Positions 1 to 33,690 of a DNA stretch of 33,690 bases are shown here, piece after piece. Position 1 is the first letter of the stretch; each line of letters starts with the position of its first letter. The position numbers were made by a program, and so were the translations under genes. The notes beneath the pieces were generated by a model that did no database searches, was not told where the DNA came from, and saw nothing but the letters and a program-made list of their open reading frames with translations. Origin of the DNA: a virus; the IMG/VR virus record IMGVR_UViG_3300046655_000181, positions 1 to 33,690 of that record. One strand, written 5' to 3'.

Positions 1-9
1 TAGGGAAAA

Positions 10-258
10 ATGTTTAAGGCTATTGTATTAGCCTGTGTAATTGGGTCACCGACTGATTGTGTTGAGTTTCATTCTATAATTTATAGCGACACAAGGGAGG
101 CATGTCGCAGAAGGGCGTTTCAAATGTCAGAGGATATTGGCGAGATAGTTAACCTGATGCCATCAAAGTGGCGATGTAAAAAACTTAAAGAAGGTAATCT
201 AGCTGATGGACCCAATTACTATCTCAGCGGCAGTGGCTGGGGCTACAACCGCCTTTAA
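10..258 (+). CDS. Small hypothetical phage protein, 82 aa
   Basis: The family is not recognised. The ATG is preceded by an AGGGA ribosome site within the first bases of the window. The N-terminus is mildly hydrophobic (residues 3-13) and there are four cysteines (9, 17, 32, 55), which would suit a small exported or disulfide-bearing protein, but no clear signal peptidase site is visible. The frame overlaps the next gene by 53 nt and heads the lysis cassette. If the window ends are joined, the last frame of the window stops at 15-17, overlapping this start by 8 nt, the same kind of overlap seen elsewhere in the genome. That supports it as a real gene. Confidence 0.6.
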   Translation: MFKAIVLACVIGSPTDCVEFHSIIYSDTREACRRRAFQMSEDIGEIVNLMPSKWRCKKLKEGNLADGPNYYLSGSGWGYNRL

Positions 259-679
259 TTCCATAAAGCAAATGATTGCGGCTGGGAAAGATTTGGAGAG
301 CTGCATTGGCGACGTGTCCCGCTGGATGCGTATGGCGTCTGATGTTGACAACGCCGCCAAGCAATCTAAAAACCCGCCAATATTTAAAAAGCTGTTTGCC
401 GCCGGATCTGTCGAGGAAGAAGCTCTCGCCAGCTATGCCGCAAAAAAAAAGTTAGAAGCGCAGCGGCAGGAATTGAAAACATTTTTGAATATGTCGTATG
501 GGCCGCAGGCTTGGGCTGACCTGATCAGACTTGAAGGCAAGATAAGGCGTCAGCGGCAGGAAGCTGTTTACAAACAGCAGGAGTTAAAGCGTCAAATTCT
601 AGAGGGCATTGCAATCGCCATGCTCGCACTGTTATGTTTGGGGTTGTTGGCCGCAATGTTTTGGTTTCTAAAGCGTTGA
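206..679 (+). CDS. Coiled-coil protein with C-terminal membrane anchor, 157 aa
   Basis: The function is unknown. The N-terminus (MDPITISAAVAGATTAF) is amphipathic. Residues about 70-130 are rich in Lys, Arg, Glu and Gln and look helical or coiled-coil. Residues about 135-154 form one hydrophobic segment (IAIAMLALLCLGLLAAMFWF) ending in KR, so the protein is probably tail-anchored in the inner membrane with its bulk in the cytoplasm. An AAGAAGG ribosome site lies upstream. The place next to endolysin and holin suggests a role in lysis or late membrane events, but it lacks the N-terminal anchor of a classical i-spanin, so spanin is not claimed. Confidence 0.7.
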   Translation: MDPITISAAVAGATTAFNSIKQMIAAGKDLESCIGDVSRWMRMASDVDNAAKQSKNPPIFKKLFAAGSVEEEALASYAAKKKLEAQRQELKTFLNMSYGPQAWADLIRLEGKIRRQRQEAVYKQQELKRQILEGIAIAMLALLCLGLLAAMFWFLKR

Positions 680-1095
680 CTGCCACAGTAACAGGGTTAA
701 TGGGAGAATACATTGCTGCCGCAGCTATATTGTCGATTGGAACGCATAAAGTCGCTTTGGCGCAGCAGGATCGTATCGATCTGGTGGCTTTCACTACAGA
801 TCACTTTCTGCGGGTTCAAGTTAAGACTGCGACGCTGCATGAGAGACAATATCGTAACGCCAGTTATCAATTCCAACTTGCTCACGGTAATAAAATCAAA
901 ACTATCCCAAACGAAAAGGACTTTGATATCTATGCTTTGGTTGCCGGTAATCCACAACACAGACGCTGCGTGTTCATGCCCACCAAATCGGTGTCACAAC
1001 GTACTAAACGCATGTCGCCATCGCGGTTTACTGTGGAAGCGGAAATTGAAAGCTGGCATAAAGCGGTTAATTATGTTTTGGAGATAAGACGATGA
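676..1095 (+). CDS. Putative PD-(D/E)XK endonuclease (PDDEXK_11-like), 139 aa
   Basis: The sequence fits small PD-(D/E)XK nucleases of the group I intron endonuclease/PDDEXK_11 type. It has an N-terminal helix with GLMGEY (Glu11), then RIDLVAF (Asp35), then VQVKT (Gln48-x-Lys50, the usual place of E-x-K). These motifs suggest metal-dependent cleavage of DNA, but no target can be named. I chose the TTG start at 676 because it gives a TTGA overlap with the upstream stop and the usual short leader before the G-x-x-GE motif; ATG at 634 and ATG at 700 are in frame and possible. The gene overlaps the endolysin start by 4 nt. A nuclease inside a lysis cassette is unusual. Confidence 0.72.
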   Translation: MTATVTGLMGEYIAAAAILSIGTHKVALAQQDRIDLVAFTTDHFLRVQVKTATLHERQYRNASYQFQLAHGNKIKTIPNEKDFDIYALVAGNPQHRRCVFMPTKSVSQRTKRMSPSRFTVEAEIESWHKAVNYVLEIRR

Positions 1096-1541
1096 ATATT
1101 GAAAAACTGCGCGAAGAGTTAATCTCTGACGAGGGAATGCGGTTAGATATATATAGGTGTACAGAAAATTTTTTGACTGTAGGCGTGGGCCATAAGATTG
1201 TGGCCGGTGATGCAGAACACGGTAAGCCGGAGGGCTACACGATCACCGAGCGTCGTATGAAGCAACTGTTTGAATTGGACGTGGCTGTTGTTCGCGAGGA
1301 CTGTAGTAGGCTTTATGAGGACTTTAGCGAGCTGCCCGAAGAGGCGCAAAGAATTATCGCCAACATGATGTTTAACCTCGGTTTGCCTACCATGAAGAAA
1401 TTTAGGGGCATGCGGCGTTGCGTTGATGAGCGTAACTGGTCAGGGGCCGCTGACGAGATGGTCGACAGTAAGTGGTATGACCAGGTAACGAACCGCGCCA
1501 ATCGTTTGGTCAAGAGGATGAGGGCTTTAGCTGATGAGTGA
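1092..1541 (+). CDS. Endolysin, T4/P1-type lysozyme (GH24 muramidase)
   Basis: It cleaves the MurNAc-GlcNAc bonds of host peptidoglycan at the end of infection. The T4 lysozyme fold is recognisable: SDEGMRLDIYRCTENFLTVGVGH near the N-terminus (residues 12-34), a middle helix with IANMMFNLG, and the C-terminal SKWYDQVTNRANRLV. The catalytic triad reads Glu14, Cys23, Thr29. T4 has Asp at the second place, whereas phage P1 Lyz uses Cys. There is no signal-anchor N-terminus, so export should depend on a holin, as encoded just downstream. A GGAGA ribosome site precedes the ATG. Overlaps of 4 nt upstream and 8 nt downstream imply translational coupling. Confidence 0.93.
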   Translation: MNIEKLREELISDEGMRLDIYRCTENFLTVGVGHKIVAGDAEHGKPEGYTITERRMKQLFELDVAVVREDCSRLYEDFSELPEEAQRIIANMMFNLGLPTMKKFRGMRRCVDERNWSGAADEMVDSKWYDQVTNRANRLVKRMRALADE

Positions 1542-1743
1542 GGAAAAAAAACCACTGACGATTGCAGTTGGAGAGAACAGCTTTGAGCTTGTACTCAGAA
1601 TTTTGGGCAACGAATTTGTGGCTATAAAAATAGGCTCAACAAATTTCTCCGGTAAGTTAATCGCTGGTGGTGTGTTGCTTTTGTTTTTTACGTTTATGCT
1701 GATGGAAGTTTTTGGATTATCCCGAATGTTAGGAGTTGAGTAA
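1534..1743 (+). CDS. Small single-span membrane protein in lysis cassette, 69 aa
   Basis: This is a small protein with a polar N-terminal part (residues 1-42) and one strongly hydrophobic segment at about 43-63 (LIAGGVLLLFFTFMLMEVFGL). It starts inside the endolysin gene (8-nt overlap) and its TAA overlaps the holin ATG by one base, so the three are co-translated. Such a partner next to a holin may be an antiholin, a second holin or a lysis accessory protein; nothing in the sequence decides between these. Confidence 0.7.
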   Translation: MSEEKKPLTIAVGENSFELVLRILGNEFVAIKIGSTNFSGKLIAGGVLLLFFTFMLMEVFGLSRMLGVE

Positions 1744-2105
1744 TGCTAGGTGTGCTAGGGAAAATATTAGGATCGGGTGACGTTATCAGTCAGGGCATGA
1801 AGCTTATTGACGATATGCACACCTCTGATGAGGAAGCTATCGCGGCAAAGAGTAAGGCCCGCATCGACCTGATGACGGCCTACGCGCCATTCAAGATCGC
1901 ACAACGCTATCTTGCGTTGATGTTTGGATTTACGTTTCTGGCTAGTTACATAATTGTGTTGACAATGACTATAGCCGGAGAGGGTGACCCCGACGCGGTG
2001 ACCAAAGTGATGGAACAGTTTAGCATCAATTATGCGATGATGATTATTCTGGGTTTCTATTTTGGTGCCGGTGCGTTGGAGAGCTTCCAGAACAAGAAAA
2101 AATAA
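1743..2105 (+). CDS. Holin, GTA-type three-segment family, 120 aa
   Basis: It resembles the holin family described from alphaproteobacterial gene transfer agents (GTA_holin_3TM). The N-terminal half is charged and amphipathic with a conserved-looking stretch rich in Glu, Ala and Lys (about 29-42), followed by two strong membrane segments at about 56-78 (FGFTFLASYIIVLTMTIAG) and 95-112 (YAMMIILGFYFGAGALES), and a lysine tail. The family role is to permeabilise the inner membrane so that the endolysin reaches the cell wall. It starts at a TAATG junction with the preceding gene and is the last gene of the rightward late transcript before the converging operon. Confidence 0.85.
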   Translation: MLGVLGKILGSGDVISQGMKLIDDMHTSDEEAIAAKSKARIDLMTAYAPFKIAQRYLALMFGFTFLASYIIVLTMTIAGEGDPDAVTKVMEQFSINYAMMIILGFYFGAGALESFQNKKK

Positions 2106-2114
2106 AGGAGTGGA

Positions 2115-2199
2115 TTTGGGGTGGTCTACTAAGACCGTAGGATTGACCCCCATCATGCGTGCATTAGAGGGTTCGCGCAGGTGGGTTCACCACCCCAAA
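2115..2199 (+). other. Structured intergenic element: three-way-junction RNA or convergent terminator
   Basis: Directly after the holin stop, 2115-2125 (TTTGGGGTGGT) pairs perfectly with 2189-2199 (ACCACCCCAAA). Inside, 2126-2129 pairs with 2137-2140 (CTAC/GTAG, 7-nt loop), 2145-2149 with 2183-2188 (one bulged T), and 2156-2161 with 2174-2179 (one G-T pair). The two inner helices abut the ends of the long helix, giving a three-way junction joined by a GATT linker. CTCTTTTT follows at 2201-2208. It lies between converging transcripts, so it may end or protect their 3' ends, or be a small RNA. The pairing is seen directly; the function is inferred. Confidence 0.5.
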
Positions 2200-2206
2200 A
2201 CTCTTT

Positions 2207-2380
2207 TTACCGATAAAAATACTGATAGTCAAATCTATCGGCGGTTTGCATGTTTTCAAAAGTGACGTTGTAGCTTTTGTCATCGATGTGCGTGACCCTC
2301 CGCACCATAGCAGTCACGGGACGGCCATTTGGACCGTCCACTGTGACTAGGTCATCCTCTTTGAAACTTGGCTGTTTCAT
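2207..2380 (-). CDS. Small hypothetical protein, 57 aa
   Basis: A 57-codon frame starts at 2380 and ends with TAA at 2209-2207. Its ATG directly abuts the stop of the upstream OB-fold gene and is preceded by a GGAGG ribosome site within that gene. The protein begins MKQPSFKEDDLVTVDGPNG and contains a KSYNVTFENMQTADRFDY segment. The pattern of short strands around DLVTVDG and TAMVRRVTHIDDKSYNVTF suggests a small SH3-like or beta-barrel fold, as in proteins that pass on a sequence-independent binding surface, but no family is recognised. It is the last gene of the leftward transcript. Confidence 0.7.
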   Translation of the reverse strand: MKQPSFKEDDLVTVDGPNGRPVTAMVRRVTHIDDKSYNVTFENMQTADRFDYQYFYR

Positions 2381-2968
2381 TTAATCCTCCAGCTTTGCTT
2401 TTGTTGGGCGCTTTAAAAACCCAAACTTCTGATCGTCCTTACTTGGCGTGATTGCCGCAATAAATGAGACGCGCTTGCCCTTTAAGTCTGTACCGTCAAA
2501 AAACTGATGGTTAAGGAAAGTCTCAGTTTGCTCCTTCAATTTTTGCGGGATAGACCCCCAAACCTTAAAGCCACTATCGTCGCGCACCAGCATCTTCCAC
2601 TGGCTGCCAAAAGCAGTTTCGCGGATGTCAACAGAGAGAATCACGCCAGTCACCTCTACTCGGCCCTCTGGGCAATCTGCGGCGGCTTCCCACTCAGCGT
2701 TGCGCTCGACTTCGCGCTTTTCTGCGCGTGCCATAGCCTTGCGAACAGCAGCCTCTTGGTTTTCTGTCAGCCTGCCCCACTCATGCAAGGCGTCGCGCAT
2801 GTTGGCGATAAACTCACTGCCGCCAGCAGCCATCAGGCAAAAAGCCTCGATTTCCTTGCGTGTCTCGTCCTCGGCAATCCAGCGCTTGTTGCGCCCCGCA
2901 GTGGCGTTGGCTTTGATATTTCTTTCACGTCCGGCTTCCCAAGCCGCTGGGTCCATAATGTCAGTCAT
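2381..2968 (-). CDS. Putative OB-fold nucleic-acid-binding protein, 195 aa
   Basis: The N-terminal half (residues 1-100) is helical and charged (MTDIMDPAAWEAGRERNIKA). The C-terminal half, from about residue 103, reads as an OB-fold barrel: GRVEVTGVILSVDIRETAFG, KMLVRDDSGFKVWGSIP, KGKRVSFIAAITPSKDD, FGFLKRPTKA. Similar domains occur in phage and bacterial proteins suspected of binding single-stranded DNA or RNA. I chose ATG 2968 because it has an AGGGAGAC ribosome site and lies downstream of the promoter at 2996-3024; a longer frame to 3037 would run through that promoter. The gene is in its own transcription unit after a terminator. Confidence 0.75.
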   Translation of the reverse strand: MTDIMDPAAWEAGRERNIKANATAGRNKRWIAEDETRKEIEAFCLMAAGGSEFIANMRDALHEWGRLTENQEAAVRKAMARAEKREVERNAEWEAAADCPEGRVEVTGVILSVDIRETAFGSQWKMLVRDDSGFKVWGSIPQKLKEQTETFLNHQFFDGTDLKGKRVSFIAAITPSKDDQKFGFLKRPTKAKLED

Positions 2969-2995
2969 TTTTGTCTCCCTTGTTGCTACAATATA

Positions 2996-3024
2996 AACAT
3001 AATGTGATATCACAATAATATCAA
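2996..3024 (-). promoter_or_regulatory. Promoter with 12-bp palindromic operator in the spacer
   Basis: Read leftward, TTGATA (3024-3019) and TATGTT (3001-2996) form a sigma70-like promoter with a 17-nt spacer. The spacer contains the perfect palindrome TGTGATATCACA (3003-3014). The promoter lies between the terminator at 3036-3064 and the OB-fold gene. A repressor bound between -35 and -10 would block RNA polymerase. The LexA-like protein encoded just upstream and the ribbon-helix-helix protein at 5903 are the obvious candidates, although the pairing is inferred. Confidence 0.65.
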
Positions 3025-3035
3025 CCCCCACACAC

Positions 3036-3064
3036 AAATAAAAAGACCCCCGCCGAAACGGGGG
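3036..3064 (-). terminator. Rho-independent terminator of the leftward early operon
   Basis: On the minus strand CCCCCG (3064-3059) pairs with CGGGGG (3052-3047) across a 6-nt loop, followed by TCTTTTTATTT. It lies 42 nt after the LexA-like gene and ahead of the next promoter, so it separates the two leftward units. Confidence 0.85.
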
Positions 3065-3074
3065 CCAAGGTGGA

Positions 3075-3101
3075 TGCGCGGTAAGGGAGGGGAACCGCGC
3101 A
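3075..3101 (-). other. Hairpin after the LexA-like gene
   Basis: TGCGCGGT (3075-3082) and ACCGCGCA (3094-3101) form a perfect 8-bp stem with an 11-nt purine-rich loop on the plus strand (pyrimidine-rich on the transcribed strand). It sits between the stop codon of the LexA-like gene and the terminator, so the mRNA ends in two successive hairpins. A role in 3'-end stability or as a protein-binding site is possible. Confidence 0.5.
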
Positions 3102-3105
3102 CCAA

Positions 3106-3318
3106 CTACAGTAGCCTAAACGCTCTGGCCTTGCCAGCCACCTTTTCCGCTGCGCCGCGTTCAATAAGTCCGGTCATTAACCGGTGGACTTGTGACATGC
3201 TTTTCCCTGTTTTATCGGATAGCTCGTTGATCGTCGGCGTGTAGCCATACCGGCGGGCATACCTGTCGATCACGTTGCGCAGCTCCGCCTGCGCTTTGGT
3301 TAACGGTACATCAATCAT
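3106..3318 (-). CDS. LexA-like N-terminal winged-helix DNA-binding protein, 70 aa
   Basis: The whole protein aligns by eye with the DNA-binding domain of LexA: LTKAQAELRNVIDRYARRYGYTPTINELSDKTGKSMSQVHRLMTGLIERG, then a wing (AAEKVAGKARAFRLL). The C-terminal dimerisation and Ser-Lys autoproteolysis domain of full LexA is absent, so RecA-stimulated self-cleavage is not possible. It is expected to act as a small transcriptional regulator. It overlaps the upstream exonuclease gene by 8 nt and is the last gene of its operon, next to the palindromic operator at 3003-3014. Confidence 0.82.
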   Translation of the reverse strand: MIDVPLTKAQAELRNVIDRYARRYGYTPTINELSDKTGKSMSQVHRLMTGLIERGAAEKVAGKARAFRLL

Positions 3319-4273
3319 CGTCGAACACCTTTACAGTTAAAGTTGTCTGCCTTGCTATGCGGGCTGGCTTGGCGACAGTTGTCTTGGCTGGCTGCGCTTT
3401 GAAGTTCCGCATGGGCCACTTGATAACGTGCCTCCGGTTGCCGATCAGGGCGACCGCCTCCTCATGTGACCCCATATGCTCCTTTAAGGCTGCCTCAGCC
3501 TCATCTATGTCAGCCTCAGCAGCTTTCTTTGCAGACTTCGCATTAACAAGCTGCTCGGCCCAGTCGACGTTCTCACCGGCCAGCTCAAGCGGCTCGGCAC
3601 CGTCGTCCACTCTAGGATATGCAGTGTTACCGTCAGAGCTGGTCAGGACCGGATACCAGTCAATGTCGAACTTGCGGCGCTCAAAATCCTCGACAATGTC
3701 AACGATCTCGGCTTGTCGAGCCGCGTTGGCTTGGTAAAGGAATATCCTCAGCTCTACACCGCCGTATAAGACGCATACAGCGCCCCAAGTGCGTTTAGCG
3801 CACATAAGCTGCCCTTGGAGCTGCAACGGCCCTCTGTGGGGCGCTGGGGCGTCTTCCGGCCTACTGCTCGTTGCCTTGCTCTCCAAGACGCCGACGCCGT
3901 CGACATAGACCGGACCCTCTGGGCAATAGATGCCCTTGGATGCGTCGGTCACGACCTCATGCCCCAGACCTCCGTCAGCCGTGCCGTCAAGCGACGCGGC
4001 AAACGGTATCTTATCGTGGAACAGCGCGTCGTGTTCCAGTTGCAGGTCGGTCAGACCAAGCCGCTCTGCCGCAATGGTCAGAATGATGGTTTCAAGGTGG
4101 TTACCCCACTCGGTCGCCTCGTTACCAGTAAACGGGTCGGGGTCAGGTTTGCCCTCAACCACGGCCAGTGCCTTTGCAAGCTGGTCGTTTGGCGTTCGAT
4201 ACGGTGATAAGTTTGCTGCGACCGGAATTACTGACGCGGTTAAAATATCGTCCGGTGTTCTTTTGCCTACCAT
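3311..4273 (-). CDS. YqaJ-like viral recombinase (lambda exonuclease family), 320 aa
   Basis: It shows the YqaJ/lambda exonuclease motifs in order: WGNHLE at 56-61, SLDGT with Asp96, LESK with Glu131 and Lys133, and LQLQGQLMC with Gln at 151-155. Enzymes of this fold digest one strand of double-stranded DNA ends to start strand annealing. The C-terminal third (about 235-320) adds a helical segment and a basic Lys/Arg/Ala-rich end. An AAGGAG ribosome site precedes the ATG at 4273. A partner annealing protein of the Bet or RecT type is not recognised; the OB-fold protein at 2381-2968 could fill that place, but this is inference. Confidence 0.86.
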   Translation of the reverse strand: MVGKRTPDDILTASVIPVAANLSPYRTPNDQLAKALAVVEGKPDPDPFTGNEATEWGNHLETIILTIAAERLGLTDLQLEHDALFHDKIPFAASLDGTADGGLGHEVVTDASKGIYCPEGPVYVDGVGVLESKATSSRPEDAPAPHRGPLQLQGQLMCAKRTWGAVCVLYGGVELRIFLYQANAARQAEIVDIVEDFERRKFDIDWYPVLTSSDGNTAYPRVDDGAEPLELAGENVDWAEQLVNAKSAKKAAEADIDEAEAALKEHMGSHEEAVALIGNRRHVIKWPMRNFKAQPAKTTVAKPARIARQTTLTVKVFDDD

Positions 4274-4300
4274 TTTTAATCTCCTTGTTTTGGTGGGGTG

Positions 4301-4318
4301 TGGTTAGTTTGCTAACCA
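4301..4318 (-). other. Hairpin spanning a stop codon inside the leftward operon
   Basis: TGGTTAG (4301-4307) and CTAACCA (4312-4318) form a 7-bp stem with a 4-nt loop that includes the TAA of the 37-residue gene and lies 28 nt upstream of the exonuclease ATG. There is no T-run, so it is not a simple terminator. It could couple or limit translation, or set an mRNA processing site. Confidence 0.45.
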
Positions 4319-4417
4319 AACCATCAACCCCCAGATGTTGTATTTTTCGCTGATCATGTTGGTGAATGAGAGGGCCAGCAATAAAAGCAAAGCCCCCCCT
4401 ACAATATCCTGCTTCAT
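4304..4417 (-). CDS. Small membrane peptide, 37 aa
   Basis: The frame starts at 4417, its ATGA overlapping the stop of the peptidase-like gene, and ends at 4304-4306. The GGGGAG ribosome site is in the end of that gene. The peptide starts MKQDIVGGALLLLLALSF and has one hydrophobic stretch at about 5-18 and a second weaker one near the end (IWGLMVWLAN). It is very short but has the overlap and ribosome site of a real coupled gene. Its function is unknown; single-span peptides of early phage operons are often host-directed. Confidence 0.55.
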   Translation of the reverse strand: MKQDIVGGALLLLLALSFTNMISEKYNIWGLMVWLAN

Positions 4418-5241
4418 GCTGCGCTCCCCATTTCACGTTTCAGATGGCCCCACCTTTTATGAAACTCGACCAACTCAATCATGCAATGCTCAACCTCATC
4501 CCAGTCATGGCAGAACCTGCCATCGTTATTAATCTCCGCATCACGCGAAGCTGGGTGGCTACTGTCTTCGACCAGCTCGTATATCAATTGGTCTAGGCTA
4601 CTGTTGACCCAGTAATTAGTCTCGTAACCGTATTCTATGTCATACGACAAGCCAACGTCTGGATTATCGGCAATCAACTTGCGAACCCGACGGTAACAGT
4701 CCGGTGACTTTCTAGACTTGGGCTGCTCAATAAACGGAATGCGGATCTTGCCATCAGCCGCAATCGGTGTCAGCTCGTACACGTCCCTGACACGGGCGCG
4801 GCGCTTGACGCGCTTGTCTCGGATGCTGATAAGCTCTTTGACAATGCCGCAGATATAACGTCTTCCAGTAATGATCTGCCAATGCCACCCAGCCGATACC
4901 AAGAACACACGACCGGCAGTCCGCTCGGATGTTGTATTCTTCAACCAGCGTGCCAGCGTCGGGCTATCGGAAGCCGTTAGACCTGCGCCGCGATATGATA
5001 CGCGGCTCATGTCAATGCCAAGGTGCTTGAACGCGGTTTTAATCTGGTGGTCGCTAGTGCCTTTCACGGCGTGAACCTGCGTGAATATGCTTCGGATCAG
5101 TCGCGATGCGTCGCCGGTCGTAATGCCGGACATGATCGAAAGAACGGCTGGCCCGCAGTAGCGGTTCCTGTCGGACTTCTTAGTGCCGTTGTTTACGGGG
5201 CGAACTTTAAAGGCCGCAATCTTTTTAAATGTAACAGTCAT
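4414..5241 (-). CDS. Papain-like/C39-like cysteine peptidase-type protein, 275 aa
   Basis: The N-terminal part has the signature of papain-like and C39-like peptidases: RNRYCGPAVLSIMSG with the likely nucleophile Cys29, and VFLVSAGWHWQIITG with His120, about 90 residues apart. The third catalytic residue is not clear. The C-terminal part (about 150-275) is basic, then acidic, with DCYRRVRKLIADNP and no recognised domain. Either it is an active peptidase acting early in infection or a catalytically altered relative. ATG 5241 was preferred over the longer frame because AAAGGGAG lies just upstream and a strong hairpin (5259-5278) would fall within the extension. Confidence 0.68.
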   Translation of the reverse strand: MTVTFKKIAAFKVRPVNNGTKKSDRNRYCGPAVLSIMSGITTGDASRLIRSIFTQVHAVKGTSDHQIKTAFKHLGIDMSRVSYRGAGLTASDSPTLARWLKNTTSERTAGRVFLVSAGWHWQIITGRRYICGIVKELISIRDKRVKRRARVRDVYELTPIAADGKIRIPFIEQPKSRKSPDCYRRVRKLIADNPDVGLSYDIEYGYETNYWVNSSLDQLIYELVEDSSHPASRDAEINNDGRFCHDWDEVEHCMIELVEFHKRWGHLKREMGSAA

Positions 5242-5258
5242 ACCAATCTCCCTTTCGG

Positions 5259-5278
5259 GCGGGGCTGTTAAGCCCCGC
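5259..5278 (-). other. Strong intergenic hairpin upstream of the peptidase-like gene
   Basis: GCGGGGCT (5259-5266) and AGCCCCGC (5271-5278) make a perfect 8-bp stem closed by a 4-nt loop. It fills the gap between two leftward genes, a few bases before the ribosome site of the downstream one, and lacks a T-run on the transcribed strand. It may be an mRNA processing or stability element, or may tune translation. Confidence 0.55.
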
Positions 5279-5283
5279 ATTAG

Positions 5284-5673
5284 TTAAAAATTAAAATCGT
5301 ATTTTTTTGAAGGGGTGTCGCTCATGTAGTAGCGACTGCCGTCAGCGCATTGCCAGCGCATTTTTGCTTTTGACCAACGGATTGTAACCAAGCGTCCATC
5401 CTCGTCAGGCGAAATGCTCCATGAGTTGCGCTGGTCATCATTGTTGGTGCAATGAGCAGAAAAGCCGCCAGAAACAAACTTAGGCTTCCAGCCTTCCGCA
5501 CGCTCCGCTTTCATGGCGCGGATAACAACTTTGTTTTCGGTGCGAACATCGACAACCTCAAACGGCTCGACATCTGAATAGCCGGAAAAATTTGCAAAAG
5601 CTTTGATTGGCTTGTTGCGGGCGATTGTTTTGGCGTTTTGCTTTGCAATATATTCTTTGTGATTAAAAGTCAT
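5284..5673 (-). CDS. Hypothetical early protein, 129 aa
   Basis: This is the first gene of the leftward operon, about 45 nt downstream of its promoter's -10, with an AAGGAG ribosome site before the ATG. The N-terminus is basic (MTFNHKEYIAKQNAKTIARNKPIKAF). The rest is mixed strand-like sequence with KVVIRAMKAERAEGWKPKF and RWSKAKMRWQCADGSRYY. I see no membrane segment and no known motif. As the most promoter-proximal early gene it is probably made soon after entry and may be a host-takeover protein, but this rests on position only. Confidence 0.65.
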   Translation of the reverse strand: MTFNHKEYIAKQNAKTIARNKPIKAFANFSGYSDVEPFEVVDVRTENKVVIRAMKAERAEGWKPKFVSGGFSAHCTNNDDQRNSWSISPDEDGRLVTIRWSKAKMRWQCADGSRYYMSDTPSKKYDFNF

Positions 5674-5902
5674 TTGATAATCTCCTTAATTTCCCTAGTT
5701 TGTCCCTCTTACCTATTCTATATAATGATGCTATCAGAGTTTGACAAGTCTTATATCGAGTTAATTGCATAAAAATATCAATATGCCTTTAATCGCCCAT
5801 AGAAGCCCGCTGACGGGATGTAGGTGTTTTGGGGCATGTTAGTACCAAAAAGAAGCTAGAAGCGTTTTTTGCTTCCAGCAACGATCATAGAAGGGTCACA
5901 AA
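5674..5902. promoter_or_regulatory. Divergent control region between leftward and rightward early genes
   Basis: This 229-nt stretch has no gene. It contains the leftward promoter at 5719-5747. For the rightward genes the candidates are weaker: TATAAT at 5721-5726 with TTGTCC at 5700-5705 (15-nt spacer), and TTTAAT at 5788-5793 with TTGCAT at 5765-5770 (17-nt spacer). A small hairpin GAAGC/GCTTC lies near 5855-5872, upstream of the ribbon-helix-helix gene. The region is AT-rich in its left two-thirds. It is the natural place for an early regulator to bind, and the regulator genes at 5903 and 3106 sit at the head and end of the two transcripts. Confidence 0.6.
5719..5747 (-). promoter_or_regulatory. 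Leftward early promoter, sigma70-like
   Basis: Read leftward, TTGTCA (5747-5742) and TATATA (5724-5719) are separated by 17 nt, upstream of the first gene of the leftward operon. The -35 matches the consensus in five of six places and the region is AT-rich. Confidence 0.65.
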
Positions 5903-6094
5903 ATGAACGAAGTTAAACCCATATTGCTCCGGCTGAGAGCCTCAACCATTGATGCGCTGAAAAGTGAGCTGGATTTATCGGCACACCGGAGCCAGTCTAG
6001 TCTGGCTGACGAATTGTTAATGTCGCAACTAGAAGCGAAGCAGCGCCACCGCGCCATCCAGTTTGAGATGGACAAGCAGGCAGGCCGAGACTGA
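5903..6094 (+). CDS. Ribbon-helix-helix (Arc/MetJ-type) regulator, 63 aa
   Basis: The pattern is a strand (KPILLRLR, residues 5-12), a helix (STIDALKSELDLSAH) and a second helix (SQSSLADELLMSQLEAKQR), as in dimeric ribbon-helix-helix repressors, in which the strand pair contacts the DNA major groove. It heads the rightward early unit, next to the divergent control region, so autoregulation or control of the opposing promoter is likely. Its TGA overlaps the ATG of the next gene by one base (TGATG). A ribosome site of the AAGGG type lies upstream. Confidence 0.72.
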   Translation: MNEVKPILLRLRASTIDALKSELDLSAHRSQSSLADELLMSQLEAKQRHRAIQFEMDKQAGRD

Positions 6095-6543
6095 TGCGGC
6101 AGGGCGGGGGCCGCGCCAAGGGTGCATCATATGAGCGCGAAATCGCAAAGCTCATTGAGCTTGAGACGGGCCGCAAATTGCGGAGGCGATTATCGCAGTA
6201 TCAAGAAAAAGACCTGAGCGATCTGGAGCCAGCCGACGGCAAGGCGTTCCCATTTCTCATTGAGTGTAAGCGGTATAAATCTGGATTATCACCAAAGTGG
6301 TGGGACCAGATCGTGACTGCGGCGAAGTCGTCAGCAAATGTTGACGACGCATACCCGTGTTTAATTTATCGCTTGGACCGTCAGCAAACGCAGGTCAGGA
6401 TACCCGTGCAGGCGGTCGTAGCTCTCGGCAATTCTTACGTTGCCGGAGACGTGGCTGAAACTTATGACTGGGCGTACACCGTGACAATGGACTGGGATAC
6501 ATTTGCTATGGTACTGCGTGAACATCTAGCGGTGATGGAATGA
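6094..6543 (+). CDS. Putative PD-(D/E)XK nuclease, resolvase-like, 149 aa
   Basis: The motif set of PD-(D/E)XK enzymes is seen: SYERE with Glu14/Glu16 in the first helix, QEKDLSDLEP with Asp40/Asp43, and LIECKR with Glu57 and Lys59, followed by PKWWDQI and a strand CLIYRLDR. This layout is shared by Holliday-junction resolvases and by other small phage endonucleases. The substrate cannot be read from the sequence. It is coupled on both sides (TGATG upstream, ATGA downstream) to a regulator and a Mom-like modification gene, which raises the possibility that nuclease and modification work together. Confidence 0.75.
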   Translation: MRQGGGRAKGASYEREIAKLIELETGRKLRRRLSQYQEKDLSDLEPADGKAFPFLIECKRYKSGLSPKWWDQIVTAAKSSANVDDAYPCLIYRLDRQQTQVRIPVQAVVALGNSYVAGDVAETYDWAYTVTMDWDTFAMVLREHLAVME

Positions 6544-7298
6544 AAGCTCACCAGCGTTTAGTTCGCGAAGCAAAAGAACGTGAAAGAGGCGTTGACCTTT
6601 TTGGCGGTTACTGGCGCGACATAAATACCGACATAAAATTAGCGCAGGTTAGAGAGGTTAGTCATAATCAGGCCAAAGAGATTATTGAGGAGTACGAGTG
6701 GATGGGCTGTTTAGCTGCTGTCAACTGGTACTATTACGGCATATTTTTCGACAATATTTGCGGCGGCGTCGTGGTATATGGGCAGGAATATATCGAAAAC
6801 TTAGGGCGATGGGACCGTTACGGGTACACCGGTAAGATCATTCTCTTAAACCGGGGCGCCTGCGTTCACTGGGCGCATCCGCACTCAGCAAGCAAACTGA
6901 TTCGCACCTCCATGAAAATGCTGCCAGAAAAGTACAAGGTTGTCACGGCAACTGTCGATGACTTAGCAGGTGAGATCGGCACAATTTATCAAGCATGTGG
7001 CTTTGACTATATTGGGTCGATGCGTGACGCTAACCCAAATATAAACAGCCGCAAGGGTGACCGGTCTGGCTGGCTCATCAATGGAAAACTTTATGGCGCT
7101 CGCGCAATCAGGCAAAAGTTTGGCACAACAAAAATTGAAGTGATCCGCAAAAGATACCCAGACGCGAGGCACGTTAAGCAAAACAGCAAGGGAAGATATT
7201 TTGCTTTTCGCGGGACAAAAAAAGAAATTAAAAATAACAGAAAAGCAATCGCGCATTTGATACGCCAGTATCCAAAAAGAATTACGCAGGGGCAGTGA
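6540..7298 (+). CDS. Mom-like DNA adenine modification protein (GNAT fold), 252 aa
   Basis: It resembles the Mom family of phage Mu, a GNAT-fold family in which Mom converts adenine to N6-(methylcarbamoyl)adenine and so shields phage DNA from restriction. Seen here: EYEWMG at 51-56, GVVVYG at 76-81, IILLNRGAC at 100-108, SASKLIR at 116-122, VTATVDDLAGEIGTIYQACGF at 135-155 (the conserved Asp and Gly-x-IYQA core), then a C-terminal part with KGRYFAFRG at 217-225 and the YPKR end typical of the group. The gene is coupled to the nuclease upstream (ATGA). A more distant acetyltransferase role cannot be excluded. Confidence 0.72.
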   Translation: MKAHQRLVREAKERERGVDLFGGYWRDINTDIKLAQVREVSHNQAKEIIEEYEWMGCLAAVNWYYYGIFFDNICGGVVVYGQEYIENLGRWDRYGYTGKIILLNRGACVHWAHPHSASKLIRTSMKMLPEKYKVVTATVDDLAGEIGTIYQACGFDYIGSMRDANPNINSRKGDRSGWLINGKLYGARAIRQKFGTTKIEVIRKRYPDARHVKQNSKGRYFAFRGTKKEIKNNRKAIAHLIRQYPKRITQGQ

Positions 7299-7373
7299 TG
7301 CTTCAGCGCAATAGCGGCCTGATAGTCAGGTCATTCGACAAAACGTAAAACGTGAAACGCAAAGGAAAAGATA

Positions 7374-8033
7374 ATGTTAGAATATATATCAGACGGCGGC
7401 TCCGGTGGCGGAGATCGCACACCGATCTTGAAATTCTCAGCAAAGGACGGCAGCTTTATTGCAGTCGAGAGAGTGCAGATTGACGGGCAGTGGACAAATC
7501 AGGACAACGAGCTGACCCCTCCAATCAAGGTTGCGATGGATTTGGAAAAGCTGGAGGTGGGTTATATAGCCTTTATGCCTGCGCCAGATTTTCGTATGGT
7601 TTTGGTGGGTGAGCGCCCACCTGAAAAGCCAAGTGATGTTGGCGCTGACGGAAAGCCCATGCACAAATGGGGTTTCAGGGTGACGCTCACAAACAAGGAC
7701 GTTGGCTTGCGTGAGCTAAGTAGCAGCTCAAAGAATGTGTATGTTGCAATGCAGACGCTGTACGCTCAATATGTAGCGGGTAAGGACGAAAACGCTGGCA
7801 AAGTGCCAATCGTGGAAATCAGTGGAACTGAGCGAAAGGTGCAGACACTGAGCGACGGGCAACAGCAGACGTGGCGAGTGCCACAGTGGGCTGTAGTAGG
7901 CTGGACAGATCGTCCTGCGGCATTAGGTGGTGCGGCAGCATCACCGGCAGAACCCGCAGCAGCGTCAGTTGCGCCGCCAGTAGCCGTTGATCCTCCAGCG
8001 TCTACGTCGGAAGGCAGCGACTTGTTCGTTTAA
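7374..8033 (+). CDS. Putative DNA-binding replication accessory protein, 219 aa
   Basis: The N-terminus is Gly-rich (LEYISDGGSGGGDRTP), followed by strand-rich sequence to about residue 180 with GFRVTLTNKDVG, KVPIVEISG and RVPQWAVVGWTDRPAAL. The last 40 residues are Ala/Pro-rich and disordered, ending TSEGSDLFV. Proteins of this look recur next to phage primase-helicase genes and often serve as single-stranded DNA-binding proteins, but no diagnostic motif is visible and the call is inferred from layout and place. An AAAGGAAAAG ribosome site precedes the ATG. It is followed by a strong terminator. Confidence 0.6.
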   Translation: MLEYISDGGSGGGDRTPILKFSAKDGSFIAVERVQIDGQWTNQDNELTPPIKVAMDLEKLEVGYIAFMPAPDFRMVLVGERPPEKPSDVGADGKPMHKWGFRVTLTNKDVGLRELSSSSKNVYVAMQTLYAQYVAGKDENAGKVPIVEISGTERKVQTLSDGQQQTWRVPQWAVVGWTDRPAALGGAAASPAEPAAASVAPPVAVDPPASTSEGSDLFV

Positions 8034-8039
8034 GCGGTA

Positions 8040-8081
8040 GGCGGGCGGCACTTTGTCCCTTGGGTGTCGCCCGTCGTTTTT
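8040..8081 (+). terminator. Rho-independent terminator after the rightward early unit
   Basis: GGCGGGCGGCAC (8040-8051) pairs with GTGTCGCCCGTC (8064-8075) through 12 bp, including two G-T pairs, around a 12-nt loop, and is followed by GTTTTTG. It lies between the putative DNA-binding gene and the primase-helicase gene, with only 29 nt left before the latter's ATG, so the helicase must be read by escape from this terminator or from a promoter lying inside it. Confidence 0.82.
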
Positions 8082-8090
8082 GAGGGACAA
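8053..8090 (+). promoter_or_regulatory. Terminator-loop/downstream pairing: possible pseudoknot or antiterminator
   Basis: TTGTCCCT (8053-8060), inside the terminator loop, is a perfect complement of AGGGACAA (8083-8090), just after the T-run. If both helices form, the result is a pseudoknot; if only this one forms, it surrounds the 3' arm of the terminator and could oppose it. The downstream arm lies just ahead of the primase-helicase ribosome site. The complementarity is seen; a regulatory effect is inferred. Confidence 0.45.
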
Positions 8091-8110
8091 GAGGGATAGA
8101 GGGTTACGAT

Positions 8111-9937
8111 ATGACAAATATAGCGGCACATGCCGAGGCGGTAGCAACCGCATATTGGGGAGAGCCAGCGGTCCGGCGGGGTCACATACTGCGCTGGGGG
8201 ACGCACGGCTCAAAAGAACTTGACCTTCGCAAAGGCACTTGGTTCGACTTTGAAAACAACGAGGGCGGCGGGGTTATCGATCTGGTGCGGGCGCATGAAA
8301 GCACGTCTATGCAAGGCACAATACCGGAGATACTGGAGCGCAAGTTTGGTATCCAGCGACAGAGCCAGCAGACACTGACGCCCGCACGCTTTATGAGCGC
8401 GGTGTATGACTACGTCGACGATCAGGGCGAGGTGGTCTATCAGGTGCGCCGGTTTGAGCCTAAGACGTTTCGTCAGGTCAGGCCGGACGGTAAGGGCGGC
8501 TGGATACATAACATGGACGGTGTAATGCCGGTCCCGTACCGGCTCGACCGTATGATACTCAACCCAGAAGCGCCGGTCTTTATTGTGGAGGGTGAGAAGG
8601 CCGCAAACCGGCTAATCAAGGAGGGACTGGTTGCCACCACCAATCACGGCGGGGCAAAGAACTGGAAGCCAGATCTTAACAAGTGGTTTGCCGGTAAGAG
8701 TGTCGTGGTTCTGCCAGATGCAGACGATGCCGGAGCCGCGCACGCTGAAGTCGTGATCGCCAATATATTTGAGACAGCCAAGCAGGTGAAGCGCGTGGAT
8801 CTGTCGGGCCTGCCGGAAAAGGGCGACGTGGTCGACTATCTGGATAACCGCAGTGTCAAGGACATGCTGGCAGAGGTCAAGGCAGCGCCGGTCATTGCCG
8901 CAGCTCCAGTTGATGCGCCGGAGCCGGAGGTAAGCGACGGGCTTGACTACTTCGATTTTGTCGGTGCCGAGTACATCCGAAACATGCCGCCGATAGAGTG
9001 GACGATAGGCGAGGGGGATAAGGGCATCATCACGCAGCATGGCCTGACGGTGATGTATGGCGCACCAGGCGCCGGTAAGTCGTTTATCGCCCTCGACATG
9101 GCGCTGTCGATTGCAAACGGCGTCCCGTGGCAGGGTATGGCAACCAAGAAGGGCAAGGTGCTTTACATAGCCGGTGAGGGCGTTGGCGGCCTTGGCAAGC
9201 GCCTCAATGCGTGGGAGGCACACAACAAGGTGCGCGATAACAAGAACCTTCACGTTTTGCCTATCGCCGTGAATTTTCGTGAACAGGCAGACGTGGAAAA
9301 GCTGATGCGTTCAATCGACAAGGCTGGCACGGGCTGGTCGGTCGTGTTCTGCGATACCGTCGCCAGATCACTCGTCGGGGCAGACGAGAACAGTGCCACC
9401 GAGCTTGGCCTGTGGGTTTCTGCGGCGGATAGTATCAAGGCACACTGCGGTTGCGCGTTTATCGGGGTGCATCATAGCGGCAAGGACAGTACACGCGGTA
9501 TGCGCGGCTCCAGCGCCCTTCTGGGGGCTGTTGATACGTCGCTGGTGGTCAGCAAGGACGAGAACCTCGTTTACATGCGTTGCGAGAAACAGAAGGACGC
9601 AGAGCCAGCAGATGAGCAGGTGTTTGAGATGACCGAGGTTGCACTAATAGAGGGAACGTCGGTTGTGTTGTCACGGGTCGACGGCGAACAGCCGGTCAAA
9701 AAGAAGAAGGCAAAGGGGCTTTCAGTTAATCAGCAGATCGCTCTGGAGGCGCTCAGAAACGTCATAATCGATAGCGGGAACAAGGTCGTTGCGGCGTCAT
9801 TATGGCATGAGGAACACAGGCAAAAATGCCCAGATTTGGACCGCCGGAGGGCCGGAGACGCCAGACACGGGCTAATTGAGCTTGGTTTGGTTGCGGCGGA
9901 CAAAAACAAGGTATGGCTTATTAATGATAACAAGTAG
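8111..9937 (+). CDS. Primase-helicase: Toprim domain fused to RepA-like AAA ATPase, 608 aa
   Basis: The N-terminus (about 20-60) looks like a degenerate primase lead-in with GTWFDFENNEGGGVIDLV. A Toprim domain follows at about 154-210 with VFIVEGEKAANRL (Glu160/Glu162) and VVVLPDADDAG (Asp203 and Asp205). From about 295 a RepA/AAA_25-type hexameric helicase ATPase begins: Walker A GAPGAGKS at 317-324, Walker B VVFCD at 411-415, HHSGKD at 454-459 and RGMRGSSAL at 462-470. A C-terminal winged helix is likely at about 535-608. It would prime and unwind phage DNA for the host replicase. A repeat array that may be the origin lies just downstream. Confidence 0.9.
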   Translation: MTNIAAHAEAVATAYWGEPAVRRGHILRWGTHGSKELDLRKGTWFDFENNEGGGVIDLVRAHESTSMQGTIPEILERKFGIQRQSQQTLTPARFMSAVYDYVDDQGEVVYQVRRFEPKTFRQVRPDGKGGWIHNMDGVMPVPYRLDRMILNPEAPVFIVEGEKAANRLIKEGLVATTNHGGAKNWKPDLNKWFAGKSVVVLPDADDAGAAHAEVVIANIFETAKQVKRVDLSGLPEKGDVVDYLDNRSVKDMLAEVKAAPVIAAAPVDAPEPEVSDGLDYFDFVGAEYIRNMPPIEWTIGEGDKGIITQHGLTVMYGAPGAGKSFIALDMALSIANGVPWQGMATKKGKVLYIAGEGVGGLGKRLNAWEAHNKVRDNKNLHVLPIAVNFREQADVEKLMRSIDKAGTGWSVVFCDTVARSLVGADENSATELGLWVSAADSIKAHCGCAFIGVHHSGKDSTRGMRGSSALLGAVDTSLVVSKDENLVYMRCEKQKDAEPADEQVFEMTEVALIEGTSVVLSRVDGEQPVKKKKAKGLSVNQQIALEALRNVIIDSGNKVVAASLWHEEHRQKCPDLDRRRAGDARHGLIELGLVAADKNKVWLINDNK

Positions 9938-9949
9938 TTATCGAAAAAT

Positions 9950-10051
9950 GTCCGGTGTCCGGCGGACAGTGTCCGGTCAAAGCGGACGGTGTCCGTCCTG
10001 TCCGGTTTTTACTAGGAACCGGACGGACATCCGGACGGACGGACGGACGGG
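9950..10051 (+). repeat. GGAC-rich iteron-like repeat array, candidate replication origin
   Basis: This 102-nt intergenic stretch is built almost wholly from CGGAC and its complement GTCCG. Two copies of a near-palindrome 20 bp apart read CGGACAGTGTCCG (9963-9975) and CGGACGGTGTCCG (9983-9995). A hairpin follows, with GTCCGGTT (10000-10007) pairing with AACCGGAC (10017-10024) and extending to 10 bp with one G-T pair. The right end has runs of GGAC at 10021-10028 and 10033-10051. Such arrays beside a helicase gene are typical of replication origins or initiator-binding sites; an operator array is the alternative. Confidence 0.6.
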
Positions 10052-10069
10052 CTAAAATGGAGGACAGAA

Positions 10070-10639
10070 ATGGCAGTTAAAAAGGGTCGAGGTAAGCCGA
10101 AGCCAAACAAGGTTTACCATGCGCCAAGCAATGGGGCGATGAGACGGATGCAACAGAGCCTGCATAGGTATGATGACAGGGTTTCTCAGGTTGAGCAGAA
10201 GTGGGGTGTGGACAGGTTGGTGTGGTTGGTGCCAACGGAGCTGCGGAATAGATTTGAGCAGCAAATGGACAGGCTCAATGCGGCTATCGATAAAATGCAG
10301 GATGTGGAGCATCAGGTTGAGGTGACGCTAAAGGGTGTCGCCGCATTAGAGAAAGCGGCAGTCGAAGCCGGTGCCGAACCGCTAAAGGGGGAGTGGATAG
10401 AGGGCAACATGCCGGACGGTCGGGTGTTAGCAATCGTGCCGACAGATTACGAGGTGAGCAAGGTAAAGCGAGACAATCGTGAAATGGTGGTTTACTCTGT
10501 CAATGAGATTGGTCGGATCTTGGAGGACTGGGAGGCCAGCAAGCCGGTTGAAGAGGTGAAGCATGTGTTTGAGGGTGCGGTAGTGGAAAAGATACGCACA
10601 CCAATTGAGGAGGAGTTGAATGACGAGATCCCCTTCTGA
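10070..10639 (+). CDS. Hypothetical protein with SSB-like C-terminal tip, 189 aa
   Basis: The N-terminus is basic (MAVKKGRGKPKPNKVYHAP), followed by a helical segment to about residue 105 with LRNRFEQQMDRLNAAIDKMQ, then a strand-rich middle and an acidic end. The last nine residues, EELNDEIPF, resemble the acidic tip of bacterial single-stranded DNA-binding proteins (usually DDDIPF), which recruits primase, exonucleases and helicases. No OB fold is evident. The gene lies next to the candidate origin. Its ATG follows TGGAGGACAGAA, a good ribosome site. Confidence 0.68.
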   Translation: MAVKKGRGKPKPNKVYHAPSNGAMRRMQQSLHRYDDRVSQVEQKWGVDRLVWLVPTELRNRFEQQMDRLNAAIDKMQDVEHQVEVTLKGVAALEKAAVEAGAEPLKGEWIEGNMPDGRVLAIVPTDYEVSKVKRDNREMVVYSVNEIGRILEDWEASKPVEEVKHVFEGAVVEKIRTPIEEELNDEIPF

Positions 10640-10856
10640 CATTGTCGAGCGTGACGACATACTCAAGGATCGTGAGTATTTGCTGATTGGTACGTCGACG
10701 TGGATTGACGTGAGAACGCTGACCGTGAACGTGCAGCGGGTAGAGGGTGGATTGAAGATAGACATATGGCCGAGAGAACTGTTGCGCGGCTATGAGCCTA
10801 TCGCTAGTGTTGAGGTGCCGTTTAGTCAGGGAGCGTCGGAGGCGATAGATGATTGA
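10620..10856 (+). CDS. Hypothetical protein, 78 aa
   Basis: It starts inside the previous gene (20-nt overlap) behind GAGGAGG, so it is translationally coupled. The central part (WIDVRTLTVNVQRVEGGLKIDIWPREL) reads as alternating strands, which suggests a small beta-rich protein; the ends are acidic. No family is recognised and no motif is seen. It belongs to a run of five small overlapping genes between the candidate origin and the terminase. Confidence 0.65.
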   Translation: MTRSPSDIVERDDILKDREYLLIGTSTWIDVRTLTVNVQRVEGGLKIDIWPRELLRGYEPIASVEVPFSQGASEAIDD

Positions 10857-11022
10857 GGCAGGCGACGGAAGCTGGCAAAGGCTGCTTGAGCAGGACAGGT
10901 GTCCGAAGTGTAAGAGCCTAATGACCAAGCTGATGGATGGTGACGTGATGGTCAGGCGTGAGTGCTTGGTTTGTAATTTAACAATCAATGAGGGCGTAGA
11001 GGATAAAAATGAACAGGGTTGA
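10849..11022 (+). CDS. Zinc-ribbon protein, 57 aa
   Basis: A 57-codon frame starts at ATG 10849, eight bases inside the previous gene, with GGAGG upstream. The protein has two CxxC pairs, Cys18-Pro-Lys-Cys21 and Cys39-Leu-Val-Cys42, spaced as in a small zinc ribbon (DRCPKCKSLM and RRECLVCNLT). Such proteins bind nucleic acid or a partner protein. Its end overlaps the next gene by 14 nt. The overlap on both sides and the ribosome site support it as real. Confidence 0.65.
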   Translation: MIEAGDGSWQRLLEQDRCPKCKSLMTKLMDGDVMVRRECLVCNLTINEGVEDKNEQG

Positions 11023-11278
11023 AGTATTAGACGACGCGAAACAAAAGGTATCAGTTGAGCGTGCAAGCCAACACGGCGACATGGAAAACAATTTTACGAC
11101 CATTGCTGATTATTGGTCGGTGCATCTGAACGTGATGGTAACTCCAGAGGACGTGGCCGTGATGATGACGTTGTTGAAGATTGCACGCATCAAGTCCAAT
11201 GCTGACAATGAGGATAACTGGGTTGATGGTTGCGGGTATCTGGCCTGCGGCGGTGAGCTGATGGACAGAGATGGGTGA
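11009..11278 (+). CDS. DUF6378-like phage protein, 89 aa
   Basis: The sequence HGDMENNFTTIADYWSVHLN, then TPEDVAVMMTLLKIARIKSN, then NWVDGCGYLACGGEL matches the pattern of a small phage domain of unknown function (DUF6378): an HGD, a long helical middle and a DNWxDxxGY end. The role is unknown; the helical form and the HGD/D residues recall nucleotide-pyrophosphatase-like proteins, but this is a guess. A GAGGATAAA ribosome site lies upstream; it overlaps both neighbours. Confidence 0.72.
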   Translation: MNRVEVLDDAKQKVSVERASQHGDMENNFTTIADYWSVHLNVMVTPEDVAVMMTLLKIARIKSNADNEDNWVDGCGYLACGGELMDRDG

Positions 11279-11495
11279 CGTTGTCAACATAAGAGACAGG
11301 CATTTTGTGCAGTTTTTTACTGAGCCGGTAGACTGTGATTGGTGTGGACAAGAAACGCACGGTTATGTGTTTGAGAGAATGCAGTCTATCGTCTGCTCTA
11401 AGTGCAGGCAGCCTTTACTGGTGATTGATGACAGAGAGAAAATGATTGTGACTTTGGATGATGGGACAGAGATGGAGTTTGACGATGAGTGCTAG
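11271..11495 (+). CDS. Zinc-ribbon protein, 74 aa
   Basis: It has the pairs Cys22-x-x-Cys25 (DCDWCGQETHG) and Cys42-x-x-Cys45 (IVCSKCRQPLL), the arrangement of a zinc ribbon, with an acidic C-terminal tail (TLDDGTEMEFDDEC). It overlaps the preceding gene by 8 nt and the small terminase gene by 11 nt. The role is unknown; a nucleic-acid or protein adaptor is plausible. It is the second zinc-ribbon protein in this block, with a different sequence from the first. Confidence 0.68.
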   Translation: MGDVVNIRDRHFVQFFTEPVDCDWCGQETHGYVFERMQSIVCSKCRQPLLVIDDREKMIVTLDDGTEMEFDDEC

Positions 11496-12033
11496 GCTAC
11501 CTGATGAGGTGTGGGTCGAGTTCTTATCCCGTGTTACGGCGGGACGCGCTGGTCAGTCAGTGTGCAGGGATAAGGACATGCCAGCTTGGGGGACAGCGTG
11601 GAATAAAATACATAACGATAAGGATTTTGAGCGCAAATATATGAACGCATTGGCGTCTCGCGGCATGTTATATGCTGATCAATTGGATGAGATAAACAGG
11701 CGTGTGCTTAGTGGTGAGATTGACCCGCAAGCTGCCAGACTTGTGTCTGACAATTTCAAGTGGACTGCGGCTAGACTGTTGCCAAAGGTATACGGAGACA
11801 AGCAACAAGTGGACGTGACGCATGAGGCCGGAAGTTCGTATCTTGATTTGCTACAGAAAGTAAATAGTGCAGCGCAGCTAAAGCACGCAGATGTGGTGGA
11901 GCATAAGGAAAACACAAGTGATGAACTACGCGCACGCGCGACCAAAGTTAACCAGATTTCAGTTAACTCTGATCTGCCTAATAAACAGGCAAATAAGCGC
12001 AATAAGGGCAAAAAGTTATCCACAGGCAACTAA
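11485..12033 (+). CDS. Terminase small subunit, Sf6-like, 182 aa
   Basis: It recognises phage DNA and loads the large subunit. The N-terminal helix-turn-helix (about 10-50) reads EVWVEFLSRVTAGRAGQSVCRDKDMPAWGTAWNKI, followed by the Sf6-type oligomerisation part with FERKYMNALASRGMLYADQLDEI, then AARLVSDNFKWTAARLLPKVYGDK, a near-diagnostic end of this family. The last 50 residues are basic and disordered. I chose ATG 11485 with TGGAG upstream, overlapping the previous stop; a start at 11458 is possible but less likely. The DNA coding for the C-terminus carries a repeat and a DnaA box. Confidence 0.85.
   Translation: MSARLPDEVWVEFLSRVTAGRAGQSVCRDKDMPAWGTAWNKIHNDKDFERKYMNALASRGMLYADQLDEINRRVLSGEIDPQAARLVSDNFKWTAARLLPKVYGDKQQVDVTHEAGSSYLDLLQKVNSAAQLKHADVVEHKENTSDELRARATKVNQISVNSDLPNKQANKRNKGKKLSTGN
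11943..11967 (+). repeat. First copy of a 25-bp GTTAAC direct repeat
   Basis: CAAAGTTAACCAGATTTCAGTTAAC lies inside the 3' end of the small terminase gene; positions 1-12 and 17-25 match the second copy at 12101-12125 except at one base (21 of 25 in all). Each copy carries two GTTAAC hexamers. A packaging recognition site for the small terminase is a candidate role. Confidence 0.5.
12016..12024 (+). promoter_or_regulatory. Perfect DnaA box (TTATCCACA)
   Basis: The nine bases match the host DnaA consensus exactly, within the last codons of the small terminase gene, just ahead of the intergenic repeats. About 0.25 such sites would be expected by chance on both strands of a window this size, so it may be meaningful or incidental. 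Confidence 0.35.
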
Positions 12034-12200
12034 GTGATTGATTTTACACAATACCGTTTGCGCATAATGGACGTTATGCGACATTTATGGCAAAAGCGTA
12101 CAAAGTTAACCAAAAATCGGTTAACCCCCCCCCGTCGCTCGCGGGCGCGGGGGCGGCGATAAAAAAATATACCCCTTACACACCCCTTTGGAGGTAACGC
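12034..12200. other. Intergenic region between terminase genes: candidate cos/pac or regulatory site
   Basis: No gene is seen. It holds an inverted repeat, CGCATAA (12061-12067) with TTATGCG (12074-12080); the second GTTAACC hairpin (12105-12111 with 12119-12125); and a C-run followed by a GC-rich stretch (12125-12160) and an A-run. A weak promoter TTGATT (12038) with CATAAT (12063), 19 nt apart, could drive the late genes. The combination of terminase context, repeats and a GC-rich core fits a packaging signal; an origin or a late promoter region is the alternative. The large terminase ribosome site TTGGAGG is at its end. Confidence 0.5.
12101..12125 (+). repeat. Second copy of the 25-bp GTTAAC direct repeat
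   Basis: It matches the first copy (11943-11967) in 21 of 25 bases, 158 bp downstream. Here the two GTTAAC parts form a hairpin, GTTAACC (12105-12111) with GGTTAAC (12119-12125), 7-nt loop, next to the GC-rich core of the intergenic region. Confidence 0.5.
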
Positions 12201-13601
12201 ATGAACGAAACCCAAGCCACCGTCGAGGCCATAGCCGCCCTACGGGCAGATCCGACGTTATTTGTGGAGCAGGTACTGGGCGCAACCCCGCAGGCGTGGC
12301 AGGCCAAGGCACTCGTCGCAATAGCCAGTAACGACCGCGTCGCTATTAAGTCGGGCCACGGTGTCGGCAAAACGGCATTTGAGAGCTGGGTCGTGCTGTG
12401 GTGGTTAATGACGCACTATCCCTGCAAGGTGGCCGTGACGGCAAACTCAGCCCACCAGTTGTCGGACGTTCTGTGGACGGAGATAGACCGCTGGGCGCGG
12501 AACATGCCGCCCGCGTTCAAGGATTTGCTGGAGTTCAAGTCGGACAAGATTGCCCTGAAGGGTGCGCCTGACAGTTTCGCCGTGGCTCGTACCAGCCGCA
12601 GGGAAAACCCAGAGAGCTTGGCGGGCTTTCACTCGCCGCACATGCTGTTTGTGGTCGAGGAGGCGTCTGGGGTGCCAAATGTGATTTTTGAGACGGCGTC
12701 TGGTGCGTTATCTACCCCTGGTGCGAAGATTATTATGTGCGGTAACCCCACCCGCTCGGATGGGTACTTTTACGACGCATTCCACAGCGACCGAGATAAG
12801 TGGCACTGCGTGACCGTGTCCTGCGATGAGGGCGAGTATGTGGACCCCAAGTTTATTGAGGAGATGGCGGCGAAGTATGGCAGCGAAAGCAACGTTTTTA
12901 AAGTGCGTGTTTTGGGTGAGTTCCCGACGCAATCCGACGACGTGCTTTTGCCGCTGCATCTGGTCGAGGATGCGGTGACGAGGGACGTTGAGGCCGGTCC
13001 CACTACTCCGGTCATATGGGGTCTTGATGTTGCGCGTTTTGGCTCGGATAGGTCCGCTCTGGCGAAGCGTCAGGGCAATGTGTTAATTGAGCCAATCAAG
13101 ACTTGGCAGAATAAGGATCTGATGGAGCTGTCGGGAATTGTGCTTTCCGAGTACGACGCGGTGCCTTATTCGATGCGTCCGCAGGCTATCTATATTGACG
13201 CCATTGGCCTTGGCGCGGGGCTGGCTGACCGGCTGAGGGAGCTGGACATGCCCGCCGTTGGCATATCTGTGTCGGAAACTGCGTCTTTGAAGAACAAGTT
13301 TAACCGCCTGCGCGACGAGCTGTTTTGGTCGGCGCGGGAGTGGTTTGAGGCGCGTGACGTCAAGATACCATCCGACGACACGTTGATTGCCGAGCTTACT
13401 GGCATTCGTTATAAATATTTATCGACGGGAAAGCTGAAGGTCGAGAGCAAGGACGAGATGAAGCGGCGCGGCCAGAGGTCGCCGGACGTGGCGGATGCTT
13501 TTGTCCTGAGCTTCGCGCAGCAAGGTGCGCTTGCCGGAGGCTACTCAAGAGGTTATAATCACAATCGCAGTTTGAAACCTAAAACGAATTGGGTGGTTTA
13601 A
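12201..13601 (+). CDS. Terminase large subunit, 466 aa
   Basis: This is the packaging motor ATPase with a nuclease domain that cuts the concatemer. Walker A is SGHGVGKT (51-58), Walker B LFVVEEA (149-155), and the coupling motif CGNPT is at 180-184. The RNase H-like nuclease has Asp276 in GLDVARFG, Asp333 in YIDAIGLG, and Asp429/Asp432 in SPDVADAF, the usual acidic triad. The length fits the family. A GGAGG ribosome site precedes the ATG. Its TAA overlaps the next gene's ATG by one base. Confidence 0.95.
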   Translation: MNETQATVEAIAALRADPTLFVEQVLGATPQAWQAKALVAIASNDRVAIKSGHGVGKTAFESWVVLWWLMTHYPCKVAVTANSAHQLSDVLWTEIDRWARNMPPAFKDLLEFKSDKIALKGAPDSFAVARTSRRENPESLAGFHSPHMLFVVEEASGVPNVIFETASGALSTPGAKIIMCGNPTRSDGYFYDAFHSDRDKWHCVTVSCDEGEYVDPKFIEEMAAKYGSESNVFKVRVLGEFPTQSDDVLLPLHLVEDAVTRDVEAGPTTPVIWGLDVARFGSDRSALAKRQGNVLIEPIKTWQNKDLMELSGIVLSEYDAVPYSMRPQAIYIDAIGLGAGLADRLRELDMPAVGISVSETASLKNKFNRLRDELFWSAREWFEARDVKIPSDDTLIAELTGIRYKYLSTGKLKVESKDEMKRRGQRSPDVADAFVLSFAQQGALAGGYSRGYNHNRSLKPKTNWVV

Positions 13602-15142
13602 TGGGACTTCTGGATAGCCTTTACGGGCAGGGCGATTATGCCAATTCTGGCATGATATTGCCTTTCGCGATCACGCCCGAAGGTGAGCGTGTCTTGTCTT
13701 TCCCTGCCCCTGTTCAGGCTGCCGCCCGCACCGTTGGTCGCGCTATGGGCGATCTGCCTCTTGAAATTGACCCAGAAACTGGCCTGCCAGCCGAAAACGT
13801 GCTTATGGATGCGGCTGACTTGGCTGGCGCATTTACTGGCGCTGGCTTGCTTGCCAAGCGCCCCGCTGGGTCGATTGGTATGGGTGGGCGGGAAGACGTC
13901 AGCGACACACTGTTGATGCAACAGCCTAAAAAGCGCCCGAAGATACGACAGATGCCGGAGGCGGAACAGAATTTATACGAGGCCGCCGCTGCGTTTCAAC
14001 TTCCGCGTGAAGTAGGCGAGGGGCTGCTTTTGCCTCGGCGTGCGTATGAGTATGGTGCAAGAACCGCTGACGCTGGTGACCAAGGTTTGCTTGTAGACCC
14101 CGGTTTTCAAAACCTGAGCCGCGACATGCCTGACCTTAGCGGAACGGTTGTGCGTGACCTTGGCACACTAGCCCGAAGCCCTGACCTAGACATACAGAGC
14201 CTGATCGGACGCACCGCAAAATTGATGCCCGGTGATATGACAATGGCCGGTAAAAAAATTACGCATGTGCAGGGTGTAAAGTTGAAAAAACCCGTGCGTA
14301 TGACCGGCGGAAAAGACTTTTCGTCTGAAAAATTATCGCGTGAGCTTGGTATTGTTTGGGCGTCTGACCCCGCTGTCATTTCTGGTTATGCGAAGCAGGC
14401 TCGCCAAACGCCCGGTCTTTTAGGAATATACACGTCGATGGGCGGACGTGGTAGCGACTTCTCGCATCATGTGGCTGATGTTCTTGTTGACATGACAAAA
14501 CAGGCAGCAAAATGGATACCAGAAAAAAAGATAGCTGACTTTGACGAGCAGGTTAGAAATTTAAAAGATACAAAAGAAAACCCTAAAACGGGTGAAAAAA
14601 CAACGATAACACCGTTTAGTGATTTTCCCGGCATTACTAGCCCTAATATTGAAAAATACCTTTACTCAGCCGGTAAAGGTGCAGCTCGTAAAGCTGTTGC
14701 CGACACAATGGAGAAAAGCACATTTAGAGACAGCGGCTTCCCTGATGTTACTGCTGTTCGTATGGTTGTGTCTGACCCGCAAATGTCTAGCCGCGTAAAC
14801 GATCCATCCGCTATGTTGGCACCAACTGGAGGTCGTGTTGTCGAGTTTGACGCCGACCCAATGTTGCCAATGTCTGGCGAGGGCAACATACCTGAATTTC
14901 ACAAAACATATAAACAGGCAATATCTGGCACTGACCTTGGTGGTTTATCCACCCCCGTGCCGCGCATATTAATGGCACCAGATTTTTTTGCAACCAGACG
15001 AGCTGCTGGCGCGGCCCCATCATCTGACCGTCGTTCCGCAGAAATTAGCAATGTGTTGCAGGAAATTACTCAGCCGGTGGCTGACGATGTATCTGCCTAT
15101 CAAGAGTTTTTCCGCAGGGGATTGCTTGGAAAAGGAATGTAA
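13601..15142 (+). CDS. Unknown 513-residue protein between terminase and portal
   Basis: The family is not recognised. The first 70 residues include an Ala-rich helix (VQAAARTVGRAMG and DAADLAGAFTGAGLLA), which may be amphipathic. The centre (about 215-400) is a folded domain with VKLKKPVRMTGGKDF, GIVWASDPAVISGYAKQA, LLGIYTSMGGRGSDFSHHVADVLVDM and FRDSGFPDVTAVRMVVSDPQ. That domain recalls parts of large phage proteins of unknown role, but no catalytic set can be claimed. Its place between terminase and portal suggests a virion-associated or co-packaged protein. TAATG coupling with the terminase fixes the start. Confidence 0.75.
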   Translation: MGLLDSLYGQGDYANSGMILPFAITPEGERVLSFPAPVQAAARTVGRAMGDLPLEIDPETGLPAENVLMDAADLAGAFTGAGLLAKRPAGSIGMGGREDVSDTLLMQQPKKRPKIRQMPEAEQNLYEAAAAFQLPREVGEGLLLPRRAYEYGARTADAGDQGLLVDPGFQNLSRDMPDLSGTVVRDLGTLARSPDLDIQSLIGRTAKLMPGDMTMAGKKITHVQGVKLKKPVRMTGGKDFSSEKLSRELGIVWASDPAVISGYAKQARQTPGLLGIYTSMGGRGSDFSHHVADVLVDMTKQAAKWIPEKKIADFDEQVRNLKDTKENPKTGEKTTITPFSDFPGITSPNIEKYLYSAGKGAARKAVADTMEKSTFRDSGFPDVTAVRMVVSDPQMSSRVNDPSAMLAPTGGRVVEFDADPMLPMSGEGNIPEFHKTYKQAISGTDLGGLSTPVPRILMAPDFFATRRAAGAAPSSDRRSAEISNVLQEITQPVADDVSAYQEFFRRGLLGKGM

Positions 15143-15175
15143 TGCCACCACGCAAAAAGAAAAAGGAGTGCTAAA

Positions 15176-15352
15176 ATGAACTATGGTAAAAACGGAAATT
15201 TTTTGACCACATACCTTTTGAACCCAGCCTCTGATATAATTAACACTGTGGCTGATCAGTTTACTAATCGTAAACTTGTGTTGTCTGGAAAGAAAAAAAA
15301 GAAACGGTCGTCGTCTAACACCATTTATGGTACATATTCAAAAAACGATTAA
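15176..15352 (+). CDS. Small basic protein, 58 aa
   Basis: A short frame with an AAAAGGAG ribosome site. The protein is MNYGKNGNFLTTYLLNP at its start, with a Lys/Arg block at residues 39-44 (GKKKKKRSSS) and a Ser/Thr/Tyr tail. It is basic and probably binds nucleic acid or a membrane surface. It belongs to a cluster of four short basic frames between the 513-residue gene and the portal. Its function is unknown. Confidence 0.55.
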   Translation: MNYGKNGNFLTTYLLNPASDIINTVADQFTNRKLVLSGKKKKKRSSSNTIYGTYSKND

Positions 15353-15371
15353 CAGAAAAGGAAAGCTAGAT

Positions 15372-15443
15372 ATGGCTGGATACGGTAAGAAAAAAGGCGG
15401 AAAAACAGGCGGTGCAAAGCAAGTTCTTGGTAAATATTGTTGA
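15372..15443 (+). CDS. Tiny Lys/Gly-rich protein, 23 aa
   Basis: A 23-codon frame behind AAAAGGAAAG codes for a peptide with six Lys, no acidic residue and Gly-Lys repeats (MAGYGKKKGGKTGGAKQV), ending LGKYC. Peptides of this look recur next to portal genes in marine phages. It is too short for similarity-based proof, but the ribosome site, start and isolation from other frames support it. A role in DNA condensation or as a virion component is possible. Confidence 0.5.
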   Translation: MAGYGKKKGGKTGGAKQVLGKYC

Positions 15444-15467
15444 AAAAAGAAAGAAAGTGAGAAAAGC

Positions 15468-15689
15468 ATGATTGTATGTGATCCCTGCCCCTATAAGGGC
15501 CGCTGCGAACATCAGCAGCGTTGCATTCAGGGCATAAACGCCATGCCCGATATGACGCCTGCTCCAGCTCCGGCAAAGGTTGTGCAAACCAGCAAGGGCA
15601 TGATAGAAACCGCCGGTAAGCGCGGTGCGCCGATTAAGGGCGCTAGTAAGGGCGAAAAGAAGAAGGCTCGCAAGGTTACTTTACAATGA
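15468..15689 (+). CDS. Cys-rich, basic-tailed small protein, 73 aa
   Basis: The N-terminus has four cysteines in a compact set (MIVCDPCPYKGRCEHQQRC: Cys4, 7, 13, 19), which may bind a metal. A Pro/Ala linker follows (about 28-38) and then a Lys-rich tail with GASKGEKKKARK. The function is unknown. It precedes the portal by one gene. The ribosome site is of the GTGAG type. Confidence 0.6.
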   Translation: MIVCDPCPYKGRCEHQQRCIQGINAMPDMTPAPAPAKVVQTSKGMIETAGKRGAPIKGASKGEKKKARKVTLQ

Positions 15690-15841
15690 TGGTGCGCCGC
15701 CCGTTAGTGGGGCGCATTCGTCGCCCACAACCCCCCATAGATCCGCCGCGCTTTTTGTGCGATAATGCGCAACCGGACAAACCAAAGTCCGCGCCAAAAC
15801 GTGCGGCAAAAGGTGCAAAAAACAATGGCAAAAATGGATGA
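15686..15841 (+). CDS. Small Arg/Pro/Lys-rich protein, 51 aa
   Basis: The frame starts at ATG 15686 (or ATG 15689), overlapping the previous stop, and ends at 15841, overlapping the portal start by 17 nt. The protein begins MMVRRPLVGRIRRPQPP and has 13 or more basic residues and about 3 acidic. It looks disordered and nucleic-acid-binding. It could be a real coupled gene or a fortuitous open frame in the leader of the portal gene; the overlap arrangement favours the former, but the call is weak. Confidence 0.4.
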   Translation: MMVRRPLVGRIRRPQPPIDPPRFLCDNAQPDKPKSAPKRAAKGAKNNGKNG

Positions 15842-17888
15842 TGAACAGCTCGGTTCGATTGTCTCAGGTGAGATAACAGACGCGCTAAATCACTTTGACA
15901 GCGAATACACCCAAGAGCGCCTTCGCGCTCTCGACTTCTATTTGGGCGAGCCAATGGGCAACGAGGTCGAGGGGCGGTCATCTGTTGTTGCTACCGAAGT
16001 GGCGGACACTGTTGAGGCTGTTATGCCCAATCTTATGCGGGTATTTACATCTAGCGATAAGTATGTCCGGTTTTCTCCTCGCACCGCTGAGGACGTAGAG
16101 GCCGCCGAGCAGGCTTCTGACTACGTCAATATGATAATTACGCAGCGCAATGACGGTTACAAACTGCTCCACACGTTTTTTAAGGATGCGCTTTTATTTC
16201 GCATGGGCGTAATTAAGTTCTTTTACGAGACACGCGAAGAGGTCGACGAGGAAGAATACACTGGCCTGTCAGACGAAGAGCTGACAATGCTGATGAACGA
16301 CCCCGACGTCAAAATTATAGAGCAGTCTGAGACTGTCATGGAAAGCGTCTACGATGACGAGAGCGGCGAGACAACTCCTCTTCGATCTGAGTACGACCTG
16401 AAGGTTCGTGTTACCCGCGAACAAGGCGAAATAAAAGTTATTAACGTGCCGCCGGAAGAGTTCCTTGTAAACCGTCGGGCGACCTCTTTAGAAGACGCGC
16501 ATTTTATGGCGCACCGCACAACTCTTACCGTCTCAGATCTTGTGGCTATGGGTTACGACAGAGACGAGGTTGAGCAGTACGCGGGCGAAGACGAGCTAGA
16601 AACTGATAACGAGGTCAGCAACCGTTTTCAGGATATGGAGGCGTCAACCGGTTCCGACCCAGCCGACCCAACAATGCGAAGTGTCATTTATTACGAGTGC
16701 ATCGTTAAAATGGACTACGATGGCGATGGTATAGCCGAGCGTCGCCGTATTTGCGCTATTGGCTCTGAGGGCCAGCATATTCTGCACAATGAGCCGTGGG
16801 ACCACATTCCGTTTGCTGTTGCCTCTCCTATTCTGATGCCGCACCGTTTAGTTGGTCGTAGCGTCTACGATATGACTGAAGATTTGCAGGTCATTAAGAC
16901 TACCTTGATGCGCCAGTATCTGGACAGCGTCTACTCATCGACACTGCCGCGCATAGCAGCCGTTGAGGGAGCCGTAAATCTCGACGATTTACTGGACGCC
17001 CAGGCTGGAGGTGTGATCCGGGTAAGACAGCCCGGCATGATACAGCCACTAGCTGGCGCGTCGGTTGGTAATGAAATACGCCCGCTGATGGATTATTTGG
17101 ACACAGTAAAAGAACAGCGAACCGGAATGAGCCGCGCTAGTCAGGGGCTGGACGCCAACAGCTTGCAGTCGTCGACTGCGTCAGCCGTCAGCGCCACAGT
17201 TCGCGGCGCTCAGGTTAAGTTGGAGAGTTATGCTCGCACAATGGCTGAGACTGGTGTCAAGAGTTTGTTCAAAGGTATATTGGCGTTAGTTTTAAAACAC
17301 GATAGCAAGCCGCAGGTAATGCGTCTGCGCAACAAATTTGTTCCAATTAATCCGGCTGAATGGAAGTCGCAATTTGACACTGTTGTGCAGGTTGGTTTGG
17401 GTACGACTGACGACGAGACAAAGATTGCATTTCTGACGCAGATTGCCGCAAAGCAAGAGCAGATCCTTATGCAGTTAGGCGCTGACAATCCTCTTGTGAC
17501 CGCGCAGCAATATGTTGCTACTTTGCGGTCTATCGCAGAAGTTGGGGGCTTTAAGGATGCTGACCAATTTTTTAACTCGCCAGAGGTCGTGGGCCAGAAA
17601 GTCGCACAACAACAACAGATGCAGCAAGCGCAACAGGGCAAGCCTGACCCAGCCGTTGCGGCAATGCAGCAAAAAGCGCAAATGGATTTACAGCTTGCCA
17701 AACAAAAGGCTGAGGCTGAAATTGAGTTGAAGCGTGAAAAAATGCAGGCCGACATACAGCTTGAGCGTGAAAAAATGCAGATGGAAATTGAGCTTCGCCG
17801 TCAGGAGTTGGCGGCTGAAGCAGAACTTCGCGTGGCTAAGGCAATGACCGACGCCGAAATATCAACTAACCTTCCGAGGGCGCAGTAA
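15825..17888 (+). CDS. Portal protein, SU10-like, 687 aa
   Basis: This is the twelve-fold ring at the capsid vertex through which DNA passes. The N-terminal part has TQERLRALDFYLGEPMGNEVEGRSSVVATEVADTVEAVMPNLMRVFTSSDKYVRF, typical of large podovirus portals of the P22/SU10 type, and the centre has the crown/wing region up to about 580. The last 90 residues (about 590-680) are a long coiled coil rich in Gln, Glu, Lys and Arg with repeats of KREKMQ. I chose ATG 15825 (MAKMDDEQLG) with AAGGTG upstream; the longer frame from 15765 adds only a disordered basic leader. Its last base overlaps the next gene. Confidence 0.9.
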   Translation: MAKMDDEQLGSIVSGEITDALNHFDSEYTQERLRALDFYLGEPMGNEVEGRSSVVATEVADTVEAVMPNLMRVFTSSDKYVRFSPRTAEDVEAAEQASDYVNMIITQRNDGYKLLHTFFKDALLFRMGVIKFFYETREEVDEEEYTGLSDEELTMLMNDPDVKIIEQSETVMESVYDDESGETTPLRSEYDLKVRVTREQGEIKVINVPPEEFLVNRRATSLEDAHFMAHRTTLTVSDLVAMGYDRDEVEQYAGEDELETDNEVSNRFQDMEASTGSDPADPTMRSVIYYECIVKMDYDGDGIAERRRICAIGSEGQHILHNEPWDHIPFAVASPILMPHRLVGRSVYDMTEDLQVIKTTLMRQYLDSVYSSTLPRIAAVEGAVNLDDLLDAQAGGVIRVRQPGMIQPLAGASVGNEIRPLMDYLDTVKEQRTGMSRASQGLDANSLQSSTASAVSATVRGAQVKLESYARTMAETGVKSLFKGILALVLKHDSKPQVMRLRNKFVPINPAEWKSQFDTVVQVGLGTTDDETKIAFLTQIAAKQEQILMQLGADNPLVTAQQYVATLRSIAEVGGFKDADQFFNSPEVVGQKVAQQQQMQQAQQGKPDPAVAAMQQKAQMDLQLAKQKAEAEIELKREKMQADIQLEREKMQMEIELRRQELAAEAELRVAKAMTDAEISTNLPRAQ

Positions 17889-19051
17889 TGGCTAAGATCA
17901 AAAAAATGATGCCACCCCGCAATACAGTTATTCGCGGACAAGAACATTTATTAGCCTATATCTCGCCGGAAGAAGCTGACATTCTAAAGTCTTTGGGTGG
18001 ATCTGGCGAACCCGGTCCTATGGGTATCCCTGCCTTTTTTATGGGTGAAGGTCAAGATAGCGTAACGGCTGACACTTATAGCGAAACGGATACTTCTAGC
18101 GGCGGCGGCTATTATGAAGAAGACACAAACGATCCTTCTTCGTATGGCGGAGTAAGCGACGCCCAAAGGCGAGACGCCATTAATAGAGCAGAAAGCGCTT
18201 TGCAACAAAGCATCCTTAGCACTGGTGCATTGCAGTCGGATATGACGCCCGAAGATTTTGCATTTGATACGGGGCCAAGTAATGCAGATAGAGTGGCTCA
18301 ATCATATTTTGATTATGCCGACGTTTTTGGTCCTGAAATTTATTCATCAAATTATATTGGCGGCTCAATATCCGACGCGATTAAAAACCGCAGCTTTAGT
18401 GGGTTGCTTGGTGTTCCGAGCTACTCGACTTGGATGGATCATATCCCAACTCGGACGGCGTTTGCTAATATGGCAATCGACAAATTAGAAAACCGAATTG
18501 CTGGATACAAAAATGACGACAGTTTTCTCGGTAAAGCGCTCTCTGGACTAAACACTCGTGCTACAAACAACATTATCAAAGGGTTGAAGGACGGCGGACG
18601 CCCTGTTTTGGATAGCAAAGGCCGCGTTATGGGCGTGTTTGAAAAAGGCCCGTTTGGTTTCGGCGAGGTCTATACCGGGCGCCCAGTTGAGGGTGTTGAA
18701 GGAACCGGATTTATTGACCCAGATATGGGCGGCGAAGATGTTAAACCGGTAAACCCAGCAACTGGACAATGTGACGAGGGTTACATATTTGATGATGATT
18801 TGCAGGCTTGCCGTTTAGATAACGCCAGCGTGGCTAGTGTTGACGCTTCGGCAGATGGCGCGTATGCAAGAATGGGCTTGCTTGATGTTGCGCCGACAGG
18901 TCTGTCAGATTTTCAACAGCGTTACGGCGTGGGCTATGGCTCTCCACAAGATTTTGCGGATGCTAATACTGCATTTAGAAAGCGGGGCGCGACATATCCA
19001 GAGTTCTTTAATAAGCCACCAAAGTTAACGGGGTACACATTACTATCTTAG
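17888..19051 (+). CDS. Virion-associated protein of unknown role, 387 aa
   Basis: The N-terminus (KKMMPPRNTVIRGQEHLLAY, then GEPGPMGIPAFFM) and a disordered acidic, Gly/Ser/Tyr-rich stretch (about 55-95) are of a kind often found next to portals in marine phages. A single Cys-rich patch, TGQCDEGYIFDDDLQACRL, lies near residue 300 and may form a disulfide loop. The C-terminus has SPQDFADANTAFRKRG. I see no catalytic motif. Its place between portal and scaffold suggests a head or ejection component. Confidence 0.68.
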   Translation: MAKIKKMMPPRNTVIRGQEHLLAYISPEEADILKSLGGSGEPGPMGIPAFFMGEGQDSVTADTYSETDTSSGGGYYEEDTNDPSSYGGVSDAQRRDAINRAESALQQSILSTGALQSDMTPEDFAFDTGPSNADRVAQSYFDYADVFGPEIYSSNYIGGSISDAIKNRSFSGLLGVPSYSTWMDHIPTRTAFANMAIDKLENRIAGYKNDDSFLGKALSGLNTRATNNIIKGLKDGGRPVLDSKGRVMGVFEKGPFGFGEVYTGRPVEGVEGTGFIDPDMGGEDVKPVNPATGQCDEGYIFDDDLQACRLDNASVASVDASADGAYARMGLLDVAPTGLSDFQQRYGVGYGSPQDFADANTAFRKRGATYPEFFNKPPKLTGYTLLS

Positions 19052-19060
19052 GAAAAGGGA

Positions 19061-19348
19061 ATGGATGAAAGAAAAGTAAGGGACAAGCAGGCCAGAGCCG
19101 AGAGGGCTGAAGCGCTGCTTCGCAATGAGTTGTTAAACGAGGCGTTTGATTATCTGGATGAACAGTTTACTGCGGCTTGGAAAAACAGCGACGTTAAAGA
19201 CACAGACAACAGAGAGAGGGTATATTTTTTGTCTCAATCTCTTGCCGCTTTGAAGGGGTATTTTCAAAGCGTTATAGAAAGTGGTAAGTTAGCCGAAGCG
19301 CAGCTTGACGATTTCAGGCGGCGGGCAACTGTAACAAAATTAAGGTGA
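19061..19348 (+). CDS. Small helical protein next to scaffold, 95 aa
   Basis: It is almost wholly helical and charged: QARAERAEALLRNELLNEAFDYLDEQF, then WKNSDVKDTDNRERVYFLSQSL, then LKGYFQSVIESGKLAEAQLDDF. Small helical proteins with this W-x-x-t-x-x-x-D-x-x-R-E pattern are found in many phages between portal and scaffold; they are thought to be head components or assembly helpers, with no proven role. AAAAGGG precedes the ATG. Confidence 0.65.
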   Translation: MDERKVRDKQARAERAEALLRNELLNEAFDYLDEQFTAAWKNSDVKDTDNRERVYFLSQSLAALKGYFQSVIESGKLAEAQLDDFRRRATVTKLR

Positions 19349-19355
19349 TTTAATT

Positions 19356-20369
19356 ATGTCCGATAATCCAGCAGGAACCGGCGATATTTCAATGAATGAC
19401 GCAATTAGCCTTCTGAGCAATCCCCCAACGGATAATGCAACAGAAGAGCGGACCGAGACGCAAGAGGCGTCTCAACAGCCAGAGGCAGAGGCACCGCAGG
19501 TAGAAACCGATCACGTCGATGAGACGCCGGAAGATGACCATGTTGATGATGATGCCAGTGAAGGCGAAGAAGACTATGACGATGATGAGTACGACGCAGA
19601 CGAGGAAGAGCCTCAAGCAACCTACACAGTCAAAGTTGACGGTGAAGAAGTAGAGGTAGACTTAGACGAGCTGCGAAACGGGTATCAGAGACAGCAGTCT
19701 TTTACTAGGAAGTCTATGGAACTTGCCGAGCAACGGAAAGCCTTTGAGGCTGAAGCGGCTCAAACAAAGCAAACCAGAGACTACTACGCGCAGCAACTTG
19801 ATCAGTTGAGCGCCCAAATCCAGCAGACAACCGAGCAGGAACCTGACTGGAGAGCATTAGCCGAAACAATGAGTGAGCGTGACCTTTTTCTAGCCAAGGC
19901 GGAGTACGACCAGTACAAAGAACAGCAGAAAAAAGTCGATGCCGAAAGGCAGCGTGTAGCTCAGGAGCAGGCAGTTGACCGTGAAAAGGAGTTGACGAAA
20001 CACTTGCACACGCAACGTGCCGATATGCTTAATCGCATACCTTCGTGGCAGAATGACGAAACCCGTGAAAGCGAGCGTCAGGAAATCATAAAGTATGCAC
20101 AACGCCGAATTGGCTTCTCACAAGAGGAGATTGAAAATGCGTCTGACGCACGGGCAATCGAGCTTTTGTACAAGGCTTGGAAGTGGGATAACCTTCAATT
20201 GAAGAAACCCGCTGCTAAGAAGAAGGCAAGACAGGCACCAAAAATGGCTAAGGCAGGACGCCCTAAGACCAAGCGTGAAGTTGCTTCCCGTTCTCGGCAG
20301 GAAGCGAAAAAGCGTTTTGAAAACGCTGGAACCGTGGATGCCGCTGTTGAATTTCTAATGGGCAGATAA
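19356..20369 (+). CDS. Scaffolding protein, 337 aa
   Basis: It has the usual make-up of a scaffold: a very acidic disordered N-terminal third (about 20-90, with runs such as EGEEDYDDDEYDADEEE), a long coiled coil from about 115 to 230 with many Gln, Lys and Glu, and a basic C-terminal part (about 280-320, KKPAAKKKARQAPKMAKAGR), which in such proteins touches the capsid. A short conserved stretch TYTVKVDGEEVEVDLDEL (about 88-105) is typical for scaffold proteins of marine podoviruses. It sits just upstream of the major capsid gene. It acts inside the procapsid and leaves before DNA fills the head. Confidence 0.85.
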   Translation: MSDNPAGTGDISMNDAISLLSNPPTDNATEERTETQEASQQPEAEAPQVETDHVDETPEDDHVDDDASEGEEDYDDDEYDADEEEPQATYTVKVDGEEVEVDLDELRNGYQRQQSFTRKSMELAEQRKAFEAEAAQTKQTRDYYAQQLDQLSAQIQQTTEQEPDWRALAETMSERDLFLAKAEYDQYKEQQKKVDAERQRVAQEQAVDREKELTKHLHTQRADMLNRIPSWQNDETRESERQEIIKYAQRRIGFSQEEIENASDARAIELLYKAWKWDNLQLKKPAAKKKARQAPKMAKAGRPKTKREVASRSRQEAKKRFENAGTVDAAVEFLMGR

Positions 20370-20387
20370 GCCCGAAGGAGCAAAAAA

Positions 20388-21338
20388 ATGGCCGTCTTTA
20401 CGACCCAAAACGCCGTTGGTGAGCGCGAACAGCTCGCCGACATAATCTACCGGATTGATCCGGCAGAAACACCAATTTTTTCTAATGTGAAAAAAGAAAC
20501 CTCAAACGGTATCTTTGTGGAATGGCAGGTCCAGGAATTGACTTCGGCCTCAGCCACAAACTACCATAATGAGGGAGCAACAACTTCAACCGCTGCGGCA
20601 ACGCCAACCGCAAGAATTGGTAATTATCACCAGATCTCAAAGAAGGTGTTTGCAACATCTGGCACTTTGGAATCCGTTGATACCGCCGGGCGCGAGCGGG
20701 AACACAATTACCAAAAGGTTTTGAAAGCCCTGGAATTACGCCGGGACATTGAAAAATCAATTGGTGATACAGACGTTGCCCGTGACGGTTCTGATCCTCG
20801 CAAATCAGCTTCGCTGTCTTGCTGGATAACCAACGGTAGTGTTGGTGCCGGTTCAGGTGCCTTTGCTAACGGCTTAGGAACCAACACCATTACAGCAGGA
20901 ACCGCTCGTCCGTTGACACTTGCCCTCATCGAAGATGGGATGCAGGATGCCTGGACTGACGGAGGTAACCCTCGTTTAATGGTGGCAAGCGCTACAAACC
21001 GTGCCAATTTTTCTGACCTGTCAGCGTCAGGCAACTTGGTGTCAAACGACGTAAACATGACTGCCGCTAAGGAAGTCACTTACGTTGGCTCGACTTCTGT
21101 ATTCCTTACAGACTTTGGCACCGTAGAGGCTGTCCCATCTCGCTTGATGGGTAACGACCGCGTGTTCTTGATTGACCCAGATTTTGTGTCAGTCTGCACA
21201 TTGAGCGGACGTAACTTTCTTGAGCAGGAACTTTCTCAGGACGGTGACGCCAAGACAAGCCATCTGGTTTCAGAATGGTCGCTCAAGCCGACTGCGCCAA
21301 AAGCGCATTCAGCTATTTTTGATCTTAACGGATCATAA
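20388..21338 (+). CDS. Major capsid protein, SU10-like (DUF5309 family), 316 aa
   Basis: The N-terminal part, AVGEREQLADIIYRIDPAETPIFSNVKKE, then a Trp-Gln-x-Gln-x-Leu segment and NYHQISKKVFATSGTLESVDTAGREREHNYQ, is the mark of the DUF5309/SU10 capsid family with the HK97 fold. The middle (about 180-250) with LMVASATNRANFSDL and the end with KTSHLVSEWSLKPTAPKAHS also fit. A strong GAAGGAG ribosome site precedes the ATG, as expected for a protein made in hundreds of copies. A terminator follows it immediately. Confidence 0.92.
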   Translation: MAVFTTQNAVGEREQLADIIYRIDPAETPIFSNVKKETSNGIFVEWQVQELTSASATNYHNEGATTSTAAATPTARIGNYHQISKKVFATSGTLESVDTAGREREHNYQKVLKALELRRDIEKSIGDTDVARDGSDPRKSASLSCWITNGSVGAGSGAFANGLGTNTITAGTARPLTLALIEDGMQDAWTDGGNPRLMVASATNRANFSDLSASGNLVSNDVNMTAAKEVTYVGSTSVFLTDFGTVEAVPSRLMGNDRVFLIDPDFVSVCTLSGRNFLEQELSQDGDAKTSHLVSEWSLKPTAPKAHSAIFDLNGS

Positions 21339-21345
21339 TAAGTCT

Positions 21346-21375
21346 GAGGGGGCGGGCGACTGCCCCCTCTCTTTT
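21346..21375 (+). terminator. Rho-independent terminator after the major capsid gene
   Basis: GAGGGGGC (21346-21353) pairs perfectly with GCCCCCTC (21362-21369) over an 8-nt loop, followed by TCTTTT. The next gene starts 13 nt later, so downstream genes depend on read-through, giving a step-down in expression after the capsid gene. Confidence 0.85.
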
Positions 21376-21387
21376 AAGAGGGATCAC

Positions 21388-21711
21388 ATGAAGCGAGTTT
21401 TATACACAGACCCCCGCACCAAAAAAGAAGTGGTAATGGATCAGCGGTCTGACGGGACTGACGTCATTGAGACGACGCAACATTTTGACACGCTGGTAAA
21501 ATTAAACCGGCAAATGAATAACGACTATTCAAAAGGCTCTATGACAGGCAATACTCAGCGTCATGTACAGCATGTGGCGGAGATACCAAATGTGGTGTAT
21601 AATCACCTGATTGAGACGCTTGGCACACCGCAGGAGAACCCAAAAGGTTGGAAGGCGTGGCTAAACAATAGTGAGAACCGAGACTTTAGAACAGGCGGCG
21701 GGCAAGTATAA
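21388..21711 (+). CDS. Virion or head-completion protein, 107 aa
   Basis: Of the frame that is open upstream to 21220, I chose ATG 21388 (MKRVLYTDPRTKKEVVMDQRS), which follows AAGAGGG and lies after the terminator and capsid gene. The end reads HVAEIPNVVYNHLIETLGTP, then WLNNSENRDFRTGGGQV, a pattern common to small proteins between capsid and adaptor in podoviruses of this type. The role is unknown. It overlaps the adaptor start by one base (TAATG). Confidence 0.72.
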   Translation: MKRVLYTDPRTKKEVVMDQRSDGTDVIETTQHFDTLVKLNRQMNNDYSKGSMTGNTQRHVQHVAEIPNVVYNHLIETLGTPQENPKGWKAWLNNSENRDFRTGGGQV

Positions 21712-22355
21712 TGGCGATAACCACCTACACAGATCTCCAAGCCGGAATAGCTAATTTTTTAGCTAGAAGCGATTTATCTGCTCAAATCCCCGATTTTATA
21801 ACTTTGGCTGAGGCTCGCCTTAGTAGAGAGCTTGAGACAAGATCGCAGGAAAAAAGATCTGTAGCTAATTTGGTTGTCGGGGATGAATACATCTATTTGC
21901 CGTCTGACTTTAGAGAGGTGCGCGAAGTAAAACTAAACACGTCTCCTTTGACTGTTCTAAAATATCATAGCCCCGCTTCTTTGGACGAACAATATCCGTC
22001 AAATGGAAATGGCAAACCAAGGGGGTTTAGCATCGTCGGACTTGAAATGAAAATGCGACCGGTGCCAGACAGTACATACGAAATGGAAATTATTTACATT
22101 GGCGGTGTGACCCCTTTATCAGCATCAAACCCAAGTAATAACATTTTGCTTCGTTCCCCAGACGCTTATCTTTACGGCGCATTAGCCGAAGCATACGCAT
22201 ACCTTTTGGACGAGACTAGGGCTGCTCAATATATGGCTAGATTTGAAAAAGCTATGGAAGAAATAAAGATAGACGAGCAACGCGCCCATTACGGGACTGG
22301 CAGTATTCAAATGAATAGTATCTATCAACGACAATCCCAATCGGCGGAGAGATAA
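21711..22355 (+). CDS. Head-tail adaptor protein, SU10-like, 214 aa
   Basis: It looks like the adaptor that binds below the portal: an N-terminal helix pair with TDLQAGIANFLARSDLSAQIPDFITLAEARLSRELETR, a beta part with GDEYIYLPSDFREVREVKL, and a C-terminal helix bundle with LRSPDAYLYGALAEAYAYLLDETRAAQYMARFEKAMEEI. This three-part pattern is typical of SU10/P22 gp4-like adaptors. It is placed between head-completion and tail genes, as expected. The start is set by TAATG overlap. Confidence 0.82.
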   Translation: MAITTYTDLQAGIANFLARSDLSAQIPDFITLAEARLSRELETRSQEKRSVANLVVGDEYIYLPSDFREVREVKLNTSPLTVLKYHSPASLDEQYPSNGNGKPRGFSIVGLEMKMRPVPDSTYEMEIIYIGGVTPLSASNPSNNILLRSPDAYLYGALAEAYAYLLDETRAAQYMARFEKAMEEIKIDEQRAHYGTGSIQMNSIYQRQSQSAER

Positions 22356-22356
22356 A

Positions 22357-22743
22357 ATGAGCGCTATGAGCGATTACCTAGAAAATGAGATCCTTGATCA
22401 TATTCTTGGGACTGGGGCATACACAATGCCTTCAACAGTTTACATTGGGCTATCAACTGGATCATTTAATGACAACAACAGCGGAACCGAATTATCAGGT
22501 AATGGTTATGCGCGACAGACAATAGCTTTTGATGCTGCTGTTTCTGGGACTGCCGACAACACGGCGGCTGTTCAGTTTGCAGCCGCTACCTCGTCTTGGG
22601 GGACCGTTACGCATTTCGGTTTGTTCGATGCAAGCACCAGCGGAAACCTTTTGATCCACGGAGCGTTTTCAACTGGCAAGCTCATAGACACGGGTGATAT
22701 TCTGAAAATTAATGCCGGTGACTTAGACATTACAGCGGCATAG
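22357..22743 (+). CDS. Tail-fibre-associated protein (Gp80-like), 128 aa
   Basis: It matches by pattern a widespread phage tail-fibre family: SDYLENEILDHILGTGAYTMPSTVYIGLSTGSF, then GYARQTIAFDAA, then VQFAAATSSWGTVTHFGLFDASTSGNLLIHGAFS, and a final DTGDILKINAGDLDIT. It is a compact beta protein of the tail or baseplate. It stands 1 nt after the adaptor gene's stop. Confidence 0.75.
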   Translation: MSAMSDYLENEILDHILGTGAYTMPSTVYIGLSTGSFNDNNSGTELSGNGYARQTIAFDAAVSGTADNTAAVQFAAATSSWGTVTHFGLFDASTSGNLLIHGAFSTGKLIDTGDILKINAGDLDITAA

Positions 22744-22752
22744 GTTTAGACT

Positions 22753-23319
22753 GTGGCCTCTCTTGAGCAACTAGACACATGGGGCGGGCTAGACGCGCTT
22801 GATGTTTATGGCCTAACCCTAGAGCAGCTAGATCAGGTAACGCTTCACGCGACCGACGGCGCTGCGTCCATATCAATAACTGGAACGCTGTCCGCTATAA
22901 GAGAGCTGGCTATGCAAGCGTCTGTTGCGGGCGCGGCTGGTGTTACGGCTTCTATGAAGCCAATTAGGGCGGCTACAGCGGCTATTAACCTAGCAATAAC
23001 TCAATCTAGCTCTTTATTCCGCGTTAGGTCAGCTTCTGCTAGTGAGAGCTTAGTCCTGACAACGTCGGCTTTAGCTTCCCTTGTCCGTCTTGTGAGCGCC
23101 GCAGAAAATGTTTCTATGTCAACGTCTGCATCTGCGGTCGCGTTGTTTTCTATGGCCTCATCTGTTAATAACAATATATCCGCAACAGCTACGGGCAAGG
23201 TTTTGGGAGAGGATTGGACAGATGTTGCTTTAGGCAGTGAGGTCTGGACAAATGTAGCTTTAGGTTCAGAGGTGTGGACAGACGTTACTTTAGGCAATGA
23301 GGTTTGGGCAAATCAATGA
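22753..23319 (+). CDS. Tail-associated protein with C-terminal Trp repeats, 188 aa
   Basis: The only good start is GTG 22753. The N-terminus has the repeats LEQLDTWGGLDALDVYGLTLEQLDQ. The middle is Ala/Ser-rich low-complexity sequence (about 35-150) that may form a long helix or stalk. The C-terminus has three and a half copies of a 10-residue unit, (D/V)WT(D/N)V(A/T)LG(S/N)E, at about 154-188. The role is unknown; it is a surface tail protein by context. ATGA couples it to the nozzle gene. The GTG start lacks a strong ribosome site. Confidence 0.6.
   Translation: MASLEQLDTWGGLDALDVYGLTLEQLDQVTLHATDGAASISITGTLSAIRELAMQASVAGAAGVTASMKPIRAATAAINLAITQSSSLFRVRSASASESLVLTTSALASLVRLVSAAENVSMSTSASAVALFSMASSVNNNISATATGKVLGEDWTDVALGSEVWTNVALGSEVWTDVTLGNEVWANQ
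23212..23316 (+). repeat. 30-bp tandem repeats coding for Trp-containing decapeptides
   Basis: Three complete units (23212-23241, 23242-23271, 23272-23301) and a half unit end the preceding gene. Each codes (D/V)WT(D/N)V(A/T)LG(S/N)E. The units differ in many third-codon bases, so they are an old duplication held by selection on the protein. Confidence 0.85.
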
Positions 23320-24767
23320 TACAGTTTGGCGAATGGCTACCAGATCAAGCCGACATAATGAACCCCGGTGTTACTGTTGCAACAAATGTTTTGCCTGCCG
23401 CTAACGGATACCATTCAATGAACGGGTTTGTGCCGTATTCAAATGCAGCCAGTGGAACAATTAAAGGTATTTTTGCTGCTAAAGATGCCGCGTCTAATAC
23501 TAAGTTATTTGCTGGTGACGCTACCAATCTTTACCTTCACAACTCGGCTACAAACAATTTAGATGCTGTTGGCAAGGGTGGCGGCTATACATTAACCGAC
23601 ACAGAAAAATGGCGTTTTGCCCAGTTTGGCAATTATGTTTTGTGCGCTGGAGGAGTTGGCGAGACAATTCAGTCGTTTCAATTAGGTAGCAGCTCGGCAT
23701 TCGCAGATCTGACCAACGCGCCAAAAGCTGATTTTTTAGCGGTTGTTAGAGATTTTGTGTGGGCCGCTAATGTGGATAGCGGGTCTGGCCGAATACCTTT
23801 CCGGTGCCAATGGTCAGGGTTTAATAACATAACCAGTTGGACCTCTGGAGTTGATCAAGCCGACTTTCAAGATCTGCCAGATAGTGGCGCTATTACTGGA
23901 ATGGTTGGAGGTGAATATTGCACCATTCTAACTGAGCGAGCTATCTACCGAGCCACCTATGCGGGACCGCCTTTGATTTGGCAATTTGACAAAGTCGTGT
24001 CTGAAAGAGGGTGTGCGTTTAGTGGCTCTGTCTGTAACTCAGGGAACCTTGTTTTCTTCTTGGCCTCAGATGGTTTTTACGCATTCGACGGGCAAAAAAC
24101 GGTGAGTATTGGTTCAGAAAAAGTGAATGAATTTTTTAAGAAGGACTTTGATAGTAACTATGATTTTCGTATGAGTTCTCACGTTGACCCTCTAAACGAA
24201 GTTGCTATGTGGAGCTACACAAGCACACAGTCCCCGACAGGCCAGCCAGACAAAATAATTATGTATAATTATGTTTTGAATAAATGGTCATTGGCGGAAG
24301 TTGAGGCAGACCTGTTGTCCCCATTGTTTTCATCTGGGTACACGGTTGACGGCCTTGGCAACTTGTCTGCGACTGTTGATGGCCTTTCTATTCAGCTAGA
24401 CAGTAGAACATTTAAGGGCGGGCAGTATTTCTTTGGCGGAGCTTATGGCAATAAAATTTACACTTTTTCTGGCAGCCCGTTGTCTGGCACTATTGAAACA
24501 TCAGAAGCACCATTAAGCATGGGCAAGCACTCTATTATCACTAGGGTCTATCCATATTACGAAGATGGCTCTGTTGAGATTTCTATTGGCACAAGAGACA
24601 CGCAGGCAGCCACCCATCAATATGGGAGTGTCGCAATTCCAAACACTTCCGGCTTTGCCCCATTTAGAGCGCAGGGCAGATACCACAGAGCAAAAACTAT
24701 TTTTAGTGGTGGCTGGAGCAAGGCTGTCGGCATTGATGTTGAGGCAAGGCAGATTGGGCGAAGATGA
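23316..24767 (+). CDS. Tail nozzle/stabilisation protein (P22 gp10-like), 483 aa
   Basis: The start is MIQFGEWLPDQADIMNPGV, with ATGA overlap with the previous gene. The sequence is beta-rich throughout with repeated blade-like segments (KLFAGDATNLYLH, FAQFGNYVLCAGG, FVWAANVD, IYRATYAGPPLIWQF, LVFFLASDGFYAFDG) fitting the propeller seen in P22 gp10 and SU10 nozzle proteins. It extends the adaptor ring and plugs the short tail. Length fits (P22 gp10 is 472). A TTG codon at 23304 would add only four residues. Confidence 0.8.
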   Translation: MIQFGEWLPDQADIMNPGVTVATNVLPAANGYHSMNGFVPYSNAASGTIKGIFAAKDAASNTKLFAGDATNLYLHNSATNNLDAVGKGGGYTLTDTEKWRFAQFGNYVLCAGGVGETIQSFQLGSSSAFADLTNAPKADFLAVVRDFVWAANVDSGSGRIPFRCQWSGFNNITSWTSGVDQADFQDLPDSGAITGMVGGEYCTILTERAIYRATYAGPPLIWQFDKVVSERGCAFSGSVCNSGNLVFFLASDGFYAFDGQKTVSIGSEKVNEFFKKDFDSNYDFRMSSHVDPLNEVAMWSYTSTQSPTGQPDKIIMYNYVLNKWSLAEVEADLLSPLFSSGYTVDGLGNLSATVDGLSIQLDSRTFKGGQYFFGGAYGNKIYTFSGSPLSGTIETSEAPLSMGKHSIITRVYPYYEDGSVEISIGTRDTQAATHQYGSVAIPNTSGFAPFRAQGRYHRAKTIFSGGWSKAVGIDVEARQIGRR

Positions 24768-25087
24768 CAACTGCACAGAGAAAAGCTAATTTTAGAATTT
24801 TAAACCCAATTACCGCAACGACAAGAGAGGTGGCCGAGGTTTTAAATAGAACTGTTGATGGCGGCTTGAACAGCATTGGGTACGCCACGCTTGGTAATGG
24901 CACAACTAGCACTACTGTTAGTGACCCAAGGTACAGCGTCGAGAGCATTGTTTTTTTTACGGGGTTTAACGAGACGCTTGAGCATAGCAACCCTTTTGTA
25001 AAAAGCACTAGCACCGACGGCACAATGATAATTGAACACGGGAACCACGGGCATGACGTTGACGTTGCCTACTTTATTGTCGGCTGA
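24764..25087 (+). CDS. Tail-associated hypothetical protein, 107 aa
   Basis: It begins MTTAQRKANFRILNPITATTREVAEVLNRTVDGGLNSIG and has a beta-rich second half with SVESIVFFTGFNETLEHSNP and GNHGHDVDVAYFIVG. This recalls small virion proteins of marine podoviruses, but the family is not known to me. ATGA couples it to the nozzle gene. The next gene starts within its last 35 nt. Confidence 0.68.
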   Translation: MTTAQRKANFRILNPITATTREVAEVLNRTVDGGLNSIGYATLGNGTTSTTVSDPRYSVESIVFFTGFNETLEHSNPFVKSTSTDGTMIIEHGNHGHDVDVAYFIVG

Positions 25088-25457
25088 GGACAGATTGTCA
25101 GAACAGTGGCAGAGGTGCCACAAATGGATTAGTGAGGCTTTGGCGTACTCTGGCGGTACGCATTCTATGGACGATGTTTTTGGTGCGCTGGCTCTTGGGG
25201 ATGCCCAGTTACATCCTTTAGAAAAATCGTGTATTATAACCGAGATAGTGGATTATCCCCAGCGGTCGGTTTGTCGAATATGGTTAGCTGGTGGAGAACT
25301 AAACGAGTTAATTGAGGCTGAAAAGTCTATTGCGATTTGGGCTAAGAGCCTTGGGTGCTACGCAATGGAGATTAACGGCAGGATGGGCTGGAAACGCCAG
25401 CTTAAAGATTACACCGCATCGTCGGTGGTTTTAACAAAGGAATTGAGAGATGAGTAA
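25053..25457 (+). CDS. Phage GNAT-like/ejection-associated protein, 134 aa
   Basis: The core reads HKWISEALAYSGGTHSMDDVFGALALGDAQLHPLEKSCIITEIVDYP, then RIWLAGGELNELIEAEKSIAIWAKSLGCYAMEINGRMGW, a layout found in many podovirus genomes and usually said to be acetyltransferase-like. I see the GxGC...GRxGW end but no clear acetyl-CoA motif. It lies next to ejection-type proteins. I chose ATG 25053; ATG 25032 is in frame and would add seven residues, with a less clear ribosome site. Confidence 0.68.
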   Translation: MTLTLPTLLSAEDRLSEQWQRCHKWISEALAYSGGTHSMDDVFGALALGDAQLHPLEKSCIITEIVDYPQRSVCRIWLAGGELNELIEAEKSIAIWAKSLGCYAMEINGRMGWKRQLKDYTASSVVLTKELRDE

Positions 25458-26199
25458 AGGCGGCGGCGGAAACACTAGAAACATTACCCAGACGACTAGC
25501 GCACCGGCATACGCGCAACCGTTTTTGGAGTATGGCTTATCTGAAGCAAAAAACCTTTACGGAAATCAACCATCTTATTACCCCGGTCAAACGACCATAG
25601 GGTTTAGCCCAGAAAGTGAAATGTCTCTTTCTGCTACTCGTCAAAGGGCAATAGACGGCAGCCCGTTCATACCCGCAGTGCAAAACGCGGTTATGCAGAA
25701 CCTTATGGGGACGAACCCACTCCAACAAGCTGCGTTTAGACCTGCAATTGAGGCTGTAGAGGCTCAAGCTGCAAAGGCGGGCAGATATGGCTCAGGATAC
25801 CAACAGGGCGCTCTTGCCGCAGCTTTGGCCCCTATGGCATACCAAGCGCAGCAAGACGCCATTGCGCAAGCTCCTGCGGCTCGCGAGTTTGGTTTTGCTG
25901 ACCTTAATACTTTGGCCGGTGTGGGCGGTGCGCGAGAGGCACAATCTCAGGCAGAGCTTCAAGCTGACATTGACCGCTTTAATTTTGAGCAAGAACAGCC
26001 TCAACTTGCTCTGGCTAATTACATGGCAACCGTTAAGGGCGGTACTGTCGGTGGGCAAAGCACCAGACCTGTCTTCCGCAATCAGGCCGGAAATGTTCTC
26101 AGTGGCGCATTAGGTGGGGCGCAACTTGCTGGAATGATACCAGGCATGGGCGGCGGTATGGGCGCGGGCCTTGGCGCGTTAGCGGGTCTTTTAGGTTAG
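25450..26199 (+). CDS. Ejection/internal virion protein, 249 aa
   Basis: The N-terminus is Gly/Asn/Thr-rich (MSKGGGGNTRNITQTTSAPAYAQPFLEYGLSEAKNLYG), then a helical part rich in Ala and Gln (about 75-180: PAIEAVEAQAAKAGRYGSGYQQGALAAALAPMAYQAQQDAIA), and a Gly/Met/Ala-rich C-terminus (GMIPGMGGGMGAGLGALAGLLG) that may insert in a membrane. This make-up is common to DNA-ejection proteins of short-tailed phages that leave the capsid ahead of the DNA. ATGA-type overlap of 8 nt with the previous gene. Confidence 0.72.
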   Translation: MSKGGGGNTRNITQTTSAPAYAQPFLEYGLSEAKNLYGNQPSYYPGQTTIGFSPESEMSLSATRQRAIDGSPFIPAVQNAVMQNLMGTNPLQQAAFRPAIEAVEAQAAKAGRYGSGYQQGALAAALAPMAYQAQQDAIAQAPAAREFGFADLNTLAGVGGAREAQSQAELQADIDRFNFEQEQPQLALANYMATVKGGTVGGQSTRPVFRNQAGNVLSGALGGAQLAGMIPGMGGGMGAGLGALAGLLG

Positions 26200-26208
26200 G
26201 GGTAGAGC

Positions 26209-27501
26209 ATGAGCGTTTACGACAGATTTAATCGATTACTGCAAGGTCGAGCGCCCTTGCCAGCCGCAACAATGAGACGGCCATTTCAGCTTCCTAATGG
26301 ACAGGTTCCGCCTATGGCGCTTCTGCCCGGTGCTAAACCGCCGCAGTCTTCATTAACCGCAAATCAAAAACTGTCGCCTATGATGCAAGAAATTTTAAGA
26401 AAAGCTCAAATTTCGCGCATGACGCCTGCCGCTGGTCAGGTCAACTTGACGACCCCTGAAGCGGCAGCGGGTGGGCCAGCAGGTATGACATTTGAGCAGA
26501 AGCTAATGCAGCCACGCGCTCAGGGTATGCTTAACGCCGCTGCCGCTGGGTTTGAGGCTTCGGGTTGGCAAGACCGTCCGGTTACTCTTGGGCAGGTCTT
26601 GGGGCGCATGGGTACTGCTGGTATGAAGGCTTACACCGCTGCTGAAGATCGCATCGCCGCTCAAAAAGCGGCAGGGTTAGACAAACTTTTAACAGAAGCA
26701 AAAATAAAAACTGAGTTGGGAAAGGCCGGTCAAGGATTTAAGGGGACTAGCCTTGCAGCTCAAGACAGCAATAATGTTTTAAATTTAGGTCCAAAGGTTG
26801 CTAACGGCACTGCCTCGCCTACTCAAAAAGCAGCTTATGGTATGTCTTGGCAGCGGCTGTCTCAACCAAGGCCAGAAACCAGAACTGCAACAGACGGCAC
26901 CGTAACAACGGTAACAATTCCGGGTATGGATTTAACAGGGTTTCCTGTCCCAGAAGGGGTTGAGGCGGGTGAAAAAGTTATTGGAACAGAAGCGCCAACA
27001 TTTAATAACGACGAAAAACTAGCCGCAGCCTTCACCAACAGAATGATTGAATCTACTTCAACATTTGAAAATGTAACGGCTGGAGGTTATGACCCTTCTA
27101 ACATGAGAGACTTCGCCGCCAACCAATTACCCTTAGCAATTAGGGGTTCTGCGCTATCTGATGCCGGTCAACAGTATTTAGCGGCAAAAATGAATTTTAT
27201 TACTGCTGTTTTGCGTAAGGAATCAGGTGCCGCTATTTCTGATACAGAATTTAAAAATGAAGACTTAAAATATTTTCCGCAACCCGGAGAAAGCGCGGCT
27301 GTTATAGAGCAAAAAAGAATTGCCAGAAAGACAGCAATAGAGAGCATGAAGGCGCAATCTGGCGGCGCTTTTTCTTATATGCAGAAAAAAATGAAGCCGT
27401 CTGACATGGACCAACTTCCAAAGGGGTCAGTGTTTATGGAGAGAATAGGCGGCGTGTCTTATTACAAAACCCCTGAAGGCAAAGTATTGGCGGTGGATTG
27501 A
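26209..27501 (+). CDS. Internal virion/ejection protein, 430 aa
   Basis: The N-terminal third is Pro/Ala-rich and flexible. The middle has a helical segment with GFEASGWQDRPVTLGQVLGRMGTAGMKAYTAAEDRIAAQKAAG. The C-terminal part has FITAVLRKESGAAISDTEFKNEDLKYFPQPGES, then AVIEQKRIARKTAIESMKAQSG, a pattern that recurs in internal proteins of marine podoviruses. No lytic or other enzyme motif is visible. It sits between two other ejection-type genes. An AGGGGTAGAG ribosome site precedes ATG. Confidence 0.7.
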   Translation: MSVYDRFNRLLQGRAPLPAATMRRPFQLPNGQVPPMALLPGAKPPQSSLTANQKLSPMMQEILRKAQISRMTPAAGQVNLTTPEAAAGGPAGMTFEQKLMQPRAQGMLNAAAAGFEASGWQDRPVTLGQVLGRMGTAGMKAYTAAEDRIAAQKAAGLDKLLTEAKIKTELGKAGQGFKGTSLAAQDSNNVLNLGPKVANGTASPTQKAAYGMSWQRLSQPRPETRTATDGTVTTVTIPGMDLTGFPVPEGVEAGEKVIGTEAPTFNNDEKLAAAFTNRMIESTSTFENVTAGGYDPSNMRDFAANQLPLAIRGSALSDAGQQYLAAKMNFITAVLRKESGAAISDTEFKNEDLKYFPQPGESAAVIEQKRIARKTAIESMKAQSGGAFSYMQKKMKPSDMDQLPKGSVFMERIGGVSYYKTPEGKVLAVD

Positions 27502-27502
27502 T

Positions 27503-29242
27503 ATGGGTATTCGCGAAGCAACTCAAGACGAAATAGCAAAGTTGAACTCTGCACAAGCGTCAGAAGAAACGCCATCAGTTGGCGGGTATAACCCGATACA
27601 GTTTGCCACTGGCCTTGCTCGGTCAATTGGTCAGGGCATCACGTTTGGCACGGCTGACGAGGCTGAGGCATATATTAGAAGCATATTAGGCGACCAAACA
27701 TACAAGCAGGCGCGGGATCAGGTTCGCAAAGAGCTTGATCAGTTTCGTAAAGAATATCCGAAAACAGCTTACGGCTCAGAAATTGCGTCTTCTATAGCTA
27801 TGCCAATGGGTGTGGCAAAACTTGCTGGCAAAGGCATCGTCAAGGGTGCCGAAATGATTAATAAGCCATTAGCCGATTTTGCGGCTCAAAAGGCTGCTCA
27901 GGCTGGACAAAAAATTGCTACGGCTGCACCAAAAACAACAAGGATCGCAACAGGCAAGCCAGCTCAGGTGGCGGGTGCGAGCGCCCTATATGGCGCTGGC
28001 GCGGCAGAAGAAATGAGCGATGTGCCAGAATCAATGGCAATATCCGCTGCGCTTGGTGCGGGTCTGCAAAAAGCAGCACCCGCCGTTACCGCAGGAGCCG
28101 CAGAGCTTATTAAAAAGGGCGTGCCTTTGACAGTCGGGCAAAAGTTTGGCGGGATAACTGGTGGCGTTGAGGAGCGTCTAGCTGGCCTTCCGGTTCTTGA
28201 CTTTTTGATTGGTGGCGCTCGCCGTCGAGCTGTTACTGGATTTGAAAGGGCATCATACGATGAGGCTCTAGCCCCACTTGGAGAAAAATTGCCAAAGGGC
28301 GTAAAAGGCCGTGACGCTTATATTAAAGCTCAAGGCATAATTAGTAAGGCATACGACGACGTTTTGAAAGACGTTAACATACCGTCTCCAAATCAGATCA
28401 TTACCCAGATACCTGATGTTGCCGCAACTTTGCCCAAGCAAGAAGCTGGATTGTATTCCCAAATAATAATGAAAGAACTTGGCGACAGGACGAAGGATGG
28501 AAGGCTTACCGGTTCTGCCTTTAAAGAGGCACAGAGCGCGTTACGCCAGAGGGCATATAAATTTATGACTTCACAAGACGCCTATCAGCGTGAGCTGGGC
28601 GAAGCGTTGAGCGATGCGGCTGAGGAGCTGACGACGACGCTTGGAAGGTTTAACCCTGACAAAGCTGGAAAACTAGCCAATATTGACACGGCATATTCTA
28701 GGTTCAAGCCTATGCAAATGGCCGCTGCCTCAAAGGGTATGTCCGGTGAAGTTACCCCTGCAAAATTGCTAGAAAAAGTTTACGCGCAGTCACGGCGCTC
28801 GCCTTCTGTGCTTGCCAAGGGCGAGGGGCGTATGCAGCGGCTCGCAGAAACTGGCGCAGACGTTATAGGCACAAAAATTGGTGACAGCGGAACAGCAGGT
28901 CGTTTGGCGCTTACAATGGGTACGCTTGGCAGCGGTGCCTTCCTCGACCCTGTCACAACAGGGTTAGTGGCGGGCGGAACAGGGGCGGTTTACTCGCCAT
29001 TGGGTCAGGCTATCTTGGCTGGCACAAGAAAATTTGGGCGCGACATACCAGGTCTAATGCAAGGCGCTGGAGCAACTATGCGCTCGCCAGCAACCGCTGG
29101 CCTTCTGTCTCAGCAAGCGGGGCCAATGATTCAGCAAGCCCAAGCGGATGACGGCGTTAGGTACGAGACAATCACAAACAGTCAGGGCGTCGATCAAGTA
29201 ATTGCGTTTACGCCTGACGGACGTGCGGTGCGTGTGCGCTAG
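27503..29242 (+). CDS. Ejection/internal virion protein, 579 aa
   Basis: It is a long Ala/Gly-rich helical protein. Near the start is GYNPIQFATGLARSIGQGITFGTADEAEAYIRS, then several small-residue segments that could insert in a membrane (ASALYGAGAAEE; ISAALGAGLQKAAPAVTAGA; LALTMGTLGSGAFLDPVTTGLVAGGTGAV). Helical, weakly hydrophobic proteins of this size are typical large ejection proteins (compare P22 gp16/gp20), which make the channel for DNA across the envelope. The call rests on composition and place. The gene is followed by the fibre genes. Confidence 0.7.
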   Translation: MGIREATQDEIAKLNSAQASEETPSVGGYNPIQFATGLARSIGQGITFGTADEAEAYIRSILGDQTYKQARDQVRKELDQFRKEYPKTAYGSEIASSIAMPMGVAKLAGKGIVKGAEMINKPLADFAAQKAAQAGQKIATAAPKTTRIATGKPAQVAGASALYGAGAAEEMSDVPESMAISAALGAGLQKAAPAVTAGAAELIKKGVPLTVGQKFGGITGGVEERLAGLPVLDFLIGGARRRAVTGFERASYDEALAPLGEKLPKGVKGRDAYIKAQGIISKAYDDVLKDVNIPSPNQIITQIPDVAATLPKQEAGLYSQIIMKELGDRTKDGRLTGSAFKEAQSALRQRAYKFMTSQDAYQRELGEALSDAAEELTTTLGRFNPDKAGKLANIDTAYSRFKPMQMAAASKGMSGEVTPAKLLEKVYAQSRRSPSVLAKGEGRMQRLAETGADVIGTKIGDSGTAGRLALTMGTLGSGAFLDPVTTGLVAGGTGAVYSPLGQAILAGTRKFGRDIPGLMQGAGATMRSPATAGLLSQQAGPMIQQAQADDGVRYETITNSQGVDQVIAFTPDGRAVRVR

Positions 29243-29281
29243 AATTATGCTATAACTAGCTAAGGATTAACGGAGAACAGA

Positions 29282-29749
29282 ATGCCAAAGACACAGATTT
29301 CCGAGTATAGCGCAACAGCGGCTTCTAACACCGACATAGACAGCATTAACCTGTCAGAAGGCGTGATGGTCCCTAGTGACATAAACAACGCCATTCGGGA
29401 GCAAATGGCGCACCTCAAGGATTTTTCAGACGGCACGGCTGGCATTGACGTATTAAGCTTGCATGACGACGACAAAAGCCACTCTATTAAAATACAAGCG
29501 CCATCGTCTGTTACTGCAAACACCACCTTGACCTTGCCCGACGGTGCAGGATCTGCAAATCAAGTTTTACAGACAAACGGCGCAGGCGTATTAAGCTGGG
29601 GCAGCGCAGTTAATTTTGGCAACTGGACAATAACAATGGACGGCTCAAACAACCTGCTTTTCACATATAGCGGCACAGACGCCATGAAGTTGTCTAGCGC
29701 GGGTGACCTGACTGTAATTGGAAACGTAACAGCTTATGGAACTATCTAA
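29282..29749 (+). CDS. Tail fibre protein, N-terminal module type, 155 aa
   Basis: The N-terminal module (MPKTQISEYSATAASNTDID, then VPSDINNAIREQMAHLKDFSDGTAGIDVLSLHDDDKSHSIKIQAPS) is shared with the protein at 30379-30750 and is typical for fibre proteins of marine phages. A repetitive C-terminal part with LPDGAGSANQVLQTNGAGVLSW follows and then GNWTITMDGSNNLLFTYSG. The fibre folds as a beta-rich trimer, in all likelihood. It overlaps the next gene by one base (TAATG). Confidence 0.75.
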   Translation: MPKTQISEYSATAASNTDIDSINLSEGVMVPSDINNAIREQMAHLKDFSDGTAGIDVLSLHDDDKSHSIKIQAPSSVTANTTLTLPDGAGSANQVLQTNGAGVLSWGSAVNFGNWTITMDGSNNLLFTYSGTDAMKLSSAGDLTVIGNVTAYGTI

Positions 29750-30369
29750 TGACCCTGCAAGCGTCTGGAGCTATAAGCCTAAGCGACTTAGGCACAGAGT
29801 TTAGCGACACTCAGCCCCACTCGCTGTCTGAGTTTTACAGCGGCGGCTCGCTTGTGCCAAACACGACGTCACTGGCTGTCACCGCATCTAGTCTTGGCGG
29901 CAGTAACTCTTCTAATCGTAGATACCCCGCCATCGGCGGCTATGACCCGCAGATAAACACTTTTGGGCGTCTTTACACTCAAGCGCTTTGGGGTGACAAC
30001 GGTAGCACAATTACTATGGATAGAAACTTTACCGTTAACCAAACTGGAACCTACAATTATTATGTCGCCTATTACATACAAGGGGTTGGGTCAGCCACTG
30101 TTAGCATGTACGCCAACGGCAGTCTGGTCAGATCGCACACTTTATCACCGGGCTATAATCAAACAGCTTCGGCAAGTAACACGCTATCTCTAGGATCTGG
30201 GCAGGTAATACGAATGGTTGGAAGCGGCCCATCTTCTGGCTGGGCGGCAATTACTGTTTATGTTGGGGGCAGTACAACTAGTAACAGTTCTATAACCGTT
30301 GCCGGAAATACATCTGTGCCAGCAAATGGCGCATTATCTTTGAGCGACTTTTACGGAGCATCCGCATAG
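29749..30369 (+). CDS. Tail fibre/adhesin protein with paired SLSDF motifs, 206 aa
   Basis: ISLSDLGTEF and HSLSEFYSGG at the N-terminus and ALSLSDFYGASA at the C-terminus frame a strand-rich centre with NFTVNQTGTYNYYVAYYIQGVGSATVSMYANGSLV, which reads as a jelly-roll or immunoglobulin-like domain that could bind a surface sugar. The framing motif at both ends is known in phage tail proteins with repeated modules. TAATG couples it to the gene before. Confidence 0.7.
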   Translation: MTLQASGAISLSDLGTEFSDTQPHSLSEFYSGGSLVPNTTSLAVTASSLGGSNSSNRRYPAIGGYDPQINTFGRLYTQALWGDNGSTITMDRNFTVNQTGTYNYYVAYYIQGVGSATVSMYANGSLVRSHTLSPGYNQTASASNTLSLGSGQVIRMVGSGPSSGWAAITVYVGGSTTSNSSITVAGNTSVPANGALSLSDFYGASA

Positions 30370-30378
30370 GAGATTTTT

Positions 30379-30750
30379 ATGGCACGCGATAAGCTGACGG
30401 AATATGACGCAACTGCCGCTAACAACACTGTAATTGGCGACGTGCGCACAAGCGAGGCCATGATGCCGTCTGAAGTTAACGACGCCTTCAGAGAATTAGC
30501 CAGTCATTTAAAAGAGTTTGCCGACGGGACAAGTGGCGTTGATGTTCTGAAGTTTCAGGATGACGACGATAGCCACTCTGTTAAACTACAAGCGCCAGCA
30601 ACTGTGGCTTCTAATGTCACATTTACTCTACCTGCCACAGATGGTACAAATGGTCAGGTGATGACAACAAACGGCTCCGGCACTTTATCGTTTCAAAACG
30701 TAACTGAAACAGACCCAAATGCGCTGGCATTTGCAATAGCGTTAGGATAG
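30379..30750 (+). CDS. Tail fibre protein, paralogue of the gene at 29282, 123 aa
   Basis: The first 85 residues repeat the module of the upstream fibre protein: LTEYDATAANNTVIGDV, MPSEVNDAFRELASHLKEFADGTSGVDVLKFQDDDDSHSVKLQAPA, then FTLPATDGTNGQVMTTNGSGTLSF. The end differs (ETDPNALAFAIALG). This is a duplicated fibre module, possibly two subunits of a branched fibre or alternatives. AGGAGATTTTT is the ribosome site. Confidence 0.75.
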   Translation: MARDKLTEYDATAANNTVIGDVRTSEAMMPSEVNDAFRELASHLKEFADGTSGVDVLKFQDDDDSHSVKLQAPATVASNVTFTLPATDGTNGQVMTTNGSGTLSFQNVTETDPNALAFAIALG

Positions 30751-30754
30751 AAAA

Positions 30755-31105
30755 ATGGCAAACGCATTTAAAACATTTTCGGCGCAAAATATTGACACAT
30801 CCTCAACGGGGAAAACGACCTTGTACACCTGTCCAAGTGGTACAGAGACAACAATCATTGGTCTGAACATTGCTAACACATTGTCGGTTTCGATAACTGT
30901 TACGGTTGAGCTTCACGATGGCGGTGTAAATAGCACAACTAATTTAAGACACATCGTAAAGGGTGCCATTGTGCCTGTGGGTTCATCACTTGTTGCCGTT
31001 GGCGGCGACCAGAAAATAGTGATGAACGCTACAGATGTTTTGATAGTATATGCGTCACAAGACAATTCCTGTGATGCAGTTCTGAGTGTGCTGGAGATTA
31101 CATAA
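30755..31105 (+). CDS. Small beta-rich tail protein, 116 aa
   Basis: The sequence alternates strands and turns (TTLYTCPSGTETTIIGLNIANTLSVSITVTVELHDGG, then HIVKGAIVPVGSSLVAVGGDQKIVMNATDVLIVYASQ), a typical beta-sandwich of phage tail or virion-decoration type. No enzyme motif. It overlaps the next gene by one base. Confidence 0.65.
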   Translation: MANAFKTFSAQNIDTSSTGKTTLYTCPSGTETTIIGLNIANTLSVSITVTVELHDGGVNSTTNLRHIVKGAIVPVGSSLVAVGGDQKIVMNATDVLIVYASQDNSCDAVLSVLEIT

Positions 31106-31806
31106 TGGCACTTAGCACTATTGGTAGAAATCAACTTAACACTGGAATTGATGACAATTCTGATGCCACTGCTATTACAATTGATTCGTCAGAAAGAGTA
31201 GGTATTGGCGTGACCAGTATGACCAACAAACTGGTTTTGCCGAATGCTTCTTACTTTGCAATGCAAGATGCCAGTGCGGCTGAAAATTTAGCGATTAGAG
31301 CCAATTCCTCTAACGCGATGGAACTTTTAACTGGTGGTGGTGTAAGGGCAACCATAGATAGCAGTGGTCGCACTACAATCCCTAATCAGCCTTTGTTCGT
31401 TGCAACGTCACCTATTTTAGGTACTAGCGGCGCTGAACCAGCTACAAGTGTTCGTTATAAAAGATGGAATAGTGTTTTATTTAACATAGGAAGTCACTTT
31501 AACAATGACTCTGGTGGAGGATTTTTTACAGCCCCTGTTGCTGGTAGATATTACATATTGATGAAAGCTGGCCACAAAGTAACCTACAATGCGTGGTGTG
31601 GTATGTATCTTTATAAAAATAGCACAAACATATGCGTCTTTTGGGACCAGCCAGACTCATCTACAAATGGCACTTACAACGCAAACAACGCAAACATAAT
31701 ATTAAGCCTTGCTGCGAATGACACTTGCGGGGTGGGTTATCACACCACCTATTCTGACCTTTCAGCTAATTCTAACAACTTCATTAGCATTGGGCTTCTG
31801 CATTAA
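31105..31806 (+). CDS. Tail fibre protein with C1q-like C-terminal domain, 233 aa
   Basis: The N-terminal half (ALSTIGRNQLNTGIDDNSDATAITIDSSERVGIGVTS) is fibre shaft sequence like that found in other marine phages. The C-terminal part (about 115-233) resembles the C1q/TNF-like jelly-roll: VLFNIGSHFNNDSGGGFFTAPVAGRYYILMKAGH, LYKNSTNI, NIILSLAANDTCGVGYHTTY and a hydrophobic end FISIGLLH. The aromatic and Gly pattern fits. Such trimeric domains serve as receptor-binding tips. Confidence 0.72.
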   Translation: MALSTIGRNQLNTGIDDNSDATAITIDSSERVGIGVTSMTNKLVLPNASYFAMQDASAAENLAIRANSSNAMELLTGGGVRATIDSSGRTTIPNQPLFVATSPILGTSGAEPATSVRYKRWNSVLFNIGSHFNNDSGGGFFTAPVAGRYYILMKAGHKVTYNAWCGMYLYKNSTNICVFWDQPDSSTNGTYNANNANIILSLAANDTCGVGYHTTYSDLSANSNNFISIGLLH

Positions 31807-31818
31807 AAGGATAAACAC

Positions 31819-32091
31819 ATGCCTTCAATCACGATAGAGTTAACAGACACTCAGTATAAGAGCTTAGAGTATGTCACTTCAACTGTTCAGGTCTGGGCTG
31901 ATAATGCACTTCACAACCGCGCCCGTCTTGGTCAGGAAGAAATCGTTGCCGCGTTAGTAGCACACTGTAACGAGAATGATATTGCTATTGCAACAGGCGC
32001 AGATGCACAAGTGACACAAGCCTTTGAGTTAGGTGTTGTTAAGACAGCAGCAAAACGAAACGAAGAAGCAATGGCTAATTTACCGGAGTAG
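31819..32091 (+). CDS. Conserved marine-phage hypothetical protein, 90 aa
   Basis: It begins MPSITIELTDTQYKSLEYV and is helical after a short strand, with QVWADNALHNRARLGQEEIVAALVAHCNEN and a helical end. This small protein recurs in tail-fibre blocks of marine phages and cyanophages without an assigned role. An AAAAGGATA ribosome site lies upstream. Confidence 0.68.
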   Translation: MPSITIELTDTQYKSLEYVTSTVQVWADNALHNRARLGQEEIVAALVAHCNENDIAIATGADAQVTQAFELGVVKTAAKRNEEAMANLPE

Positions 32092-32096
32092 TTTTA

Positions 32097-32447
32097 ATGG
32101 CATATTTAGGACCACCGCCATCACAAACACCAGCAAGCCCTACTAGCCAGTATTTCAGTGGGAATGCGTCAACTACAACTTTTACATTAAACCGCCCGGT
32201 TAATGTTTCTGAAGACCTGAACGTGTATGTTAATAATGTGGCTCAACAGCCGGGGTCTGGAAAGGCTTACACTGCTTCAGGAACTAATTTAATTTTTGAT
32301 GCAGCACCCTCCGCTGGCACAAACAATGTGTACGTTGTTTACCGAGGACTAGCAGAGTTAAACACCCGCATTAATTCTGACAGGACTGTATCAACATCAA
32401 GCCCATCTGGTGGTGAAGATGGGGACATTTGGTTAAAGGTAAGTTAA
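32097..32447 (+). CDS. Tail fibre domain protein, 116 aa
   Basis: It has the look of a repeat domain common in phage tail fibres: Pro-rich start (MAYLGPPPSQTPASPTSQYFSG), then TTTFTLNRPVNVSEDLNVYVNNVAQQPGSG, then YTASGTNLIFDAAPSAGTNNVYVVYRG. The final SGGEDGDIWLKVS is also often seen in fibres. It probably forms part of the receptor-binding fibre with its neighbours. Confidence 0.72.
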   Translation: MAYLGPPPSQTPASPTSQYFSGNASTTTFTLNRPVNVSEDLNVYVNNVAQQPGSGKAYTASGTNLIFDAAPSAGTNNVYVVYRGLAELNTRINSDRTVSTSSPSGGEDGDIWLKVS

Positions 32448-32448
32448 T

Positions 32449-33480
32449 ATGCCGCTCTACGTTAACGATAGCGGCACTTGGAAGGAAGTCACCAGTGGTA
32501 ATTACTATGTTAAACATGGTGGGGCGTGGACGGCTGTACAAGAGGCGTATGTTAAAGACGCTGGAAGTTGGAAGCAGTATTTTCAGGGCGAGGTTGGTGT
32601 GACACTGGCTAATAGTACAAATGTGGCTGTATCATCCCTGTTCACTTCTTCAGTATGGACAGGGACTACACCAAAAAGAATTACCATCCCATCTGGTGTT
32701 ACTATTGGTGGGACAGGTGGAACAGCCGCTATGACAATAGCAAACACTATGGCTGGCACTCTTGTTATCGATAATGCTGGCAGTGTTCTTGGCACTGGGG
32801 GCGCTGCGAATAGTGGCGCTGGCGGCAATGCAATTACTAACGCGGCCTCTAATGTGACTATAAATAACACAAACCTGATAGCTGGAGGCGGCGGCGGTGG
32901 CGGTCAGGGCGGGGCAGGCGGCTCTGGCGAGGTAAACAATACAGCAGCTTGGTCAGGAAGAGAGCCAGCCGCAAACTGGACTAATGGATCGGCTCAAGTT
33001 GGTTATTATTGGAATGTCAATACTTATCATTTTTATTACAACGGCTCTACTAGTTATATAATTTGGGCCAGTAATATTGGTAATGCCAGCGGGTTTCCAG
33101 CTTACATAAGAATTGGAAGTAACGAGTATCATAGAGGTATTAGTCGCGGTAGCGGGAAATATGAAATATACCGTCAAGCAAAAACAACTACTTCAGCCGG
33201 AACAGGCGGAGCTGGTGGGCTGGGACAAGGCTATAATCAAACAAATTCGTCCGGCTCAAGCGGGAGCGCTGGCGGCACAGGTGCTGGCACGGGCGGCACG
33301 GGCGGCGCTGGATCGACCTACGCTGTTGCAGGCGTAGCGGGATCAACTGGCGCGAATGGAAATTCATATAGCAGCGGTACAGGCGCTGCTGGCGGCGCTG
33401 GCGGCGCTGCTGGAGCCGCTGTTAGCGGAACCTCAGTGACAATGAATAACACTGGTACAGTTCATGGAGCGGTCGCATGA
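32449..33480 (+). CDS. Glycine-rich tail adhesin, 343 aa
   Basis: The N-terminus has three Trp repeats (YVNDSGTWKEV, YVKHGGAWTAV, YVKDAGSWKQY), then a strand-rich part, a Gly run (about 145-160), a strand-rich insert (about 180-240) with YYWNVNTYHFYYNGSTSYIIWAS, and a very Gly/Ser/Ala-rich end (about 248-330). Segments of stacked Gly runs recall the polyglycine II sandwich of T-even-like Gp38 adhesins, in which loops between Gly strands bind the receptor. The adhesin call is by analogy. ATGA couples it to the last frame. Confidence 0.72.
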   Translation: MPLYVNDSGTWKEVTSGNYYVKHGGAWTAVQEAYVKDAGSWKQYFQGEVGVTLANSTNVAVSSLFTSSVWTGTTPKRITIPSGVTIGGTGGTAAMTIANTMAGTLVIDNAGSVLGTGGAANSGAGGNAITNAASNVTINNTNLIAGGGGGGGQGGAGGSGEVNNTAAWSGREPAANWTNGSAQVGYYWNVNTYHFYYNGSTSYIIWASNIGNASGFPAYIRIGSNEYHRGISRGSGKYEIYRQAKTTTSAGTGGAGGLGQGYNQTNSSGSSGSAGGTGAGTGGTGGAGSTYAVAGVAGSTGANGNSYSSGTGAAGGAGGAAGAAVSGTSVTMNNTGTVHGAVA

Positions 33481-33690
33481 CCAAATATAATGTTGAAAAA
33501 ATTGAGGACGGCGTTGCTACTTTGCGATACCCTGATAATAGCTGGGCGGAAATTGTTTTATCCTCAGATATGACAGAAGGGGACTTAGATGATTTGGCAC
33601 TACAGTACGCACCAAAAACTGGAGCCAAACCGAGCTTTCTTTCCGCAGGCGAAACTAGGACAGCAACAGCTAAAGAAATTAAAATTCCAG
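33477..33690 (+). CDS. Partial small protein, open at right window edge
   Basis: The frame starts at ATG 33477 (ATGA overlap with the adhesin) and stays open to the last base, with 71 codons and one extra base. It begins MTKYNVEKIEDGVATLRYPD, then NSWAEIVLSSDMTEGDLDDL. Its pattern is that of small tail-fibre-associated proteins in marine phages. If the two window ends are joined, it continues for five residues and stops at TAA 15-17, giving 76 residues and an 8-nt overlap with the first gene. Confidence 0.65.
   Translation, partial: MTKYNVEKIEDGVATLRYPDNSWAEIVLSSDMTEGDLDDLALQYAPKTGAKPSFLSAGETRTATAKEIKIP

Follow-up and report, generated by a model that had tools for sequence, protein, structure and literature searches.

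An iteron-like repeat array directly 3' of an SF4 primase-helicase gene as the probable replication origin of an uncultivated tailed phage

The DNA analysed here (the window, 33,690 bases) is the record of an uncultivated tailed phage and encodes an SU10-type portal and an Sf6-type small terminase. A gene for a primase-helicase of 608 aa lies on the plus strand at 8111-9937 and combines a Toprim primase, a RepA/AAA_25 (SF4, RecA-type) helicase and a predicted C-terminal winged helix. Between its stop codon (9937) and the next gene is an intergenic stretch of 132 nt (9938-10069), most of which is taken up by a repeat array at 9950-10048. The gene directly after the array (10070-10639, plus strand) encodes 189 aa and is conserved in relatives, with no match in Pfam or PHROG. 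Upstream of the primase-helicase, a Mom-like DNA modification protein and a PDDEXK/RusA-like nuclease are encoded (6540-7298 and 6094-6543, both on the plus strand).

The array contains 13 copies of CGGAC/GTCCG in ~100 nt, located between 9950 and 10048, at the place named in the original prediction. This is the densest 5-mer cluster of the 33,690-nt window, the runner-up being a poly-A cluster with 7 copies. When the whole window was simulated with an order-1 model (n=200), the maximum was 11 copies and the usual value 6-7, compared with the 13 observed. The array is, with near certainty, real. Its strand also folded better than 200 of 200 shuffles, both as DNA and as RNA. The second most repeat-dense stretch of the window is found at 33281-33410 and consists of GCCGCC/AGCGCC repeats.

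Three parts can be distinguished in the array. The left arm (9949-10004) carries TGTCCGG units, mostly in forward orientation, and includes the two near-palindromes described earlier, GCGGACAGTGTCCG (9962-9975) and GCGGACGGTGTCCG (9982-9995), whose starts are exactly 20 bp apart. Helical phasing was considered as a general property of the units and rejected; the near-palindrome pair has this spacing, but the units overall are not clearly phased. The central part (10000-10024) is the anticipated hairpin GTCCGGTT...AACCGGAC, in full GTCCGGTT-TTTACTAGG-AACCGGAC, with 8 perfect outer pairs, or 11 when two G-U pairs are counted. It has a TA-containing apex that is kept in most relatives, while the stem changes. 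The right arm (10020-10048) consists of six inverted CGGAC units, 4 or 8 bp apart. The original prediction had noted that the array lacks a strongly AT-rich part, and the array itself is indeed GC-rich; this needs refinement for the 36 nt directly before it (9914-9949), which are 75% A+T and rank within the most AT-rich ~1% of the window's 36-mers. This flank may serve as an unwinding element, and the corresponding flanks in other lineages are 56-78% A+T. An Rfam search of the array region and a DNA similarity search of the region in phages gave no match, nor did a search of viral contigs for the exact pattern GTGTGA...CCCTATAGGG...TCACA, which was too strict.

That a RepA-like helicase gene directly precedes the array, ending at 9937, was borne out by a Pfam AAA_25 match (E 9e-37) and by PHROG matches of the 608-aa protein to DNA primase/helicase and DNA polymerase/primase. 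The positions of E160, D203 and D205 in Toprim, G320, G322, K323 and S324 in Walker A and D415 in Walker B are invariant in 27 relatives. A full-length AlphaFold2 model, with these 27 relatives as alignment, reached a mean pLDDT of 83.5. Overall, its closest structural matches were T7 gp4 and Twinkle, and the helicase core was closest to RSF1010 RepA. For the last ~67 residues (aa ~538-604, encoded by 9722-9922, plus strand) the prediction is a winged helix, at good confidence, with the order H-b-H-H-b-b and a predicted recognition helix at aa ~578-590; pLDDT values of this tail were mostly 86-93 in the full-length model and about 76-88 in a tail-only model. The best Foldseek matches of the modelled tail were the winged helices of Cdc6/ORC, with a modest E of about 0.01, a resemblance that we read as similarity of fold and not as evidence of descent. 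Comparison of the tail with Pfam and PDB sequences returned nothing convincing. A weak match to the CHC2 zinc finger (4 of 29 tails, E 0.001) was set aside, given the winged-helix fold of the tail model.

With the protein as query, two scans of viral contigs yielded more than 80 related loci, and genome contigs yielded one (an Opitutae MAG contig). Where the contigs extend beyond the stop codon, nearly all relatives have an array directly 3' of the primase-helicase gene. The 58 relative loci with both array and gene share this position, and the unit is replaced lineage by lineage. TGTCCGG is used by the window and its close kin and also by L041, L043, L048 and L049, and it is mixed with TGTCACGG in L042, L044 and L010. 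The other units are GGTCGCAC (L050-L052, L014, L059-L064), GTCGGGT (L053-L057, L065, L066), TCGCACG (L070-L083 in part, L088, L109) and TGTGATG (L067, L077, L085, L089, L093-L098, L101, L104, L113), together with singular forms in L090-L092. All 17 representative arrays exceeded 200 of 200 shuffles in repeat content. The layout is likewise kept across lineages, with inverted units flanking a hairpin that has a TA-containing apex. Hairpin stems differ between classes with pairing kept, and the apex usually contains TA (CTAGG, CTATAGG, TTAGG). Since the strongest hairpin taken alone is not beyond chance in shuffles of several classes, the window's included, we treat the hairpin as supporting evidence, by virtue of its recurrence and its kept apex.

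The original prediction had named loss of the repeats in close relatives that still replicate as counting against an origin. The repeats are kept in nearly all relatives with contigs that extend far enough and are absent from the contigs of two divergent ones, G001 (L100/L123) and G002 (L102/L124), whose records are linear and may be incomplete. The array is thus not universal. These two have a terminator-like hairpin and another gene after the helicase. Their winged-helix tail has a different predicted recognition helix.

The relation between the array and the protein was analysed over 53 distinct gene-array combinations, with aa 1-540 defined as the core. Among the 222 pairs with a core identity of at least 75%, tail identity predicted array similarity with an AUC of 0.999, compared with 0.838 for core identity, and where the tail identity was also at least 75%, arrays were similar in 142 of 142 pairs. 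The clearest exchange separates L050/L051 from L053/L055, in which the core is 96-97% identical, the tail 28%, and the array similarity is 0.11-0.12. DNA identity between these loci is ~97% until near nt ~1575, just ahead of the part that encodes the winged helix, where it falls to ~50%, and it stays low until ~2010 nt after the gene start, through the array; the next gene is mostly 88-100% identical. Four separate contigs (L053, L054, L055, L057) carry the L053-type tail and array, and three (L050-L052) carry the other form, so a single chimeric assembly does not explain the swap. A reverse case is given by L053 and L065, with a core identity of 67%, a tail identity of 83% and similar arrays (0.61). 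A milder swap was found between L043 and L044, where the core is 94% and the tail 71% identical, the array differs and the flanks match.

Phylogenetic analysis pointed the same way. Core and tail trees conflict, each rejecting the grouping of the other (AU p 1e-99 and 4e-6), and the 8 array classes can be placed on the tail tree with 7 changes, which is the minimum, versus 10 on the core tree. Over the whole set, shared ancestry is a confounder, both for the class assignment and for the co-variation, and the Spearman partial correlation between tail and array given the core is 0.08 for all pairs, compared with 0.77 for pairs with 70-97% core identity. Because ancestry dominates the all-pairs correlation, our claim of co-variation is based on the close pairs and the swaps. 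As judged from these comparisons, the repeat unit goes with the winged-helix tail rather than with the remainder of the protein, and it is highly probable that the tail recognises the array.

Because the tail and the array adjoin, they could be carried by a single recombination tract with no functional link between them, and hypervariable intergenic repeats without any partner would then simply hitchhike with the 3' end of the gene. Such mere linkage is highly unlikely, as the next gene, which is equally contiguous, was not exchanged along in L050 vs L055, and as repeats persist in every lineage despite complete replacement of their sequence. The same set of genomes speaks to a packaging (pac) site with the terminase small subunit, TerS (11458-12033), as its recognising protein, which the intergenic position and the proximity of the repeats to the terminase genes would allow. 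L044 and L053, however, have TerS proteins that are 99% identical and unrelated arrays (0.04), whereas L044 and L046 have similar arrays (0.88) and TerS proteins of 55% identity. Across 36 pairs the Spearman correlation between TerS and array was -0.05. TerS type is thus decoupled from array type, and we rejected the pac site, which we regard as extremely unlikely, for this lack of co-variation.

An RNA element between two operon genes (a terminator, attenuator or translational switch with a conserved hairpin) would suit a site that lies after the stop codon of one gene and before the start of another. The plus strand folds strongly as RNA (z -5.0), and some inner stem pairs are T-G on this strand, corresponding to G-U in RNA. 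Against this, no T run follows the central hairpin, no Rfam family matched, and such an element would not account for units that change jointly with the winged helix encoded upstream, which makes it very unlikely.

Similar arrays were also found in phages unrelated to the window. We inspected 16 distant homologue loci, of which roughly half carry an array immediately 3' of the gene and roughly half lack one. The units are GGCGGAGAT in the Rhizobium phage RHph_N65, GCGGTACA in Idiomarinaceae phage 1N2-2, GTTCCCA in RHph_Y3_1, GCGTGACAA in Rhizobium phage 16-3, GGGACA in Streptococcus phage Javan46 and GGGACG in a human faecal phage scaffold, with a GTATAA-type unit in Roseobacter phage CRP-822 and a AAATAAAT-type unit in BcepGomr (Burkholderia). 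The repeat scores of the seven cultured-phage arrays (RHph_N65, 1N2-2, RHph_Y3_1, 16-3, CRP-822, BcepGomr and Javan46) were unreached by 200 shuffles; these arrays have the layout seen in the window's relatives, and palindromes with a TA apex are evident in RHph_N65, 1N2-2, RHph_Y3_1, CRP-822 and BcepGomr.

These arrays bear on the possibility that the units form an operator, bound by the tail to regulate the downstream operon or its own gene, with no replication start at the site. Co-variation between tail and array shows only recognition and not its purpose, and in the window the array does lie upstream of a conserved plus-strand gene (10070-10639). The RHph_N65 array, however, cannot control a downstream promoter because it is located between convergent genes, and no sigma-70-like promoter was found in or beside the array of the window. 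A site 3' of the gene would be odd for autoregulation, and a replicative primase-helicase is an unlikely regulator. We therefore consider an operator unlikely.

The best-supported reading is the one originally proposed, an iteron array beside the primase-helicase as a candidate origin, given the conserved position, the co-variation of the units with the winged helix and the similar arrays in unrelated cultured phages. We conclude that the array is very probably the iteron replication origin of the phage, used in cis, where 'origin' is inferred from sequence comparison. As expected of an iteron origin, many short copies of one unit occur above chance, beside a putative initiator gene whose product has a DNA-binding domain, the winged helix, by prediction. 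Consensus DnaA boxes, the mark of a DnaA-dependent origin, were absent from the array, as first noted, and from the entire stretch 9938-10069; those closest to it, at 12016 and 12042, occur at chance frequency. These two DnaA-box-like 9-mers (12016-12050) are spaced by 26 bp and lie close to the end of the small terminase gene, and the window total is at chance level. GC skew, which had been suggested as a check, showed no turn at the array, whether in the window or, cumulatively, over 11 long records, and was monotonic with gene orientation. It neither supports nor refutes an origin, because skew follows gene orientation along whole contigs. The main place where the skew turns negative in the window is a minus-strand gene block (2381-5673) that includes a RecE/YqaJ-like exonuclease gene (3311-4273).

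A mechanism can be proposed, in which the winged helix of the primase-helicase would bind TGTCCGG units on both sides of the central hairpin, as co-variation suggests. The bound units would gather primase-helicase subunits, probably as one ring per side, around the TA-centred palindrome. Melting or cruciform extrusion at the palindrome, perhaps aided by the AT-rich flank, may then expose single strands, on which the rings would load and the Toprim domain prime, by analogy with P4 alpha, SaPI Rep and RSF1010. Whether the SF4 primase-helicase self-loads in this manner without other factors is, in our judgement, an even call. We are equally divided on the wider proposal that an SF4 (T7 gp4/RepA-type) primase-helicase acts as its own initiator, using its C-terminal winged helix to find and open the origin with no other initiator or loader involved, and that winged helix and iterons together form a specificity cassette, exchanged between phages, which gives a new address to a replisome that otherwise stays the same.

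The helicase of P4 alpha is of SF3 type, and those of SaPI Rep and SCCmec Cch2 are also of another type than SF4, whereas the helicase here is of RepA/T7 gp4 (SF4) type by its AAA_25/RepA match. The system thus belongs to neither the P4 alpha nor the SaPI Rep family. It shares with P4 alpha the combination of a Toprim primase, a helicase and a winged helix (predicted here) in one chain, but differs in having repeats directly 3' of the gene, around a TA-apex hairpin. To our knowledge, no C-terminal origin-binding winged helix has been reported for T7 gp4 or Twinkle, the best full-length structural matches, which also fuse a Toprim primase to an SF4 helicase. In P4 alpha, the winged helix binds the origin repeats, after which the protein unwinds and primes (PMC4234260). 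Through its C-terminus, SaPI Rep recognises iterons that lie directly downstream of its own gene, and in SCCmec, Cch2 binds to a putative ori with direct repeats, located downstream of its operon (PMC7581432). Both resemble the arrangement proposed here in a short-iteron origin directly downstream of the initiator-helicase gene that is recognised by the helicase C-terminus; in SCCmec, however, the primase is a separate protein. RSF1010 splits the tasks among RepC (iteron binder), RepA (helicase) and RepB' (primase) and has ssiA/ssiB hairpins (PMC4234260). The RepA-fold helicase and an origin (putative here) with iterons plus hairpins are common to both, but here a single polypeptide replaces three proteins and the primase is of Toprim type. 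In pRN1, a stem-loop 3' of the replication gene is required (PMC4234260). pRN1 ORF904 and phage BIP-1 are alike in the C-terminal winged helix and in an element 3' of the gene with low sequence conservation and a conserved stem-loop, but their primase is archaeo-eukaryotic, their helicase is of SF3 type and they have a single large stem-loop and no iterons. Placement of an origin immediately 3' of the gene for an initiator helicase thus has precedents in SaPI, SCCmec and pRN1, and by analogy the best reading is that the system here would work like those of P4 alpha, SaPI Rep, RSF1010 and pRN1. Our search of openly readable papers returned precedents but no SF4 primase-helicase in such an arrangement.

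Most phage origins are unknown because origins share no sequence. Here the putative origin can be located by its architecture, namely repeats and a TA-apex hairpin 3' of a primase-helicase gene. The joint change of unit and tail in relatives suggests that one protein may both recognise and open its own origin, and the recognition code is open to study by comparing natural tail/array pairs. If an SF4 helicase self-loads via a fused winged helix, the replicon would be a compact one and would show self-loading by a helicase that is not of SF3 type. Rapid exchange of the cassette would fit selection against sharing an origin with co-infecting relatives or satellites. A separate exchange was observed at TerS (11458-12033), which is replaced between close relatives independently of its neighbours (L044, L046, L050, L053, L059), with identities from 99% to 55% in closely similar backbones.
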